Of a DNA stretch of 64,000 nt, positions 1 through 64,000 are shown piece after piece. The DNA lies in assembly GCF_029953285.1 (NCBI RefSeq), contig NZ_JASAOI010000028.1:124001-188000 (forward strand), written 5' to 3'. Below the pieces are notes generated by a model. That model did no database searches and was not told where the DNA came from. It worked only from the letters and a program-made list of their open reading frames with translations. The translations under genes were made by a program, and so were the position numbers. The stretch's first letter is position 1. Every line of letters begins with the position of its first letter. This DNA comes from Yinghuangia seranimata. GTDB lineage: Bacteria; Actinomycetota; Actinomycetes; Streptomycetales; Streptomycetaceae.

Positions 1-983
1 CCCAGGCGGCGGATGTTGTCGAGGGTGCGGTCTCTGGTGCCGCCGCCTTCGACGAAGAGGAGGTGGCGGCGGATGCCCGTCGCCTCGGTGGTGCGGCGGA
101 GGATCGCGGTGCAGTCGGCGGGTGTGCCGATCGGGTGAATCGCGCAGAGGTGGTCGGTGTACGCCACCGGGTCCCGCATCGGGCGGGTGCGGCCGTCGAC
201 GGTTTGGTGGGCGCCCAGGCCGCGGGCCAGCCAGCCGGGGAGGGTGGCGCGGAGTTCGCGGACGGCCTCGGTGCGGGAGTCGGCGACCAGGGCCACCGAG
301 GCCGCGGCGTGCTCGACGCCGCGCGGGTCGCGGCCGCAGGCTCGGGCGGCCGTGTCGTAGGCGCGCACCATGTCGGCCTTCTCGCTGTCATCGGCGTGCA
401 TGCCGAGCAGCATCGGCAGGCCGTGCCGGGCCGCGAGGGCGGCGGTCGCGGTCGAGGTGCAGGCGACGATGACCGGTGGGTGCGGCCGCGTCAGCGGCCT
501 GGGCACGACGGGGACCTCGCGGAAGCGGAACCTGGGCCCGTCCGCGCCCACCCGGTGCCTGGTCAGCCAGCGCATCAGGACGGCGACCGACTCGGCCCAG
601 CCGGCCTCGCCGAAGCGGTCCAGGCCGGTGCCGAAGACCTCCAGGTCGACCCACGGGCCGCCGCGCCCGACGCCGAGGGTGAAGCGTCCGCCGGACAGCT
701 GGTCGAGGAGCGCGGTCTGTTCACCGAGTAAAACCGGATGCGTGTTCGGTAACACACTGATGGCGGTCCCTACTCGCAGCACCTTCGTACGCCCCAGTAG
801 CATTGCGGCAAACGTGACCGCGGACGGGCACAACCCGTACGGCACGAAATGGTGCTCGGCGACCCATGCCTCGCCGAACCCCGCCTCCTCCGCGGCGCAT
901 CCCGCGTCCATCGCGGCGGTCAGCACCGACCCCTGGTCTCCGGCCTCGAACTGGGCCGCGAGCAGGAAGATCCCCAACTTCAT
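1..983 (-). CDS. LLM-class (luciferase-like) flavin/F420-dependent oxidoreductase, 3' end cut by window edge
   Basis: The first 327 codons are visible, starting MKLGIFLLAAQFEAGD at an ATG preceded by a GGGAGG ribosome site; the gene runs off the left edge. The protein begins with the beta-strand typical of bacterial luciferase-like TIM barrels. It carries the family hallmarks EAWVAEHHF (about residue 40), LRVGTAISVLPNTHP, and LSGGRFTLGVGRGG (about residue 100). Such enzymes oxidise or reduce small molecules with FMN or coenzyme F420; the substrate cannot be told from sequence. Two rare TTA leucine codons (codons 78 and 85, at 750-752 and 729-731) suggest dependence on the bldA leucyl-tRNA, hence late expression. 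It is divergent from the hydroxyacyl-CoA dehydrogenase gene. Confidence 0.9.
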   Translation of the reverse strand, partial: MKLGIFLLAAQFEAGDQGSVLTAAMDAGCAAEEAGFGEAWVAEHHFVPYGLCPSAVTFAAMLLGRTKVLRVGTAISVLPNTHPVLLGEQTALLDQLSGGRFTLGVGRGGPWVDLEVFGTGLDRFGEAGWAESVAVLMRWLTRHRVGADGPRFRFREVPVVPRPLTRPHPPVIVACTSTATAALAARHGLPMLLGMHADDSEKADMVRAYDTAARACGRDPRGVEHAAASVALVADSRTEAVRELRATLPGWLARGLGAHQTVDGRTRPMRDPVAYTDHLCAIHPIGTPADCTAILRRTTEATGIRRHLLFVEGGGTRDRTLDNIRRL

Positions 984-1109
984 CGGGCAGCCTCCCGAGT
1001 ATCCCGTCACCCCGCATAACGGGTGAAATCCCCTTTGGGGTGCGAACGGCTCGTCCGACCGGTCTGTGCCCGTTCGATCGGGCCTGCAATACTCCCGGCA
1101 ACACGAAAC

Positions 1110-1123
1110 TACTTGGCGGTAAC
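1110..1123. promoter_or_regulatory. candidate operator, TTAC-N6-GTA motif upstream of hydroxyacyl-CoA dehydrogenase
   Basis: The plus strand reads TACTTGGCGGTAAC, whose complement is GTTACCGCCAAGTA. The site lies about 105-117 bases upstream of the dehydrogenase start. Nearly the same 14-mer recurs at 31116-31129, and related sites lie at 20202, 20839, 25015 and 29456. The TTAC/GTAA-type half-sites suggest a dimeric TetR-family repressor, but the regulator is inferred. Confidence 0.45.
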
Positions 1124-1226
1124 CAGTCGTCCGGTAGGGCAGTCTCGCAGTCCCGCGGAACCCTCAACTCCACGGCAACCCTCAAGCGGTACTCCCACCC
1201 GGGAGACGGCATTCAAGGAGCGCATG

Positions 1227-3002
1227 ATGGCGCGTGACATCACTACGGTCGGCGTGGTCGGCCTCGGCACCATGGGTGCCGGCATCGTCGAGATCCTCGC
1301 CCGCGGCGGCGTGACCGTCGTCGGCGTCGAGGTGGACGACGCGGCGGCCGCCCGCGGCCTCGCCCGCATCCAGCACTCCACCGCGCGCGCCGTCGAGCGC
1401 GGGAAGCTCACCGCCGACGAGGAGCAGGCCATCTACGGCCGCATCACCCTCGGCGCGGACCTCGCCGCCGTCGCCGACGCCGACCTCGTGCTCGAGGCCA
1501 TACCGGAGGACCTCGACGCCAAGCGCGAGATGTTCGCCCAGCTCGACAAGATCTGCCGCCCCGACACGATCCTCGCCACCAACACCTCCTCGCTGTCGGT
1601 GACCGAGCTGTCCGTCGCCACCGGCCGCTCGTCGCGCGTCGTCGGCCTGCACTTCTTCAACCCGGCGCCGGTCATGAAGCTCGTCGAGGTCGTGCGCACC
1701 GTCGTCACCGAGCCCGAGGTCCTCGAGGACGTCGTCGCGCTCGCCGAGAAGCTCGGCAAGTCGCCGGTCGTCGCCGGCGACCGCGCGGGCTTCATCGCCA
1801 ACGGGCTGCTCTTCGCGTACCTCAACCACGCCGCGTCGATGTTCGAGGAGAAGTACGCCACCCGCGAGGACATCGACGCCGCCATGCGCTTCGGCTGCGG
1901 CCTGCCGATGGGCCCGCTGGCCGTGCTCGACCTGGTCGGCATCGACACCGCGTACAACATCCTCCAGCAGATGTACCGGCAGTCCCGCGACCGTCTCCAC
2001 GCGCCCGCGCCGATCCTCAAGCAGATGGCCACCGCCGGGCTGCTCGGCCGCAAGAGCGGGCGCGGGTTCTACCGGTACGAGGAGCCGGGCTCGTCGGTCG
2101 TCGTCGCGGACGCCGCCGCGGCCGCCGGTGTCGCCGGCACCCCGCGCGAGATCAACACGGTCGGCGTCGTCGGCTCCGGCACGATGGCGACGGGCATCGT
2201 CGAGGTGTTCGCCAAGTCCGGCTACGCCGTGACCTTCGTCGCGCGCAGCCCGGAGAAGGTGGCCGGGGTCACCGCCGCCCTGACCCGCTCGCTCGACAAG
2301 CAGGTCCAGCGCGGGCGGCTCAGCGAGGCCGACCGCGACGCGGCGCTCGGTCGCGTGACCGGCACCACGAAGCTGGACGACCTGGCCGACGCCGACCTCG
2401 TGCTCGAGGCCGTCGTCGAGGAACTCTCCGTCAAGCAGGCCCTCTTCGAGAACTTCGACGAGATCTGCAAGCCGGGCGCGGTGCTCGCCACCACGACGTC
2501 GTCGCTGCCGGTCATCGAGTGCGCGATGGCGACGTCGCGGCCCGAGGACGTCGTCGGCATGCACTTCTTCAACCCGGCTCCGGTCATGAAGCTGGTCGAG
2601 GTCGTGCGGACCGTCACGACGTCGGACGACGTGGTCGCCACGATCCACGAGGTCTGCCGCCGGACCCGCAAGCACGCCGTCGACTGCGGCGACCGGGCGG
2701 GCTTCATCGTCAACGCGCTGCTGTTCCCGTATCTGAACGACGCGGTCAAGATGCTCCAGGCCAACTACGCGACGGCCGACGAGATCGACACCGCGATCAA
2801 GACCGGCGCGGGGTACCCGATGGGGCCGTTCGAGCTCCTCGACGTCGTCGGGCTCGACGTGTCGCTGGCCATCGAGCAGGTCCTCTTCGCGGAGTTCCGT
2901 GAGCCGGGCTGGGCGCCGGCGACGCTGCTGGAGCACCTCGTGACGGCGGGCTACCTGGGCCGCAAGACCGGGCGCGGGTTCCGGGACTACGCGAAGAAGT
3001 AG
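1227..3002 (+). CDS. double-domain 3-hydroxyacyl-CoA (3-hydroxybutyryl-CoA) dehydrogenase
   Basis: A 591-residue NAD-dependent dehydrogenase made of two complete copies of the HADH fold, about residues 5-285 and 305-591. Each copy has a Rossmann loop (GLGTMGAG; GSGTMATG), the catalytic-histidine motif HFFNPAPVMKLVEVV, and GDRAGFI(A/V)N with the active-site asparagine. The cofactor-domain TSSL serine is also present in both. Monomeric family members are about 285 residues, so this is a tandem duplication and fusion. The role is oxidation or reduction of 3-hydroxyacyl-CoA, probably acetoacetyl-CoA/3-hydroxybutyryl-CoA, linking thiolase to crotonyl-CoA and Ccr. The second of two ATGs (1224, 1227) is chosen because AAGGAG then stands six bases upstream. 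A strong hairpin follows the stop. Confidence 0.93.
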   Translation: MARDITTVGVVGLGTMGAGIVEILARGGVTVVGVEVDDAAAARGLARIQHSTARAVERGKLTADEEQAIYGRITLGADLAAVADADLVLEAIPEDLDAKREMFAQLDKICRPDTILATNTSSLSVTELSVATGRSSRVVGLHFFNPAPVMKLVEVVRTVVTEPEVLEDVVALAEKLGKSPVVAGDRAGFIANGLLFAYLNHAASMFEEKYATREDIDAAMRFGCGLPMGPLAVLDLVGIDTAYNILQQMYRQSRDRLHAPAPILKQMATAGLLGRKSGRGFYRYEEPGSSVVVADAAAAAGVAGTPREINTVGVVGSGTMATGIVEVFAKSGYAVTFVARSPEKVAGVTAALTRSLDKQVQRGRLSEADRDAALGRVTGTTKLDDLADADLVLEAVVEELSVKQALFENFDEICKPGAVLATTTSSLPVIECAMATSRPEDVVGMHFFNPAPVMKLVEVVRTVTTSDDVVATIHEVCRRTRKHAVDCGDRAGFIVNALLFPYLNDAVKMLQANYATADEIDTAIKTGAGYPMGPFELLDVVGLDVSLAIEQVLFAEFREPGWAPATLLEHLVTAGYLGRKTGRGFRDYAKK

Positions 3003-3033
3003 CTTCCGGGGACGTCTCCACACCGGCTGTAAA

Positions 3034-3068
3034 CGGGCGCCGTCGACCAATGTGGTCGGCGGCGCCCG
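3034..3068 (+). terminator. hairpin terminator after hydroxyacyl-CoA dehydrogenase
   Basis: A 16-bp stem (CGGGCGCCGTCGACCA with its complement, one G-U pair) closes on a three-base loop 31 bases after the stop codon. No T-tract follows, as is common in streptomycete terminators. Confidence 0.7.
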
Positions 3069-3080
3069 TACGCTTTGACC

Positions 3081-3416
3081 GTGCCGCGCCGAAACCGCCC
3101 TGAACGTTCCGACCGTTCCTCCGGGTCCCGTCCCTCGTCCTCCTCCGACCAGGACCGTGAGTCCGGCGGGTGGTTCGGGCTCGAGGACCGGGAGACCGAC
3201 AGCGTGGGGGAGTGGATCGTACGGCCGGTGAGCGGGGCCGCCGCAGTCAAGACCTACCGGTGCCCGGGGTGCGACCACGAGATCCCGGCCGGGGTGCCTC
3301 ACGTGGTGGCGTGGCGGGCCGACGGGGTCGGGTCGGTGGAGGACCGGCGGCACTGGCACCGGGCGTGCTGGAACAACCGGGGCAACCGCCGTTTGGGGCG
3401 TCGGCAGGGCCGGTGA
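3081..3416 (+). CDS. small zinc-ribbon-like protein, conserved in Streptomyces (often labelled ATP/GTP-binding protein)
   Basis: A 111-residue basic protein with a disordered R/S-rich N-terminus and a conserved C-terminal module, YRCPGCDHEIP ... RRHWHRACW. The CPGC pair together with HWHRAC could hold a metal ion. I recognise the family from other streptomycetes, where the label ATP/GTP-binding protein has no visible motif support; no P-loop is present here. The GTG start has no ribosome site. A TACGCT -10-like hexamer ends six bases before it, so the mRNA may be leaderless. Function unknown. Confidence 0.8.
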   Translation: MPRRNRPERSDRSSGSRPSSSSDQDRESGGWFGLEDRETDSVGEWIVRPVSGAAAVKTYRCPGCDHEIPAGVPHVVAWRADGVGSVEDRRHWHRACWNNRGNRRLGRRQGR

Positions 3417-3557
3417 CGGTCGCCTGACGATTCGGGCCGAGGCGGTGGCGAGGGAGTCGCCGCGCGCGTACCGTCTGTAGCTGGTCCGGTGTCGGCCGCG
3501 ATGCCGGTCGCATCTCGGCGTGCGGTAACTCGCGGGCGGGGCAAGGACGGTGGCGCG

Positions 3558-4085
3558 GTGGGGCTAGCGGAGGGCATCGCGGACCAGGCGGTGCACCGAC
3601 GGCTCGTGCACGGGGACGAAGCGGTGTTGGGCGAGGTGTACGACGCGCACGCGGCGTGGGTGTACGGCGTGGCGCTCCGCACCGCGGGCGATCCGGCGGT
3701 GGCCGAGCAGGTCACCGGTGAGGTGTTCCTGCGCCTGTGGGAACGGCCTTACGACTTCGACCCGTTGTGCGGCAGCCTGCGCACGTGGCTGGCCGTGCGC
3801 GCGCACCGGCGTGCGGCGGCGCGCACGGCACGGGTCCGGGTCGTCGGGCGTGGCACCGCCGCTTCAGGCGATGCGGAAGTGCCGTCGACCGCCGAGGTGT
3901 TGGCCACGCTGCCCGTCGAGCTGCGGGACGTCGTCGAGCTGGCGTACTTCTGCGGCCTGACGTACCGCCAGGTCGCCGCCGAGCTGTCCATCACCGAACT
4001 CGACGCCGCCCAACGGCTCCGGACCGGCCTGCTCATGCTGGGCGAGGGCGGCAAACCCGGCGACGCGACGGAGGTGCGGCTGTGA
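3558..4085 (+). CDS. ECF-like RNA polymerase sigma factor (sigma-70 region 2 / region 4 protein)
   Basis: About 175 residues. Region 2 is visible as GDEAVLGEVYDAHAAWVYGVA ... VAEQVTGEVFLRLWERP, and region 4 as LPVELRDVVELAYFCGLTYRQVAAELSI, a helix-turn-helix. It is shorter and more diverged than canonical ECF factors. The start is uncertain: the GTG at 3558 has GGACGG seven bases upstream and is preferred, while GTG 3489 or ATG 3501 would add 19-23 residues of atypical codon use. The stop overlaps the next start (GTGA), so the two genes are translationally coupled. Related streptomycete loci pair such a factor with a zinc-finger anti-sigma, which is not evident here. Confidence 0.75.
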   Translation: MGLAEGIADQAVHRRLVHGDEAVLGEVYDAHAAWVYGVALRTAGDPAVAEQVTGEVFLRLWERPYDFDPLCGSLRTWLAVRAHRRAAARTARVRVVGRGTAASGDAEVPSTAEVLATLPVELRDVVELAYFCGLTYRQVAAELSITELDAAQRLRTGLLMLGEGGKPGDATEVRL

Positions 4086-4900
4086 CCCGACCGCCCGAGC
4101 ACCTCCGTGCGCGCACCCTCGCCGGCCTCGCCCTGTGCCGGACGCCCGCGCCGCCTACCGCCGCGTTCGCCGCGCCGTACGCGCACGCCGTCGCGGGCCT
4201 GGACGCGCTGCTGCGGGACCTCACCCGGGCCGAGTGGGCGACGCCCGTCGTGCACGGCTGGGACGTGCACGGCACGGTCGCGCACCTGATGGCCGGCGAC
4301 GGGCTGCTGTGCGCCGGCGCGGGGACGCCCGAGGCCGTGCACGTGCCGAAGGCGGCTCGCGGCGACTGGGGGGCCCGCACCCGCTACGTCGTCGCCGTCG
4401 AGAACGCCCGCTCCCCGCACGCCACATGGGGTTCGTGGCATTCCCAGGCGGCGGCTCTCCTCGACTCCGACGCCGCCCGCCACCACCGGGACATCCACCT
4501 GGAGTTCGCCGGACGCCACGTGCTGCTCGCCGACGCGTACCTGGCACGCGGGTTCGAGACCTGGCTCCACACCGACGACATCGGCCGCGCGGTGGGCCGA
4601 CGCGTTCCCGACCCCGAGCCCGAGACCATGCCGGCCCTCGTCGGCCTCGGCACCGCGACCCTGGCGTGCACCTACCCGACGCCGCCCGCCGCCACCACCC
4701 TCACCCTGACCGGCCCGGGCGCCACGACGACGACCCTCGGGACGGGCGTGAGCACGGCCGAAGTCACCATGACCACAGTCGACTTCTGCCGCCTCCTCGG
4801 CGGCAACCGCCGCGCCGAGAACCTCACGATCGGCACCGACGGCGACCCCGAGTCCGCGACCTGGCTGCTACAGGCGATCGCCTCCCTGGCGATCCTGTGA
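4082..4900 (+). CDS. maleylpyruvate isomerase-fold (DinB-like) mycothiol-dependent family protein
   Basis: A 272-residue protein whose N-terminal half has the MDMPI helical-bundle pattern, with the hallmark WDVHGTVAHLMAGDGLL (about residue 60) providing a histidine expected to bind metal, and a C-terminal helper domain from about residue 180. Mycothiol is the major thiol of actinobacteria and these proteins are predicted mycothiol-dependent isomerases or transferases; the substrate is unknown. The GTG start overlaps the stop of the sigma-like gene. No HC2 zinc finger is seen at the N-terminus, so an anti-sigma function is not supported by motif, although the coupling makes a regulatory partnership possible. 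Confidence 0.7.
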   Translation: MTRPPEHLRARTLAGLALCRTPAPPTAAFAAPYAHAVAGLDALLRDLTRAEWATPVVHGWDVHGTVAHLMAGDGLLCAGAGTPEAVHVPKAARGDWGARTRYVVAVENARSPHATWGSWHSQAAALLDSDAARHHRDIHLEFAGRHVLLADAYLARGFETWLHTDDIGRAVGRRVPDPEPETMPALVGLGTATLACTYPTPPAATTLTLTGPGATTTTLGTGVSTAEVTMTTVDFCRLLGGNRRAENLTIGTDGDPESATWLLQAIASLAIL

Positions 4901-4909
4901 CTCTGTGAC

Positions 4910-6154
4910 TCAGGCGTCGTTGCCGTCGAGGGTGGTGACGTAGGTGGCGGCCTTGGTGGGGTCGAAGAACCAGTGTTCGAAGTCGGCGGGTTCGTCGAAG
5001 CCGTTGGCGAAGCGGTCGGCTATCGGTTGGCGGGACTGGGCCGCGGCGATCAGGTCGAGGACGTGTGGGGGCGGGGGCGAGAGCATGGCGTTGGTCCACT
5101 TGGTGGCCGGTGCGACCGAGGACCAGTAGGCCTCGAAGGTCGCTTCCATCCAGGCTCGGTCGAAGGGGCGTTCGCCGCGTTCTTCGATGGCGGAGAGGTA
5201 GATGGCCGCGCAGCGGGCGGCGTTGTTGGAGCCCTGGCCGGTGATCGGGTCGTTGGCGACGACGACGTCGGCCACGCCCAGGACCGGGGCGCCGCACTCG
5301 AGTTGGGCCACCGGGCGGCGCACCGTTGGTGCGTAGCGGCCGCACAGGGTGGCTCCAGAGTCCGTCAACTCCACGCCGGTGGTGGTGCGTTCGTATTCCC
5401 AGGGGACGTATTGGCGCATGAGGGAGAGGGTGAGGTTGAGTCGTCCCTGGGGGGACCGAATGCCCTGGAACACGTCCAGGGGCCCGCCTGGCACTCCTTC
5501 GAAGAACAGGATGTCGCACGGGCCGGAGAGGGTGAGCGCTGGGATGACGAACAGCTCGCCCACACCTGGGATCAGGTTGCACTGGACGGCGCCGGTGTCC
5601 CGGTCGGGGCGTGGGGCCAGGCCGTGGACGTAGGCGACGGCCAGGGATCGCATCGGGCGTTCGTAGGGGGATCGGAGCGAGTCCCGGTCGAACATCCCGG
5701 CCAACGGGCCCTTGCCGGCAGCGAGGAGGACCAGGTCGAAGTTGCCGCCGTACCACTCGATGTCGGAGACGGCGACCGGATGGACCACGAGGCCGCCGCC
5801 GCGTGCGACGAACAGGTCGAGCCACTCGGCCATCTTGATCCGTTGGTCGACCGACTGCCCGTACGCGTCGAGTCGCCCCAGCCAGTCCACCGCGCGTGTT
5901 CCGTCGGGGCCCGCGACCGAGACCCCGACGCCCTCGACGCGCGGTGCGGTCGCGTCCCACAGGTCCAGTCCGAGCGCGCGTTCGTGGCCCAGCGCCGTGC
6001 CGAACATGCACTGCGTCGACATGACGTCCCCGGCGCGGATCTCGTCCGGCGTCCGGTCCGACATGACGGTCACCTCGTACCCGCGCGCCTGCAGGCCCAG
6101 CGCGAGTTGGAGGCCGGCCTGGCCGGCGCCGACTATCAGGATCTTGCGCAACAC
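4910..6154 (-). CDS. styrene/indole monooxygenase-like FAD-dependent oxygenase (StyA family)
   Basis: A 414-residue flavoprotein with an N-terminal dinucleotide-binding loop GAGQAG (residues 9-14) and the StyA-family segments RTPDEIRAGDVMSTQCMF and ALGHERALGL. In this family the enzyme epoxidises styrene or indole using FADH2 from a separate reductase (StyB). No reductase gene is present here. It starts at a GTG with GGAAG seven bases upstream, 46 bases after the conservon GTPase stop on the same strand. It is therefore probably the last gene of the conservon operon, a position often held by a cytochrome P450. The substrate is unknown. Confidence 0.85.
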   Translation of the reverse strand: MLRKILIVGAGQAGLQLALGLQARGYEVTVMSDRTPDEIRAGDVMSTQCMFGTALGHERALGLDLWDATAPRVEGVGVSVAGPDGTRAVDWLGRLDAYGQSVDQRIKMAEWLDLFVARGGGLVVHPVAVSDIEWYGGNFDLVLLAAGKGPLAGMFDRDSLRSPYERPMRSLAVAYVHGLAPRPDRDTGAVQCNLIPGVGELFVIPALTLSGPCDILFFEGVPGGPLDVFQGIRSPQGRLNLTLSLMRQYVPWEYERTTTGVELTDSGATLCGRYAPTVRRPVAQLECGAPVLGVADVVVANDPITGQGSNNAARCAAIYLSAIEERGERPFDRAWMEATFEAYWSSVAPATKWTNAMLSPPPPHVLDLIAAAQSRQPIADRFANGFDEPADFEHWFFDPTKAATYVTTLDGNDA

Positions 6155-6200
6155 GAACTCGCTTCCGTGGAACCGGGGACTCGCCGACGGGACGGCGCGG

Positions 6201-6839
6201 CTAGCGCGCGCCCACCATCCGCAGCGCGTGCACGACCACCTGCGCCAGGGCCTCCGCCGAGCTGCGCCGGTTCCGCGCGTCGCACTCGATCAGCGGGGTC
6301 TCGGGGCGCAGCGACAGCGCGTCGCGCAGGTCCGACTCCTCGTACATCGGTGAACCGTCGAACATGTTGATCGCCACGACGAACGGCAGGCCGCTGCGCT
6401 CGAAGTAGTCGATCGCCGGGAAGCACTCCTCGACGCGCCGCGTGTCGACCATCACGATCGCGCCGACCGCGCCGCGCACCAGGTCGTCCCACATGAACTG
6501 GAAGCGCCCCTGGCCCGGCGTGCCGAACAGGTACAGCACCAGGTCCGATTCGAGGGTCACTCGGCCGAAGTCCATGGCGACGGTCGTCGTCGTCTTGTCC
6601 GGCAGACCGTCGAGCCGGTCGGTGGACTCGCTCATCACCGTCATGACCGACTCGGTGGTCAGCGGCTCGATCTCGGAGACCGACGCCACCAGCGTCGTCT
6701 TCCCGACACCGAAGCCGCCCGACACCACGATCTTCGTCGACGTGATGGGCGGAGTTCCGTCGGACCGCCGTTGGTTCGGCACTGCCAACGGCGGTACGTG
6801 GAGCCCGGCGACGCCGGGCTCAGAGCCTGCGTAGTCCAC
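6201..6839 (-). CDS. cvnD: conservon GTP/ATP-binding protein (CvnD-type small GTPase)
   Basis: A 212-residue P-loop protein with Walker A GGFGVGKTT, the switch region TTTTVAMDFGRV, a G3-like GTPGQ and the G4-like NMFD. It belongs to the fourth component of streptomycete conservons, thought to act with the kinase, roadblock and DUF742 proteins as a membrane-associated signalling complex resembling eukaryotic G-protein systems. The GTG start at 6839 (VDYAGSEP) is chosen because AAAGG lies seven bases upstream and homologues begin similarly. It overlaps the end of cvnC by 20 bases, indicating coupled translation. Confidence 0.88.
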   Translation of the reverse strand: MDYAGSEPGVAGLHVPPLAVPNQRRSDGTPPITSTKIVVSGGFGVGKTTLVASVSEIEPLTTESVMTVMSESTDRLDGLPDKTTTTVAMDFGRVTLESDLVLYLFGTPGQGRFQFMWDDLVRGAVGAIVMVDTRRVEECFPAIDYFERSGLPFVVAINMFDGSPMYEESDLRDALSLRPETPLIECDARNRRSSAEALAQVVVHALRMVGAR

Positions 6840-7209
6840 CCAAGAGCCTTTCGAGCAGGGCACGGTCGGGGCGGCCGGTGTCTCCGGCCGTCTGGTAGAC
6901 GCTGATCCGGCCTTGTGCGGCCAGGTCGCTGATGAGTACACGGACCACGCCCAGCGGCAGGTTCAGGAGCGCGGACACCTCCGCGACCGAGCGCACCCCG
7001 CGGCACAGCACGATGATCGCGCGCACCTCCGGCATGTCCCGGCGGCCCGCGTCGAGCGCGGACTCCTCGCCCTGCTCGCAGTCCAGCGTGGTCACAAGGG
7101 TCTCGACGAACAGGATGTGACCCGGGGCGGTCCGCCCCTGAGTGAGAGCGTACGGACGCACACGCGCGGAGCGGCTCGCGCTGCCCCGTCCCCCGTCGTC
7201 AGCGACCAT
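6820..7209 (-). CDS. cvnC: conservon DUF742 protein (CvnC-type)
   Basis: A 129-residue DUF742 protein with the family signature RAIIVLCRGVRSVAEVSALLNLPLG followed by VRVLISDLAAQG, a winged-helix-like region, and the C-terminal LLERLLGGLRRL. It is the third conservon component; DNA binding has been suggested for the family but not established. It lies five bases after cvnB and overlaps cvnD. Confidence 0.9.
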   Translation of the reverse strand: MVADDGGRGSASRSARVRPYALTQGRTAPGHILFVETLVTTLDCEQGEESALDAGRRDMPEVRAIIVLCRGVRSVAEVSALLNLPLGVVRVLISDLAAQGRISVYQTAGDTGRPDRALLERLLGGLRRL

Positions 7210-7214
7210 TGCGG

Positions 7215-7670
7215 CTACCTCCCTGCTTCGTTGCCAGGCTCGTGGCTCTTGTGCAGCTCGGCGCGCAGCGCCGGGGTGAGGACGTGTCCCGCCCTACGCA
7301 CGAATGCTGTCATCTGATAGGCGATGACGGCCAGATCACTGGTACCGGAAGCGTGGACGCCGAGGCACGAACCGTCGCTGATGGACATCGCGACGACGTG
7401 CCCCTCCGCCATGGTGACGATCTCCTGGCGTACTTCGCCGAGATCCATGACGCGTGCGGCGCCCTGCGCGAGACTCACCAGGCCCGACACGATCGCGCCG
7501 AGCCGCTCGCCGCCGGGCGAGGCCGCGCCGTCCGAGCCGCCGTCGCCCGCGGCGGCGAGCAGCAGGCCGTCGGACGATACGAGGACGACCTGGCGTATGC
7601 CGGGGACGTCCTGGGCGAGCCCGTCCACCAGCCACTTCACGTGTCCGATGGCGGTGTCCTGTGCGTTCAC
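7215..7670 (-). CDS. cvnB: conservon roadblock/LC7 protein (CvnB-type)
   Basis: A 151-residue roadblock/LC7-domain protein with VKWLVDGLAQDVPGIRQVVLVSSDGLLLA at residues 11-39 and the second half LAVIAYQMTAFVRRAGHVLTP. Roadblock proteins dimerise and modulate GTPases, which here would be CvnD. The ATG overlaps the cvnA stop (ATGA), so translation is coupled to the kinase. Confidence 0.92.
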   Translation of the reverse strand: MNAQDTAIGHVKWLVDGLAQDVPGIRQVVLVSSDGLLLAAAGDGGSDGAASPGGERLGAIVSGLVSLAQGAARVMDLGEVRQEIVTMAEGHVVAMSISDGSCLGVHASGTSDLAVIAYQMTAFVRRAGHVLTPALRAELHKSHEPGNEAGR

Positions 7671-9529
7671 CGGTTCTCACCTCCGGGTGCCGGTGTGGCG
7701 GATGGAGTACTGCCTGCGGAAGGAACGGGAGGGACTGGCTGACCGGCCTCGGACCGGTCGGAGGGTTCCGGCGACGCGACGGCAGCCGCGGTCGGGCCGA
7801 GCCGGTCCGGCTCCGCCCCCTCCGCCGCGTCCTGCCGCGCCGCGACGGTGCCCATCTGGAATCCGCTGAGCCTACGCCGCAGTTCCTCGGCGGCGATAGG
7901 ACCGCTGTCGCGGACGGGGTCGGGAACGGCCGTACCGTGCGGCGGCGTCGCGGAGGGCGGTGCCGGTTCGTCGTCGGGCCGGGTGCGCGGGATGCGCTTG
8001 GGCAGACCCTTTTCGGTGACGCCGAGGAGGGATCCGGAGTCGTCCGACTCGGCGATTCCGCTTCCGGGCCGCGGCGCGGACTCCTTGGTGCTTTCGCCCG
8101 CGGTGCTTTCGCCCGCGGTGCTTTCGCTCCGCGCGGCCGCGTCGTCCGGCTCCTCGACCGTCGGCGGCGTGGGCGTCGCGACCTGACGCTTGGGCAGGCC
8201 CGACGGCAGGGTCACCGGTGCGGTGGAGCCGGAGCTCACCGCGGCCGGGGCGGCGGGCGTGGTGGACGCGGCCGCGGGGCGGTCCGCGGGGTCCGGTATT
8301 CGCTCGCCCGTCGGCGTCGGCGTCGGCGTCGCCGTCGGCATGGCCAGGGACCGGATCCGCGCCTCGCGCGGCGGGACCACGCGCGTCGGCGGCGGCGCGG
8401 ACTGGACGCGGTCCAGGTCGCGTTCGCGGCTGATCTCGGCCGGGGTCGGGCCGGGGCCGTGGAGCAGGCCCGGGGGCAGCATCACGATCGCGGCGAGGCC
8501 GCCGTCCTGGCGGGGGCGGAGCTGGACACGCACGCCGTGCCGGACGGCCAGGGCGCCGACCACGAACACGCCGAGGCCGGCCAGGTCGGAGCTGCCCGCC
8601 TCGGCGCGGCCGCCCTGGAGCTGGGCGTTCAGTTCGGGGAGCCGGTCGGGGGCGACGCCGAAGCCCTCGTCCTCGACGGTCAGCAGGATCCCGCGGTTCT
8701 CCAGCGTGCGTCCGGCGACCGTCACGCGGGTGCTCGGCGGCGAGTACGCCGCGGCGTTCTCCAGGAGCTCGGCGAGCAGGTGGCTGATGTCGTCAGCGGT
8801 GTGCCCGGCGAGTTCGGCGCGCGGAATGTGGCCGACGTCGATGCGCTCGTAGTACTCGATCTCCGAGACCGCCGCCCGCACCACGTCGAGCAGCGTGCCC
8901 GGCGGCCGGTGTCCGGCGCGGGCGTCGGCGTCCGCGAGGACGAGGACGTTCTCGCTGTTGCGCCGCATGCGGGTGGCGAGGTGGTCGAGCCGGAACAGGT
9001 CGTCGAGCCGCTGCGCGTTCTCCTCGGTGTGCTCCAGCTTCTCGATGAGGTCGAGCTGGCGTTCCACGAGGGTGAGGGACCGCATGGAGAGGTTCACGAA
9101 CGACTCCTGCATGCGTTCGCGCAGCAGGTCGTCCTCGGCGAGCAGCAGTTGCTGGCGCCGGTTGAGCTCGGCGATCTCGGCGTTGAGCCGGTCGCGGTCG
9201 TCGGTGAGGCGCAGGGCGGCCTCGTCGCGCCGGGTGATCTCCGCGTCGAGGGCGCGCATGTGGTCGCCGACGAACCGGCGTTGCAGCCAGGCGGAGACGA
9301 CGCCGATGATCCCCGACGGCACGTAGAACAGCGCCACGATGCCGGCGTGCAGGTTCGACCCGTCGGAGTGCAGGGTGAGGATCGATATGACGGCCGCGGT
9401 CAGGCCGAGGACGCCCGCGGCGGTCGCGGTCGCCACCGCCGGGCCGCTGACGGGTGTCAGGTGCCGCCCGAGGCCGACCGGTCCGGCGGGCGTGGGCGCG
9501 ATCGCCGGCTCAACGGAGGTGTCCGACAT
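7667..9529 (-). CDS. cvnA: conservon sensor histidine kinase-like protein (CvnA-type)
   Basis: 620 residues. Two membrane segments (about 31-52 and 61-83) are followed by a coiled coil (about 90-170), the dimerisation motif LDHLATRMRRNSENVLVL with His183, and a GHKL ATPase domain (N-box LLAELLENAAAYSPP near 251-265, G1 box DEGFG at 287-291, G2 GLGVFVVG near 318). Residues 355-620 are disordered, Pro/Ser/Thr-rich, and include three copies of a GEST/SEST repeat. No response regulator is adjacent, as is usual for conservons, so the phosphorylation target is unclear. It is the first gene of the minus-strand operon cvnA-B-C-D-monooxygenase. Confidence 0.9.
   Translation of the reverse strand: MSDTSVEPAIAPTPAGPVGLGRHLTPVSGPAVATATAAGVLGLTAAVISILTLHSDGSNLHAGIVALFYVPSGIIGVVSAWLQRRFVGDHMRALDAEITRRDEAALRLTDDRDRLNAEIAELNRRQQLLLAEDDLLRERMQESFVNLSMRSLTLVERQLDLIEKLEHTEENAQRLDDLFRLDHLATRMRRNSENVLVLADADARAGHRPPGTLLDVVRAAVSEIEYYERIDVGHIPRAELAGHTADDISHLLAELLENAAAYSPPSTRVTVAGRTLENRGILLTVEDEGFGVAPDRLPELNAQLQGGRAEAGSSDLAGLGVFVVGALAVRHGVRVQLRPRQDGGLAAIVMLPPGLLHGPGPTPAEISRERDLDRVQSAPPPTRVVPPREARIRSLAMPTATPTPTPTGERIPDPADRPAAASTTPAAPAAVSSGSTAPVTLPSGLPKRQVATPTPPTVEEPDDAAARSESTAGESTAGESTKESAPRPGSGIAESDDSGSLLGVTEKGLPKRIPRTRPDDEPAPPSATPPHGTAVPDPVRDSGPIAAEELRRRLSGFQMGTVAARQDAAEGAEPDRLGPTAAAVASPEPSDRSEAGQPVPPVPSAGSTPSATPAPGGENR
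8087..8131. repeat. three 15-bp tandem repeats inside the kinase linker
   Basis: The unit GGTGCTTTCGCCCGC is repeated three times (the last diverged). It codes for the Ser-Thr-Ala-Gly-Glu-type repeat in the disordered tail of the conservon kinase and keeps the reading frame. Confidence 0.9.
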
Positions 9530-9742
9530 GCCGTCTCACCGTCCCGTCGCCTCTGCCGCCCTGATGTCCCCCGACCATCCGCGTCCCCTCCCGAAACATG
9601 GCTAGGGATCCTATCCTCACACCATCAAGGCGGATGGTCCTGGTTCCAACAACTCCTTTGGGACTTCCGGCTATACGGACGCGTATGTTCCGCTTTCGCG
9701 GTGCGTCCCAGAGCGCCCCAAATACCCACCAAGCAGACACGC

Positions 9743-9779
9743 CGCGGCCCCGCCCGGCAAACTGCCGGACGGGGCCGCG
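9743..9779 (-). terminator. hairpin terminator after the ABC transporter operon
   Basis: A 17-bp stem (CGCGGCCCCGCCCGGCA with its complement, one G-U pair) with an AAC loop, 29 bases beyond the stop of the ABC permease gene on the minus strand. It also separates that operon from the conservon. Confidence 0.8.
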
Positions 9780-9807
9780 TGGTTCGTGAGGCGGGCCGCC
9801 TCGGGGC

Positions 9808-10707
9808 TCACACGTCGCGGGACTTCAGCAGCGACGCGCCGACGGCGAGTGCGCCCGCCGCGTAGCAGGCCATCAGCACCATCCCGGGCCATGGCCCCAT
9901 GCTGCCCTCGCCGTCACCGATCGGCGCGATCATCTTGATCAGCAACATCATCGGCGAGTACTCGATGATCCACTCGCCGGCCTTGCCGGGGATGAACCCG
10001 CCGAAGATCATCGGCAGCAGCATGATGCCGAGCACCGTCGTGATGGCGCCCGCCGAGTGCCGCAGGATCGTGCCGACGCCCAGCGAGAACAGGCCGATCA
10101 GCGCCAGGTACGTCGCCGAGCCCAGGACGCCGCGCAGCACGTCGGAACTCGACGAGTCCCGCACCACGTCGCGCGACAGCATCGAGTCGCCGATCAGGTA
10201 GGCCAGGTAGCACGTCACCAGGCCGACGACGAACATCACCGCGCCGAACACCAGCGCCTTCGCGGCCAGCATGCTCAGCCGCCGCGGGTGCGCGGTGAGC
10301 GTCGAGCGGATCATCCCGGTCGTGTACTCCGCCGAGATCGTCAGAACGCCCAGCGTCGCCGCGGCGATCTGCGCGATCATCACGCCGATCAGGGACGTCG
10401 ACACGCTGGGATCCGGCTTGTCGGGCTTGTGGGACAGCGTGGCGCCGAGCAGCATCGCCATGCCGACGATCAGCACCGCCATGATGATCAGCGACCACAT
10501 CGTCGAGCGCACCGTGCGGATCTTCGTCCACTCGGACTGCACCATGTGCCCGAAGCCGGCGCCGCCGCCCGCCACCTGCTGCGCGTGCGGCTGCTGCGGC
10601 GGGACGGGGGCGTACTGCGGTGCCTGCGGGGCCTGCTGGCCGCCTGGCGCGCCCGGCATGCCCGGCTGCGGGTACGCGGCCTGCGCCGCGGGATTGGGGG
10701 AGCCCAT
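9808..10707 (-). CDS. ABC-2 type transporter permease
   Basis: A 299-residue membrane protein with a 70-residue Pro/Gln/Ala-rich cytoplasmic head and about six hydrophobic segments (first at WSLIIMAVLIVGMAMLLGA). The pattern EWTKIRTVRSTMW, then ISAEYTTGMIRSTL and HPRRLSMLAAKALVFG, is characteristic of ABC-2 permeases fused to no ATPase. It starts two bases after the stop of its ATPase gene. Together they form an export pump of unknown cargo; related pairs are called antibiotic or multidrug exporters without direct evidence. Confidence 0.9.
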   Translation of the reverse strand: MGSPNPAAQAAYPQPGMPGAPGGQQAPQAPQYAPVPPQQPHAQQVAGGGAGFGHMVQSEWTKIRTVRSTMWSLIIMAVLIVGMAMLLGATLSHKPDKPDPSVSTSLIGVMIAQIAAATLGVLTISAEYTTGMIRSTLTAHPRRLSMLAAKALVFGAVMFVVGLVTCYLAYLIGDSMLSRDVVRDSSSSDVLRGVLGSATYLALIGLFSLGVGTILRHSAGAITTVLGIMLLPMIFGGFIPGKAGEWIIEYSPMMLLIKMIAPIGDGEGSMGPWPGMVLMACYAAGALAVGASLLKSRDV

Positions 10708-10709
10708 CG

Positions 10710-11849
10710 TCAGGCCTCGCTTCCGTTGACCGGGCCGCCCGCCACGGGGGCCTGCTGCTGGTACGGGTGACCGGGCGCCGCGGGCGCCCAGCCGGGCTGC
10801 GGCGCGCCCTGCGGCGGCGGACCCCAACCCTGCGGCGGAGCCCCCTGCGGAGCCCCCCAGCCGGGCTGCGGGGCGCCCCACGGCGCACCGGGAGCCCCCG
10901 GACCGCCGGGACCGCCCTGACCGCCCGGCAGTGCCCCGAGCCCGCCCGCGCGGTACTCGACGCTGCTCTGCGTCAGCCGCATGTACGCCTCTTCGAGCGA
11001 CGCGAAGCGCGGCGACAGCTCGTGCAGCGCGATCCCGTGCTCCGCCGCCATGTCGCCGATCGCGGCCGGCTCGGGCCCGGAGACGCGCAGCGCGCCGCCG
11101 TTCGCGGCGTCGGCCGTCACCGTGCCGCCCTTGGCGCGCAGCAGTTCGCCGAGCTTGTCGGCCTGCGGCGAGCGCACCAGCGTGTACGCCGTGGAGTTCT
11201 GCTCGATGAACTCGCGCATCGAGGTGTCCGCGATCAACCGGCCCTGGCCGATGACGATCAGGTGGTCGGCGGTCACCTCCATCTCGCTCATGAGGTGGCT
11301 GGACACGAACACCGTGCGGCCCTCGGCGGCGAGTGCTTTCATCAGGTTGCGGATCCAGAGGATGCCCTCCGGGTCCAGGCCGTTGACCGGCTCGTCGAAC
11401 ATCAGGATGCCGGGGTCGCCGAGCAGCGCGGACGCGATGCCGAGCCGCTGCCCCATGCCCAGCGAGAAGCCCTTGGTGCGCTTCTTCGCCACCGCCGTGA
11501 TGCCGACCAGGCCGAGCACCTCGTCGACGCGGCGGCGCGGGATTCCGTTGCTCTGCGCCAGGCACAGCAGGTGGTTGTACGCGCTGCGCCCGCCGTGTAC
11601 GGCCTTGGCGTCCAGCAGGGCGCCGACCTCGCGCAGCGGGGCCGTGGAGTGGACGTACGGCCGCCCGTTGACCAGCACGTGGCCGGAGGTCGGGGCGTCC
11701 AGCCCGAGGACCATGCGCATGGTCGTCGACTTGCCGGCGCCGTTCGGGCCGAGGAAGCCGGTCACCGTGCCCGGTCGGACCTGGAAGGACAGCTGGTCGA
11801 CGGCCAGCTTCTTCCCGTATCGCTTGGTCAGGCCTTGGGCTTCGATCAT
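10710..11849 (-). CDS. ABC transporter ATP-binding protein
   Basis: A 379-residue ATPase starting MIEAQGLTKRYGKKLAV (GAGGA just upstream). It has Walker A FLGPNGAGKSTT, an LSxG-equivalent FSLGMGQRLGIASALLGD, Walker B ILMFDEP and a switch histidine in VFVSSHLMSEME. This is the DRA/CcmA-type single-subunit ATPase that pairs with ABC-2 permeases. From about residue 310 there is an unusual low-complexity tail of repeated GAPQPGW/GWGP units rich in Pro, Gly, Gln and Trp. It resembles the proline-rich head of the partner permease, so the two tails may interact. Confidence 0.92.
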   Translation of the reverse strand: MIEAQGLTKRYGKKLAVDQLSFQVRPGTVTGFLGPNGAGKSTTMRMVLGLDAPTSGHVLVNGRPYVHSTAPLREVGALLDAKAVHGGRSAYNHLLCLAQSNGIPRRRVDEVLGLVGITAVAKKRTKGFSLGMGQRLGIASALLGDPGILMFDEPVNGLDPEGILWIRNLMKALAAEGRTVFVSSHLMSEMEVTADHLIVIGQGRLIADTSMREFIEQNSTAYTLVRSPQADKLGELLRAKGGTVTADAANGGALRVSGPEPAAIGDMAAEHGIALHELSPRFASLEEAYMRLTQSSVEYRAGGLGALPGGQGGPGGPGAPGAPWGAPQPGWGAPQGAPPQGWGPPPQGAPQPGWAPAAPGHPYQQQAPVAGGPVNGSEA

Positions 11850-12025
11850 CGCGTCCTCAATCGTCCGTCCGGGGTCGGGTGGGGGCGCCGGGTCGGGCGC
11901 GTCGCTCACAACCCTAGAGAACGCAGATGATCGTCTCGTGTGTCCGGAGGAGCGTTTCGGCGTCCGCCGCAAGTAGAGGGAGGTCCCTCGCCTACGACCT
12001 GAGGACTAGGGGACGACCCTGAGGG

Positions 12026-13177
12026 TCATGCCTCGTCCTGACGCGGCGCGACGACCTCACGGACGATCAGCAGCACCGCGGCGGCGATCGGGATCGACAG
12101 CAGCGCGCCCGTGACGCCCAGCAGCGCGGCGCCGACCAGCGCCGCGATGATGGTCAGCGCGGGCGGGACGTCGACGGCGCGCTTCATGACCTTCGGGTAG
12201 ATCAGGTAGTTCTCGAACTGCTGGTACGCGACGTAGAAGACGACGCACACCAGCGCCTTCGTCGGCGAGTCGAAGAACGCCACCGCGGACACGACCGCCG
12301 CGCCGATGGTCGCGCCGATCATCGGGATCAGGTCGGTGAGCGCCACGATGAGCGCCAGCGGCAGCGCGAACTGCACGTCGATGACCTCGAGGAACACGAA
12401 CGACGACAGGCCCGCGCAGGTCGCGACGATCAGCATGCCGTTCACATAACCGCCGATGCCGCCGATGATCTCGTCGCCCAGCGCGCGCACCCGCGGCCGC
12501 CGCGAGGCGGGGAACAGCCGGTAGATGAAGTCCTTGATGCCGGGCAGCGAGCCGAGGAAGTACAGCGTCAGGCACAGCACGGTGAGCGTGTCGAACACCG
12601 AGTTCAGCACCATCTTGCCGAATCCGAGCAGGCCGCCCGCGACGCTTTCGGCGGTATTGGCGTTCGCCGCCGCCTCTTTCGCCTTGTCGATGATGTGGTA
12701 CTTCTCGTCGAGCCGTTTGAACTGCTCGTTGTGCAGCAGCTCCGTCAGCTTGTCGGGAATGCTGTTGATCAGCGACGTGGTCTGGTCGGCGAGCGGTTGT
12801 GCGATCGCGGTGATGAACGCCGCGATCGCCAGAAGGAATCCGATGCCGACGAACGCCACCGCCCAGCGCCGCGCCATTCCGAGGCGCTGGAGCCGTTCCA
12901 CGAACGGATTCAGGCCGGCGGCGAGGAAGAACGAGATGAGGATCAGGACGATGACGTCCTTGATCCCCGCGAACGCCTGGGCGAGGAACCACGCCGTGAT
13001 GACGCCGAGTCCGCCCACGAAGCCGACGTAGAACGGCGACGAGCGGCGCAGCGGCCGACCCGGCATGCCGAACCGCGGCGCGGGCACGGTCGTTCCGTCC
13101 GCGGCCGACGCCTGCGCGGCGTCCGGCTTCGGGGCCGCGGTGCTGTCGGCGGTGTCCGGGGCGGTGTCTGTGCTCAC
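12026..13177 (-). CDS. AI-2E family (PerM-like) transporter
   Basis: A 383-residue polytopic protein: a disordered acidic/alanine-rich N-terminus (1-50), paired N-terminal membrane helices, a long extracytoplasmic region (about 130-200), then the conserved C-terminal block VALTDLIPMIGATIGA ... YQQFENYLIYPKVMKRAVDVPP, diagnostic of the AI-2E/PerM family. Members export autoinducer-2, ions or unknown solutes; the cargo here is unknown. The GTG at 13177 (VSTDTAP) is taken as start because the upstream frame is compositionally unlike coding sequence. Confidence 0.88.
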   Translation of the reverse strand: MSTDTAPDTADSTAAPKPDAAQASAADGTTVPAPRFGMPGRPLRRSSPFYVGFVGGLGVITAWFLAQAFAGIKDVIVLILISFFLAAGLNPFVERLQRLGMARRWAVAFVGIGFLLAIAAFITAIAQPLADQTTSLINSIPDKLTELLHNEQFKRLDEKYHIIDKAKEAAANANTAESVAGGLLGFGKMVLNSVFDTLTVLCLTLYFLGSLPGIKDFIYRLFPASRRPRVRALGDEIIGGIGGYVNGMLIVATCAGLSSFVFLEVIDVQFALPLALIVALTDLIPMIGATIGAAVVSAVAFFDSPTKALVCVVFYVAYQQFENYLIYPKVMKRAVDVPPALTIIAALVGAALLGVTGALLSIPIAAAVLLIVREVVAPRQDEA

Positions 13178-13253
13178 GGCGTTTGGGCGTCGAATCGTAC
13201 GAACTACCCCCGAGTCAGTCCGGTCGAGCCGGTCGAACGGGTCGAACGGACGC

Positions 13254-14192
13254 TCAGCGAGCCTGCTGCGCCGGAACACCCGGCAGCTTGTCGTCGTCGT
13301 CGATGCCCGCGCCGGCGGCGGCGACGGCCGCACCGGTGAGCGTCGCCAGCATCTCGCGCACGTTGGTGAGCTGCGCGTTGATGCTGTCGCGGCGGTGCGT
13401 CAGCGCGGCGAGCTCACGCTCGGACTCGCTACGGATGCGGTCCGCCTTGGCACGCGCGTCCGCGACGATGTCGTCCGCCTGGCGCTGCGCGGTCTCGATC
13501 GTCTGACGCGACCGGCGCTCCGCGTCGGTGCGCAGCTTCTCGGCCTCGAGGCGCAGCTGCTCGGCGCGGTGCTCGACCTCGGACAGGCGCTTCTCGGCCT
13601 TGGCCTGACGGGCCGCCAGGTCACGCTCGGACTGCTCGCGGCGCTTCGCCAGGTTGGTCTCGAAGTCCGCGGCGGCCTGGGCGGCCTTGGCGCGCGTCTC
13701 CTCGAAGAGGGCGTCCGCCTCCTCGCGCTTGGTCGCGGCGTCCTTCGACGCGTCCGCGCGCAGCTGGTTCGCGTCGGTCTTCGCCTTGTCGAGGATCCGG
13801 CTGCCCTCGTCCTCGGCCTTGGCCTTGCGCTCCTTGCTGTACTGCTCGGCCTCGGCACGCACCTGCTGCGCGGCCGCCTCGGCCAGTTCGCGGTGCTGGT
13901 CCGCCGCGCGGCGGGCCTCCTCGCGCAGGTCCTTGGCCTCTTCCTCGGCAAGGCGCAGGATCTTCTCGACGCGGGCGCCCAGGCCCGCATAGGACGGCTC
14001 GGCGTCGGCGAGCTGGGCCTGCACGTTCTGGCTCTCGAGGTGCAGTTCCTCGATGCGCTTCTCCAAGGCGGAGATGCGGGCCAACGCGCTGTCCCGGTCA
14101 GAGACGAGCTTCGTGATGCGATCGTCGACCTGCGAACGCTCGTACCCTCGGCGGACGAGATCGAAGCCGTGCGGAGAGTTTGTGTCGCTCAT
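13254..14192 (-). CDS. filP: FilP-type coiled-coil cytoskeletal protein (DivIVA-related)
   Basis: A 312-residue protein that is almost entirely coiled coil after an N-terminal DivIVA-like patch (GFDLVRRGYERSQVDDRITKL). The length matches S. coelicolor FilP, an intermediate-filament-like protein that gives hyphae rigidity and works with DivIVA and Scy at growing tips. Lys/Glu/Ala-rich heptads fill residues 40-290, and the C-terminus is short and disordered. It lies next to scy on the same strand with a 135-base gap, the conserved streptomycete order. Confidence 0.93.
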   Translation of the reverse strand: MSDTNSPHGFDLVRRGYERSQVDDRITKLVSDRDSALARISALEKRIEELHLESQNVQAQLADAEPSYAGLGARVEKILRLAEEEAKDLREEARRAADQHRELAEAAAQQVRAEAEQYSKERKAKAEDEGSRILDKAKTDANQLRADASKDAATKREEADALFEETRAKAAQAAADFETNLAKRREQSERDLAARQAKAEKRLSEVEHRAEQLRLEAEKLRTDAERRSRQTIETAQRQADDIVADARAKADRIRSESERELAALTHRRDSINAQLTNVREMLATLTGAAVAAAGAGIDDDDKLPGVPAQQAR

Positions 14193-14327
14193 GGGGTTCC
14201 TGTCGTATGACCGGTGCTGTGGATGAGGTGACGGGTGGAATCCTGGCACGAAACAGACGGCTCATCGACCCGGGCCGGGGAGAACAACCGCTATTCATCC
14301 CTCAATCGGGTGGTCGATATCGCGTGG

Positions 14328-17300
14328 TCAATCGGGTGATGCCGTAGGCGCTTCCCCGCGGGCGCGGGGCGCCGAGCCGCCGCCCTTTCCGGACGACGAA
14401 CCCGCCGGTGCCGCCAAGGCGTCCAAAACGCCCTGCACACGCGCCATTTCGGTGGCGATGTCCTTGCGGCGGCGGTTGAGTTCGTCCAACTTGCGCTGAC
14501 CCTCGGCCCGTGACCGCTCGGCCTCCCGGCGCGCCTCGCCGCGAAGCCGGTCCGCCTCCCTCCGCGCGTCGTCCAGGATCCTGTCCGCGTCCGTCGCGGT
14601 CTTCCGGCGGACGGCCTGGGCCTCGCGCTGTGCGGCGGCGATCTGTTCGGCCACCTTCGCGCGCAGGTCGTCGGCGCCCTTCTGAGCGTCCGCGAGCCGC
14701 TGCTCCGCTTCGGAAAGCAGCGCCTCGGCCTTCTTCACCGCGGCGATACGTACCCTATCGGCCTCGGAGCTCGCCTTGTCACGGATCCGGTCGGCTTCGT
14801 CGGCCGCCTCGGCCTTCAGCTTCTCGCCCTCGGCGACCGCCTTCGTGCGGCTCTCCTCCGCGGCCTCCACCAGCGCGTCCACCCGCTTGCCCGCGGACTG
14901 GAGGCTCTCGGCGGCCTGCTTGCGCGCCGCCTCGACGGTGTCCTCGGCCTCCTTGTCGGCGCGTTCGCGCGTCGCCGAAGTGTCGCGCCGGGTCTCGGCG
15001 ATCATCTTGTCGCTGTCGGCGCGGGCCTTCTCTATCACCGCGGCGGCCTCGGCGCGCAGCCGCGCGTCCTCCGCCTCGGCGTCCGCGATGGTCTTCGCGG
15101 CCGTCTCCGACGCCGTCTTGAGCTGGTGCTCGGCCTTCCGCTCGGCCTGCGCGACCAGTTCGGTGACGTGGCCCTTCGTCTTGACCAGCGTCTCCTCGGC
15201 CTCGTCGACCGCCTTGTCGAGGGTCGCCTTGGCCTTCTCGCGCATCGACGTCGACTCCGCCTCGGCGGACTTGAGCATCGTGGTCGCCTCGTCGCGGCCG
15301 GCGGTGCGCACCCGTTCGGCCTCGCGCTCCGAGTCGGACCTGAGCCGCTCGGAGTGCTTGCGCGCGGCCGTCACGGTCGCGTCGGCCTCGGCGCGGGCGC
15401 GGACCAGGTGGGTCTGCGCCTCGTCGCGCGAGGCGGCCAACTCCCGTTCGGCCTCGGTGCGGAGCCGTGCCATCGCCTCGTGCGCCGCGTCCTCTATCCC
15501 GACGACGGCCTGGCGCACCGTCTCCGCCTCGCCCTTGGCCTCGCGCACGAGACGGGCGGCCTCGTCCTCCGCCTTGCGCAGCTTGCCCTGCGCGTTCTCG
15601 ATGAGGTCGCGGCCCTTGACCTCGGCGGTTTCCAGGAGTTCGCGGGCGCGGGCCTGCGTGCGGTCGCGCAGCTCGACGACCTCGAGGCGGGCCTCCTCGA
15701 GCGCCTGCCGTGCGGTCTCCCGGACTTCGGCGGCGGCGCGCTCGGCGTCCGCGACCAGGCGCGCGCCGGACGCCTCGGCGTCCTCGCGCGTCGTGCGGGC
15801 CGCGGCCTCGGTCTCGGCGCGCAGGTCGGCGGCGTCGCGGCGGGCCTCGTTGCGGATGCCCTCGCCCTCGCCGCGCGCGTCGCCGAGGATCTCCTCGGCC
15901 TCGGCGCGGGTCTTGGCGAGCAGGTCCTCCGCGCTGCGGGCCGCCGACTCGGTGCGCTTGGCGGCGTCCTCGCGGGCCTGCGCGAGCAGCGTCTCCGCGT
16001 CGGTACGCGCGGTCTTCAGCGCCGTGGCGGCCTCTTCGCGCGCGGTCTCCGCCTCGGTGCGCAGCTCGGTCGCGCGGGCCTCGGCCGCGCGCATGAGCTC
16101 CTCGGCGGAGCGGGCCGCGGTCTCGGTGCTCTTCGCGGCGTCCGCCCGTGCGGTGGCGAGGAGTTCCTCGGCCTCGGCGTGCGAGCGGCCGGCCGACTCG
16201 GCGGCCTGCTGGGTGACGCGCTCGGCGTCCGCCTTGGCCTTGGCGAGGAGTTCGGCGGCGGCGGTCTCGGCCTCGGCGCGCAGCTGGGCGGCGGCCTCGG
16301 CGGACTCGGTGGCCAGTGTCTCGGCCTCGGCGCGGGCGCGCTCCAAACGCTCGGCGGACTCGGCCTGTTGGCGCTGCGTCAGATCGCGCAGCCGGGCGGT
16401 GTCGGCGACCGCCTTCTCGCGCAGCTTCCCCGATTCGGCCCGCGCCCGTTCGAGGATGTCCTCCGCCTCGGCCTCGGCGCGCGCCTTGACCTCGTCGGTG
16501 TGCGTCTTCGCCTCTTCGAGCAGACGCTTGCCGCTCTCGCGGGTGCGGGCCTCGACCGCCTCGGCGTCGGTCTGGGCGCGGGCGCGCAGTTCGTCGGCTT
16601 CGGCGCGGGCCTCGGCGGTCACCCGCTCGGCCTCCGCGCGGGCCTTGGCGAGGAGTTCGTCGGCGGCGCCGGCGGCGGTCTCCATCCGCTCGGCGGCGGC
16701 GGTCTCCGCGTCGGCCAGCATCTGCGCGGCTTCGGCGGCCAGCTGCTCGGCCTTCGCGGTGGCCTTGGCGACCAGTTCCTCGGCTGCCGCGGTGGACGCC
16801 GCGAGGTTCTCGGCGGCGGCGGCTTCCGTCTCGGCGGACTGCCGTTCGGCGTTCTCGCGCAGCTCCGCGGCGGCGGCCTCGGCCTTCGCGACGAGCTCCT
16901 CGGCGACGGCGCCCGCGGTGGCGACCAGCTCCTCCGCCTCGGTGCGCGCCTCCGCCACCCGGGCGTCGGCCTCGGCGGACATCCGCTCGGCGGCCTCGCG
17001 CTGCTCCTCTATCGCCGCGCGGACCTCGGCGTGCATGCCGAGTGCCTTCTCGTGCGCCTCGGCCGCCTCGGCGAGCGCGGCGTCGCGCTGCGCCTCGGCC
17101 TCGGCGACGGTCTCGGTGCGCAGCCGCTCGGCGTCGGCGTCCGCCTCGGTGCGGATCCGCGCGACGTCCTCGGCGGTCTCCGTGCGCAGCCGCGCGACCT
17201 CCTGGGAGGTCTCCTCGCGCAGCCGCTCCGCCTCGGCGGCGGCCCGCTCGGCCAGAGCGACAGCCTCGGCGCGGGCGGCCTCCAGCAGCTCGGCGACCTC

Positions 17301-18617
17301 TGCGCGGACCTGCACGGCGTGCTCGTCGGCCTCGGCCCGGACCTGCGCCGCGTGCTCGGACGCCTCGCCGCGCACCCGCCCGTCGTGCTCGTCGGCCTCG
17401 GCCCGCACCCGGGCCGCGTGCTCGTCGGCCTCCGCGCGGACCTGGGCGGCGTGCTCGTCGGCTTCGCCGCGTACCCGCTCGGCGTGGTCGTCCGCCTCGC
17501 CGCGGACCCGCTCGTCCAGCTCGGTCGCGGCGGTGCGGGCCTTGCTCAGCAGTTCCTCGGCGGCGGTGCTCGCGGCTTCGAGGCGGCTGGCGGCGTCGCT
17601 GCCGGCGACCTCGAGCAGCGCCTCGGCCTCGGCCCTGAGGCGCTCGGCCTCCGCCTGGTGGCGCTCGGCCTCGGCGGCGGCCTCGGCGCGCAGCCGGGCG
17701 ACCTCGGCCTGCGTCTCGGCGAGCAGTTTGGCGGTGCCCGCGGACGCGCCCTCGGCGACCTCGGCGGCCTGCCCGGTGACCCGCTCGGCCTCGGCCGCAG
17801 CCTGCCCCTTGAGGCGGTGCGCGTCGGCGGCGGCCTCGGCGCGGATCCGGTCGGCCTCGGCGCGCGCGTCGACGACCAGCGCCTCGGCCTGGTGCCGGGT
17901 TCCGGACTTGATCTGTTCGACCTGTTCGCCGACCGACTCGGCGCGCTCCTGCGCGACGGCGAGCATGCGGTCGGCCTCGGCCTGTGCGCGGGCCAAGATG
18001 GTGTCGGCCTCGGCGCGGGCGCCCTGCGCTGCCCCGGAGGCCTGCTCGCGGGCGGCGAGGGCCTGCGCGGACGCGTCGGCGAGCAGCCGCTCGGCCTCGG
18101 CCCGCGCGGACTCGACCAGCTGTCGGGCGCGCTCGTCGGCCTGCTGGCGGACCTGGTCGGCCCACGCGACGTTCTCGCTGACGCGCGCCTCGGTGGCCTG
18201 GCGGGCGTGCGCGAGCTCCTCTTCGAGGCGTCGGCGGCGGTTGGCGATCTCGGCCTGCCACTCGGCCTCGTGCTGGGCGGAGCGCTGCGCGGCCTCCTGC
18301 ATGACGCGCTGCGTGTGGGCGCGCGACTCCGCGAGCTCGCGCTCGGCGTCCGCGCGAACCTGCTCGGCCTGGAGCTGGGCCTGGCGGAGCATCTGCTCGG
18401 CCTGCCCGCCGATACTGCCGAACTGCGGGGTGGCGAGCTGCCGTCTGAGGTCATGCAGCTTCGCGCGAAGCACCTCGACCTGATAACCGAGGTCCTCCGC
18501 GTGCGCGACACTCTCCTCGCGCTCAGTTCGCAGCCGCTTCATCTCGGCTTCGATCTGGCCGAGGCCGTCGTCAACCTCGTAGCGGTCGTAGCCCCGCACT
18601 GTGGGGTCCCACTCCAT
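14328..18617 (-). CDS. scy: Scy polarity scaffold protein, giant coiled coil
   Basis: A 1429-residue protein, one of the longest coiled coils in streptomycetes. A DivIVA-like N-terminus (VRGYDRYEVDDGLGQIEAEMKRL ... EDLGYQVEVLRAKL) precedes more than 1300 residues of AE(A/L)-rich repeats of the form (A)xAEAExLxAEA, known in this family as a 51-residue repeat mixing heptads and hendecads. The last 40 residues are disordered and Gly/Ser-rich. Scy organises tip-organising centres with DivIVA and FilP. It is somewhat longer than the S. coelicolor protein (about 1300 residues), consistent with extra repeats. The first 8-10 residues depend on the ATG at 18617, for which I see no strong ribosome site. 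Confidence 0.93.
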   Translation of the reverse strand: MEWDPTVRGYDRYEVDDGLGQIEAEMKRLRTEREESVAHAEDLGYQVEVLRAKLHDLRRQLATPQFGSIGGQAEQMLRQAQLQAEQVRADAERELAESRAHTQRVMQEAAQRSAQHEAEWQAEIANRRRRLEEELAHARQATEARVSENVAWADQVRQQADERARQLVESARAEAERLLADASAQALAAREQASGAAQGARAEADTILARAQAEADRMLAVAQERAESVGEQVEQIKSGTRHQAEALVVDARAEADRIRAEAAADAHRLKGQAAAEAERVTGQAAEVAEGASAGTAKLLAETQAEVARLRAEAAAEAERHQAEAERLRAEAEALLEVAGSDAASRLEAASTAAEELLSKARTAATELDERVRGEADDHAERVRGEADEHAAQVRAEADEHAARVRAEADEHDGRVRGEASEHAAQVRAEADEHAVQVRAEVAELLEAARAEAVALAERAAAEAERLREETSQEVARLRTETAEDVARIRTEADADAERLRTETVAEAEAQRDAALAEAAEAHEKALGMHAEVRAAIEEQREAAERMSAEADARVAEARTEAEELVATAGAVAEELVAKAEAAAAELRENAERQSAETEAAAAENLAASTAAAEELVAKATAKAEQLAAEAAQMLADAETAAAERMETAAGAADELLAKARAEAERVTAEARAEADELRARAQTDAEAVEARTRESGKRLLEEAKTHTDEVKARAEAEAEDILERARAESGKLREKAVADTARLRDLTQRQQAESAERLERARAEAETLATESAEAAAQLRAEAETAAAELLAKAKADAERVTQQAAESAGRSHAEAEELLATARADAAKSTETAARSAEELMRAAEARATELRTEAETAREEAATALKTARTDAETLLAQAREDAAKRTESAARSAEDLLAKTRAEAEEILGDARGEGEGIRNEARRDAADLRAETEAAARTTREDAEASGARLVADAERAAAEVRETARQALEEARLEVVELRDRTQARARELLETAEVKGRDLIENAQGKLRKAEDEAARLVREAKGEAETVRQAVVGIEDAAHEAMARLRTEAERELAASRDEAQTHLVRARAEADATVTAARKHSERLRSDSEREAERVRTAGRDEATTMLKSAEAESTSMREKAKATLDKAVDEAEETLVKTKGHVTELVAQAERKAEHQLKTASETAAKTIADAEAEDARLRAEAAAVIEKARADSDKMIAETRRDTSATRERADKEAEDTVEAARKQAAESLQSAGKRVDALVEAAEESRTKAVAEGEKLKAEAADEADRIRDKASSEADRVRIAAVKKAEALLSEAEQRLADAQKGADDLRAKVAEQIAAAQREAQAVRRKTATDADRILDDARREADRLRGEARREAERSRAEGQRKLDELNRRRKDIATEMARVQGVLDALAAPAGSSSGKGGGSAPRARGEAPTASPD

Positions 18618-18715
18618 CCCCTGGCCGCGTCCTCACCAGTGCCGTCACCGTATCCGAACCGCATCCGCAGCGGATCCGGCAGGGCCCTAATGGTGTCAGA
18701 TCCCGGGAAAGCTTA

Positions 18716-18751
18716 GTGCCGCGTCAGGCAACGAATTCCCTGACGCGGCAC
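18716..18751 (-). terminator. hairpin terminator after ccr
   Basis: A perfect 13-bp stem (GTGCCGCGTCAGG / complement) with a 10-base loop, 56 bases after the ccr stop on the minus strand, separating ccr from scy. Confidence 0.75.
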
Positions 18752-18753
18752 CA

Positions 18754-18793
18754 GCTGACTCTGAGTCAGCACCCGGTCACGGTGTCACCGGGT
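18754..18793. promoter_or_regulatory. two further inverted repeats between ccr and scy
   Basis: GCTGACTC-T-GAGTCAGC (18754-18770) is a perfect 8-bp dyad with a one-base centre, and ACCCGGT-N9-ACCGGGT (18771-18793) is a second dyad. They stand 137-176 bases upstream of scy and just after ccr. The first looks more like a protein-binding site than a terminator; the second may assist termination of ccr. No regulator is assigned. Confidence 0.4.
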
Positions 18794-18807
18794 CCTCCGT
18801 GCTCCGC

Positions 18808-20145
18808 TCAGATGTTGCGGAAGCGGTTGATCTCGTTGATGTACTTGGCACGCATCTCGTGGTTGCGCACGCCCAGGCCCTCCTCGGGGGCCAGGCACAG
18901 GACGCCGACCTTGCCCTGGTGGAGGTTGCGGTGCACGTCGTACGCCGCCTGGCCGACCTCGTCCATCGAGTAGCTGCGGGACAGCGTCGGGTGGATCTTG
19001 CCCTGCGCGATCAGGCGGTTCGCCTCCCACGACTCGCGGTAGTTCGCGAAGTGCGAGCCGACGATGCGCTTGAGGTTCATCCACAGGTAGCGGTTGTCGT
19101 ACTCGTGCACGAAGCCCGAGGTCGAGGCGCAGGTCACGATCGTGCCGCCCTTGCGGGTGACGTAGACCGAGGCGCCGAACGTCTCGCGGCCCGGGTGCTC
19201 GAAGACGATGTCCACGTCCTCGCCGCCGGTCAGCTCACGGATGAGCTTGCCGAAGCGGTTCCACTCCTTCGGGTCCTGGGTGTGCTCGTCCTTCCAGAAC
19301 TTGAAGTCCTCGGCCCTGCGGTCGATGACCAGGTCGGCGCCCATGTCGCGGCAGATCTGGGCCTTGTCCTCGGACGAGACCACGCAGATCGGGGTGGCGC
19401 CGCCGTTGAGGGCGAACTGCGTCGCGTACGAGCCGAGGCCGCCGGAGGCGCCCCAGATCAGCACGTTGTCGCCCTGCTTCATGCCGGCGCCGTTGCGGGA
19501 CACCAGCTGGCGGTACGCGGTGGAGTTGACGAGACCCGGCGAGGCGGCCTCTTCCCACGTCAGGTGCGCCGGCTTCGGCATGAGCTGGTTGCTCTTGACC
19601 AGGGCGATGTGCGCGAGGCCGCCGAAGTTGGTCTCGAAGCCCCAGATGCGCTGCTCGGGGTCGAGCATGGTGTCGCCGTGGCCGTCCGGGCTCTCCAGCT
19701 CGACGGACAGGCAGTGCGCGACGACCTCGGCGCCCGGCTTCCAGGCGTTGACGCCGGGGCCGGTCCGCAGCACGACGCCGGCCAGGTCGGAGCCGACCAC
19801 GTGGTACGGCAGGTCGTGGCGCTTGGTGAGCGGGGAGGTCCGGCCGTACCGCTCCAGGAAGCGGAAGGTGGAGACCGGCTCGAAGATCGAGGTCCACACG
19901 GTGTTGTAGTTGATGGCCGAGGCCATCACCGCGATCAGTGCCTCGCCCGGGCCGAGCTCGGGCAGTGCGACGTCCTCGACGTGCAGTGCCCGGCGCGGGT
20001 CCTTGTCGCGGGACTCGAGCCCCTCGAACATCGTCTCCTCGTCCTTGTGGACGGTGACGGCACGGTAGGACTCGGGCAGGGGAAGGGCTTCGTACGCTTC
20101 CTGCGGGGTGTCCCCAGCGAGGATGGCGTCGAGGATCTCCTTCAT
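18808..20145 (-). CDS. ccrA: crotonyl-CoA carboxylase/reductase
   Basis: A 445-residue medium-chain dehydrogenase/reductase of the Ccr family. It reductively carboxylates crotonyl-CoA to ethylmalonyl-CoA with NADPH and CO2, or reduces it to butyryl-CoA without CO2. Hallmarks are the N-terminal MKEILDAILAG, NYNTVWTSIFEP, the VGSDLAGVVLRTGPGVN segment, the nucleotide loop WGASGGLGSYATQFAL, and FEHPGRETFGASVYVTRKGG near the C-terminus. GGAGG stands seven bases before the ATG. It supplies ethylmalonyl-CoA for polyketide extension and the ethylmalonyl-CoA pathway; epimerase and thiolase are its upstream neighbours. A perfect palindrome lies 57 bases upstream. Confidence 0.96.
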   Translation of the reverse strand: MKEILDAILAGDTPQEAYEALPLPESYRAVTVHKDEETMFEGLESRDKDPRRALHVEDVALPELGPGEALIAVMASAINYNTVWTSIFEPVSTFRFLERYGRTSPLTKRHDLPYHVVGSDLAGVVLRTGPGVNAWKPGAEVVAHCLSVELESPDGHGDTMLDPEQRIWGFETNFGGLAHIALVKSNQLMPKPAHLTWEEAASPGLVNSTAYRQLVSRNGAGMKQGDNVLIWGASGGLGSYATQFALNGGATPICVVSSEDKAQICRDMGADLVIDRRAEDFKFWKDEHTQDPKEWNRFGKLIRELTGGEDVDIVFEHPGRETFGASVYVTRKGGTIVTCASTSGFVHEYDNRYLWMNLKRIVGSHFANYRESWEANRLIAQGKIHPTLSRSYSMDEVGQAAYDVHRNLHQGKVGVLCLAPEEGLGVRNHEMRAKYINEINRFRNI

Positions 20146-20201
20146 CGTCGGCCTCCAGGGTCGGCGTTGGGAGTTGAGGGTTTGTCGGTTGGCCCGCGAA
20201 A

Positions 20202-20215
20202 TTACCCATGGGTAA
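20202..20215. promoter_or_regulatory. candidate ccr operator, perfect 14-bp palindrome
   Basis: TTACCCATGGGTAA, a perfect palindrome 57-70 bases upstream of the ccr start. It fits the TTAC-N6-GTAA form shared with sites upstream of the other acyl-CoA genes in this window. It is probably an operator overlapping the ccr promoter. Confidence 0.55.
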
Positions 20216-20377
20216 CGTAGCTGTGGCGACCGGGGTGTGCCAAGGGGCGGGCCCGTAGGAATCCCGCCCCCGTATTGACGCTGTGTCAGCTCCAAAAAAG
20301 AGGGGTGGGAGCGGAGCGACCTCGAAAAATGGGTGGTGGTGGGCGACGGGTGGGCGGGGGCGACGCAGCGTGGTGTG

Positions 20378-20815
20378 TCAGTGCTCGGCGTCCGCGGGGG
20401 CCGAGGTGACCAGCTCCGTCAGCACCCCGTGGCAGTCCTTCGGGTGCAGGAACGTGATGCGCGAGCCCATCGAACCGCGGCGCGGCTCGTCGTACAGGAC
20501 GCGGACGCCCTTGCCGCGGATGGCCTCCGCGTCACCGTCCACGTCGGCGGTGCCGAAGGCGATGTGGTGCACGCCCTCGCCGTTCTTCTCCAGCCACTTG
20601 GCGACCGTCGAGTCCTCGCGGATCGGCTCGAGCAGCTGCAGGTAGGACGCGCCGCCGTCGTCCGTGTTGTTGATCTTGAGCATGGCCTCGCGGACGCCCT
20701 GCTCCTCGTTGACCTCGGTGTGGAAGACCTCGAAGCCGTACGTGGCCTGGTAGAACGCCACGGTCTCGTCGAGGTTGCGGCAGGCGATACCGATGTGGTC
20801 GATGCGCGTGAGCAC
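20378..20815 (-). CDS. mce: methylmalonyl-CoA (ethylmalonyl-CoA) epimerase
   Basis: A 145-residue VOC-fold metalloenzyme that interconverts the 2R and 2S forms of methylmalonyl-CoA, and in this setting probably ethylmalonyl-CoA. Two betaalphabetabetabeta modules are visible: LTRIDHIGIACRNLDETVAFY with the first metal histidine, and GVHHIAFGTADVDGDAEAI with another; HPKDCHGVLTELV supplies the final glutamate. The GTG start has GGGAGGG five bases upstream. It is divergent from the thiolase gene and lies 232 bases upstream of ccr on the same strand. Confidence 0.95.
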   Translation of the reverse strand: MLTRIDHIGIACRNLDETVAFYQATYGFEVFHTEVNEEQGVREAMLKINNTDDGGASYLQLLEPIREDSTVAKWLEKNGEGVHHIAFGTADVDGDAEAIRGKGVRVLYDEPRRGSMGSRITFLHPKDCHGVLTELVTSAPADAEH

Positions 20816-20838
20816 GATGCCCTCCCGGGTCCTTCGGG

Positions 20839-20852
20839 TTACCTCTGAGTAG
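20839..20852. promoter_or_regulatory. candidate operator in the epimerase/thiolase divergent promoter
   Basis: TTACCTCTGAGTAG has the TTAC-N6-GTA form, 24-37 bases upstream of the epimerase start in the 223-base divergent region shared with the thiolase gene. Confidence 0.45.
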
Positions 20853-20869
20853 GTACCCTGAATGTCGAA

Positions 20870-20889
20870 GCGACACTAGAGCGACACTA
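20870..20889. repeat. 9-bp direct repeat with 11-bp period in divergent promoter
   Basis: GCGACACTA occurs at 20870-20878 and again at 20881-20889, about one helical turn apart, next to the TTAC-N6-GTA site. It may be a second regulator site or part of the promoter. Confidence 0.5.
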
Positions 20890-21038
20890 TGGACGAGACC
20901 GCATCCGGTCTCCCGAGACGGGTCGTGCGTTCCGTCACAACGGGACCCCTGCCGACCATGACCTGGCGGCGGGTATGTTCGGCCCACACCCTCACACCTC
21001 CCTTCCATCAGGGCTGACCTTCCTAGGAGGCCACTGCC

Positions 21039-22229
<1,191 letters not shown>

Positions 22230-22382
22230 CGCATAACCGACGACGAGCGCGGCACGAGCGGGTTCGACCCCGTTCCGTGCCGCGCTCGCCGCGCTCTCGG
22301 CGGACCCGGTTCCGGTCTCCCGGGCACGGGTAACCGCTCCCTCGATCCGTCCGTCCCTGGAACTCTCTGACAGGAGCCGTCC

Positions 22383-23348
22383 TTGCCTCGGCGTACCGAC
22401 GTCGCCTCACTCGTCGCGCAGGCTCGTGAGGGGCAGGCGCGGGCGGTGGCGCGGCTTATCTCGCTTGTGGAGGATGCCTCGCCGGTTTTGCGGGAGGTCA
22501 TGGCGGCGTTGGCGCCGCATACCGGGCAGGCGTATGTCGTCGGGTTGACCGGGCCGCCGGGGGTGGGGAAGTCGACGTCTACGTCGGCGCTCGTGTCCGC
22601 GTATCGGGCGGCCGGCAAGCGGGTCGGCGTGTTGGCGGTGGATCCGTCGTCGCCGTTTTCCGGTGGGGCGTTGCTCGGGGACCGGATCCGGATGCAGGAG
22701 CACGCGACGGATCCGGACGTGTTCATCCGGTCGATGGCCTCGCGGGGGCATCTCGGGGGGCTCGCGTGGGCGACGCCGCAGGCGTTGCGGGTGTTGGACG
22801 CGGCCGGGTGCGACGTGATCCTCGTCGAGACGGTGGGCGTCGGGCAGTCGGAGATCGAGGTCGCGTCGGCAGCTGACACGACCGTGGTGCTGATGGCGCC
22901 CGGGATGGGGGACGGGATTCAGGCGGCCAAGGCCGGGATCCTCGAGATCGGTGACGTGTATGTCGTGAACAAGGCCGATCGGGACGGTGCCCAGACCACG
23001 GCGCGTGAGCTCAACCACATGCTGTCCCTCGGCCCCACCCGCGGGCCCGATTCGTGGCGGCCGCCCATCGTCAAGACGGTCGCGTCGCGGGGGGAGGGGC
23101 TGGAGGACGTTGTCGAGGCCTTGGAAAAGCACCGGGCCTGGATGACCGCGAACGGGACGCTCGCGGCCCGTCGGCAGGCCCGGGTGCGCGGAGAGGTCGA
23201 GGCGATCGCGTTGGCGGCGCTGTATGCGCGGATGGGTGATGTCGCGGCGGGGCGTCGGGCTGATGAGCTGGCCGCGCGGGTGTTGGACGGCGGGCTCGAC
23301 CCGTATGCCGCCGCTGATGAGCTGATCGCGGGGCTGGCGGGGAGCTGA
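22383..23348 (+). CDS. meaB: MeaB, GTPase chaperone of methylmalonyl-CoA mutase
   Basis: A 321-residue SIMIBI-class G3E GTPase that protects and reloads the B12 enzyme methylmalonyl-CoA mutase (or the related ethylmalonyl-CoA mutase). It has Walker A TGPPGVGKST (about 56-65), VDPSSPFSGGALLGDRIRM, the switch region ETVGVGQSE, the base-recognition motif NKAD, and a C-terminal dimerisation arm. It begins with TTG (AGGAG six bases before). Third-position bases are richer in G and T than in the adjacent thiolase gene. No mutase subunit is encoded in the window. Confidence 0.94.
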   Translation: MPRRTDVASLVAQAREGQARAVARLISLVEDASPVLREVMAALAPHTGQAYVVGLTGPPGVGKSTSTSALVSAYRAAGKRVGVLAVDPSSPFSGGALLGDRIRMQEHATDPDVFIRSMASRGHLGGLAWATPQALRVLDAAGCDVILVETVGVGQSEIEVASAADTTVVLMAPGMGDGIQAAKAGILEIGDVYVVNKADRDGAQTTARELNHMLSLGPTRGPDSWRPPIVKTVASRGEGLEDVVEALEKHRAWMTANGTLAARRQARVRGEVEAIALAALYARMGDVAAGRRADELAARVLDGGLDPYAAADELIAGLAGS

Positions 23349-23357
23349 CCGCAAAGA

Positions 23358-23398
23358 CAGGTACGCCCCCGACCGCGGTGCGGTCGGGGGCGTACCTG
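23358..23398. terminator. bidirectional terminator between meaB and marR
   Basis: A perfect 19-bp stem (left arm CAGGTACGCCCCCGACCGC) with a GGT loop lies between two convergent genes, ten bases after the meaB stop and 14 bases before the MarR stop on the other strand. Confidence 0.9.
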
Positions 23399-23411
23399 TG
23401 CGGAGACGGGG

Positions 23412-23948
23412 TCAGACCCGCGCCTTGCCGCCCGGCTTCTGGGCCGTGCCCTGGCTGAGCACCTTGGGGCACGTGGCGCCGCCGTCGACGCCGCTGAGGT
23501 GGGCGACGACGGTGCCGAAGGCCTCGCCGAGCACCCGCTTCTGCTCGTCGGTCAGCAGGTCGACGAAGTGCCGCCGCACGCTGGCCACGTGGTCGGGCGC
23601 GGCCTGGACGAGGCGCTCCCAGCCCTGCTCGGTCAGGACGGCCCACTGGCCGCGCCGGTCCGAGTCGCAGCTTTCGCGCGCGACCAGGCCCGCGTTCTCC
23701 ATGCGGGTCATCTGGTGCGACAGCCGGCTCTTGGACTGGTGGCTCAGCCCGGCGAGCTCGGTCAGCCGCAGGCGGCGGTCGGGCGCCTCGGACAGGCGCA
23801 CGAGGATCTCGTAGTCGTGCACGGTCAGGCCGTGCAGCTGCTGGAGATCGCGCTCCAGGTACAGCGGGAGCAGATTGAGCACGCCCATAGAGGCTCGCCA
23901 CATCCGCTGCTCTTCGTCGCTCAGCCAGCGAGGCTCCGGTTCGGTCAT
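23412..23948 (-). CDS. MarR-family transcriptional regulator
   Basis: A 178-residue MarR protein with the winged helix at about 40-110: LTVHDYEILVRLSEAP, then LRLTELAGLSHQSKSRLSHQMTRMENAGLV and the wing residues DRRGQWAVLTEQG. The ligand is unknown. A C-terminal tail contains one cysteine (GATCPKVL). It is convergent with meaB across a strong terminator and just downstream of the DUF2127 gene on the same strand. Confidence 0.92.
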   Translation of the reverse strand: MTEPEPRWLSDEEQRMWRASMGVLNLLPLYLERDLQQLHGLTVHDYEILVRLSEAPDRRLRLTELAGLSHQSKSRLSHQMTRMENAGLVARESCDSDRRGQWAVLTEQGWERLVQAAPDHVASVRRHFVDLLTDEQKRVLGEAFGTVVAHLSGVDGGATCPKVLSQGTAQKPGGKARV

Positions 23949-24007
23949 GAAACCATCGTACCTCGATCAGTTGAACATTCAATAAATGTATCGGAGTGGC
24001 GCGGATA

Positions 24008-24838
24008 TCACACCGTCTCGGCCGCCGGCGGTCCGGCCTGCTTCGACAGGTGCTCCTGCCACGGCTGACGCACCGGGCCCGCGTGCGTGGCGTCCTCGAT
24101 CTCGAGCAGCGACTCCTCGCGGCGCGCCGCCTCGAACGCCTCGTGCCCGCCGCGGAGTCCGAACAACCGTTTCGCGACGATGATGTAGAGCACAGCGATG
24201 ATGTTGAGGACCAGCGTGCCGATCTTGAAGTAGCTGACCTTCTCCGTCAGCTCGTAGACCTCGAGCGGCAGGAACATGCCGGTCGCCACGACCGTCAGGT
24301 ACTCGGCCCAGCGCTTCAGCATCCACAGGCCGACCGCCTCTACGATCTCGATGACCGCATAGACGACCAGCCCTACGGCGACCCACACGAGCGTCGAGTG
24401 CTTGTAGTCGAACGTCTTGCGGATCGACTCGACGATCGGGGAGTTGTCGATGTCGTAGCCGTAGTGGTTGAACAGCGGCTTGAGGAGCGTCAGGTCCTCC
24501 TCGAACACCCGCCGCACCGAGTCCTGCGCGTTGCTGAACCTCCAGATCGCGTACGCGACGAACAGGATCAGCACGCCGCGCGCGGCGCGCTCGATCGCGA
24601 GGAATCGCAGGATCAGCACGTCCCGCAGGGCGCGCCCGCGCAGCACCTCGGGGGCCTCCTGCGCGGGGCCCGACCCCTTGGCGTCGCCCAGCACGAAGTC
24701 GCCGCAGCGCAGGCACCGCCACGCGACGCCGATCGGCGTCTCCGTGTGCAGCTTGGCGCGCAGTCCCGGCTCGTCGGGCGCGTATGTCTCATGGCCGCGG
24801 CGTGCGCAGGCTCGGCGATTCCAGTCCACGTGCGGCAC
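24008..24838 (-). CDS. DUF2127 membrane protein with N-terminal CxxC module
   Basis: A 276-residue protein. The first 60 residues carry cysteines and histidines (CARRGHETY; WRCLRCGDFV) that could form a small zinc ribbon. DUF2127 follows, with four hydrophobic helices near 85-105, 150-170, 178-200 and 205-230, including AIERAARGVLILF and VEAVGLWMLKRWAEYLTVVATGMFLPLEV, the conserved core. Function unknown; it is membrane-embedded by prediction. It starts with GTG. Confidence 0.85.
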   Translation of the reverse strand: MPHVDWNRRACARRGHETYAPDEPGLRAKLHTETPIGVAWRCLRCGDFVLGDAKGSGPAQEAPEVLRGRALRDVLILRFLAIERAARGVLILFVAYAIWRFSNAQDSVRRVFEEDLTLLKPLFNHYGYDIDNSPIVESIRKTFDYKHSTLVWVAVGLVVYAVIEIVEAVGLWMLKRWAEYLTVVATGMFLPLEVYELTEKVSYFKIGTLVLNIIAVLYIIVAKRLFGLRGGHEAFEAARREESLLEIEDATHAGPVRQPWQEHLSKQAGPPAAETV

Positions 24839-25014
24839 CGTAGGGGCTGCCCGTGATCGTGCGCTCTAGTTACGCCCATGGGAACACCAAGAGGCGGTCA
24901 TGGGGAGGTGAAGAAGCCCATGGCGGCTCCGCTCAGCGGTCCTGTCGGGGGTAATAGCGCTCGATACGCGGACAGCCGCCCCACCACGGGTTTGTTCAGC
25001 AGATGGGCGCACCG

Positions 25015-25028
25015 TACTTGCCGGTAGC
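25015..25028. promoter_or_regulatory. candidate operator overlapping the promoter of the second MarR gene
   Basis: TACTTGCCGGTAGC matches the 31116-31129 site at 13 of 14 positions. It lies 22-35 bases upstream of the MarR start, directly upstream of a TACGCT -10-like hexamer (25038-25043), so binding would block RNA polymerase. Confidence 0.45.
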
Positions 25029-25049
25029 CAAGACGACTACGCTGCGCCC

Positions 25050-25592
25050 GTGCCCAAGCCGCTGAACCTCCCCTTCGACCCCATCGCCCGTGCCGCCCAG
25101 TCGTGGGAGGAGCGCTGGGGTCCGTGTCCGCCCATGGCCGCGATCACGTCGATCATGCGGGCCCAGCAGATCCTGCTGGCGGAGGCCGACACGGTGCTCA
25201 AGCCGTACGGGCTCACCTTCGCCCGCTACGAGGCCCTCGTCCTGCTCACCTTCAGCCGCACCGGCGCGCTGCCGCTGTCGAAGATCGGCGAGCGCCTCAT
25301 GGTGCACCCCACGAGCGTGACCAACACCATCGACCGCCTCGAGAAGGCCGAACTGGTCGCGCGTCGCCCCAACCCGCGCGACGGCCGCGGCATCCTCGCG
25401 ACCATCACCGACAAGGGCCGCGACGTGGTCGAACGCGCCACCGCGGACCTGGTGGCCCGCGACTTCGGCCTCGGCGTCTACGACGCCGACCAGCTCGCCG
25501 AGATCTTCCGGGTCCTGCTGCCACTGCGCGTCGACGCGGGCGACTTCAAGGAGCAGGAGCAGGAGCCCGAGAGCGGGCGGCAGGACGGCTGA
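25050..25592 (+). CDS. MarR-family transcriptional regulator (second)
   Basis: A 180-residue MarR regulator: dimerisation helices at 15-50 (RAAQSWEERWGP ... SIMRAQQILLAEAD), the winged helix LTFARYEALVLLTFSR ... LPLSKIGERLMVHPTSVTNTIDRLEKAELV, and the wing DGRGILATITDKG. It lies near meaB, as do homologues in other streptomycetes. The GTG has no ribosome site, and the TACGCT hexamer ends six bases upstream, so the transcript is probably leaderless. Ligand and targets are unknown. Confidence 0.92.
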   Translation: MPKPLNLPFDPIARAAQSWEERWGPCPPMAAITSIMRAQQILLAEADTVLKPYGLTFARYEALVLLTFSRTGALPLSKIGERLMVHPTSVTNTIDRLEKAELVARRPNPRDGRGILATITDKGRDVVERATADLVARDFGLGVYDADQLAEIFRVLLPLRVDAGDFKEQEQEPESGRQDG

Positions 25593-25611
25593 CCGCCCCG
25601 CGCCGCCGCGC

Positions 25612-26307
25612 TCAGCCGCGGCGGACCGGGGCGTACAGGACGGGCGGCCCGCCGGGCGCGGTGCTCAGGCCCAACGCCACGGCACCGTCGGCGCGCATCG
25701 CCGCGCTCAGGTCGACGGTCACCTGGCGCGTGCCCTGCGCGGTGAAGCTCCCCGCCGGCACGCGGGTTCCGTCCGCGCGTTCCAGCCACGCCAGATAGCG
25801 CTCCCCGTCGCCGAGCCCGCTGACCGTGAGGCGTAGCCCGGTGCCCCAGCTGTGGTCGGTCAACTCGGCGGTGGCCTGCGTGGGACCCGCGGAGTAGGCG
25901 ACGTCCGGCCGCCGGCCGGCGGGGTCGTGGACCGACGAGAAGACCAGCAGCGCCGCAGCGACCGACGCCGCGAGCCCGAGGGCCGCCCCGGTCGCGATGG
26001 TGATCGTGCGTCGCCGTGCCGTGCGACGCGCCGCCCCCACCTGCGCGAGCACCGAATCGGCCAGCCCGATCGGCGGCGCCGGCGACGGCTCGTCGAGCCG
26101 CTCCGGGTCGGCCCCGTAGAGCAGCCGCGCCGTCGACGACAGTCCGCGCAGTTCGGCCGTACATGCCCGGCAGCCGTCCAAGTGCGCCCGGAGCGCCGCG
26201 GCCTCGGCGGCGGGCAGCCGGTCCAGGGCCGCCATGCCGATCATCGGCCGCATCGCGGCGCACGGCCGCTCCCCGCCGGTGCGGCGGCTACCACCCGTGG
26301 AGGTCAT
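25612..26307 (-). CDS. anti-sigma factor, zinc-finger (HC2) and RskA-like
   Basis: A 231-residue single-pass membrane protein. The cytoplasmic N-terminus has the zinc-binding helix pattern LRAHLDGCRACTAEL (His-x3-Cys-x2-Cys, about 41-55). A membrane segment follows at about 102-124 (TIATGAALGLAASVAAALLV), then an extracytoplasmic domain whose YLAWLERADGTRVPAGSF resembles the C-terminal domain of RskA-type anti-sigma-K factors. The start overlaps the end of the sigma-factor gene by 20 bases, so the pair is made in ratio. It should hold the adjacent ECF sigma at the membrane until released. Confidence 0.9.
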   Translation of the reverse strand: MTSTGGSRRTGGERPCAAMRPMIGMAALDRLPAAEAAALRAHLDGCRACTAELRGLSSTARLLYGADPERLDEPSPAPPIGLADSVLAQVGAARRTARRRTITIATGAALGLAASVAAALLVFSSVHDPAGRRPDVAYSAGPTQATAELTDHSWGTGLRLTVSGLGDGERYLAWLERADGTRVPAGSFTAQGTRQVTVDLSAAMRADGAVALGLSTAPGGPPVLYAPVRRG

Positions 26308-26857
26308 CGTCGTCCCACCCCATCTCCTCCAGGATCAGCCGCAGCGCCTTGAGGGCGTAGAACACGCGGCTGCGCACGGTCCCGACCGGCACCGCCAGTT
26401 CCGCGGCGACGTCGGCGGGAGCACGGTCGCGCAGATGGACCTGGACGAGCACCGTACGGTGTTCGGCGCTCAGCCTGCGCAGTGCCTCCTCGACCTGCAT
26501 CGTGACCATCAGCCGCTCCAACGCGCGGTCGTCGAACGGCGCGTCGGGCTCCGCGGTGTCGACGGCGGCGAGCGGTGGCCGGACGCTGCGCGCCCGCGCC
26601 AGGTCGATGACCACGTTGCGGCATATCGCGAACAGCCATGTGCGGGTCGAGCCGACCCGCTCGTCGAAGCGGTCGGCCGCGCGCCACGCCCGGACGAACG
26701 TCTCCTGCACCGCCTCCTCCGCCAGCCCCGCGTCGCCGAGCGACCGCACCGCCATCGCGAACAGCTCGCCGCCGTGCCGGTCGTAGAGCCGGCGCAGTCC
26801 CGCGTCGTCGCGGTGCTGTTCCGCGTGCTTGGCCGAGCCTCGGCGCCGTAGCCGCAT
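26288..26857 (-). CDS. ECF RNA polymerase sigma factor
   Basis: A 189-residue ECF sigma. Region 2 is visible as LRRLYDRHGGELFAMAVR ... AEEAVQETFVRAWRAADRF and RTWLFAICRNVVIDLARAR; region 4 is LSAEHRTVLVQVHLRDRAPADVAAELAVPVGTVRSRVFYALKAL. The ATG has GGGAGGG five bases upstream. It is cotranscribed with its anti-sigma and divergent from a secreted Ca-loop protein. The first residues are Arg/Lys-rich. Confidence 0.95.
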   Translation of the reverse strand: MRLRRRGSAKHAEQHRDDAGLRRLYDRHGGELFAMAVRSLGDAGLAEEAVQETFVRAWRAADRFDERVGSTRTWLFAICRNVVIDLARARSVRPPLAAVDTAEPDAPFDDRALERLMVTMQVEEALRRLSAEHRTVLVQVHLRDRAPADVAAELAVPVGTVRSRVFYALKALRLILEEMGWDDDDLHGW

Positions 26858-26932
26858 GGCGTCCCTCCCTTCCTTCCGAGGGGGTACGGGGCGACCTCGG
26901 CGCGCGTTCAGTCCGCGCCGGACTTTTTCCGG

Positions 26933-26960
26933 CGGCAGGGGATCGGCAGGAGATCGGCAG
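26933..26960. promoter_or_regulatory. three CGGCAG direct repeats at 11-bp spacing
   Basis: CGGCAG starts at 26933, 26944 and 26955, exactly one helical turn apart; the last two share the longer core GATCGGCAG. They sit in the 204-base divergent region between the ECF sigma gene and the secreted-protein gene, a plausible multi-site binding array for an activator. Confidence 0.45.
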
Positions 26961-27061
26961 CGGATTTCGGGCCCGGCTGAACAGCACGCGGGTCCGCTGC
27001 GTATCCCCCGCCGAGCGTCTCGCGGCCCGGCGGGACCGATGTCAGAGGGGAACACATACTC

Positions 27062-27715
27062 ATGAACGCCCGCAAAGCGATGCGTTGGACGGCCGTCGGA
27101 CTCGCCCTCGCCGCCACGGCGGCCCTCGCGCCCAGCGCGCTCGCCGACGGCTCCGGCGACCACCGCCCCGCCCACGTCGACGTGCTCAGCCCGCGCGCCG
27201 ACGCGAGTACCGGGATCGGCGGCAAGGACTGGGTGCTCGACCTCAAGGTGCGCTACCCCGACGGCCTGCCCACCGCCGGTTGGACCGGGCCGCAGCTGAC
27301 CGGCCCCGCCGGCCACAACAACGTGCCGCCGGCCGCGGGGACGTTCTCGACCGGCCACGACGACAAGCTGCCGGGCGTCGTCGTCCTGCTGTCGACGACC
27401 ACCGCCGGCCGGCCCGGCTTCTCCGGGCCCGGCACGAACCTGGCGAACCTCTTCAACGTCACCGCGATCGCCGAGCAGGGCCGGCGCGGCGCGACGATCG
27501 CCGACACCTGGCTGGTCGGCGGCGCGTTCTTCGGCACGGCGACCGACTCCGTGCTGACCGTCGCCGTCGTCAAGGACCTCAACGGCAACGGTGTGCTCGA
27601 CGACGCGCCCGACGTCGTCCCCGACGCGAACGGCGACGGCAAGGTGGACGCCGCCGACCTGAAGGCCCTCGGCGTCGCGTCGAACGTCGAGACGGTCCGC
27701 TTCCGGCTCGCCTGA
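27062..27715 (+). CDS. secreted protein with an EF-hand/dockerin-like calcium loop
   Basis: A 217-residue exported protein with a signal peptide (residues 1-29, ending PSALA-DG). The middle has no family I recognise. Near the C-terminus are two Asp-rich loops, DLNGNGVLDD and DANGDGKVDAADLKALG, the second a close match to a dockerin/EF-hand calcium loop with its following helix. GAGGGG stands 11 bases before the ATG. It is divergent from the ECF sigma gene, whose regulon it may belong to. It has no LPXTG or lipobox. Confidence 0.8.
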   Translation: MNARKAMRWTAVGLALAATAALAPSALADGSGDHRPAHVDVLSPRADASTGIGGKDWVLDLKVRYPDGLPTAGWTGPQLTGPAGHNNVPPAAGTFSTGHDDKLPGVVVLLSTTTAGRPGFSGPGTNLANLFNVTAIAEQGRRGATIADTWLVGGAFFGTATDSVLTVAVVKDLNGNGVLDDAPDVVPDANGDGKVDAADLKALGVASNVETVRFRLA

Positions 27716-27729
27716 CCCGGCGGCGGCCC

Positions 27730-27768
27730 GGCGGGCGCCCCGGCCGACGGGGCCGAGGGGCGCCCGCC
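27730..27768 (+). terminator. hairpin terminator after the secreted Ca-loop protein
   Basis: The outer stem GGCGGGCGCCCC pairs perfectly with GGGGCGCCCGCC, with an inner GGCC/GGCC extension and a short bulge. It begins 15 bases after the stop. Confidence 0.75.
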
Positions 27769-27888
27769 CGGCTCGCGAGGGGGGCGATTCGGAGAACGCC
27801 GGGAGGGCGACGTAGTCTCTTTGCGCGAATGTGAAAGCTGCGGACGCCGCCGGTTCCTGCGCGCGGTGGAGCGAACGAAGGTGCCGTT

Positions 27889-28215
27889 GTGAAGCCTGCT
27901 GTCCTGACCCGTTACCGCGTCATGGCGTACGTCACCGGTGTGTGGCTGCTCCTGCTGTGCCTGTGCATGGTGTTCAAGTACGGCTTCGACAAGGGTTCGG
28001 ACCTGACGTTCTATGTCAGCCAGATCCACGGTCTGCTGTACATGATCTACCTGGTCGCGGCGTTCGACCTCAGCATGAAGATGAAGTGGAAGTTCGAGCG
28101 CATGCTGCTGATCATGCTCGCCGGGACGATCCCCTTCGCGTCGTTCGTCGCCGAGCGCAAGATCGCCCAGGCGGTGCAGGAGAGCGGGCGCGTCGTGGCG
28201 CCGACTGCCGCCTGA
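27889..28215 (+). CDS. DUF3817 small membrane protein (first of a pair)
   Basis: A 108-residue protein with three predicted membrane helices (about 10-30, 43-63, 72-90). The DUF3817 signature is SQIHGLLYMIYLVAAFDL followed by a conserved ERMLLIMLAGTIPFASF. DUF3817 proteins are unstudied integral membrane proteins of actinobacteria. It starts with GTG. The adjacent gene encodes a paralogue, so the pair may form a hetero-oligomer. Confidence 0.85.
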   Translation: MKPAVLTRYRVMAYVTGVWLLLLCLCMVFKYGFDKGSDLTFYVSQIHGLLYMIYLVAAFDLSMKMKWKFERMLLIMLAGTIPFASFVAERKIAQAVQESGRVVAPTAA

Positions 28216-28303
28216 TCGGACCGACCGGACCTGTCGGAGCCCTGTAGCGCCGTCGGTCCTCGAACCCCCACCCGTCGCCCGTATTTCCCCGAAGGTGAAC
28301 CCG

Positions 28304-28639
28304 ATGCTGTCCAACTCCGTCTCGCGCTTCCGGCTGGTCGCCACGCTCGAAGGCCTGTCGTTCCCGGCCCTGCTGATCTTCGGCTCGCTGCTCAGCCGGA
28401 TCTCCGACATCGACTACCTGATGATGCCGCTGGGCCTCATCCACGGCGTGCTGTTCATCGCGTACGTGCTGCTCGCGCTCGACCTGCGCGGCAAGCTCGG
28501 CTGGGACGGCAAGAAGACGTTCGTCGCGCTCGCCTGGGCGATCCCGCCGTTCGGCAGCTTCGTGTTCAAGGCGAAGGCGAAGGCCGAGCTGGACGCCGCC
28601 GAGCAGGCGGAGAACGCGGCGGCGGCCTCGGCGGCCTGA
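28304..28639 (+). CDS. DUF3817 small membrane protein (second of a pair)
   Basis: A 111-residue paralogue of the preceding protein with the same three-helix layout: FRLVATLEGLSFPALLIFG, then GLIHGVLFIAYVLLALDLRG (the LIHG core shared with the first copy) and ALAWAIPPFGSFVFKA. The tail is Ala/Glu-rich and cytoplasmic. The ATG at 28304 is preferred to the GTG nine bases earlier because GAAGG then stands eight bases upstream. Spacing from the first copy is 88 bases. Confidence 0.85.
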   Translation: MLSNSVSRFRLVATLEGLSFPALLIFGSLLSRISDIDYLMMPLGLIHGVLFIAYVLLALDLRGKLGWDGKKTFVALAWAIPPFGSFVFKAKAKAELDAAEQAENAAAASAA

Positions 28640-28688
28640 GCCCCTGATGTCCTGACGCCGGTGTTCTGACGCTGGTGTTCTGACGCGA

Positions 28689-28712
28689 AAGCCCCCGCCG
28701 CGGCGGGGGCTT
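28689..28712. terminator. bidirectional terminator after DUF3817 pair and tetR
   Basis: A perfect 12+12 palindrome AAGCCCCCGCCG/CGGCGGGGGCTT lies between the DUF3817 gene and the convergent TetR gene. Just before it, TGACGC(C/T)GGTGTTC is repeated twice in tandem. Confidence 0.85.
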
Positions 28713-28734
28713 CGTGCTGTCGGGAGGGGCGGTT

Positions 28735-29475
28735 TCAGGCCTCCGCGGCACTCCGCGGCGCGGCGGGCTCCGAACCCCAGTCCGGGCCGAGGCCCACGAG
28801 GCCGGCCGTGACGAACGCGACGAACCGGCTGACCCATTCCTCCCCGGCCGGCTCCGCGCTGACCAGCATGTGCTGGACCACGGTGCCGGAGATCACGTCG
28901 AAGACGAGGTCGACGTCGATCGCGTCGGCCGCCGTCGTCTCGCCGCGCGCCCGGGCCCGCGCGCGACCCTCGACGACGAGGCGCTTCTGCGGGTCGACGA
29001 TGGCCTCGCGGACCCGGCGCCGCAGCTCGGGGTCACGTGTCGAGTCGGCGACCAGGCCCATCAGCGCGGTCTGCATCTCGGGCCGGGTGAGCAGGGCGGC
29101 GAACTGCCGTACGACCGACTCCATGTCGGAGCGCAGGTCGCCGTCGTCGGGCAGTTCGAGCGAGTCGAGCATGTCGGCGACGGCGGCCATCACGAGCTCC
29201 TGCTTGGAGGCCCAGCGCCGGTAGAGGGTGGTCTTGGCGACGCCCGCGCGCACCGCGACGTCCCCGATGGTCAGCGACGCCCAGCCGCGGTCGGCGAGCA
29301 GCGCGCGGGTCGCCGACAGGATGGCGTCGTCGGCCGTCGAGCTCCGCGGCCGGCCTTTGCGGGCCGCCGCGGCGTTGCCGTTCTCGCTCAACGGGACCTC
29401 GACACGGTGCGGGGGAGTGGTGACTCCGGCGGGGGACTCGGTACGGGCCGTCAGGTTACTGGCAAGTATCGTCAT
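28735..29475 (-). CDS. TetR/AcrR-family transcriptional regulator
   Basis: 246 residues from the ATG at 29475. The DNA-binding helices are ILSATRALLADRGWASLTIGDVAVRAGVAKTTLYRRW (about 51-87 of this form), with an all-helical ligand domain behind. The first 28 residues (MTILASNL ... EVP) look non-domain. A TTG at 29391 with a GAGG ribosome site would give a 218-residue protein starting MSENGNAAAARKGRPR. In that case a TTAC-N6-GTA site (29456-29469) and a GTGAC dyad (29481-29494) would lie in its own promoter. It is a candidate master of the local acyl-CoA motif, by inference only. Confidence 0.9.
   Translation of the reverse strand: MTILASNLTARTESPAGVTTPPHRVEVPLSENGNAAAARKGRPRSSTADDAILSATRALLADRGWASLTIGDVAVRAGVAKTTLYRRWASKQELVMAAVADMLDSLELPDDGDLRSDMESVVRQFAALLTRPEMQTALMGLVADSTRDPELRRRVREAIVDPQKRLVVEGRARARARGETTAADAIDVDLVFDVISGTVVQHMLVSAEPAGEEWVSRFVAFVTAGLVGLGPDWGSEPAAPRSAAEA
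29456..29469. promoter_or_regulatory. candidate operator at the TetR gene start
   Basis: TTACTGGCAAGTAT; its complement ATACTTGCCAGTAA is nearly identical to the 31116-31129 site (TACTTGCCGGTAAC). It lies 6-19 bases inside the annotated ATG start, or about 65-78 bases upstream of the alternative TTG start, which would suit autoregulation. Confidence 0.45.
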
Positions 29476-29808
29476 CGGCGGTGACCGCCGTCACATGACA
29501 CCCGATGTGTGTGGCGGGCGACAAGCCACCCTGCGCCGGTGAGGCATGTCACACCCCTCAACCTCTTGAAATCGGACGAACCCCCCTTGCGGCCGACGCC
29601 CGTTCTGCCGTTACGCTACGGGTCGTAGCGAATCACGGTGCCTGGATGGGGATTCGAGCACCCGACATCGGTACGCACGACCGGCGCGCACTCCGCGGCG
29701 CCTCCCGCAGACCGGCGGGACGGCGGCGGAACGGGCGCCGGACCGCTTGTGGGGTGAACGGGGCCGACCCGTGCACCGCACAGGTGGCGCACGGGGGAAG
29801 ATAGGCCT
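29476..29808. promoter_or_regulatory. divergent intergenic region between tetR and the thioredoxin-TPR gene
   Basis: 333 bases without a gene. The tetR end carries the dyad GTGAC-CGCC-GTCAC at 29481-29494, nested in a wider GTCAT...ATGAC symmetry (29471-29499), a likely operator. I see no convincing open frame or structured RNA in the rest; the last 40 bases carry the weak ribosome site GGGGGAAGATAGG for the downstream gene. Confidence 0.5.
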
Positions 29809-30786
29809 ATGCAGCCACGAAACATGTCGATGCGCGGGGTCGTCGACCTCGGCGCGGTCAAGGCGGCCACCGAGGCCGCCGCGCAGCGGGCGGCCCGGGC
29901 GGCGAGCGCGCCGCAGGGCGCCGCGGGCGGAGGGGCCCCCGCGGGGGGATTCGTCTTCGACCTCACGGACGCGAACTTCGACTCCGTCCTCGCGCTGTCC
30001 CAGCAGGCCCCCGTGGTGCTGGAGTTCTCCTCGCAGCGCTCGCCGCACAGCATCGAGGTCGGTGAGGTCTTCGACCAGCTGGCCGCCGAATACGCCGGCC
30101 GCTTCGTCCTCGCCCGTCTCGACATCGACGCCTCGCCGCAGCTCGCCCAGGAGCTCGTGACGCAGGCCGGTGTCCAGGGCCTCCCCGCCGCGGTCGCGGT
30201 CATCGCCGGCCAGCTCGCGCCGATGTTCGACCGCGCGGCGCCGCAGGCCGAGCAGCTGCGGCAGATCCTCGACCAGCTGATCCAGGTCGGCGAGCAGCGC
30301 TTCGGGCTGACGGGCCTTCAGGGCGGCGCGCCGGGCGGCGCCGAGTCCGAGGACGAGGACGCCGAGCCGGCCGGCGACCCGCTGCTGGCCGCGGCCGAGG
30401 CTGCGCTCGACGCGGGCGACTTCGCGGGCGCGGCGCAGGCGTACCGCAACGTGCTGACCGACTATCCGGCGCACACCGAGGCGAAGCTGGCGCTCGGGCA
30501 GGTCGAGCTGATCCTGCGCACGCAGGACGTCGACCCGGCCGAGGTGCGGCGCAACGCCGCCGACCGGCCGACGGACGTCGACGCGCAGGCGCTGGCGGCG
30601 GACCTCGACCTCGCGGGCGGGCACGTCGAGGACGCGTTCGGTCGACTTGTCGAGACGGTGCGGCGCACGGCGGGCGACGACCGCAACAAGGCGCGCCTGC
30701 ACCTGCTCGGCCTCTTCGACGTGATCGGCTCGGACGACCCGCGCGTGGTGAAGGCGCGGGCGGCGCTGACCAGCGTGCTCTTCTAG
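29809..30786 (+). CDS. thioredoxin-fold / TPR protein, CnoX (YbbN)-like, without catalytic cysteines
   Basis: 325 residues. An Ala-rich leader (1-48) precedes a thioredoxin fold (about 50-160: DLTDANFDSVLALSQQAPVVLEFSS ... QAGVQGLPAAVAVIAGQ, with the cis-proline in GLPA). The redox CxxC position reads SQRS, so no disulfide chemistry is possible. Residues 190-325 form tetratricopeptide-like helices (LLAAAEAALDAGDFAGAAQAYRNVLTDYPAHTEAKLALGQ). This layout matches the co-chaperone CnoX/YbbN, which hands clients to GroEL or DnaK. It stands alone and is followed by a canonical terminator. Confidence 0.88.
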   Translation: MQPRNMSMRGVVDLGAVKAATEAAAQRAARAASAPQGAAGGGAPAGGFVFDLTDANFDSVLALSQQAPVVLEFSSQRSPHSIEVGEVFDQLAAEYAGRFVLARLDIDASPQLAQELVTQAGVQGLPAAVAVIAGQLAPMFDRAAPQAEQLRQILDQLIQVGEQRFGLTGLQGGAPGGAESEDEDAEPAGDPLLAAAEAALDAGDFAGAAQAYRNVLTDYPAHTEAKLALGQVELILRTQDVDPAEVRRNAADRPTDVDAQALAADLDLAGGHVEDAFGRLVETVRRTAGDDRNKARLHLLGLFDVIGSDDPRVVKARAALTSVLF

Positions 30787-30869
30787 GTCCGTCCGGAGCC
30801 TGTCTCCACGTCCCTTTCCGGCGCACCTTCGGTCCGTCTCCGGCGGCTTTGTCGCCTTGTTGGCTTGGC

Positions 30870-30922
30870 GATCCCCGCCACCCTCCGTGATGTTCGCGGA
30901 AGGTGGCGGGGATCTTTGTTTT
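30870..30922 (+). terminator. canonical intrinsic terminator with T-tract
   Basis: A roughly 20-bp stem (arms start GATCCCCGCCACC and end GGTGGCGGGGATC, two wobble pairs) followed by TTTGTTTT. It is the only terminator in the window with a clear T-tract; it lies about 85 bases after the thioredoxin-TPR stop. Confidence 0.9.
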
Positions 30923-31394
30923 CACCGTGTTTCGCGCGTGTCCACCTGGAGTCTTTGCAAATCTTTGACTCAGTTGCGATTCGGTTGCGAAGGGTTCGCT
31001 CGAGGTCGCCGCCACTCGTCGTAAAAACCCACAAACGGGACACCCTGGGGAGAGGTGCATTACTCCAGGTAACACCAATCCCGAAAATGCGTAGCAAGAA
31101 CGTGTTCTCGTCGGCTACTTGCCGGTAACAAGACTCTTGTGCCGAGGCCCACAGTGGGCAACGATCGGCCCGCTCGGTCCATCTCTCAACAGCGCACCCC
31201 GGCAGCCGGTCGGGGAGTCCGGTGGACTCTCATTCCCCATCCAGGTCCGTGCCCGTCCTTCGCTCAAGGGACAGGTACGACCTCCTCGGCCCCGCTCGTG
31301 CAGGGGGGCCTTCGTTGTCGTCCTTTGTGTCCGCCGTGCGCAACTACGCCGCCCCGGCCCGCGTACGGAGAGGAACCTGTCCCTAAGGAGGACC
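30923..31394 (+). promoter_or_regulatory. long regulatory/leader region upstream of the DUF6230 gene
   Basis: 472 bases without a convincing gene, unusually A/T-rich near 30935-31135. Visible elements are a direct repeat GTTGCGA at 30973 and 30984 (11-bp period), TTAC-TCCAG-GTAA at 31060-31072, the motif TACTTGCCGGTAAC at 31116-31129, and finally CTAAGGAGGACC before the start codon. The roughly 260 bases between the last motif and the start may be a 5' leader. I could not assign a riboswitch. Confidence 0.5.
31116..31129. promoter_or_regulatory. candidate operator upstream of DUF6230 gene
   Basis: TACTTGCCGGTAAC, one base different from the hydroxyacyl-CoA dehydrogenase site (TACTTGGCGGTAAC) and from the MarR site (TACTTGCCGGTAGC). 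A half-related site, TTAC-N5-GTAA, lies 56 bases upstream. Confidence 0.45.
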
Positions 31395-32015
31395 ATGGCC
31401 AAGTCCAAGGCCGGCCGTACGCGTTGGAAGCGCTTCGGCCTCGCCCTTGTGCCCGGCGTGGTGATCATCTCGGGTCTCACGATGGCTGCTGCCAACGGTG
31501 CGATCCCGATGAGCTTCGCGATCTCCGGCACGGCGTTCAAGGTGAGTGGTGACCACATGGAGGCCACCAACGTCGTCCAGTACGGCAGCGTGGCCGGCAC
31601 CAAGGGCGGCAAGGATGACGCCAAGCCGAACATCCTGTCGGGCTTCCAGCACGCCGAGTTCACCAACCTCTGCCAGTCGGTGAAGGTGCCGCTGCCGTTC
31701 TCGATCCTGGGCCACGACTCCGTGGTCATGGTCATCAAGTCGGGTGGCACCGCCACGGCCGAAAACATGATCGCGGACCTGGCGCAGCTGACCGGTGACG
31801 CGACGTTCAAGGGCGTCGACATCGGCATCGACGCGCAGGCGACCACCAAGGGTCCGCTCGCGGGCACCGCGCCGAAGCCTGGCATGTTCGGCCAGCAGGT
31901 CGACAAGGTCATCGTGGAACACCCGCGCCAGACCGTCTACGCGGTCAGCGCGGAGACCTTCCGTCTGCCGAGCCTCGACCTGTCGGTGAACTTCGACAAC
32001 CAGGAATGCTTCTGA
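31395..32015 (+). CDS. DUF6230 family membrane-anchored envelope protein
   Basis: A 206-residue protein with a short basic N-terminus (AKSKAGRTRWKRFG), one membrane segment (about 15-35, LALVPGVVIISGLTMAAANG) and a large outside domain. IPMSFAISGTAFKVS and the ending SLDLSVNFDNQECF are typical of DUF6230. The family is restricted to actinobacteria, and older entries call it cholesterol esterase without motif support; no GxSxG is present. AAGGAGG stands just before the ATG. It is followed by the DUF6114 gene, a conserved pairing. Confidence 0.85.
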   Translation: MAKSKAGRTRWKRFGLALVPGVVIISGLTMAAANGAIPMSFAISGTAFKVSGDHMEATNVVQYGSVAGTKGGKDDAKPNILSGFQHAEFTNLCQSVKVPLPFSILGHDSVVMVIKSGGTATAENMIADLAQLTGDATFKGVDIGIDAQATTKGPLAGTAPKPGMFGQQVDKVIVEHPRQTVYAVSAETFRLPSLDLSVNFDNQECF

Positions 32016-32127
32016 TCCGGAAGCCGGCGGGGGCGGGTCGCCATCACACCTCGTGTGTGGCGGCCCTGCCCCCGCCCACCTCCTACGGGAGTGTTCTTCG
32101 ACCCAGGCGTCCCCATCTGGAGCCTTC

Positions 32128-33903
32128 GTGAGTAACATCCAGCCGAGCGAGCCCCGTCGACCCGAGGCGGGGCAGCCGACCGAGGCCGCCGCAGCGGTGA
32201 CCGACGGGCCGCGTTTCCGCGGACCGTTCAAGCGGGAACGCCGCAAGGTCCACGAGTGGCGTCACTCGCGGCCCTTCTGGGCGGGCTTCTTCATCCTGCT
32301 CGGTTCGGTGCCGATCCTGTACTTCCCGTACGCCACGCTGGAGATAGGCAACGTCAGCGTCGCGATGCAGACGATGGCCGGCGCGGCTTCGGCGATCATC
32401 GGCTGCGTCCTGATCCTGCTGGCGATCATGATCTGGGTCCAGCCGCAGTTCCGGGTTTACGCGGGCGTGATCGCCCTGGTGTGCGGCTTCATCTCGTTCA
32501 TCACCTCCAACCTCGGCGGGTTCTTCATGGGCCTGCTGTTCGTCACGATCGGCGGCACGCTCGCCATCGCCTGGACGTACGACGAGGCGGAGGACGACGG
32601 TGCGGATCCGGCGGAGCCCAAGGGCGGCGCCGGGGACGGCGGTCCTGAGCTGATCGAGCAGCCGAACGAAGGGCTCGGGATCTTCGTCCCGCCGCCCACC
32701 GAGGCACCGGAGGCCGCCGGCGCGGCGAAGGCCGGCGCCGCCGAGGGCGGTGTCGGCCTGGGGGAACCGTCGGCCGGGTCGGCGTCTAGCCGCCCCGGCA
32801 GCACCCAGGACGTGTTGGACAGCTCCGCGCGCACGCTGAGCGGAGCGGCGAAGTTCACCGCCTTCGCCGGAATCCCGACGGTGGCCATGGTCGCCGCGCT
32901 GCTGCCCATGGGCAGCCCGAGCGACCCGCTGCCGCCGAACCCGTTTGCAGACGGGCCGTGCGTGAGCGCGTCGCCGACCGCGGGCGTCCCGTCCGGCGGT
33001 GCGACCTCGACGAAGCCGTCGTCGACCGCACCCGCCGCGCCGAACGCCACGCAGCAGCCGGTGGCACCCGCCACCCCTGCCGCCGGTTCGTCGACGACCG
33101 CGGCCAAGGCGCCGAACGCGCCCGCCGCCACGCCGACGACGACCAAGCCCGGTCTGCTCGACCCGCTGAAGTCGGTGCCGATCCTGTCCGACCTGCTCCA
33201 GCCGAAGTCGGCGACGGCGGGAACGACCGGAACGACACCGCCGCCCGCGACCGGCGGCGCCCCCGCGGCGCCCAAGGCCGCGGCGGACCCGGCGACGACC
33301 ACCCCGACCGCGCCGACCACCCAGGCGCCGCAGCCGGGGGCCACGACGGCACCGACGACCGACAAGCCGTCGACCGCCACGCCGAAGCCGACGTCCACCG
33401 GAACGAAGCCGCCCTACCCGTGCCCGGCCGAGGGCCCGATCAAGGCGAAGGCGGCCACCTCCGGCGACCCGGTCCTGCCCGACGAGCCGTGGATCCTCAA
33501 GACCAGCCTGCTCGCCATGGCCGGCATGGACTACAAGGGCGTCGTGAACGTCACCACGGGCAGCGGCAAGACGAAGCCGGTCCTCAAGTTCGAGGTCAGC
33601 GCCGGCGTCGACATCTGGAACCTGGACATGACCTCGCCGGTCGACCAGTACGGGAACCGGATCCATGTCTTCTCGACGAACAACGTCAAGTCGTACATGA
33701 AGGACGGCACGGTCACCTTCTACACCGAGAGCCTCAAGGGCAACCTGTTCGGCCTGATCCCGATCGAGTTCACGCCGAGCAGCCCGCCCCCGCTCAACGT
33801 GCCGGTGGCCTTCTTCACGAACGTCACGGTCCGCCAAGCGGGCCAGACGGGGGCGACCCTGGTCATCCCCGACATGACGATGCGCGACGAGAAGGCCTCC
33901 TAG
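32128..33903 (+). CDS. DUF6114 membrane protein with long S/T/P-rich linker and C-terminal beta domain
   Basis: 591 residues, much longer than typical DUF6114 proteins (about 150-200). Four membrane helices (about 49-69, 80-103, 109-128, 131-150) include HSRPFWAGFFILLGSVPILYFP and FITSNLGGFFMGLLFVTIGG, the DUF6114 core. A hydrophobic stretch follows at 243-261, then a Thr/Pro/Ala-rich linker (290-430, probably wall-spanning and glycosylatable), then a C-terminal domain (about 431-591) rich in beta-strand pattern. It starts at GTG with GGAG close by. It is coupled in context to the DUF6230 gene 112 bases upstream. Function unknown. Confidence 0.8.
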   Translation: MSNIQPSEPRRPEAGQPTEAAAAVTDGPRFRGPFKRERRKVHEWRHSRPFWAGFFILLGSVPILYFPYATLEIGNVSVAMQTMAGAASAIIGCVLILLAIMIWVQPQFRVYAGVIALVCGFISFITSNLGGFFMGLLFVTIGGTLAIAWTYDEAEDDGADPAEPKGGAGDGGPELIEQPNEGLGIFVPPPTEAPEAAGAAKAGAAEGGVGLGEPSAGSASSRPGSTQDVLDSSARTLSGAAKFTAFAGIPTVAMVAALLPMGSPSDPLPPNPFADGPCVSASPTAGVPSGGATSTKPSSTAPAAPNATQQPVAPATPAAGSSTTAAKAPNAPAATPTTTKPGLLDPLKSVPILSDLLQPKSATAGTTGTTPPPATGGAPAAPKAAADPATTTPTAPTTQAPQPGATTAPTTDKPSTATPKPTSTGTKPPYPCPAEGPIKAKAATSGDPVLPDEPWILKTSLLAMAGMDYKGVVNVTTGSGKTKPVLKFEVSAGVDIWNLDMTSPVDQYGNRIHVFSTNNVKSYMKDGTVTFYTESLKGNLFGLIPIEFTPSSPPPLNVPVAFFTNVTVRQAGQTGATLVIPDMTMRDEKAS

Positions 33904-33927
33904 CAGGCACAAAACCCGCAGTGAACC

Positions 33928-33960
33928 GGCGGCCCGGAGCCCATATGGCTCCGGGCCGCC
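33928..33960 (+). terminator. hairpin terminator after the DUF6114 gene
   Basis: A perfect 14-bp stem (GGCGGCCCGGAGCC / complement) with a CATAT loop, 25 bases after the stop. Confidence 0.85.
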
Positions 33961-33995
33961 GTTCGTTGTCGCACGCCGATCGTCAGCGGTGGGCC

Positions 33996-34048
33996 GGGCC
34001 GCCGGCCGGGTTGGCCGGTTCCGGGCCGCCGGCCGGGTTGGCCGGTTC
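33996..34048. repeat. two-copy 27-bp tandem repeat
   Basis: The unit, beginning GGGCCGCCGGCCGGGTTGG, is present twice in direct tandem in the noncoding stretch between the DUF6114 terminator and the XRE regulator stop. It is itself partly palindromic. Confidence 0.85.
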
Positions 34049-34102
34049 GCGGTGAAAGTCCCTCGGGTTGCGGGGCGGGCGCGGTGGCTCGGTGGGGGGC
34101 GG

Positions 34103-34936
34103 CTACGGCTGTGCGGCGAGGCGGCGGAGGGCTGTTTCGGTGGGGGAGCCTGGTTCGGCGGTGTAGGTGATCAGGCTGGTGTCCGGGTCGGCGGTGGAGG
34201 TGAAGCTCTCGAAGGAGAGGTGGAGTTCGCCGGCTGCGGGGTGGCGCATGTGGTAGTCGCCGCCGGTGCGGTCGGCGACCTGTTGCTCCGCCCAGAGCTT
34301 GCGGAACTCGGGGCTGGCGTCGGTGAGTTCGTCGATCAGGGCGGTGAACGCCGGGTCGTCCGGGTGGCGGCCGAGGTCGCGTCGGAGGTAGGCGACGACG
34401 TTCCGGGCCTTGACGTCCCAGTTGACGTAGCGGGCGCGTACGTCGGCGTCGAGGAAGACCAGCCACGCGGTGTTGCGGCGCTCGGGCGGCATCGTGTCGA
34501 GCGGGCCGATGAGTTCGGCGTAGAGCGGGTTCCAGGCCAGGATGTCGGTGCGGCGGCCGACGAGGTACGCCGGGACGTCGGACATGGCCGCGAGTAGGCG
34601 GAGTTGGCCCGGCGTCGGGGTCTGTGCGGCCGTGGACGGGGTCGCGGGGCGGCGGCCGATCGCGCGGGCGAGGTTGTGGAGGTGGGCGCGTTCGGCGTCC
34701 GTCAGGCGCAGGGCGGTGGCGACCGCGTCGACCACGGCGTCGGAGACCGAGTCGGTGCGGCCCTGCTCGAACCGGACGTAGTAGTCGACGCTCACGCCCG
34801 CCAGCCGCGCCAGTTCCTCGCGGCGCAGGCCCGGTACGCGGCGCCGGTCGCCGTACGTGTCCAGGCCCGCCTCCTCGGGCTTGAGGCGGGCGCGCCGCGA
34901 GCGGAGGAACGCGCCGAGTTCAGCTCTGCCGTCCAT
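34103..34936 (-). CDS. XRE-family regulator with MmyB-like ligand domain
   Basis: A 277-residue regulator. The helix-turn-helix (about residues 5-75) has LGAFLRSRRARLKP ... RRVPGLRREELARLAGVSVDYYVRFEQGR, a signature of this subgroup, followed by the MmyB-like PAS-related domain (about 100-270: PAYLVGRRTDILAWNPLYAELIG). In related proteins that domain binds small ligands, sometimes fatty acids. Three nearby ATGs (34945, 34942, 34936) are possible and none has a good ribosome site. It is divergent from a small quinol-monooxygenase-like gene, which is the common arrangement for regulator and target. Confidence 0.92.
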   Translation of the reverse strand: MDGRAELGAFLRSRRARLKPEEAGLDTYGDRRRVPGLRREELARLAGVSVDYYVRFEQGRTDSVSDAVVDAVATALRLTDAERAHLHNLARAIGRRPATPSTAAQTPTPGQLRLLAAMSDVPAYLVGRRTDILAWNPLYAELIGPLDTMPPERRNTAWLVFLDADVRARYVNWDVKARNVVAYLRRDLGRHPDDPAFTALIDELTDASPEFRKLWAEQQVADRTGGDYHMRHPAAGELHLSFESFTSTADPDTSLITYTAEPGSPTETALRRLAAQP

Positions 34937-35092
34937 GATCATCATTTTATGGGGGTTCTGGTGGACCCAGGTTCGCGGGTGGGAGGGCAAGGCTCGGCCC
35001 TGGGTGCGGGGGCGGCGGGGCAGCAGGATCTCTCTCAGACGAAGGAGGGCGCGCGGATGCGGCTCTCTGAACTTCCCTGAGAGGAAACAGAC

Positions 35093-35392
35093 ATGACCCT
35101 GACCGTCATCGCCGCGTTCGAGGCCAAGGCCGGCCGCGAGGACGACCTGCGCACCGCTCTCGAAGCCATGATCGAGCCGTCCGTCGCCGAGCCCGGGTGC
35201 ATCGGGTACGAGCCGTACGTCGACCCGAACCGCCCGGAGCGCATGGTCATCGTCGAGGAGTGGGACGACCGGGCCGCGCTCGACTTCCACTTCACGACGC
35301 CGCACTTCAAGCACGTCGTCGGCGTCCTGGACGAGCTGCTGGCGGCGCCGTTCCGGATCCGGTTCCTGACCGACACAGAGGAGTCGGCCTGA
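35093..35392 (+). CDS. antibiotic biosynthesis monooxygenase (ABM) domain protein, putative quinol monooxygenase
   Basis: A 99-residue dimeric ferredoxin-like fold protein: LTVIAAFEAKAGREDDLRTAL, then EPGCIGYEPYVDP, MVIVEEWDDRAALDFHFTTPHF, all hallmarks of the ABM/YgiN family. These act without cofactor on quinols or polyketide intermediates, or detoxify reactive quinones. GAGAGGAAA precedes the ATG. It is transcribed away from the XRE regulator, its likely controller. Confidence 0.92.
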   Translation: MTLTVIAAFEAKAGREDDLRTALEAMIEPSVAEPGCIGYEPYVDPNRPERMVIVEEWDDRAALDFHFTTPHFKHVVGVLDELLAAPFRIRFLTDTEESA

Positions 35393-35487
35393 CGGACGCA
35401 GGCCGGCCCGCTCTCAACCTTCCGCGTGAGTCACCAGGTCTCAGGAGAGGCGGCCGAGTTCCGGTCGCGTTTCGGATGGAGGCTGAT

Positions 35488-36738
35488 GTGACGATCTTGA
35501 AGGCGCTGAGCGGGCGGCGGCCGACAAAGGCGGCCGGGAGCCGGGCCCGGCCGCTCGCCGCCGTGGTGGCCTGCGCCGTCGTGGGCGTACTGCCCATGGC
35601 GTCACCGGGGACGGCGGGAGCGGCGCCCGCCCCCGCGACCGGTGTCGTCGTGGCGGCCGGTGCGCCAGGCGAGGGCGGCACGCTGGACGCGTGGCACATC
35701 GGTGGGATTCCGGTGCAGCGCGCGGGAGTTCAGTCGGTCAGTACGGCCGGCGGGGCGGCGTTCTCCGTGGGGTTCGGCTTCGCGGGCACCGGCCGGGACC
35801 TGGTGTTCCAGCCGCTGGCGGCGCGTTGGAACGGCCAGGCGTGGACCGTCGACGAGGTGCCGCTGCCGCCGGGGGCCGAAGACGCCCGTCTCGACGGGGT
35901 CGTGGCGCTCAACGCGCGCGACGCGTGGGCGGTCGGAAGTTGGCAGGGCGGTGGCCAGGAGCACCAGCTCATCACCCACTGGGACGGCACGGCATGGCGG
36001 ACGTCCGACGCGGCCACTGTCCCCGGCGGCCTGAACGCCGTCGCCGCCACCGGACCGAACGACGTGTGGGCCACCGGATTCAGCCAGAACGAGGACGGTT
36101 CGACCAAGGCGGCCGTGCGCCACTGGGACGGCCGGGCATGGACCGACATGGACCTCAAGGCGGACACCGGCGACGCGCCCTGGTCCCGCTACTGGGTGTC
36201 GAGCATCAGCGCCGTGTCGCCGAACGACGTGTGGCTCGTCGGCGTCGGGAACCTCGCGGTGCACTACGACGGCCGGACGTGGACCCGGACCCCGATCTCG
36301 CCCGACCGGAACGCCTGGTTCGAACACGTGCGCACCAGCCCGGTGTTCGGGACCTGGGCGGTGGGCTTCTACACCGCGCTCGGCACCCCGCGCGAGCCCG
36401 CCGCGTTCCGGTGGGACGGCACGGCGTGGCAGCGCATGCCCCTTCCCCAGGACTCCGGCGCGCAGCTGGAAGACGTGGCCTTCACGGCGACCGGCCCCGT
36501 CGGCGTCGGCTACAGCATGGACCCGCAGTACGGTCCGCACGCCTACGGCCTGACGCTGCCGGCCTGGCCCGGGGACACCCCGCGGCACCTGGAAATGCCG
36601 CACGGCGCGAGCCAGCTCAACGCCGCCGCGGCGGGGCCGGGCGGGATCGGCCTGTGGATCGTCGGCGACGCGCCGAACGATTACGAGACGCCCGCGCCGT
36701 TCACGGCCTGGGCGCTGGTGCCGCCCCGCAGCAGCTGA
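35488..36738 (+). CDS. secreted beta-propeller-like protein
   Basis: A 416-residue exported protein with a signal peptide (basic start, hydrophobic LAAVVACAVVGVLPMA, cleavage near GAA-AP at about 44). The mature part has at least four repeats built on HWDGTAWRT / HWDGRAWTD / HYDGRTWTR / RWDGTAWQR, each preceded by a NDVWA(T/L)G-like strand, the pattern of a bladed propeller. No catalytic residues are evident. The GTG at 35488 is chosen for the GGAGG five bases upstream. Function unknown; it may bind a ligand or polysaccharide. Confidence 0.82.
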   Translation: MTILKALSGRRPTKAAGSRARPLAAVVACAVVGVLPMASPGTAGAAPAPATGVVVAAGAPGEGGTLDAWHIGGIPVQRAGVQSVSTAGGAAFSVGFGFAGTGRDLVFQPLAARWNGQAWTVDEVPLPPGAEDARLDGVVALNARDAWAVGSWQGGGQEHQLITHWDGTAWRTSDAATVPGGLNAVAATGPNDVWATGFSQNEDGSTKAAVRHWDGRAWTDMDLKADTGDAPWSRYWVSSISAVSPNDVWLVGVGNLAVHYDGRTWTRTPISPDRNAWFEHVRTSPVFGTWAVGFYTALGTPREPAAFRWDGTAWQRMPLPQDSGAQLEDVAFTATGPVGVGYSMDPQYGPHAYGLTLPAWPGDTPRHLEMPHGASQLNAAAAGPGGIGLWIVGDAPNDYETPAPFTAWALVPPRSS

Positions 36739-36750
36739 CCCCCGGGGTCA
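36736..36750. terminator. 15-bp palindrome carrying the stop codons of two convergent genes
   Basis: TGACCCC-C-GGGGTCA begins with the TGA of the propeller gene and ends with the reverse-strand TGA of the DUF4180 gene. The stem is only 7 bp, so termination would be weak. Confidence 0.45.
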
Positions 36751-37113
36751 GGCGGCCAGGCGCGTCCCGAAGGTCTCGATCGAGTCGAGGAACCACAGGT
36801 GCGGGCCCTTGTTGGTCTCGCGGACGAAGTCCGCGAGGGCCGTGCTCGCCGCGGCGTGGTGGGCGATGTCGCCGATGACGGCCAGGCCGAGCCGGTAGTT
36901 CACGAACTTCTGGGCGACCTCGCCCGCCAGGCGGGTGCGGAGGTCGAAGAAGGCGTCCGGGAGTCGCGACACCGGCAGGGCGATCCACTCGGCGCCCGTG
37001 AACATCGTCGAACCGATGAGGTCGAGCGCGTCCTGCTCGGACGTGATCGCCGCGCCGTCGGCGTCGCAGACCAGGACGGTGGTGCCGGTGAAGTCCTGGA
37101 GTGTGTCGGCCAT
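36748..37113 (-). CDS. DUF4180 domain protein
   Basis: A 121-residue protein covering a whole DUF4180 domain: a VLVCDADG strand, ALDLIGSTMFTGAEWIALPVSRLPDAFFDLRT, then GEVAQKFVNYRLGLAVIGDI and FVRETNKGPHLWFLDSIETF. The family resembles STAS-like or anti-anti-sigma folds in size, but I do not assert the relation. The final gene of the minus strand after glgB, separated by a hairpin, so it is likely expressed on its own. Confidence 0.85.
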   Translation of the reverse strand: MADTLQDFTGTTVLVCDADGAAITSEQDALDLIGSTMFTGAEWIALPVSRLPDAFFDLRTRLAGEVAQKFVNYRLGLAVIGDIAHHAAASTALADFVRETNKGPHLWFLDSIETFGTRLAA

Positions 37114-37157
37114 GGCGCGGTCCCTTCGACGACTGTGCGGTCACCGAAAGGCTAGTT

Positions 37158-37212
37158 GCCGGGGGCGGGGGTCGCCGAACGGATTTCTCCGTCGACGTTC
37201 CTCGCCCCCGGC
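37158..37212 (-). terminator. compound hairpin terminator after the glgE-treS-pep2-glgB operon
   Basis: An outer 10-bp stem GCCGGGGGCG/CGCCCCCGGC encloses a small inner hairpin ACGGA-TTTC-TCCGT. It begins 21 bases beyond the glgB stop on the minus strand. Confidence 0.7.
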
Positions 37213-37233
37213 GACCGCCGCGCGTACGACAGG

Positions 37234-39639
37234 TCAGCCCTCAGGGGTCAGCCACAGCGTGGCGAGCGGGGGCAGGGTGAGGGTCGCGTGGCCCGAGGCG
37301 TCGGCGACGACGGTTCCCATGTTGCCCACGTTGCTGCCGCCGTACATGTCCGCGTCGGTGTTCAGCGTCTCGCGCCAGTTGCCGCCGCGCGGGAGCTGGA
37401 TGCCGAAGTCGTTGCGGACGACGGGGGAGAAGTTACAGATCGCGACAAGGAGTTCGCCGGAGGACCCGTGGCGGATGAACGACAGCAGGTTGTCCGCCGC
37501 GTTGCCGCCGTCGATCCAGGTGAAGCCGTCCGGGGTGGTGTCCTGCGTCCACAGCGCCGGCTCGGCCGCGTACCGCGTGTTCAGGTCGCGGACGAGCCGC
37601 TGGACGCCCTGGTGTTCGGCGTGCTCCAGCAGCCACCAGTCCAAGCCGTGCGCCTCCGACCACTCCGCGTCCTGGGCGAACTCGGTGCCCATGTAGAGCA
37701 GTTGCTTGCCCGGGTGGGACCACATGAAGCCGAGGTACGCGCGCACGTTGGCCATCTGCTGCCACCGGTCGCCCGGCATCTTGTGCAGCAGGGACTGCTT
37801 GCCGTGCACCACCTCGTCGTGGCTGATCGGCAGCACGTAGTTCTCGCTCCACGCGTACATCAGCGAGAAGGTGATCTCGTTGTGGTGGTACTGGCGGTGG
37901 ATGGGCTCCTTCTGGATGTACTCCAGGGAGTCGTGCATCCAGCCCATGTTCCACTTCAGCCCGAAGCCGAGGCCGCCGTGGGAGGTCGCCCGGGTGACGC
38001 CGTCCCACGCCGTCGACTCCTCGGCGATGGTGACGATGCCGGGGGCGCGCCGGTAGACGGTGGCGTTCATCTCCTGGAGGAAGCTGACGGCGTCCCAGTT
38101 CTCGCGTCCGCCCTCGGCGTTCGGCGCCCAGTCGCCGCCCTCGCGCGAGTAGTCGAGGTAGAGCATCGAGGCGACGGCGTCCACGCGCAGGCCGTCGATG
38201 TGGAACTCCTCGGCCCAGAAGACCGCGTTCGCCACCAGGAAGTTGCGGACCTCGTGCCGCCCGTAGTCGAAGACCAGCGTTCCCCAGTCGGGGTGTTCGC
38301 CGCGCCGCGGGTCGGGGTGCTCGTACAGCGGCGTGCCGTCGAAGCGCGCCAGCGCCCACGCGTCCTTGGGGAAGTGCGCCGGCACCCAGTCCACGATCAC
38401 GCCGACGCCGGCCTGGTGCAGCGCGTCGACGAGGTGCCGGAACTCGTCCGGCGTCCCGAAGCGCGAGGTCGGCGCGTAGTAGGAGGTCACCTGGTAGCCC
38501 CACGAGCCGCCGAAGGGGTGCTCGGCGACCGGCAGGAACTCGACGTGCGTGAAGCCCATGTCGCTTACGTACGAGGGGAGTTGTTCGGCGACCTCGCGGT
38601 ACGACAGGCCGGGCCGCCACGACCCCAGGTGCACCTCGTACACGCTCATCGGCAGCGCGTGGTGGGCCCGGTCGCGGCGCGCGGTCATCCACGCCTCGTC
38701 GTTCCAGGAGTACCACGACGTGTTCACGACGGACGCCGTCATCGGCGGCACCTCGGTCGCGAACGCCATCGGGTCGGCCTTCTGGCGCAGGTGCCCGTCG
38801 CGTCCGAAGATCTCGAACTTGTACTTGGCGCCGTCGCCGATGTCCGGGACGAACAGCTCCCACACGCCGGACGATCCCAGCGACCGCATCGGATGCCCGG
38901 TGCCGTCCCAGTAGTTGAAGTCGCCGACCAGCCGCACACCGCGCGCGTTGGGCGCCCACACCGCGAAGGACGTGCCGGTCACCGTCGCGCCCAGCGTCTC
39001 GAACGCGCGGACGTGCGCGCCCAGCACCGTCCACAGCTTCTCGTGCCGGCCCTCACTGATCAGGTGCAGGTCGAACTCGCCGATCGTCGGGAGGAAGCGG
39101 TACGGGTCGTCCGTCGCGACGACGGCGCCCTCGTACGTGACCTCCAGCCGGTAGTCCGGGACCTTCTCCGTCGGGAGGAGGCCGGTGAACAGCCCCTCGG
39201 CCTCGTGCACCAGCTCGTAGCGCGCGTTCTCCGTGACCGCCACGACCCGCTCGGCCCAGGGACGCAGCACACGCAGCACGACGCCGTCGGGGTCCTCACC
39301 GTCCTCGCCGCCCTCGGGATGCGGCCCGAGCAGCGAGTGCGGGTCGTAGTGCGCGCCGTCGACGAGGCGGCGCAGGTCGTCCGCGTCCAGCGGGGGCGCG
39401 GCGGGCAGGCGCACGGCCGGCGACGCGTCCGGCGCGGCACCGCCGTCGGCCGCGACCTTTCCGGCAGCCGTGACCTTCCCGGCGGCCTCCGCGCCGCCGC
39501 GGGCCTCGGCCGCCGGCCGCTCGTCCTTGTCGTCGTCGCGCGCCTGCTTGTGGTTGTTGTCGTTGGGTGTCCCCGAACCCGTGGCGACGGTGCTGCGCTT
39601 CGCGGGCTCGAGGGGGTCCACCGTGTGAGTGGGCGTCAC
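37234..39639 (-). CDS. glgB: 1,4-alpha-glucan branching enzyme
   Basis: An 801-residue GH13 enzyme that moves alpha-1,4 chains to alpha-1,6 positions, branching the glucan built by GlgE. A disordered leader (1-90) precedes two CBM48-type N-domains and the barrel. The nucleophile lies in [15 protein letters not shown], the acid/base in TIAEESTAW, and the stabiliser in [11 protein letters not shown]. The GTG at 39639 is preferred (GGAGG eight bases upstream) over a TTG five codons earlier. It is the last gene of the operon, 37 bases after pep2. Confidence 0.95.
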
Positions 39640-39676
39640 GTCGTTGACCTCCAAGGGGTGCTGCGGGACGGGAGCA

Positions 39677-41184
39677 CTAGTGGTGCTGCGGTGCGCGGTC
39701 GGCGAGCCTGCGGATCGCGGACATGGGAACCGGCAGCCAGGTCGGCCGGTTGCCGGACTCGTAGACCACCTCGTACACGGCCTTGTCGGTCTCGAACGCG
39801 CGCAGCAGCACCGGTTCGTTGCGCGGATCGACCGATCCGGCCTTGGCGTACCCCGCGCAGAACGCTTCCCGGTTCCGCGCCGCCCATTCCTCGGCGCGGC
39901 GCACGAGATGCGGGGCGGGGGCGCCGGCGCCGCCCGCGCGGCGTTCGGCGAGCAGGTGGCGGGCGGCGTAGTCGAAGGAGCGCAGCATCGCGGCGATGTC
40001 GCGCAGCGGCGAGTGCACGGCGCGGCGTTCGACGAGCGGTTGGGCGGGTTCGCCCTCGAAGTCGATCAGCACCCAGCGGGTCGCGGTGCGCATGACCTGG
40101 CCGAGGTGGAAGTCGCCGTGGATGCGCTGCAACGGCACGGGGTGGTCCTCGCGGCCGAGCGCGGCGAGGTCGACGTACGCGTCGCGCAGCCGGTCCGCGT
40201 ACGGCGCCAGCTCCGCGACGGTGTCCACGGCCGCGTCGAGGCGTCGGCTCATCTGCTCGGCCAGCGCGCCGAGTTCGTCCTCACCGGCGATCTCGGTGGG
40301 CAGCGTGCGGGCGAGGTCGGCGTGCACCTCTGCGGTCGCGACGCCGAGCCGGAACGACTCGCCGGCGAAGTCGCCGCCGACCTCGTGGGCGCGCAGCGCG
40401 TCCAGCCCGGCCCCGCCGAGTCCGCACAGGTCCTGGTCGGCGTACAGGTCGCGGACGGACGTCTTGGCCAGCTCCCACCCGTCGGTCCCGGTGCGCAGGT
40501 ACTCCTGGACCAGGCCCAACGTGGTGGTCTCGCCGCCGAACCCGGCCTCGAACCACGCCACCGGCTGCGGCACCCGCCGCGACCCCGCGTCGGCGAGCGC
40601 CAGGCACAGCTCCAGGTCCGGGTTGACCCCGGGGGTGAGCCGCCGGAACAGCTTGAGGATGACGTCGTCGCCGAACACGATCGACGTGTTGGACTGCTCG
40701 GCGCCGTGCACGAGTCCGGCCAGTTCGGTGCGCGGGGCGCGTTCGGCGTACCGGTGGAAGACCAGCGGGCCGGCGGCCTCGGGGGTGCCGGGTGCCGCGG
40801 CGGCGAACCGTTCCAGCAGCCAGCGGGTCAGCTCGGGGTCGTGGGCCGCGTCGTACAGCACCGCGCCGTCGTGCGCGCCGCCGCGGACGCGGCCGATCGT
40901 CGCGTAGTCGAGCCGCTCGACCCGCCGGCGGCGCACGCCGAGGAGTAACTGGTAGTGGTCCGTCTTCTGGGAGGCCTCGGCGGGCACCTCGTGCTCGACC
41001 GCGAGCACGAGGTGCACCATCGCCGGGTCGCCGCGGACCACCGGGACCGCGGAGACCACCTCGACCCCTCGGATCGCGCGGCCCTTGCCGGCGAACCATC
41101 TCTGCCGCGGCAGCCACGGCAGCAGCTGTCCGCAGACGGCGTCCACAGGGATGCCGTGCAGGTCCTGGGGTCGGGTGGGCTCGT

Positions 41185-41188
<4 letters not shown>
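39677..41188 (-). CDS. pep2: maltokinase (Pep2)
   Basis: A 503-residue aminoglycoside-phosphotransferase-like kinase that makes alpha-maltose-1-phosphate from maltose and ATP for GlgE. Visible features are [15 protein letters not shown] at the N-terminus, the catalytic loop [14 protein letters not shown] and the metal motif VLIDFEGEP. The GTG start overlaps the treS stop (GTGA), so translation is coupled. Codon 81 is a TTA leucine codon (40946-40948), implying need for the bldA tRNA. It is the same protein family that is sometimes fused to TreS in other genomes. Confidence 0.94.
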
Positions 41189-42875
<1,687 letters not shown>

Positions 42876-42879
<4 letters not shown>

Positions 42880-45017
42880 GGGTTGTTCCTCCGGACCGAG
42901 AAGAGATGCGCGGGTTCGAGTGCCGGGTCGAGCCGCACGTAGTTGTGCTGCCCCCAGCGGTAACTCGCCCCGGTGAACTCGTCGTGCACCGGGAAGGCGT
43001 CCTGCCAGTCCATCCCGAGGGAGGGCATGTCGAGGGACACCGTGGCCTCATGGACCGCGTGCGGGTCGAGGTTGACGACCACTACTACGAGATCCTCCGC
43101 GTCACCCGTGCGGGTCCGCTTCGAAAAGGCCATCACCGCATCGTTGTCGGTGTGATGGAATTTCAGGTTTCGCAGGTGTTGCAGCGCGGGATGGTGCCGC
43201 CGCACCCGGTTGAGCGTCGTGAGGTACGGGGCCAGGGTCCGCCCCTCGCGCTCCGCCGCGGCCCAGTCCCTGGGCCGGTACTGGTATTTCTCGGAGTCCA
43301 GGTACTCCTCGCTGCCCGGTGCCACCGCGAGGTGCTCGAACAGCTCGAAACCGGAGTACACGCCCCAGGTCGGGGACAGCGTGGCGGCCAGCAGCGCGCG
43401 GATCTTGAACGCCGCGGGGCCGCCGTACTGCAGCGACGCGTGCAGGATGTCCGGGGTGTTCACGAAGAAGTTCGGACGCATGTACGCGGCCGCGTCCCCG
43501 GACAGCTCGGTCAGGTACTCCTGCAGCTCGGCCTTGCCGGTGCGCCACGTGAAGTACGTGTAGGACTGCTGGAAGCCGATCTTCGCGAGCGTGTGCATCA
43601 TCGCCGGACGGGTGAACGCCTCGGCCAGGAAGATGACGTCGGGGTCGCGGCCGTTGACCTCCCCGATGACCTTCGCCCAGAAGTTCACCGGCTTGGTGTG
43701 CGGGTTGTCGACGCGGAAGACCCGCACGCCGTGCGCCATCCAGAAGCGCAGCACGCGCAGGGTCTCGCGGACGATCCCGTTGAAGTCCTCGTCGAAGTTG
43801 ACCGGGTAGATGTCCTGGTACTTCTTCGGCGGGTTCTCGGCGTACGCGATCGAGCCGTCGGCCCGGCGGGTGAACCACTCGGGGTGCTTCTGGACCCACG
43901 GGTGGTCGGGGGAGACCTGGAGCGCGAAGTCGAGGGCGACCTCCATGCGCAGCTCGCGGGCGCGCGCGACGAACGCGTCGAAGTCCTCGAGGGTGCCCAG
44001 GTCCGGGTGCACGGCGTCGTGCCCGCCCTCGGGTGAGCCGATCGCCCACGGCGAGCCGGGGTCGTGCGGGCCGGCGTCGAGCGAGTTGTTCGGCCCCTTG
44101 CGGAACGCGCTGCCGATCGGGTGAATCGGGGGCAGGTAGACGACGTCGAAGCCCATCGCGGCGATCGCCGGCAGCCGCTCCATCGCGGTCCGGAACGTGC
44201 CCGACCGCGGCGGCAGCACACCCGCCGGGTCGACCTCGGCACCCTCCGAACGGGGGAAGAACTCGTACCACGACCCGAACAGCGCACGCTGGCGCTCGAC
44301 CTGCAGCGGGAACCGCGCGCTGGACGTCACCAGGTCGCGCAGCGGGTGCGCGGCCAGTGCCGCGGTGACCGCCGAGGTGAACGCGCCGGCCAGCCGCTCC
44401 TGCGGGTCCAGCGCCTCGTTCCGCAGCGTGTCGACCGCTTCCAGGACCACGCCGCGGCCGCGCTTCGCCACCCCTTCGGCGGCACGCTCGAACAGCCGTG
44501 CGCCCTCTTCGAGCATCAACTCGGTGTCCAGGCCGGCCGGGACCTTGATGCCGGCCGCGTGCTTCCAGGTCGCGACCGGGTCGCTCCACGCCTCCACCGC
44601 GTACGACCACATGCCCTCGGCGGCCACCGTGACCTCGGCGTGCCAGCGGTCCGTGCCCGGCGCGCCCGGCGTCATCGGCAGGAACGCGCCCGCCCGGCCG
44701 CGCGGGTCGCGCAGCACGAGGTTGGCGTTGACCGCGTCGTGTCCTTCGCGGAACACCGTGGCGCTGATCTCGAACGCCTCGCCGACGACACAGCGCGCGG
44801 GGCGCGTGCCGCAGTCGACGAGGGGCTGCACGTCGAGGATGGGAATGCGACCGATCATCGGCTCCGGTCCTGCTGCGGTGGGGACGGAAACGGCTCGTTT
44901 TGCGGCGGATGCGGCGCCGCCGGAACGGGGCTTCCCGGTGGCCGCCTTGGGAGGGACGGAGGTCTCGCGAGGGGATCGGACCGTCCCGCCCGGACGCTTC
45001 CTGGCCGCACTGCCCAT
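42876..45017 (-). CDS. glgE: alpha-1,4-glucan:maltose-1-phosphate maltosyltransferase
   Basis: A 713-residue GH13_3 enzyme that adds maltosyl units from maltose-1-phosphate to alpha-glucan. The core starts at [17 protein letters not shown]; the nucleophile is in [15 protein letters not shown] and the acid/base in [13 protein letters not shown]. The ATG at 45017 is chosen because AGGAG lies seven bases upstream. It adds a 53-residue Ala/Lys/Arg/Pro-rich leader that most homologues have only in short form; the ATG at 44858 would give a 660-residue enzyme. First gene of the operon. Confidence 0.95.
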
Positions 45018-45410
45018 GCCCACGCTCCTGCTCGACTGCCCGGTTACGGCGACTGCGACACGTGCACTCACCCGCGCAGAGGAGGGCGAGGGGACGCGCT
45101 CATTCAACGATCACGACGGGGGGCGGGCACGGTCCAAACGGCGCAATTACCGCGGAATGACCAGCGGAATACGCCGATTGCCGGAAGCTCCGCCGCCGTT
45201 TCGGCCGGCGGACCCCGCCCGGAGAGCTCCGACGGCCGTTCCGTTGGGCATCCCGTTGTGCATGCCGATGGGCGTACCGCCCGGCAAGTGCCGCGCGGCC
45301 GCCGCCCGATGGGCGTACCTCGGGCGCTGCTGCAAGATCTTGCCATCCCTGCAAACACAACGCATCCACTGTCGCAAGTCATGCCGGGTTCCGGCTAGGG
45401 TCTGATGGCT
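45018..45410. promoter_or_regulatory. divergent promoter region between glgE and glgP
   Basis: 393 bases without a gene. At the glgP side a -35-like TCGCAA (45372-45377) and a -10-like TAGGGT (45396-45401) are 18 bases apart, placing transcription start at or next to the glgP start codon. At the glgE side only the ribosome site AGGAG is clear. I see no strong dyad. Confidence 0.55.
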
Positions 45411-48035
45411 GTGAGAGCAATCCGCCGATTCACCGTGCGCACGGTTCTGCCCGCTCCACTGGAGCCGCTGGGCGAGCTCGCGATGAACCTCCGCTGGTCC
45501 TGGCATGCGGAGACCCGCGACCTGTTCGAATCCATCGACCCGGAGACCTGGGCCGCCGTCGGCCAGGATCCGGTCCGACTGCTCGGCGCGGTGCCGACCG
45601 ACAAACTGGCCGCACTCGCCGAGGACCGCAGATTCCTGGCCCGCCTGACGGTGGCCGCCGAGGACCTGAACCACTACCTCACCGGGGCCCGCTGGTACCA
45701 GTCGCTCCCCGAACCCGGTACGACACCGGACGCGGCACCCGCCGCGATCGCCTACTTCTCCCCGGAGTTCGGCATCACCGCGGCCCTGCCGCAGTACTCC
45801 GGCGGTCTCGGCATCCTGGCCGGCGACCACCTCAAAGCGGCCAGCGACCTCGGCGTGCCGATCATCGGCGTCGGCCTGCTCTACAAGCACGGCTACTTCC
45901 GCCAGTCGCTGTCCCGGGACGGCTGGCAGCAGGAGCGCTACCCGCTGCTCGACCCCAACGAGCTGCCGCTGACCCTGCTGCGGCGGCCCGACGGCGACCC
46001 CGCGCGCGTCCTCATCGGCCTGCCCGGCGGCCGCGAACTCCACGCGCGCATCTGGAAGGCCCAGGTCGGCCGGGTCCCGCTGCTGCTGCTCGACTCCGAC
46101 ATCGAGGACAACGAGCCGTTCGAACGCGAGGTGACCGACCGGCTGTACGGCGGCACCAGCGAGCACCGGCTGCACCAGGAGATGCTGCTCGGCATCGGCG
46201 GCGTCCGCGCCGTACGCGAGTTCTGCGCGCTCACCGGCCACGCGCGCCCCGAGGTGTTCCACACCAACGAGGGCCACGCCGGGTTCCTCGGCGTCGAACG
46301 CATCCGCGAGTTCCACGAGAGCGACGGCCTCGACTTCGACGCCGCCCTCGAAGCGGTCCGCGCCGGCACCGTCTTCACCACCCACACGCCCGTCCCGGCC
46401 GGCATCGACCGGTTCGACCGCGAACTGATCGCCCGGCACTTCGGCGGCGACAACGCCAACGCCGCGGTGCCCGTCGACCGGGTGCTCGCGCTCGGCGCCG
46501 AGACCTTCCCCGGCGGCGAACCCGGCGTGTTCAACATGGCCGTCATGGGCCTGCGGCTCGCACAGCGCGCCAACGGCGTCAGCGAGCTGCACGGGCACGT
46601 CAGCCAGGGCATGTTCGCCGGCCTGTGGCCGGGATTCGACGCCGAAGAGGTGCCGATCGGCTCCATCACCAACGGGGTGCACGCACCCACCTGGGTGGAC
46701 CGCGACGTCCTCGACCTGGCCGCCCGGGAGATCGGGCACCAGCTCACCGAAGAGGCGCACGGCTGGTCCGCCATCGAGCAGATCCCCGCCCGGTCGGTGT
46801 GGGAGCTGCGCCGCACCCTGCGCGCGAAGCTGGTCACCGAGGCCCGTGCCCGGCTGCGCGCGTCGTGGAAGCAGCGCGGCGCGGGAGACGCCGAACTCGG
46901 CTGGACCGAGCACGCGTTGGACCCGGACATCCTCACCATCGGGTTCGCCCGCCGGGTCCCGTCGTACAAGCGCCTGACGCTCATGCTGCGCGACCAGGAC
47001 CGGCTGCGCGGCCTCCTGCTGCACCCCACCCGGCCCATCCAGATCGTCGTGGCCGGCAAGGCGCACCCCGCCGACGAGGGCGGCAAGCGGCTCGTGCAGG
47101 AGCTCGTCAAGTTCTCCGACGGCGAGGACGTGCGGCACCGCATCGTCTTCCTGCCGGACTACGACATCGCCATGGCGCAGCACCTCTACCCCGGCTGCGA
47201 CGTGTGGCTCAACAACCCGCTGCGGCCGCTGGAGGCGTGCGGCACGTCGGGCATGAAGGCCGCGCTCAACGGGTGCCTCAACCTGTCGATCCTCGACGGG
47301 TGGTGGGACGAGTGGTACGACGGCTCGAACGGATGGGCCATCCCCACCGCCGACGGCGTCGAGGACCCCGACCGGCGCGACGACCTCGAGGCCAACGCGC
47401 TGTACGACCTCGTCGAGCACAACGTCGCCGCCCGCTTCTACGACCGCGGCACCGACGGACTGCCGAGCCGCTGGCTGGAAATGGTCCGGCACACGCTGGT
47501 CTCGCTGGGCCCGAAGGTGCTGGCGTCCCGCATGGTCAAGGACTACGTCAACACGCTGTACGCCCCCGCCGCGCTGGCGGCCCGGGCGATGGCCGCGGAC
47601 GACCTGGCCGGGGCGAAGACGATCGCGCACTGGAAGGCCGAGGTCCGCGGGTCGTGGCCGCAGGTGCGGGTCGACCATGTGGAGTCCGGCGGGATAGGAG
47701 ACGCCCCCGAGGTCGGCAACACGCTCGACCTGCGGGTCTTCGTCTCGCTGGGCGAGCTGCGGCCGTCCGACGTCGAGGTGCAGGTCGTGCACGGACGGGT
47801 CGACGGCTCCGACGCGATCGTGGACGGCGCGGTCGCCCCGCTGAAGCCGGTGCGACGCGACGAGCACGGCCGGTGGCTGTACGAGGGCTCGCTCGCGCTG
47901 GACCGAACGGGTCCGTTCGGGTACTCCGTGCGAGTGATGCCGGCGCACACCCTGCTGGCCTCACCTGCGGAGCTCGGGCTCATCGCCGTTCCGGAGGACG
48001 GAGAGGGCGTCGCGGACGGTCTCCCGCTGAGGTAG
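45411..48035 (+). CDS. glgP: glycogen/alpha-glucan phosphorylase (short GT35 type)
   Basis: An 874-residue pyridoxal-phosphate enzyme that releases glucose-1-phosphate (or, in GlgE-pathway organisms, related products) from alpha-glucan ends. The N-terminus IRRFTVRTVLP matches streptomycete homologues, which supports the GTG at 45411 over the ATG six bases earlier. It has YFSPEFGI, QYSGGLGILAGDHLKAASD, TTHTPVPAGIDRF, and EACGTSGMKAALNG with the cofactor lysine. A promoter with its -10 box nine bases upstream suggests a leaderless or near-leaderless transcript. It is divergent from the synthesis operon. Confidence 0.95.
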   Translation: MRAIRRFTVRTVLPAPLEPLGELAMNLRWSWHAETRDLFESIDPETWAAVGQDPVRLLGAVPTDKLAALAEDRRFLARLTVAAEDLNHYLTGARWYQSLPEPGTTPDAAPAAIAYFSPEFGITAALPQYSGGLGILAGDHLKAASDLGVPIIGVGLLYKHGYFRQSLSRDGWQQERYPLLDPNELPLTLLRRPDGDPARVLIGLPGGRELHARIWKAQVGRVPLLLLDSDIEDNEPFEREVTDRLYGGTSEHRLHQEMLLGIGGVRAVREFCALTGHARPEVFHTNEGHAGFLGVERIREFHESDGLDFDAALEAVRAGTVFTTHTPVPAGIDRFDRELIARHFGGDNANAAVPVDRVLALGAETFPGGEPGVFNMAVMGLRLAQRANGVSELHGHVSQGMFAGLWPGFDAEEVPIGSITNGVHAPTWVDRDVLDLAAREIGHQLTEEAHGWSAIEQIPARSVWELRRTLRAKLVTEARARLRASWKQRGAGDAELGWTEHALDPDILTIGFARRVPSYKRLTLMLRDQDRLRGLLLHPTRPIQIVVAGKAHPADEGGKRLVQELVKFSDGEDVRHRIVFLPDYDIAMAQHLYPGCDVWLNNPLRPLEACGTSGMKAALNGCLNLSILDGWWDEWYDGSNGWAIPTADGVEDPDRRDDLEANALYDLVEHNVAARFYDRGTDGLPSRWLEMVRHTLVSLGPKVLASRMVKDYVNTLYAPAALAARAMAADDLAGAKTIAHWKAEVRGSWPQVRVDHVESGGIGDAPEVGNTLDLRVFVSLGELRPSDVEVQVVHGRVDGSDAIVDGAVAPLKPVRRDEHGRWLYEGSLALDRTGPFGYSVRVMPAHTLLASPAELGLIAVPEDGEGVADGLPLR

Positions 48036-48052
48036 CGGCATCCGCAGCGCGA

Positions 48053-48088
48053 CGGGCGCGGCATCGGGTGCTCCCGGTGCCGCGCCCG
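48053..48088. terminator. bidirectional terminator after glgP
   Basis: A 16-bp stem (CGGGCGCGGCATCGGG with its complement, one G-U pair) with a TGCT loop lies 17 bases from the glgP stop and 16 bases from the stop of the convergent gene. Confidence 0.88.
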
Positions 48089-48104
48089 CGTGCGGGTGAC
48101 GGTC

Positions 48105-48881
48105 TCAGCCGAGCACGTCGCGGACGGCGCGCGGCTGCGGGGCGGTCGTCGCCGACGTGGTGCAGTCGCCTGTGCGCTTGGCTCGAACGAGCGTGTGAGC
48201 CGGGGGAGGCGGCGGCGCGCTCGGCCACACCGGCGCGCTCGGCGGCAGGACGGGCAGCAGCCCCGGAAGGCTGAACGGCCTCCGCTCCTCGGTCCGCCGC
48301 ACGGCCCGGCGGCACGAGCTGGTGATCCACACCTCGACGCGGGTCTGGGGACGACCGCTGAAGACCCGGAACGTGTGCCCGTGTTCGACGGGGATCGCGC
48401 CCATCAGCAGCCACGCGTCGAACGGCCCGTTGCCGGCGGGGGCCGCGTCAGGGTTGGCGTAGCCGGTGACGGCGAAGCCGCATCCGACCGCGTGCTCGTA
48501 CATCCGGGTGAACGCGGTACGCGGATCCCCGCGCGGAGCGGCGAAGGCACCGGCGGCCCAGAGGTTGTAGTACCCCTCACGCCAGGGATGCGGCGTCCCT
48601 TCGTCGTCACACGGCCCGGCCTGAAGCTCGACGGCCCCGAGCGAGGAGGCCGCCCCGGCGGCGTCGAAGAACCCGCGCAGCAGCCGGTAGCCGGCCGCGC
48701 GTGCGTCGTCGACGGAGAGCACGGGGACGTCGGGGGCGTCGTACCCGCCGGAGGCGCCCGGCGCGGCGAAGCCGCCGCCGACGCCCGGCACGACGCCCGC
48801 GGGCCCGACCTCCGGTGCGGCACCGGCGCCGCCGCACCCCGGCGCTTCGCGCGGCGCGAGTTCGCGGCCTGGTCTCGTCAT
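48105..48881 (-). CDS. hypothetical protein, third gene of the WXG/DUF1023 cassette
   Basis: A 258-residue protein I do not recognise. The first 50 residues are Gly/Ala/Pro-rich; a compact middle (about 53-190) contains DDARAAGYRLLRGFFDAAGAAS, YYNLWAAGAFA and FTRMYEHAVGCGFAVTGYANP; the last 55 residues are Pro-rich with single cysteines. There is no signal peptide or membrane helix. The ATG overlaps the stop of the hydrolase gene (ATGA), so the two products are made together. In such cassettes a third gene could be an immunity or partner protein; that is inference. Confidence 0.65.
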   Translation of the reverse strand: MTRPGRELAPREAPGCGGAGAAPEVGPAGVVPGVGGGFAAPGASGGYDAPDVPVLSVDDARAAGYRLLRGFFDAAGAASSLGAVELQAGPCDDEGTPHPWREGYYNLWAAGAFAAPRGDPRTAFTRMYEHAVGCGFAVTGYANPDAAPAGNGPFDAWLLMGAIPVEHGHTFRVFSGRPQTRVEVWITSSCRRAVRRTEERRPFSLPGLLPVLPPSAPVWPSAPPPPPAHTLVRAKRTGDCTTSATTAPQPRAVRDVLG

Positions 48882-50464
48882 GGCTTCGCCGTGTCGTAGA
48901 AGCCCATCGTCACTCTCGCCTGGGCCGCCAAGCTCTCTTCCGGGGACTGGTCCGGGTTCAGGTCCCAGTAGCTGAAGTGGCCGCCGGGGTTGGTCGGGAG
49001 GCGGGTGGCGCCGAAGGCCGGGTCGCTCGGGAGGCGGCCGTGGACCATGCCGCCGGCCGGGGCTATGAAGTCCGCGTCGGCCTGTTCGACGAAGACGTGG
49101 TCGGGGTTCATGTGGAGGTCCGCGGCCTTGTCCACGTGAACGCCCGGGCTGCCGATCAGGATGATGTCGTTCGCGGCGAGGCCCTTGTCCGTCCGGGCGG
49201 CGTAGGCCACGACGTCGGAGCCGTAGGAGTGGCCGGTGACGGTGACACGTCCCCCCTGCGGGGCCGTCGCGCGGACGCCGTCGACGAACTGGCCCAGGCG
49301 GTTGGCGCCTTCCTCGGCCCGGGAGGGGCCGAGGCTGCTGCTGAAGCCGGTCCAGGTCGCCTCGGGCGCGTCGTAGTCGAGCCACAGGACGGCGGCCGCG
49401 TCGCCCGGCTCGTCGCGGGTGAGGCGGTCGGACGCGGTCTGCAACCGCGTGGTGCGGGCCAGGTGTTCGTCGAGTTTGCCGGAGACGGTCGCGTTGACCC
49501 CCGGCACGAACACTGCGGTGCTCGCCGCCGTGTCGGGGTTGCCGACCGCGATCACGACCTCGCCGTCGCGTGCCCGGTTGCCGAACTTCAGGAGCAGGAG
49601 CCGGCTTTCGGGCGGCCGGTTCGGGTCGGTGGCCAGGGCGTTCTGGATGGCGCGGAGGTTGTCCCACTCGCGCTTCTGGGCGTAGGTGGCGGTGCCGCCG
49701 GCGATGAGCGGTGCCAGGACGGCCAGGCGCGCGCTGAGCGTGGTGCGGTTGGCCTCGTCGCGCACCGTGCACGGGATGCCGTCCATGCCGCCGATCTGCG
49801 GACCGAACTCCGCGAGGTACGTGCGGCGTTTGGCCTCGCTGAGGGACGTCCACCACGCCGCGGCCTGCGTCGGGTCGAGGAACGCGAACGTGCGCGACAG
49901 GTCCTCGGCGGCGTTCTTCCACGCCGCGTCGTCGGCGGACGCGACCTCGAACGGCGACAGCCGGGCCAGCGCGGCGCTGTGTCGCGCGTCGGCGTCCGCG
50001 GCCTGGTCGAGGATGGCCTGAACCCGCCGGGTGTAGTCCTCGATCTTGTGCTTCCAGGCGAGTTCGGTCGCGGGGTCGCGCGGTGCGGCGTTCGGGACGG
50101 CCTCGGTGACGGTGAACCGCTCGCCCTGCCCGGTGACCGAGACGCCGTCGCGCAGCGCGCTGTACATCTCGCTGAACAGCCTGGTCTGTGCGCCGGCCAA
50201 CTCGTCGACGGCGAAGTCGAGTTCCGCGGCGATGCTGCGGGCCTCGACACCCGCGACGCGGATGCGCCGCAGCACGGTCTCCAGTTCGGCGTCGGCAAGG
50301 CCCGCGGCGTCGCCGGTCCAGCCCGCCGCCTCGGTGCCGGCGCAGACGCCGTACTCGAAGTCGCGGGCCAGGTCGTCGAGTCGGTGCATGGTGCCGGACC
50401 AGACCCCGGCGTGCGCGCGGAGGCCGTCGAAACGGGCGTTCTCCAACGCCTCGAAGGTGATCAT
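48878..50464 (-). CDS. DUF1023 alpha/beta hydrolase with N-terminal WXG100-like helices
   Basis: 528 residues. The N-terminus (1-150) is a helical WXG-like bundle (GWTGDAAGLADAEL at 48-61), then a linker, then an alpha/beta hydrolase of the DUF1023 family (about 300-515): a VFVPGVNAT strand, the nucleophile elbow GHSYGS (Ser413) and a C-terminal histidine in GGHFSYW (His496). DUF1023 hydrolases are common in actinobacteria, often beside ESX-type small proteins. Signal peptides are absent, so if exported it would use a type VII-like route. The substrate is unknown, probably a lipid or ester. Confidence 0.88.
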   Translation of the reverse strand: MITFEALENARFDGLRAHAGVWSGTMHRLDDLARDFEYGVCAGTEAAGWTGDAAGLADAELETVLRRIRVAGVEARSIAAELDFAVDELAGAQTRLFSEMYSALRDGVSVTGQGERFTVTEAVPNAAPRDPATELAWKHKIEDYTRRVQAILDQAADADARHSAALARLSPFEVASADDAAWKNAAEDLSRTFAFLDPTQAAAWWTSLSEAKRRTYLAEFGPQIGGMDGIPCTVRDEANRTTLSARLAVLAPLIAGGTATYAQKREWDNLRAIQNALATDPNRPPESRLLLLKFGNRARDGEVVIAVGNPDTAASTAVFVPGVNATVSGKLDEHLARTTRLQTASDRLTRDEPGDAAAVLWLDYDAPEATWTGFSSSLGPSRAEEGANRLGQFVDGVRATAPQGGRVTVTGHSYGSDVVAYAARTDKGLAANDIILIGSPGVHVDKAADLHMNPDHVFVEQADADFIAPAGGMVHGRLPSDPAFGATRLPTNPGGHFSYWDLNPDQSPEESLAAQARVTMGFYDTAKP

Positions 50465-50474
50465 GCCGGTGCGC

Positions 50475-50933
50475 CTATCGGGCGTCTGCGGTGTTGCGGG
50501 CCTCGGCTTCGAGATAGGCGCGCATGGTGAGCCGGATCTTCTCCGCGCAGGCGGTGGCGGCGGCCGATATCGCGCCGATCTCGCGGCCCCACGCCTCGGC
50601 GATGTCGGAGGCGGCGCGTTCGGTGCGCAGGCCGAGCGGGCCGGTGTGCGGCGCGACGGCGAGGCCGAAGGAGAGGCCCAGCATCAGGTCGGCGGCGTCC
50701 TCGGCGCGGGCGGCGGCGGGCTGGAGCATCTCGGGGTGCACCTGGAACGACCGGCCGTCGCCGGGCGTTCGGCCGGTGAGCAGGTGCGGGTCGCTGACGG
50801 GACGTCCGGGCACGGGCGACGGGGTGGTGACCGGCTTGGGCGCGCCGGGTCCCCCGGGTCCTCCCGGTCCGCCGGTCGCTCCCGGCGTGGGAGTCGTTCC
50901 GGGACCCTGCCCAGGGGTCGGTTGATCGGCCAT
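50475..50933 (-). CDS. small helical WXG100-like partner protein
   Basis: 152 residues. The first 45 are Pro/Gly/Thr-rich and disordered; the rest (about 60-152) is a helical hairpin: EMLQPAAARAEDAADLMLGLSFGLAV, a turn, then RAASDIAEAWGREIGAISAAATACAEKIRLTMRAYLEAE. Size and shape fit an ESX/WXG100-type helper, but the central turn lacks a clear WXG. It lies ten bases upstream of the DUF1023 hydrolase gene and is probably cotranscribed. Confidence 0.72.
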   Translation of the reverse strand: MADQPTPGQGPGTTPTPGATGGPGGPGGPGAPKPVTTPSPVPGRPVSDPHLLTGRTPGDGRSFQVHPEMLQPAAARAEDAADLMLGLSFGLAVAPHTGPLGLRTERAASDIAEAWGREIGAISAAATACAEKIRLTMRAYLEAEARNTADAR

Positions 50934-51088
50934 GACAAGTCCCCCGACTCATGCCACCGTCAGCTGCCACCATCTGAATACCGGCCGTCACTTTACTGAC
51001 TGTCCGCCCCAGGTGACAGGGCACATGCCGGGAAGGTCGGCTTCCGGTCACCTGGGGCGGCCGCGGCGGTTTCCCGTCGCGATCTGTC

Positions 51089-51124
51089 GATCAGTCAGAT
51101 CAGTCGGATCAGTCGGATCAGTCA
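51089..51124. repeat. four 9-bp tandem repeats (GATCAGTCR)
   Basis: GATCAGTCA/GATCAGTCG is repeated four times without a gap in the 255-base noncoding stretch between the WXG-like gene and the M28 peptidase gene (whose stop lies 65 bases further). GATC and the dyad-like TGAT/ATCA content make it a possible protein site, or simply slippage. Confidence 0.9.
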
Positions 51125-51188
51125 GGTTCGCCTGAATCGTCAGGCGGGTCGTTCACGTGCGCGGTGCGTGGTGCGGCTGCGCGGTCGG

Positions 51189-52733
51189 TCACTCGGCCAC
51201 GTGGTCCCCGGCCGCCGCGGCCGCCGGGGCCTTGGCCGCGCGGAGCGTCGGCGGGAGGCCCGGGTTGCCGTCGTTGTCGCCGTTGACCATGTGCGTGTTG
51301 TTGGCGAACGTGCCGAGCGCGTACCCCATGAGCTTGCCGTTGAGCTCGAGGTAGTTCTTGTCGAGGTTCGCGTAGGTGTCGCACGCCGAGTGGTAGCACT
51401 TGTCGTACGCGACGCCCGCCGTGCCGCCGAACTTCGCGGCCTGGTCGGCGGTCTTGACGCCCTCGGCGCCGGTGAAGGTGCCGCCGGAGGGGACGCCCAC
51501 GGCGATGAACGGCCCGTAGTCGGAGCGGCCGTCGAAGTCGGTGCCCTCGTGCGGCTTGCCCTTGTTGTCGAGGTAGCCGTTGAGGAACGCCTCGATCTCG
51601 GCGGAGCCGGCCGGGCCTGCGGGCGAGCCCGCGTGGTCCGAGTCGTCGCCGTCGTACACGAACTCGGCGGAGTTCGGCGACGCGATCATGTCGAAGTTCA
51701 GGTACAGCGCGATCTTGCGCTGGTCGGCGGGCGCGAGCGAGTCGACGTACGCCTGCGAGCCGAGCAGTCCGAACTCCTCGCCCGACCACCACGCGAAGCG
51801 CAGCTTGTTGGCCGGCCGGTCCTCGATCTTGCCGAGCTGGATGGCGGCCTCGATCAGCGCGGCGCTGCCGGAGCCGTTGTCGTTGATGCCCGGGCCCGCG
51901 GCGACCGAGTCGAGGTGCGCGCCGGCCATGACCACGTTGTCCTCGTCGCCCCACTTGGACTCGGCGATGACGTTGGTGGTCTTGCGCTGCTCGCGCAGCT
52001 GGCGCAGTTCGAGCGTGATCGTGACCGGTCCGGAGGCGGCCTGGGCGGCGAGCGCCTCACCGGCCTCCTGGGTGATGCCGCCGGTCGGGACGATGCCCGC
52101 CGCCGGGTCTCCGAGCGTGCCGTTGAGGTCGCCGGGGACGCGGTTGTATATGACCGCGGCGATGGCGCCGGCGCCGGCCGCGGTGGCCTGCTTCTGGGCG
52201 AACGTGCAGCCGCCGCGCTTGATGAGCGCTATCTTCCCGGCGTAGTTGCCGGTCGCGTAGTCGGCCGGGTCGCAGCCGTACGTCGCGTCGGCGTCGTCGG
52301 CGGGGACCACCGCGATCTGCCCGGTGATGCCGCCGACCGGGGTGGACGGCGAGTACGACATGACCTTGATCGGCACGTCCGAGGGCGCCGGCGAAACGAC
52401 CTTGAGGGTCTCGGCCAGCGTCTCGGTGTACGTGAACTCGAACTCCTGGCGGGTGACCAGGTAGCCGGCGTCGTACAGCGCCTCGTCGACGTAGTCCGCC
52501 GAGGCGTTGTGCCCGGGGGAGCCGGCGACGCGCGTGCCGTTGTTGTTGTCCGCGATCTTCTGAAGTGCCTTGAGGTGCTTCAGTATCTTGTCCGCCGTGA
52601 CCTTCTTGGCGACCATGTCGCCGAGCTTGGCGTCGTCGTGCGGGTGGGCGGCCGCGGGGGTTACCGCAAGGCCGACCAGCGCGAAGCCCGCCAGAGTGGC
52701 GGTCAGGGCCCGGCCGAGGTGACGGTGCGTCAT
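51189..52733 (-). CDS. secreted M28-family aminopeptidase with PA domain
   Basis: A 514-residue exported zinc aminopeptidase of the S. griseus aminopeptidase/Leu-aminopeptidase type. The signal peptide spans 1-29 (ends PAAA-HPHDD). A protease-associated domain (about 125-225, with GKIALIKRGGCTFAQK) is inserted before the catalytic core. Metal ligands are visible in AGAHLDSV, INDNGSGS, WSGEEFGLLGS, LNFDMIAS and YHSACDT. It cleaves hydrophobic N-terminal residues of peptides outside the cell. No strong ribosome site precedes the ATG at 52733. Confidence 0.94.
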   Translation of the reverse strand: MTHRHLGRALTATLAGFALVGLAVTPAAAHPHDDAKLGDMVAKKVTADKILKHLKALQKIADNNNGTRVAGSPGHNASADYVDEALYDAGYLVTRQEFEFTYTETLAETLKVVSPAPSDVPIKVMSYSPSTPVGGITGQIAVVPADDADATYGCDPADYATGNYAGKIALIKRGGCTFAQKQATAAGAGAIAAVIYNRVPGDLNGTLGDPAAGIVPTGGITQEAGEALAAQAASGPVTITLELRQLREQRKTTNVIAESKWGDEDNVVMAGAHLDSVAAGPGINDNGSGSAALIEAAIQLGKIEDRPANKLRFAWWSGEEFGLLGSQAYVDSLAPADQRKIALYLNFDMIASPNSAEFVYDGDDSDHAGSPAGPAGSAEIEAFLNGYLDNKGKPHEGTDFDGRSDYGPFIAVGVPSGGTFTGAEGVKTADQAAKFGGTAGVAYDKCYHSACDTYANLDKNYLELNGKLMGYALGTFANNTHMVNGDNDGNPGLPPTLRAAKAPAAAAAGDHVAE

Positions 52734-52982
52734 TCACTACCTTTCCTGGGCAAATCGGGCGTGCCTGCACACACGTGTGCCCCGTGGGATGGTGGGCGTG
52801 GTGCGAGACGCGCGGGGACGTTGCGCGGAAACGTATCCCCTGGGTCCGCTGAGGGAACAGATGTTCCGCCCGGAATTTACAAACAATCCCGGGAATGGCG
52901 GGCAACAACCGGAATCCTGCCTGCCGTTAGGCCGAACGGGTGGAAGAACTCCGGTTCGACGCCTAAGATCCGCCGCGCGCGC

Positions 52983-53141
52983 TCAGTGCAGGACGAGGTC
53001 GCGGAAGGTGCCGGAGACGGCCAGGAGCACGGCGAAACCCAGCACCGGCGTGACGATCAACGCGATCACAATGCCGATGCCGTAGTCCATCAGGCGCAGC
53101 CGCCAGCTGTCCCATTCCTCATCGTGCTCGGGGTTTCCCAC
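52983..53141 (-). CDS. 52-residue single-pass membrane protein downstream of the kinase gene
   Basis: A short gene starting at GTG with GGGGGAG six bases upstream. The product begins VGNPEHDEEWDSWRL, then has one hydrophobic helix (about 20-44: YGIGIVIALIVTPVLGFAVL) and ends FRDLVLH. The acidic/tryptophan-rich head should be cytoplasmic. It lies 101 bases downstream of the kinase-SBP gene on the same strand, so it may be cotranscribed. The short length prevents family assignment, but codon use and ribosome site support a real gene. Confidence 0.72.
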   Translation of the reverse strand: MGNPEHDEEWDSWRLRLMDYGIGIVIALIVTPVLGFAVLLAVSGTFRDLVLH

Positions 53142-53242
53142 CGCCGCACTCCCCCTTCATCGCGGTGCGGCGAGTCTAGCCGCGGGACAGGCGCCCCGCG
53201 CGGCGACGACTTGGTCGGTCCCGACCCGTTCGGAGCAGCCGT

Positions 53243-56059
53243 TCAGGGCTTCGCGCGGGCGACGTCGGCCCACTGCAGGATGCCGTCGGCGTACGCGCTG
53301 TCGAGGCCGGTCAGCGCGTCCTTGACGTGCACCGCGTTGAGCGAGATCCGGCCGTAGACCCACCACGGCGGGTCGTTGTTCAGGGCGGCGAGCAGCGTCG
53401 CGTACGCGGTCTTGCGGGCCTGGTCGGACGTGGCCGAGCGGACGGCGGTCCAGGCGGCGTCGACGGCGGCGTCCTGGTAACCGGACGGGCTGACGCCGCC
53501 GCGGGTCTGCGTGTACAGCCACGTGGTGATGTCGGGGCCGGTCGCGTACGTCCAGATGGCGTCGTACTGCCGCGTGGCCATCAACTGGTCGTACTGCTGG
53601 CTGACCTGGACGGTCATCGTGACGTTCCGGTAGCGCGCGAGCTGGGCCTTGGCCGCCTCCATCGTCGACTGCTCGTTGGCGCCGCAGACCACGGTGAACG
53701 CCAACGGCTTTCCCTCAGCGGCGAGTTGGTCGAGCAGGCGCTGCGCCTCGGTGGCGTCCTTGGCCGGCTGCTGCGGCAGGCCCTCGCTCACCGGTGAGTC
53801 CGACGGGACGACGCTCGTGGAGACGGTGACACCGCTCTGCGCGCTCCTGGCCAGCGCGTCCGCGTCCAGCGCGAGGGCGACCGCCTTACGGGCGCGCGGG
53901 TCGTCGAACGGGGCGCGACCGGCGTTGAACGTCATCATGATGCCGCCCGGCTCCGTCGTCGGCCGCAGCTCCAGCCCCGCCGAACGGGCCTGCGCGACAT
54001 CGCGGTTGGCGCTCTGGAAGTTCAGGTCGGCAGTGCGCGCGATTACCGGGGCGACCGGCTGGTCGCTGTCGACGGCGAAGACCAGCGTGTCCAGGTACGG
54101 CTTGTCGGGGCCCCGCCAGTAGTCGGTGTTGCGGACGAACGTCTGCTTCCTGCCGCGCTCCCAGCTCTGCAGCTTGAACGGCCCGGCGCCCACCGGGTTC
54201 GCGCCGAAGCCGGACGGGTCCTTGCGGACGGCGGTCGGCGAGGCGACGTACGACAGGTCGGACGCCAGCAGGTGGTCGAACGTCAGGTCCGGGTACGGCA
54301 GCGTGATGCTCAGGTGCGTCGGGTCCACGACCCGCGTCGTGAGGCCACGCACCGCGCCCGCGTGCACGGACTTGACCGCGGGGTCGGCGAACCGGTCCCA
54401 GTTGAACTTGACCGCGTCGGCGTCGAGCGTGCTGCCGTCGGAGAAGCGGACGCCCGGCCGCAGTTCGAGCGTCCACGTGAAGCCGTCGGGGCTCGACGTG
54501 AGGCCCTTCGCGAGGAACGGTGTGACCTTGCCGGTGGACGGGGTGAAGACGACCAGCGGGTCGTACAGCGCCGACATGCGCTGGCCGTCGCCGAACGGGC
54601 GGTAGGAGACCCCGGCAGGGTCGAGCGACGTGGAGTCGGCGTTGATCGACACCGTGACGGTCCCGCCCCGCTGCGGCGGGAGCGCGGGGGTGTTCGGCCC
54701 CGACGAGTTCTCGGCCTGGCCGCCCTTGTCCTTGTTGACCAGCAGCGCGGTGAGGGTGCCGAGACCCGCCAGCACGCCCAGCGCGGTCACGACAATGAGC
54801 GGGACCCACACGCGACTGCCGCCGGGCAATCGGTCGAGCCGCCGCCGGGCCGGCGGGGCGGGCGGCGGGTACAGGTGCAGCGGGGGCAGCGAGTGGGGGA
54901 CGGACGACGGCGGGGGAGGCACGGGCACCGCGTCCGGATAGCCGGAGGCGTCATGCGGCCACGGCGGGGGCGTGGTGGACGGGGGAGGCGGCGGAACGGG
55001 GGCGGGCACGGCGTCCGGGAAACCGGAGACCCGGTTGCGCCACGACGACGTGGATGCGGGGGAGTCTGCGGCGGTGGTGGTGCCGGGCGGGGTGAGGCCG
55101 GGGCCGGTGAGGCCCGGTCCGGTGAGGTCGGGTTCGGTGAGGTCGGGTTCGGTGCGGTCGGGCGAGGCGCCGACCGCCGTCGCACGGGCCAACTCCTGTG
55201 CCTGACTGCGCCGTTCCGCGATCGACGCCAGCACCGCCGGGGGCAGCCAGTCACCCGCCGGGCCCTCCGACAGCGCATGCACCAGGTCCATCGGCCGCGG
55301 CCGCTCCGCGGGATCCTTGGCCAGGCACGAGGCGACGATGTCGCGCAACTCGTCCGGCAGCCCCGCCAGTTCCGGCTGCTGGTGCACCACCCGGAACAGC
55401 ATCGCCTGCGCCGACCCGCTCCCGAACGGCGCCAGCCCGGCCGCCGCACACAACACCGCCCCGAGCGCGAACACGTCGGCGGCGGGCGTGATCCGGTCCG
55501 CGAGCAACTGCTCCGGCGAGAGGAACCCGACCGAACCGACCATGAACCCGGTGCGGGTGACCGTCGAGCCCTCCAACGCCCGCGCGATCCCGAAGTCGAT
55601 GACGCGCGGCCCGTCCTCGGCCAGCAGGATGTTCGACGGCTTGAGGTCCCGGTGGATCAGCCCGCACGCGTGGATGGCCTCCAACGCCTCGGCGAGACCC
55701 GCCCCGAGCACCCGCAACGCGTGAACGGGGAACGCGCCGTGCGCACGTACAGCCTCTTCCAACGACGGCCCCGGGATGTACTCGGTGACCATCCACGCCG
55801 GCGTCGCATCGGCGTCGGCCGCGACGACAGCCGCGGTATGGAAGGCACTGACCCGCCGCGAAGCATCCACCTCACGCCGGAACCGCACCCGGAAGTCGTC
55901 GTCCCCCGACAACTCGGCGCGCACCGTCTTGACGGCCACCAGCCGCCCACTCGCCGACCGCCCGAGGAACACCTCCCCCATCCCCCCGGCCCCGAGCCGC
56001 GCGACGGTCCGATACCCCCCGACCTCCCGCGGATCCCCGGCCCGCAGTTCCTGGATCAC
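53243..56059 (-). CDS. Ser/Thr protein kinase fused to a family-5 ABC solute-binding domain
   Basis: A 938-residue receptor-like protein. Residues 14-275 form a Hanks-type kinase: RLGAGGMGEVFLG, invariant Lys44 in VAVK, catalytic loop HRDLKPSN (136-143), DFG (155-157), SPEQ. Then come a Pro/Thr-rich linker (295-405) with pentapeptide repeats, one membrane helix (about 418-441), and an outside domain (about 465-938) of the oligopeptide/nickel SBP_bac_5 type (GGTVTVSINADSTSLDP ... GAGPFKLQSWERG ... YWRGPDKPYLDTLVF). A peptide or small ligand bound outside could control phosphorylation inside. No ABC permease is adjacent. It starts at GTG. Confidence 0.92.
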   Translation of the reverse strand: MIQELRAGDPREVGGYRTVARLGAGGMGEVFLGRSASGRLVAVKTVRAELSGDDDFRVRFRREVDASRRVSAFHTAAVVAADADATPAWMVTEYIPGPSLEEAVRAHGAFPVHALRVLGAGLAEALEAIHACGLIHRDLKPSNILLAEDGPRVIDFGIARALEGSTVTRTGFMVGSVGFLSPEQLLADRITPAADVFALGAVLCAAAGLAPFGSGSAQAMLFRVVHQQPELAGLPDELRDIVASCLAKDPAERPRPMDLVHALSEGPAGDWLPPAVLASIAERRSQAQELARATAVGASPDRTEPDLTEPDLTGPGLTGPGLTPPGTTTAADSPASTSSWRNRVSGFPDAVPAPVPPPPPSTTPPPWPHDASGYPDAVPVPPPPSSVPHSLPPLHLYPPPAPPARRRLDRLPGGSRVWVPLIVVTALGVLAGLGTLTALLVNKDKGGQAENSSGPNTPALPPQRGGTVTVSINADSTSLDPAGVSYRPFGDGQRMSALYDPLVVFTPSTGKVTPFLAKGLTSSPDGFTWTLELRPGVRFSDGSTLDADAVKFNWDRFADPAVKSVHAGAVRGLTTRVVDPTHLSITLPYPDLTFDHLLASDLSYVASPTAVRKDPSGFGANPVGAGPFKLQSWERGRKQTFVRNTDYWRGPDKPYLDTLVFAVDSDQPVAPVIARTADLNFQSANRDVAQARSAGLELRPTTEPGGIMMTFNAGRAPFDDPRARKAVALALDADALARSAQSGVTVSTSVVPSDSPVSEGLPQQPAKDATEAQRLLDQLAAEGKPLAFTVVCGANEQSTMEAAKAQLARYRNVTMTVQVSQQYDQLMATRQYDAIWTYATGPDITTWLYTQTRGGVSPSGYQDAAVDAAWTAVRSATSDQARKTAYATLLAALNNDPPWWVYGRISLNAVHVKDALTGLDSAYADGILQWADVARAKP
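55091..55165. repeat. five 15-bp tandem repeats in the kinase linker
   Basis: The unit GGTGAGGTCGGGTTC with variants is repeated five times in frame, coding (on the minus strand) for EPDLT/GPGLT pentapeptides just after the kinase domain. Unit number probably varies between strains. Confidence 0.9.
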
Positions 56060-56376
56060 GCGTCAACCCCCTCACCAGCCCGGACATCGGACGGTACCGC
56101 AGCCACCGACAAGCTGGCCCCGGTTGCCACCGACCGGTACCCGACCGCGACCCACCCGCCGGCCGACGTGCCGCCCAGCTCCGACGCGAGCAGACGCCTG
56201 GGCGTCGGCCCAACCCCGTGCGTCGGATGGGTTGGCCCGTTGGCGGTCGGCCACGTTGGCGGTGGGTGAACGGGTGTTCGTCGAAGGGGGGTTCAGGCTT
56301 CGCTCGTCGGGGTCGCCTTTGCCCGTGCCAGGGTGATCTCGTCGATTCGGGGTGGGGGCGGGCGTAGCGTCGGGGG
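56060..56376. promoter_or_regulatory. divergent region between the kinase-SBP gene and the AbiEi-like gene
   Basis: 317 bases without a credible gene. TTGGCGGT occurs twice near 56234-56265. A TAGCGT hexamer (56365-56370) ends six bases before the ATG of the AbiEi-like gene, a leaderless-type promoter. On the kinase side only GAGGGGG before the GTG start is recognisable. Confidence 0.45.
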
Positions 56377-57375
56377 ATGGCGGGTGAGTGGCAGGCCGAT
56401 CCGTTGCCGTTTCCCGGGGTGGAGGCCGCGCCGGAGCGGTGGCTCGCGGAGGTGGCTCGGCGGCAGTGTGGGTTGGTGACGGTCGGGCAGCAGCGGCGGG
56501 GTGGGGTTCGGGACCGGGTGCGGGCGCGGCGGGTTCGGGAGGGGGTGTGGCGGCGGGTCGCGCCCAATGTGGTGCTGGTCGGGGCGGGGCCGGTGACGCG
56601 GCGGCAGCGGGTGTTGGCGGCGGTGCTGCATGCCGAGCACGGGGCGTTGGCGACCGGGCTGACGGCGTTGGAGCTCGGCGAGGTGCGGAACGTGCCGTAC
56701 CGGCCGGAGATCCATCTGCTGGTCGGCCGCGCGCACCGGGGGAGGGGGCTGCCCGGTGTCGTGTACGAGCGCACGCGGCGGTTGCCGCCGCCGCAGGCGT
56801 TGCGGGTGCCGCCGACGGCGCCGTACCCGCGCGCGGTGCTCGACGCGTGCCGGCGGTTGGCCTCGGCGGAGCAGGCGCGGGCGGTGGCGTTGGCCGCGGT
56901 GCAGGCGCGGGTCTGCGATGTCGCGGCCTTGGCCGTCGAGGCGGCGCACGTGCCGCCGGGCGACCGTGCGCGGGTGGCCGCGATCATCGACGAGCTCGCG
57001 TCGGGGGTGCGGTCGTTGCCGGAGGCCGAGTTGCGCCGGCACGTGCTCGCCGCGGGGCTGCCCGAGCCGTTGTGGAACCCGCGCGTCCACCTGCCGGACG
57101 GCACGTTCCTGTGCTCGCCCGACGCGCTGTGGCCGCACCTGGGGGTCGCCGCCGAGGTCGACTCGGTCGCGTACCACTACGCCACGGCCGCGGCGCGCGC
57201 CGACACCGCCGCCCGCGCCGCCCGCATGCGCGCGGCGGGGCTGGTCGTCGTGTCGTTCCTCCCGGGCCGGATCCGCGACGACCCGTCGGGTGTCGTCAGG
57301 GTGCTCCGCGACGCCCTGGCCGTCGGTGCGACGCGGGAGGTGCCGGTGCTGACCGTCCACGCCGCGAGGCCGTGA
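56377..57375 (+). CDS. AbiEi-like / DUF559-type protein (orphan antitoxin-family homologue)
   Basis: 332 residues. The N-terminal part (about 25-100) follows the AbiEi pattern: a winged-helix GLVTVGQQRRGGVRDRVRARRVREGVWRRVAPNVVLV and then LAAVLHAEHGALATGLTALELGEV. The C-terminal part (about 230-320) has the DUF559/Vsr-like layout GVAAEVDSVAYHYATAAARADTAARAARMRAAGLVVVSF, a restriction-endonuclease-like fold. Such genes are common as solitary copies in actinobacteria. No AbiEii toxin gene is beside it. Function unknown. Confidence 0.75.
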   Translation: MAGEWQADPLPFPGVEAAPERWLAEVARRQCGLVTVGQQRRGGVRDRVRARRVREGVWRRVAPNVVLVGAGPVTRRQRVLAAVLHAEHGALATGLTALELGEVRNVPYRPEIHLLVGRAHRGRGLPGVVYERTRRLPPPQALRVPPTAPYPRAVLDACRRLASAEQARAVALAAVQARVCDVAALAVEAAHVPPGDRARVAAIIDELASGVRSLPEAELRRHVLAAGLPEPLWNPRVHLPDGTFLCSPDALWPHLGVAAEVDSVAYHYATAAARADTAARAARMRAAGLVVVSFLPGRIRDDPSGVVRVLRDALAVGATREVPVLTVHAARP

Positions 57376-57379
57376 CCGG

Positions 57380-58159
57380 TCATCCCTCCAGGAGGCGGGC
57401 GCGCAGCGCGTCGATCGCGGACTGGGGGACGCCCATGCCGTCGAGGACGTAGCGCTCGACCGAGCCGTACATCTCGTCGACGGTACGGAACGCGGTGTCG
57501 AGGTACTCCTGACGGACCGAGAACATCGGGCGCAGGTGCTCGGGGTCGAAGCCGCGCTCGGCGATCACCTCGAGGATGCGGCTGTTCTTGCCGTGCAGGT
57601 GCTTCGCGCTGTCGAGGTAGTCCTCGAGGATCGCGGCGCGCGGCACGCCGAGGAGGGTGAGGAGCACGGCCGACGTCCAGCCGGTGCGGTCCTTGCCCTG
57701 CGAGCAGTGGAACACCACGCCCCGCTCGGCCTCGGCCATGCGCGTGAAGACCGCGCGGTAGGCCTCGCGCGCGAGCTCGGTGGCGACGAAGCGCCGGTAG
57801 ACCTCGCTCATCAGGTCGATGCCGGCCTGCCCGCCGAGGATCTCGCCCGCGCGCTTGGGGTCGGCGAAGACGTCGCCGAAGAGCTCGTTGTTGCCGTGCC
57901 CCATGACGTCGGCGACGAGCAGTTCGACGCCGTCGGGGAGCCGGTCGGGCTCGTTCTCGCGCTCGTGCTCGGAGCGCAGGTCGCAGACGAGGCCGATGCC
58001 GAGGCGTACGAGGGTGTCGGTGTCGGCGGCGTCCAGCTCGGCGAGGCCGTCGGAGCGGAAGACCAGCCCGGTGCGGACCTTGCGCCCATCGGCGGTCGCG
58101 TGGCCGCCCGCGTCGCGGAAGTTCGGCGCGGTGGTCAGGATCGGCGTGGGCGTGGTCAT
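57380..58159 (-). CDS. tyrosine-protein phosphatase, MPtpB/Y_phosphatase3 type
   Basis: A 259-residue phosphatase with the N-terminal NFRDAGGHATADGRKVRTGLVFRSDGL, diagnostic of this class, and the active-site loop HCSQGKDRTG (Cys-x5-Arg). These enzymes act on phosphotyrosine, phosphoserine or phosphoinositides, and some are exported; no signal peptide is present here. It is convergent with the AbiEi-like gene (four bases between stops) and lies downstream of glgX on the same strand after 150 bases. A functional partner of the nearby kinase is possible but unsupported. Confidence 0.92.
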   Translation of the reverse strand: MTTPTPILTTAPNFRDAGGHATADGRKVRTGLVFRSDGLAELDAADTDTLVRLGIGLVCDLRSEHERENEPDRLPDGVELLVADVMGHGNNELFGDVFADPKRAGEILGGQAGIDLMSEVYRRFVATELAREAYRAVFTRMAEAERGVVFHCSQGKDRTGWTSAVLLTLLGVPRAAILEDYLDSAKHLHGKNSRILEVIAERGFDPEHLRPMFSVRQEYLDTAFRTVDEMYGSVERYVLDGMGVPQSAIDALRARLLEG

Positions 58160-58309
58160 AAAGGTGGTACTCCGTTCAGGCGAAGAGCCGCGGGCGTTCC
58201 CTACCAGGGTGACACCCCGTTCCCGGGCGTGCCGCACGGCCCCTACGGCGCCGTATGCAACCCGGGCGGGGCGTCCGGCGGATGTGACGGACGCCACGGG
58301 ACGGCCCGG

Positions 58310-60574
<2,265 letters not shown>

Positions 60575-60971
60575 GGCACCGCCTCCCGCTCTGGCCGTCG
60601 CGCGGAGTCACCCGGGACGCACGGCGCCCGGCTCTCTGGTGACAAGGGTTCCCGTTTGAAGTGCCCCCGAGTCACCCGCTGTTCACAACGTGGGACGGGG
60701 GCCTCCGGCAGGTGGGCCTTCCCCGCCGGACACCGGGCCGGACATGGGCCGGACACGGGGCTGAGAAAGGGGAGGCCCGGCGGTGCGGACACCGCCGGGC
60801 CGACGTGTTGCAAGGCGCGCGAGGCTCGTCACGCGGTCCCGGGCGACGCCGGGCGACACACTCGAGACGAACCGCCCTGTCGGGGAAGTCTGCCGGACTC
60901 GATACGGCAGGGCGGTCGGTCGGACGCGTCGGCCGGCACCGCCGGCGGGAACCGGCGGCGAGCGCCGTCGG
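60575..60971. other. noncoding region upstream of glgX holding one hairpin
   Basis: 397 bases without a credible gene. It contains a hairpin with a perfect 12-bp stem GGCCCGGCGGTG-CGGA-CACCGCCGGGCC at 60774-60801, which probably terminates the small secreted-protein gene upstream on the minus strand. The glgX promoter must lie in the remaining roughly 200 bases, where I see no strong motif. Confidence 0.6.
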
Positions 60972-61325
60972 CTAGAACCAGGGGAACCAGCCGCCCCAGA
61001 CCCCCTGGTGCGACGCGCCGTTGTTGTTGTTGCCCTGCTGGATCACCACGACGCCGCCGTTGTCCTTCACCCCGGCGGTGTTGTTCTGGTTGCTGGCCCC
61101 GGAGCCGTTGGCGCTCTGCTGCGTGGCGTTGTAGTTGCCGTCGACACCGCCCCACACGTTGCCGCTGCCCGCGTTGCTCGTGGTCGACGTGGAGGTGGTC
61201 GTCGCGGTGGACGTGGACCCGTTGCCGGAATCCGCGCCGGTGTCCGCGACCGCCATGCCGGTGCCGAGGAACAGCAGGCCGGCCGCGAGCGGCGCGACGA
61301 CGAGGGTGCCGAGAATGCGCTTCAT
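60972..61325 (-). CDS. small secreted Ser/Thr/Asn/Gln-rich protein
   Basis: 117 residues: signal peptide 1-27 (MKRILGTLVVAPLAAGLLFL ... AVA-DTG), a Ser/Thr-only stretch (36-51), then an Asn/Gln/Gly-rich segment: VWGG (57-60), NYNATQQSANGSGASNQNNTAG, VVVIQQGNNNNGASHQ and a second VWGG before the aromatic end GWFPWF. It is not a chaplin or rodlin, yet the alternating N/Q pattern with hydrophobic strands resembles amyloid-forming curlin repeats. No cysteine is present. Function unknown. Confidence 0.75.
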   Translation of the reverse strand: MKRILGTLVVAPLAAGLLFLGTGMAVADTGADSGNGSTSTATTTSTSTTSNAGSGNVWGGVDGNYNATQQSANGSGASNQNNTAGVKDNGGVVVIQQGNNNNGASHQGVWGGWFPWF

Positions 61326-61768
61326 GGTGGGTTCCTCCGAGGGCGACCCGGGACCGCTACTGGTGTGCGGTGCCCGGGAGTTGGCTTCGTGGTGCCGGAG
61401 GGACGGCCGTCCCCGTGCCGGCGTTGTCGACGTCGTGTGACCAATTTGTCGCAACCCGTGATCGGAAATCCAACCTTTGCGGTGGTCTTCGCTCGCGCGA
61501 GTGGACCCGAAGCCCGCCGCTCCGGCGGGGAGCCCCCGGCCGCGCGCCCTGCCCGACCCCTGCTCGGCGTCGGGAATCACGCGCACTGCCAGGGTCGATG
61601 GCTTTGTCGACAAGTAGTGAGGATGCGGAGGGGGTGACATTCACGGACGGCGGAGCGCACGCGCGTGCCTCAACTCGATGTGTGCGGCGCGCGGTCCGGC
61701 GGCGCGCGCTCCCATCCGCACGCGATCTTCACACGTCGGTACGTGTCGGTTCTTGTAGCGTGCGCGGC
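61326..61768. promoter_or_regulatory. divergent region with an operator-like dyad
   Basis: 443 bases without a credible gene. Near the right end, ACACGT-CGGT-ACGTGT (61731-61746) is a perfect 6-bp dyad; the TAGCGT hexamer at 61756-61761 is followed seven bases later by the ATG of the Rossmann protein, so the dyad covers the -35 region. The left part holds only the secreted-protein promoter, which I could not pin down. Confidence 0.5.
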
Positions 61769-62221
61769 ATGCCCGTCGTCGTCACCGGGGCCGGGACCCC
61801 GCTCGGCCGAGCCCTCGCCCTCGCCCTGGTCGAACGCGGCGTGCCGGACGTCCGCGCCGTCGTCCGCGACCCCGCCGCGGCCGCCGCACTGCGGGTCGCC
61901 GGCGTACGGGTGTCCGTCGGCGACCTGTCCGACCCGCTGCGGCTCGGCGCCGTCCTGGAGGACGCGCACACCGTCGTCCACCTCGACGCCGGGCCCGACG
62001 GCCGCGGCGGCCCGCTCGACACGTGGGAATGGCTGCTGGACGCGGCCGAGGACACCGGGCTGCGCCGCGTCGTCACCGCGCTCCCGGACGACGTCCCCGC
62101 GCCGGCTGCGGGCGGCTACGAGCTCGTCGTCGTGCGTACCGGAACGACCGGCCCCGGGCCCGAACACGACGTCGACCAGCGGGTCTTGGCCGCACTGCTG
62201 GAGGCCGACCGGCGCGCGTGA
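61769..62221 (+). CDS. short NAD(P)-binding Rossmann protein (NmrA/SDR-like)
   Basis: 150 residues beginning PVVVTGAGTPLGRALALALVERG, the TGxxGxxG dinucleotide loop of atypical short-chain dehydrogenases/NmrA proteins, then RAVVRDP, GDLSDPLRLGAVLEDAHTVVHLDAG and LRRVVTALP. Family members are usually 200-300 residues and carry a substrate-binding C-terminus; here the protein ends shortly after the fifth strand, so it is a short version. It has no YxxxK pair. The start has no ribosome site and is predicted leaderless, under a dyad. Confidence 0.78.
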   Translation: MPVVVTGAGTPLGRALALALVERGVPDVRAVVRDPAAAAALRVAGVRVSVGDLSDPLRLGAVLEDAHTVVHLDAGPDGRGGPLDTWEWLLDAAEDTGLRRVVTALPDDVPAPAAGGYELVVVRTGTTGPGPEHDVDQRVLAALLEADRRA

Positions 62222-62436
62222 GCCGACTCACGGGGACCACCCGAACACATGCGCGCAAACCCGTGGAATCATTCGGTGTTCGGGACCGCCGGCACCCACC
62301 GTACGTCCCGGTTCGGCAACGACCGGGCGTCAGGCGAAACCGAAGGCGTGTTCGCAGCGTCTAACGGTCGTAGGCCGGCGACGCGTGAGCGGACCCGGCC
62401 GCCCCGGTCCACCCGTATGTGAAGGGAACCCCGCAC

Positions 62437-63738
62437 ATGTCCCGAGCACCGAAGCCGCGTATAGGCCGCCCCCCGGCGCGATGGCGCGCGCTCGTCGCGC
62501 TTCTCCTGGGTGCGCTGCTGTTCGCGACCGCGTGCAGCTCGGACGACGGGAAGAAGTCCAACAACGGCTCCAACGGCTTCGCCTCCGGCGGCAACTCCGG
62601 CCAGGCGGGCGGCGCGGACGCCGGCCAGCAGCCCGCCGGCTCGCCCTCGGCCCCGGCGCCCGCGGCCGCCGACAAGGCGCAGGTCACCGTCACCCCGGCC
62701 GACCAGGCCACCGGGGTCGACGTCACCGACGGCGTCGACGTCGCCGTCGGCGCCGACGACAAGCTCGACTCGGTGAAGGTCACCAACGCGAAGAACGAGC
62801 CGGTCGAGGGCAAGCTCGACGCGGACGGCAAGACCTGGAAGCCCAAGGTGCCGTTCACGTTCGGCTCCAAGTACACGGTGACCGCGGTCGCGTCCACCAA
62901 GTCCGGGCAGCAGACCACCTCCACGTCGTCGTTCACCACGGTGAGCAACGACAAGAAGATCACCGCGAGCTTCTACCCCGAGGACGGCGCCACGGTCGGT
63001 GTCGGGCAGCCGATATCGATCCGGTTCAACGCGCCCGTCAAGGACAAGGCCGCGGTCGAGAAGGCGCTCGTCGTCACCGCCACCCCGGCCGTCACCGGCT
63101 CGTGGCACTGGTTCGGCACGCAGCGCGTCGACTACCGGCCCAAGGACTACTGGGCGGTCAACACCAAGATCAAGGTCGACCTGAACCTGCGCGGCGTCGA
63201 CGCCGGCAACGGCGCCAAGTTCGAGCAGTTCAAGTCGTTCAACGTCAAGATCAGCTCGACCAAGACGGTCAGCGTCGTCGACGTCAACACCAAGACGATG
63301 AAGGTCTACAAGAACGACCAGCTGGTCAAGACCATCGCCGTCACCACCGGCGAGGTGCCCAAGTACGCCACCTGGGGCGGCAAGATGGTCGTCCAGGAGA
63401 AGTACCAGCAGACCCGCATGAACTCGCAGACCGTCGGCCTCGGCAGCGAGTACGACATACCCGACGTGAAGAAGGCCGTCCGGATCACCAACTCCGGCAC
63501 CTTCGTCCACGCCAACACGTGGGCCCTCCCGAGCGTCTTCGGCAACCAGAACACCAGCCACGGCTGCATCAGCATGCCGCTGGAGAACGCCTCCTGGTTC
63601 TTCGACAACGCCGCCAACCCCGGCGACATCGTCGAGGTCGTCAACGCCAAGGACAAGAACGTCGCCGGCGACAACGGCTACGGCGACTGGAACCTGAGCT
63701 GGGACGCCTGGGTCGCCGGCAGCGCGGCCAAGGGCTGA
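62437..63738 (+). CDS. L,D-transpeptidase lipoprotein (YkuD domain with Ig-like domains)
   Basis: 433 residues. The signal peptide with lipobox LFATAC (Cys33) anchors it to the membrane; a Ser/Gly/Asn-rich spacer leads to two Ig-like domains (about 85-180 and 185-275: VTPADQATGVDVTDGVDVAVG; ASFYPEDGATVGVGQPISIRF) and a YkuD catalytic domain (about 280-415) with FVHANTWALPSVFGNQ and the cysteine motif SHGCISMP. It makes 3-3 cross-links in peptidoglycan, resistant to most beta-lactams. The layout is that of the mycobacterial LdtMt2 type. The ATG at 62437 follows GAAGGGAAC. Confidence 0.95.
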   Translation: MSRAPKPRIGRPPARWRALVALLLGALLFATACSSDDGKKSNNGSNGFASGGNSGQAGGADAGQQPAGSPSAPAPAAADKAQVTVTPADQATGVDVTDGVDVAVGADDKLDSVKVTNAKNEPVEGKLDADGKTWKPKVPFTFGSKYTVTAVASTKSGQQTTSTSSFTTVSNDKKITASFYPEDGATVGVGQPISIRFNAPVKDKAAVEKALVVTATPAVTGSWHWFGTQRVDYRPKDYWAVNTKIKVDLNLRGVDAGNGAKFEQFKSFNVKISSTKTVSVVDVNTKTMKVYKNDQLVKTIAVTTGEVPKYATWGGKMVVQEKYQQTRMNSQTVGLGSEYDIPDVKKAVRITNSGTFVHANTWALPSVFGNQNTSHGCISMPLENASWFFDNAANPGDIVEVVNAKDKNVAGDNGYGDWNLSWDAWVAGSAAKG

Positions 63739-63763
63739 CGGCCTCCGCCGCCTGAGGGATCCC

Positions 63764-63804
63764 GGGGCGGGGTCGGGCACGCTACGGCGGCCCGGCCCCG
63801 CCCC
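63764..63804 (+). terminator. hairpin terminator after the L,D-transpeptidase gene
   Basis: A 14-bp stem (GGGGCGGGGTCGGG with its complement, one G-U pair) with a 13-base loop, 25 bases after the stop. Confidence 0.75.
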
Positions 63805-63890
63805 TGTGCGTGCCGGGCCGTAAAGTCGGCTCCGGCAGGCAACCGCCGCAGCCGTGCTGAGCCGTGACCGTGTGAGATGAGGAGCCAGAC

Positions 63891-64000
63891 GTGGGCGAGT
63901 TCGTGAACCTGGAGGTGGCCGACGGGATCGGCACCATCCGGCTGGCCAGGCCGCCGATGAACGCCTTGAACGTCCAGCTGCAGGAAGAACTGCGGGCCGT
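63891..64000 (+). CDS. enoyl-CoA hydratase/isomerase family protein, 3' end cut by window edge
   Basis: 36 codons are visible, starting at GTG with GAGGAG seven bases upstream. The sequence GEFVNLEVADGIGTIRLARPPMNALN is the usual crotonase-family N-terminus, with the NAL motif after the first beta-hairpin. It would hydrate enoyl-CoA or act as an isomerase. No catalytic residues are in the visible part, so the exact reaction is open. Confidence 0.85.
   Translation, partial: MGEFVNLEVADGIGTIRLARPPMNALNVQLQEELRA

Follow-up and report, generated by a model that had tools for sequence, protein, structure and literature searches.

A putative receptor Ser/Thr kinase of Yinghuangia with an SBP_bac_5-type solute-binding protein as its outside domain

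The window, a stretch of 64,000 nucleotides from the 9.8-Mb genome of a member of the genus Yinghuangia (Y. seranimata), encodes a 938-residue chain that combines an N-terminal Hanks-type Ser/Thr kinase domain with a C-terminal solute-binding protein (SBP) domain of the SBP_bac_5 family. Based on its sequence, the protein is probably a true and functional receptor kinase. The interpretation that we consider likely is that of a ligand-gated, single-pass receptor Ser/Thr kinase, a variant of the SBP kinases in which the sensor belongs to cluster C of the solute-binding proteins.

Architecture of the kinase-SBP chain

The gene and its parts are as follows, with residues numbered from the GTG start.

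53243..56059, minus strand: whole gene, receptor Ser/Thr kinase with SBP_bac_5 outside domain (open reading frame, Pfam, orthologues in the other two Yinghuangia genomes)
55277..56014, minus strand: Hanks-type kinase domain, residues 16-261 (Pfam Pkinase, E 8.1e-40; alignment with PknA and PknB)
54809..55264, minus strand: proline-rich linker, residues 266-417, 25% proline (hydropathy and sequence; orthologues differ in length and sequence)
54740..54808, minus strand: single predicted transmembrane helix, approximately residues 418-440, with arginines on its N-terminal (inside) flank (hydropathy)
53246..54670, minus strand: outside solute-binding domain, residues 464-938 (Pfam, structure model, fold matches)
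53534..54529, minus strand: Pfam core of SBP_bac_5, residues 511-842 (E 3.8e-61)

The reading frame contains a single stop, which is terminal. A GAGGGGG stretch ends 7 bases upstream of the start codon, and the GC content at codon positions 1, 2 and 3 is 0.70, 0.55 and 0.94, respectively. The whole chain is conserved in both other Yinghuangia genomes, with identities of 57% and 63% over the alignment, indicating that the fusion is not a product of chance. A preliminary description, made from the letters of the window, had proposed that an intact Hanks kinase, a single membrane helix and a full SBP_bac_5 domain lie in one chain of this length, and Pfam, hydropathy and the alignments bear this out.

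The kinase domain aligns with PknA over residues 14-255 and with PknB over residues 20-254. It contains the full motif set of a receptor Hanks Ser/Thr kinase: the G-loop GAGGMG (23-28), K44, E63, HRD (136-138), K140, N143, DFG (155-157) and the APE-like SPE (181-183). The activation loop is of the form VTxT (T168, T170). The claim that all catalytic kinase residues are present was thus upheld by the sequence as well as by the alignment with PknA and PknB.

The linker from kinase to helix measures 156, 181 and 250 residues in the three orthologues, and its identity among them is 38-45%, compared to 81-84% for the kinases. The hydrophobic segment that follows (ARRRLDRLPGGSRVW...) has arginines on its N-terminal flank. 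The 19-residue hydropathy maximum lies at residues 422-440 (Kyte-Doolittle 2.2), and after residue 270 no other segment exceeds 1.6 on this scale, so that hydropathy predicts one transmembrane helix between the kinase and the outside domain, the latter being reached through a short stalk. The topology predicted from this hydropathy profile has the kinase inside and the SBP domain outside the cell.

Two checks that the preliminary description had proposed for the C-terminal region, a domain search for SBP_bac_5 and a structure prediction, both recovered a solute-binding protein. The Pfam match covers profile positions 1-349 of 368 and scored 207.7 bits against a curated cut-off of 32.4. The outside domain was modeled from a 31-row alignment in which the domains of the window gene and of both orthologues were combined with 28 free-standing SBPs related to them (3 of the 28 are partial and one of these is a copy of part of another, leaving 27 distinct relatives). 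This model had a pLDDT of 93.9 and a pTM of 0.91; a model made free of an alignment reached a pLDDT of only 37. Comparison by Foldseek and VIA-align 2 gave full-length matches to solute-binding proteins of cluster C. The best match was 5u4o (Z 35.5, 456 of 478 residues, rmsd 3.5), followed by GsiB (1uqw, Z 34.9), CtaP, NikZ, AapF, AppA and DppA, with the matches to 5u4o, GsiB, NikZ, AppA and DppA spanning approximately 450-470 residues. The cluster-C fold therefore extends across the whole outside domain.

The ligands in the matched structure entries are peptides, nickel chelates, opines, glutathione, heme and sialic acid. The shared fold does not name the ligand of the window protein; going by the fold, it may be a peptide, a peptide-like molecule, a metal chelate or a similar compound. 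A possible equivalence of D843 with the amine-binding aspartate of OppA was dropped because the phmmer alignment was weak and left the two residues unpaired.

Locus, divergence and distribution

The fusion is found at the same locus in all three Yinghuangia genomes, that of the window included, and in each it lies between glgX/treX and a glgP-glgE-treS-mak cluster. The order in the block is glgX/treX, a Y_phosphatase3 gene, an opposite-strand gene and the kinase, followed by a 152-aa gene, an Abhydrolase_8 gene, glgP (opposite strand), glgE, treS and the maltokinase gene; Y. soli has insertions within the block. The following neighbors in the window serve as context.

58310..60574, minus strand: glycogen debranching enzyme GlgX/TreX (above the cut-off of NCBIfam TIGR02100)
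57380..58177, minus strand: Y_phosphatase3 family phosphatase, upstream neighbor (kept in all three genomes, at a distance of some 9 kb in Y. soli)
51189..52733, minus strand: M28 peptidase with PA domain, next gene downstream (domain scan; in the window and in Y. soli)
42876..45107, minus strand: GlgE maltosyltransferase (family models)
41185..42879: treS, with the maltokinase gene and glgB behind (order compared for glgE-treS-mak)

The identities of GlgE, TreS, GlgX and GlgB in the window were confirmed with family models, and the order glgE-treS-mak is kept in all three genomes. The Y_phosphatase3 phosphatase is a possible antagonist of the kinase. The M28 peptidase was considered as a fixed partner and rejected, there being no match to it at the locus in the third genome (G002). 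No ABC gene was detected among the 19 open reading frames of the window that were scanned (37.2-63.8 kb; some of these are antisense frames), and the earlier statement that no ABC permease lies nearby holds for this set.

To place the fused SBP domain, a tree was built from 28 of the 31 aligned sequences, the three partial rows having been dropped. In this tree the fused domains cluster together (100/100) and are placed among free-standing members of their SBP family (92/92). Of the 52 positions at which the 27 distinct free relatives show 90% conservation or more, the fused SBPs retain 41. Within the D-x-E-P motif of these relatives, D843 (25 of 27) is kept, and E845 (25 of 27) and P846 (27 of 27) are replaced in all three fused SBPs. 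All three share W870, at a position where every one of the 27 free relatives has leucine.

The domains of the chain differ in their rate of change. Between the window and Y. soli, identity is 83% for the kinase and 49% for the fused SBP, compared to 85% and 81% for two free SBPs (L049 and L051), the only controls, whose best matches we assume to be orthologues; the third genome has no near match to either control (39%). The NG86 dN/dS ratio is lowest in the kinase (0.13-0.16) and higher in both the linker (0.54-0.85) and the SBP domain (0.60-0.82), although these values are rough because dS is 0.56-0.90 in the kinase and SBP parts. Judged by the sequence identities, the sensor domain is changing much faster than the two transport-type relatives compared. 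This rapid divergence may stem from a change in specificity, from the domain being freed of a permease or from the beginning of decay, and the highest SBP ratio of 0.82, from one pair, could alternatively mean that binding is being lost.

We searched for the fusion outside the genus with a profile made from the three orthologues. Scoring the best 8 candidates of each genome at E <= 1e-110, we found no match spanning both domains in the 98 other family genomes; the 196 other genomes of the class, with the best 4 candidates of each scored at E <= 1e-95, likewise gave none. A search with the SBP part in 197 genomes of the class (best 8, E <= 1e-72) yielded the window gene and 8 further matches, which come from 3 genomes; no open frame among these 8 appears fused, their lengths being 549-638 aa, plus one of 1011 aa in which no kinase motif was seen. 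Scoring covered every candidate, or 150 of 152, for four 11-12-Mb genomes that represent another genus of the family, and in these a kinase and an SBP_bac_5 match (E <= 1e-60) never occurred in one gene. Among the best candidates searched, the SBP_bac_5 fusion turned up solely in Yinghuangia, and it may perhaps be absent elsewhere.

Other sensor kinases and known systems

We surveyed the C-terminal parts of 63 kinases of the genome, namely the window gene and 62 further kinase open reading frames (two short kinase fragments, C31:13162 and C110:169000, were left out). Matches to PQQ_2 were found in 12 of the 63 and to WD40 in 4. An SBP-like domain is present in at least four: the window gene (SBP_bac_5), L002 (SBP_bac_8/SBP_bac_1), L006 (Peripla_BP_6) and the 1604-aa L070, in which Pfam missed the domain but phmmer paired it with the one in L002 (E 2e-64). 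The count of four is a minimum, since other classes were sought only by way of the 25 commonest Pfam families and ten single scans. At least 7 of 61 family genomes (G000, G001, G010, G024, G039, G047 and G051) contain full-length fusions of a kinase with Peripla_BP_6.

A kinase tree was built from 29 rows, 24 of the 62 paralogues (those with at least 44% identity) and 5 further sequences, with bootstrap support that was not settled. We looked in this tree for a clade of SBP-bearing kinases and did not find one, these kinases lying in an unresolved comb. Nearest to the window kinase and its two orthologues, with moderate support (95/77), is a PP2C-bearing kinase. This paralogue (L007, G000:C22:40608-41390) has the kinase and a PP2C phosphatase domain in one chain.

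Several features of the other sensor kinases and SBPs were observed in the course of the survey. At one site (L114, G000:C73:204000-220000), some 9 kb separates two kinases whose outside domains are SBP_bac_8-like, and the 1604-aa kinase of this pair has some 900 proline-rich residues between the kinase and a membrane-like segment near residue 1164. Twin-arginine-like membrane segments are found in many receptor kinases, for example VSRRRFIAIGSAAATVAAGGG, LTRRRLLIGGTAAG and VNRRRFLTWAAGG; they occur in L002, L006, L070 and other kinases of the same genome as well as in S. cadmiisoli (L044:6001-10478). A loose twin-arginine pattern, applied without a shuffled control, flags 26 of the 63 kinases, in 17 of which the hydropathy of the segment is below 2.0. 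All three other SBP-bearing kinases are among those flagged. The pattern does not flag the window kinase, and it flags neither orthologue at the helix, although in the orthologues RR-A/V-W immediately precedes the helix. Such segments suggest that folded C-terminal sensor domains may be exported by the Tat route from an internal signal anchor. Elsewhere (L115:3335-12575, G000:C16), five tandem SBP_bac_5 genes on the same strand stand behind two Opp-type ATPase genes, which is more binding proteins than a single importer would require.

The joining of a kinase and an SBP in a single polypeptide is already known. A 2018 mBio paper (PMC6069109) gives MSMEG_1200 as an example and states that InterPro lists a further 260 such proteins; the window protein shares this plan and is in that sense an SBP kinase. 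Its Discussion does not give the SBP class of the 260 entries, and SBP_bac_5 cases are possibly included. Against the NCBI model for StpK7/MSMEG_1200, the window protein scored 107 bits (cut-off 900), through its kinase part alone. We found no description of the SBP_bac_5 version in the open full-text literature, to which the search extended, and this version may not have been described. The preliminary description had pointed to this architecture in Streptomyces database entries. Such entries exist in S. cadmiisoli, where NCBI calls the protein 'bifunctional serine/threonine-protein kinase/ABC transporter substrate-binding protein', but the two examined (WP_112443064.1 and WP_112443384.1), which likewise consist of kinase, linker, membrane segment and SBP, carry Peripla_BP_6, another SBP class, together with a twin-arginine-like membrane segment, and are encoded by tandem genes. 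By its sequence, the SBP class of the window gene sets it apart from these two cases.

The window protein also differs from better known kinases and SBPs. It shares the kinase fold and the VTxT loop with AfsK and with PknB-type PASTA kinases, PknB having a single helix. Nonetheless, it scored 185.5 bits against the NCBIfam model for PASTA kinases (PknB/Stk1; cut-off 450), in the kinase part only, and 304.7 bits against that for AfsK (cut-off 1300), over residues 3-317 only; the protein has no Pfam match to PASTA and no beta-propeller match. The outside domain has the fold of GsiB, NikA, DppA and OppA over its whole length, but unlike these proteins it is joined to a kinase, has no visible lipoprotein or secretion signal, and has an altered D-x-E-P motif. 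A precedent for an SBP that informs a Ser/Thr kinase of a ligand outside the cell is the GlnH-GlnX-PknG model of mycobacteria and corynebacteria, as set out in PMC6069109, and this supports the receptor reading. There, however, three separate proteins are involved, PknG is without a transmembrane helix, and GlnH binds amino acids of the aspartate/glutamate type.

Proposed mechanism and alternative readings

In the mechanism that we favor, the N-terminal kinase domain would reside in the cytoplasm and the C-terminal cluster-C domain outside, where it would close on a small ligand. The signal would then more likely be carried by ligand-dependent dimerization or clustering than by a rigid rotation transmitted along the helix, given that the linker is long and varies in length and sequence among the orthologues. 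Dimerization would in turn raise trans-autophosphorylation of the VTxT loop. In the simplest history, transport-type SBPs of the same family would have supplied the binding domain in a single recruitment that preceded the split of the genus, and the domain would then have diverged in a direction of its own. The earlier proposal that the domain was turned from transport to sensing fits the following evidence: the result for the 19 open reading frames, the lack of a cysteine near the start of the outside domain, the anchor provided by the protein's own helix, the altered E-P and the divergence, faster than that of two free SBPs.

A potential concern is whether the gene might still take part in transport, delivering ligand to the permease of a transporter under the control of its kinase. 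The usual role of SBP_bac_5 proteins is in ABC importers, and the genome has Opp-type ATPases beside free SBPs. An SBP of an ABC importer would have its own secretion or lipoprotein signal and ABC genes alongside. The only cysteine of the outside domain is C792, with none near the domain start, and neither a signal (by cysteine positions) nor an ABC gene (among the 19 frames, 37.2-63.8 kb) was seen; with the D-x-E-P motif of the free relatives also altered, we regard a transport role as highly improbable. A second concern arises from the rapid change of the SBP domain, which might be a decaying passenger, left by an accidental fusion and losing its binding function. The dN/dS ratios and the identity of 49%, compared to 81-85% for the free SBPs, are what such decay would produce. 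On the other hand, the frame is intact in all three genomes, the fold is predicted with high confidence, W870 is common to all three and P846 replaced in all three, and the control is small, consisting of two free SBPs with no near match in the third genome. Decay thus appears quite improbable. It is also conceivable that the outside domain is an adhesive or localizing module that docks a constitutively active kinase on cell-wall material or on another protein, such as an Opp-type permease whose gene lies elsewhere. The flexible proline linker fits tethering better than switching, and many SBP_bac_5 proteins, as well as Opp-type ATPases (at one site), are encoded elsewhere in the genome. A complete two-lobed fold with 41 of 52 conserved positions exceeds the needs of a mere anchor, however, and this docking role is in our view unlikely.

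Under the receptor reading, the output of the kinase may be considered in light of its neighbors. According to a review (PMC11046441), GlgE is switched down through phosphorylation by PknB, and the review describes the control of this step as unclear. The same position beside glgX and glgP/glgE-treS-mak in all three genomes raises the idea that the kinase could make the phosphorylation state of the adjacent GlgE alpha-glucan pathway depend on a ligand outside the cell. The link between the pathway and the kinase is one of position, and we hold this coupling to be doubtful. If true, a recently captured and fast-changing domain of the peptide/nickel type would be the missing input to a carbon-storage switch.

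Ligands are known for few of the receptor Ser/Thr kinases of bacteria. Identification of the stimuli is named as an outstanding question in PMC6069109. The outside domain of the window kinase belongs to a family whose ligands can be discovered by standard binding screens, making the stimulus of this receptor kinase directly testable, and the worth of this cluster-C variant, which belongs to a type of kinase that is known but has received little study, lies in this testability. Taken with the three further kinases of the genome that bear other SBP classes, it points to a single kinase chassis fitted with interchangeable nutrient sensors.
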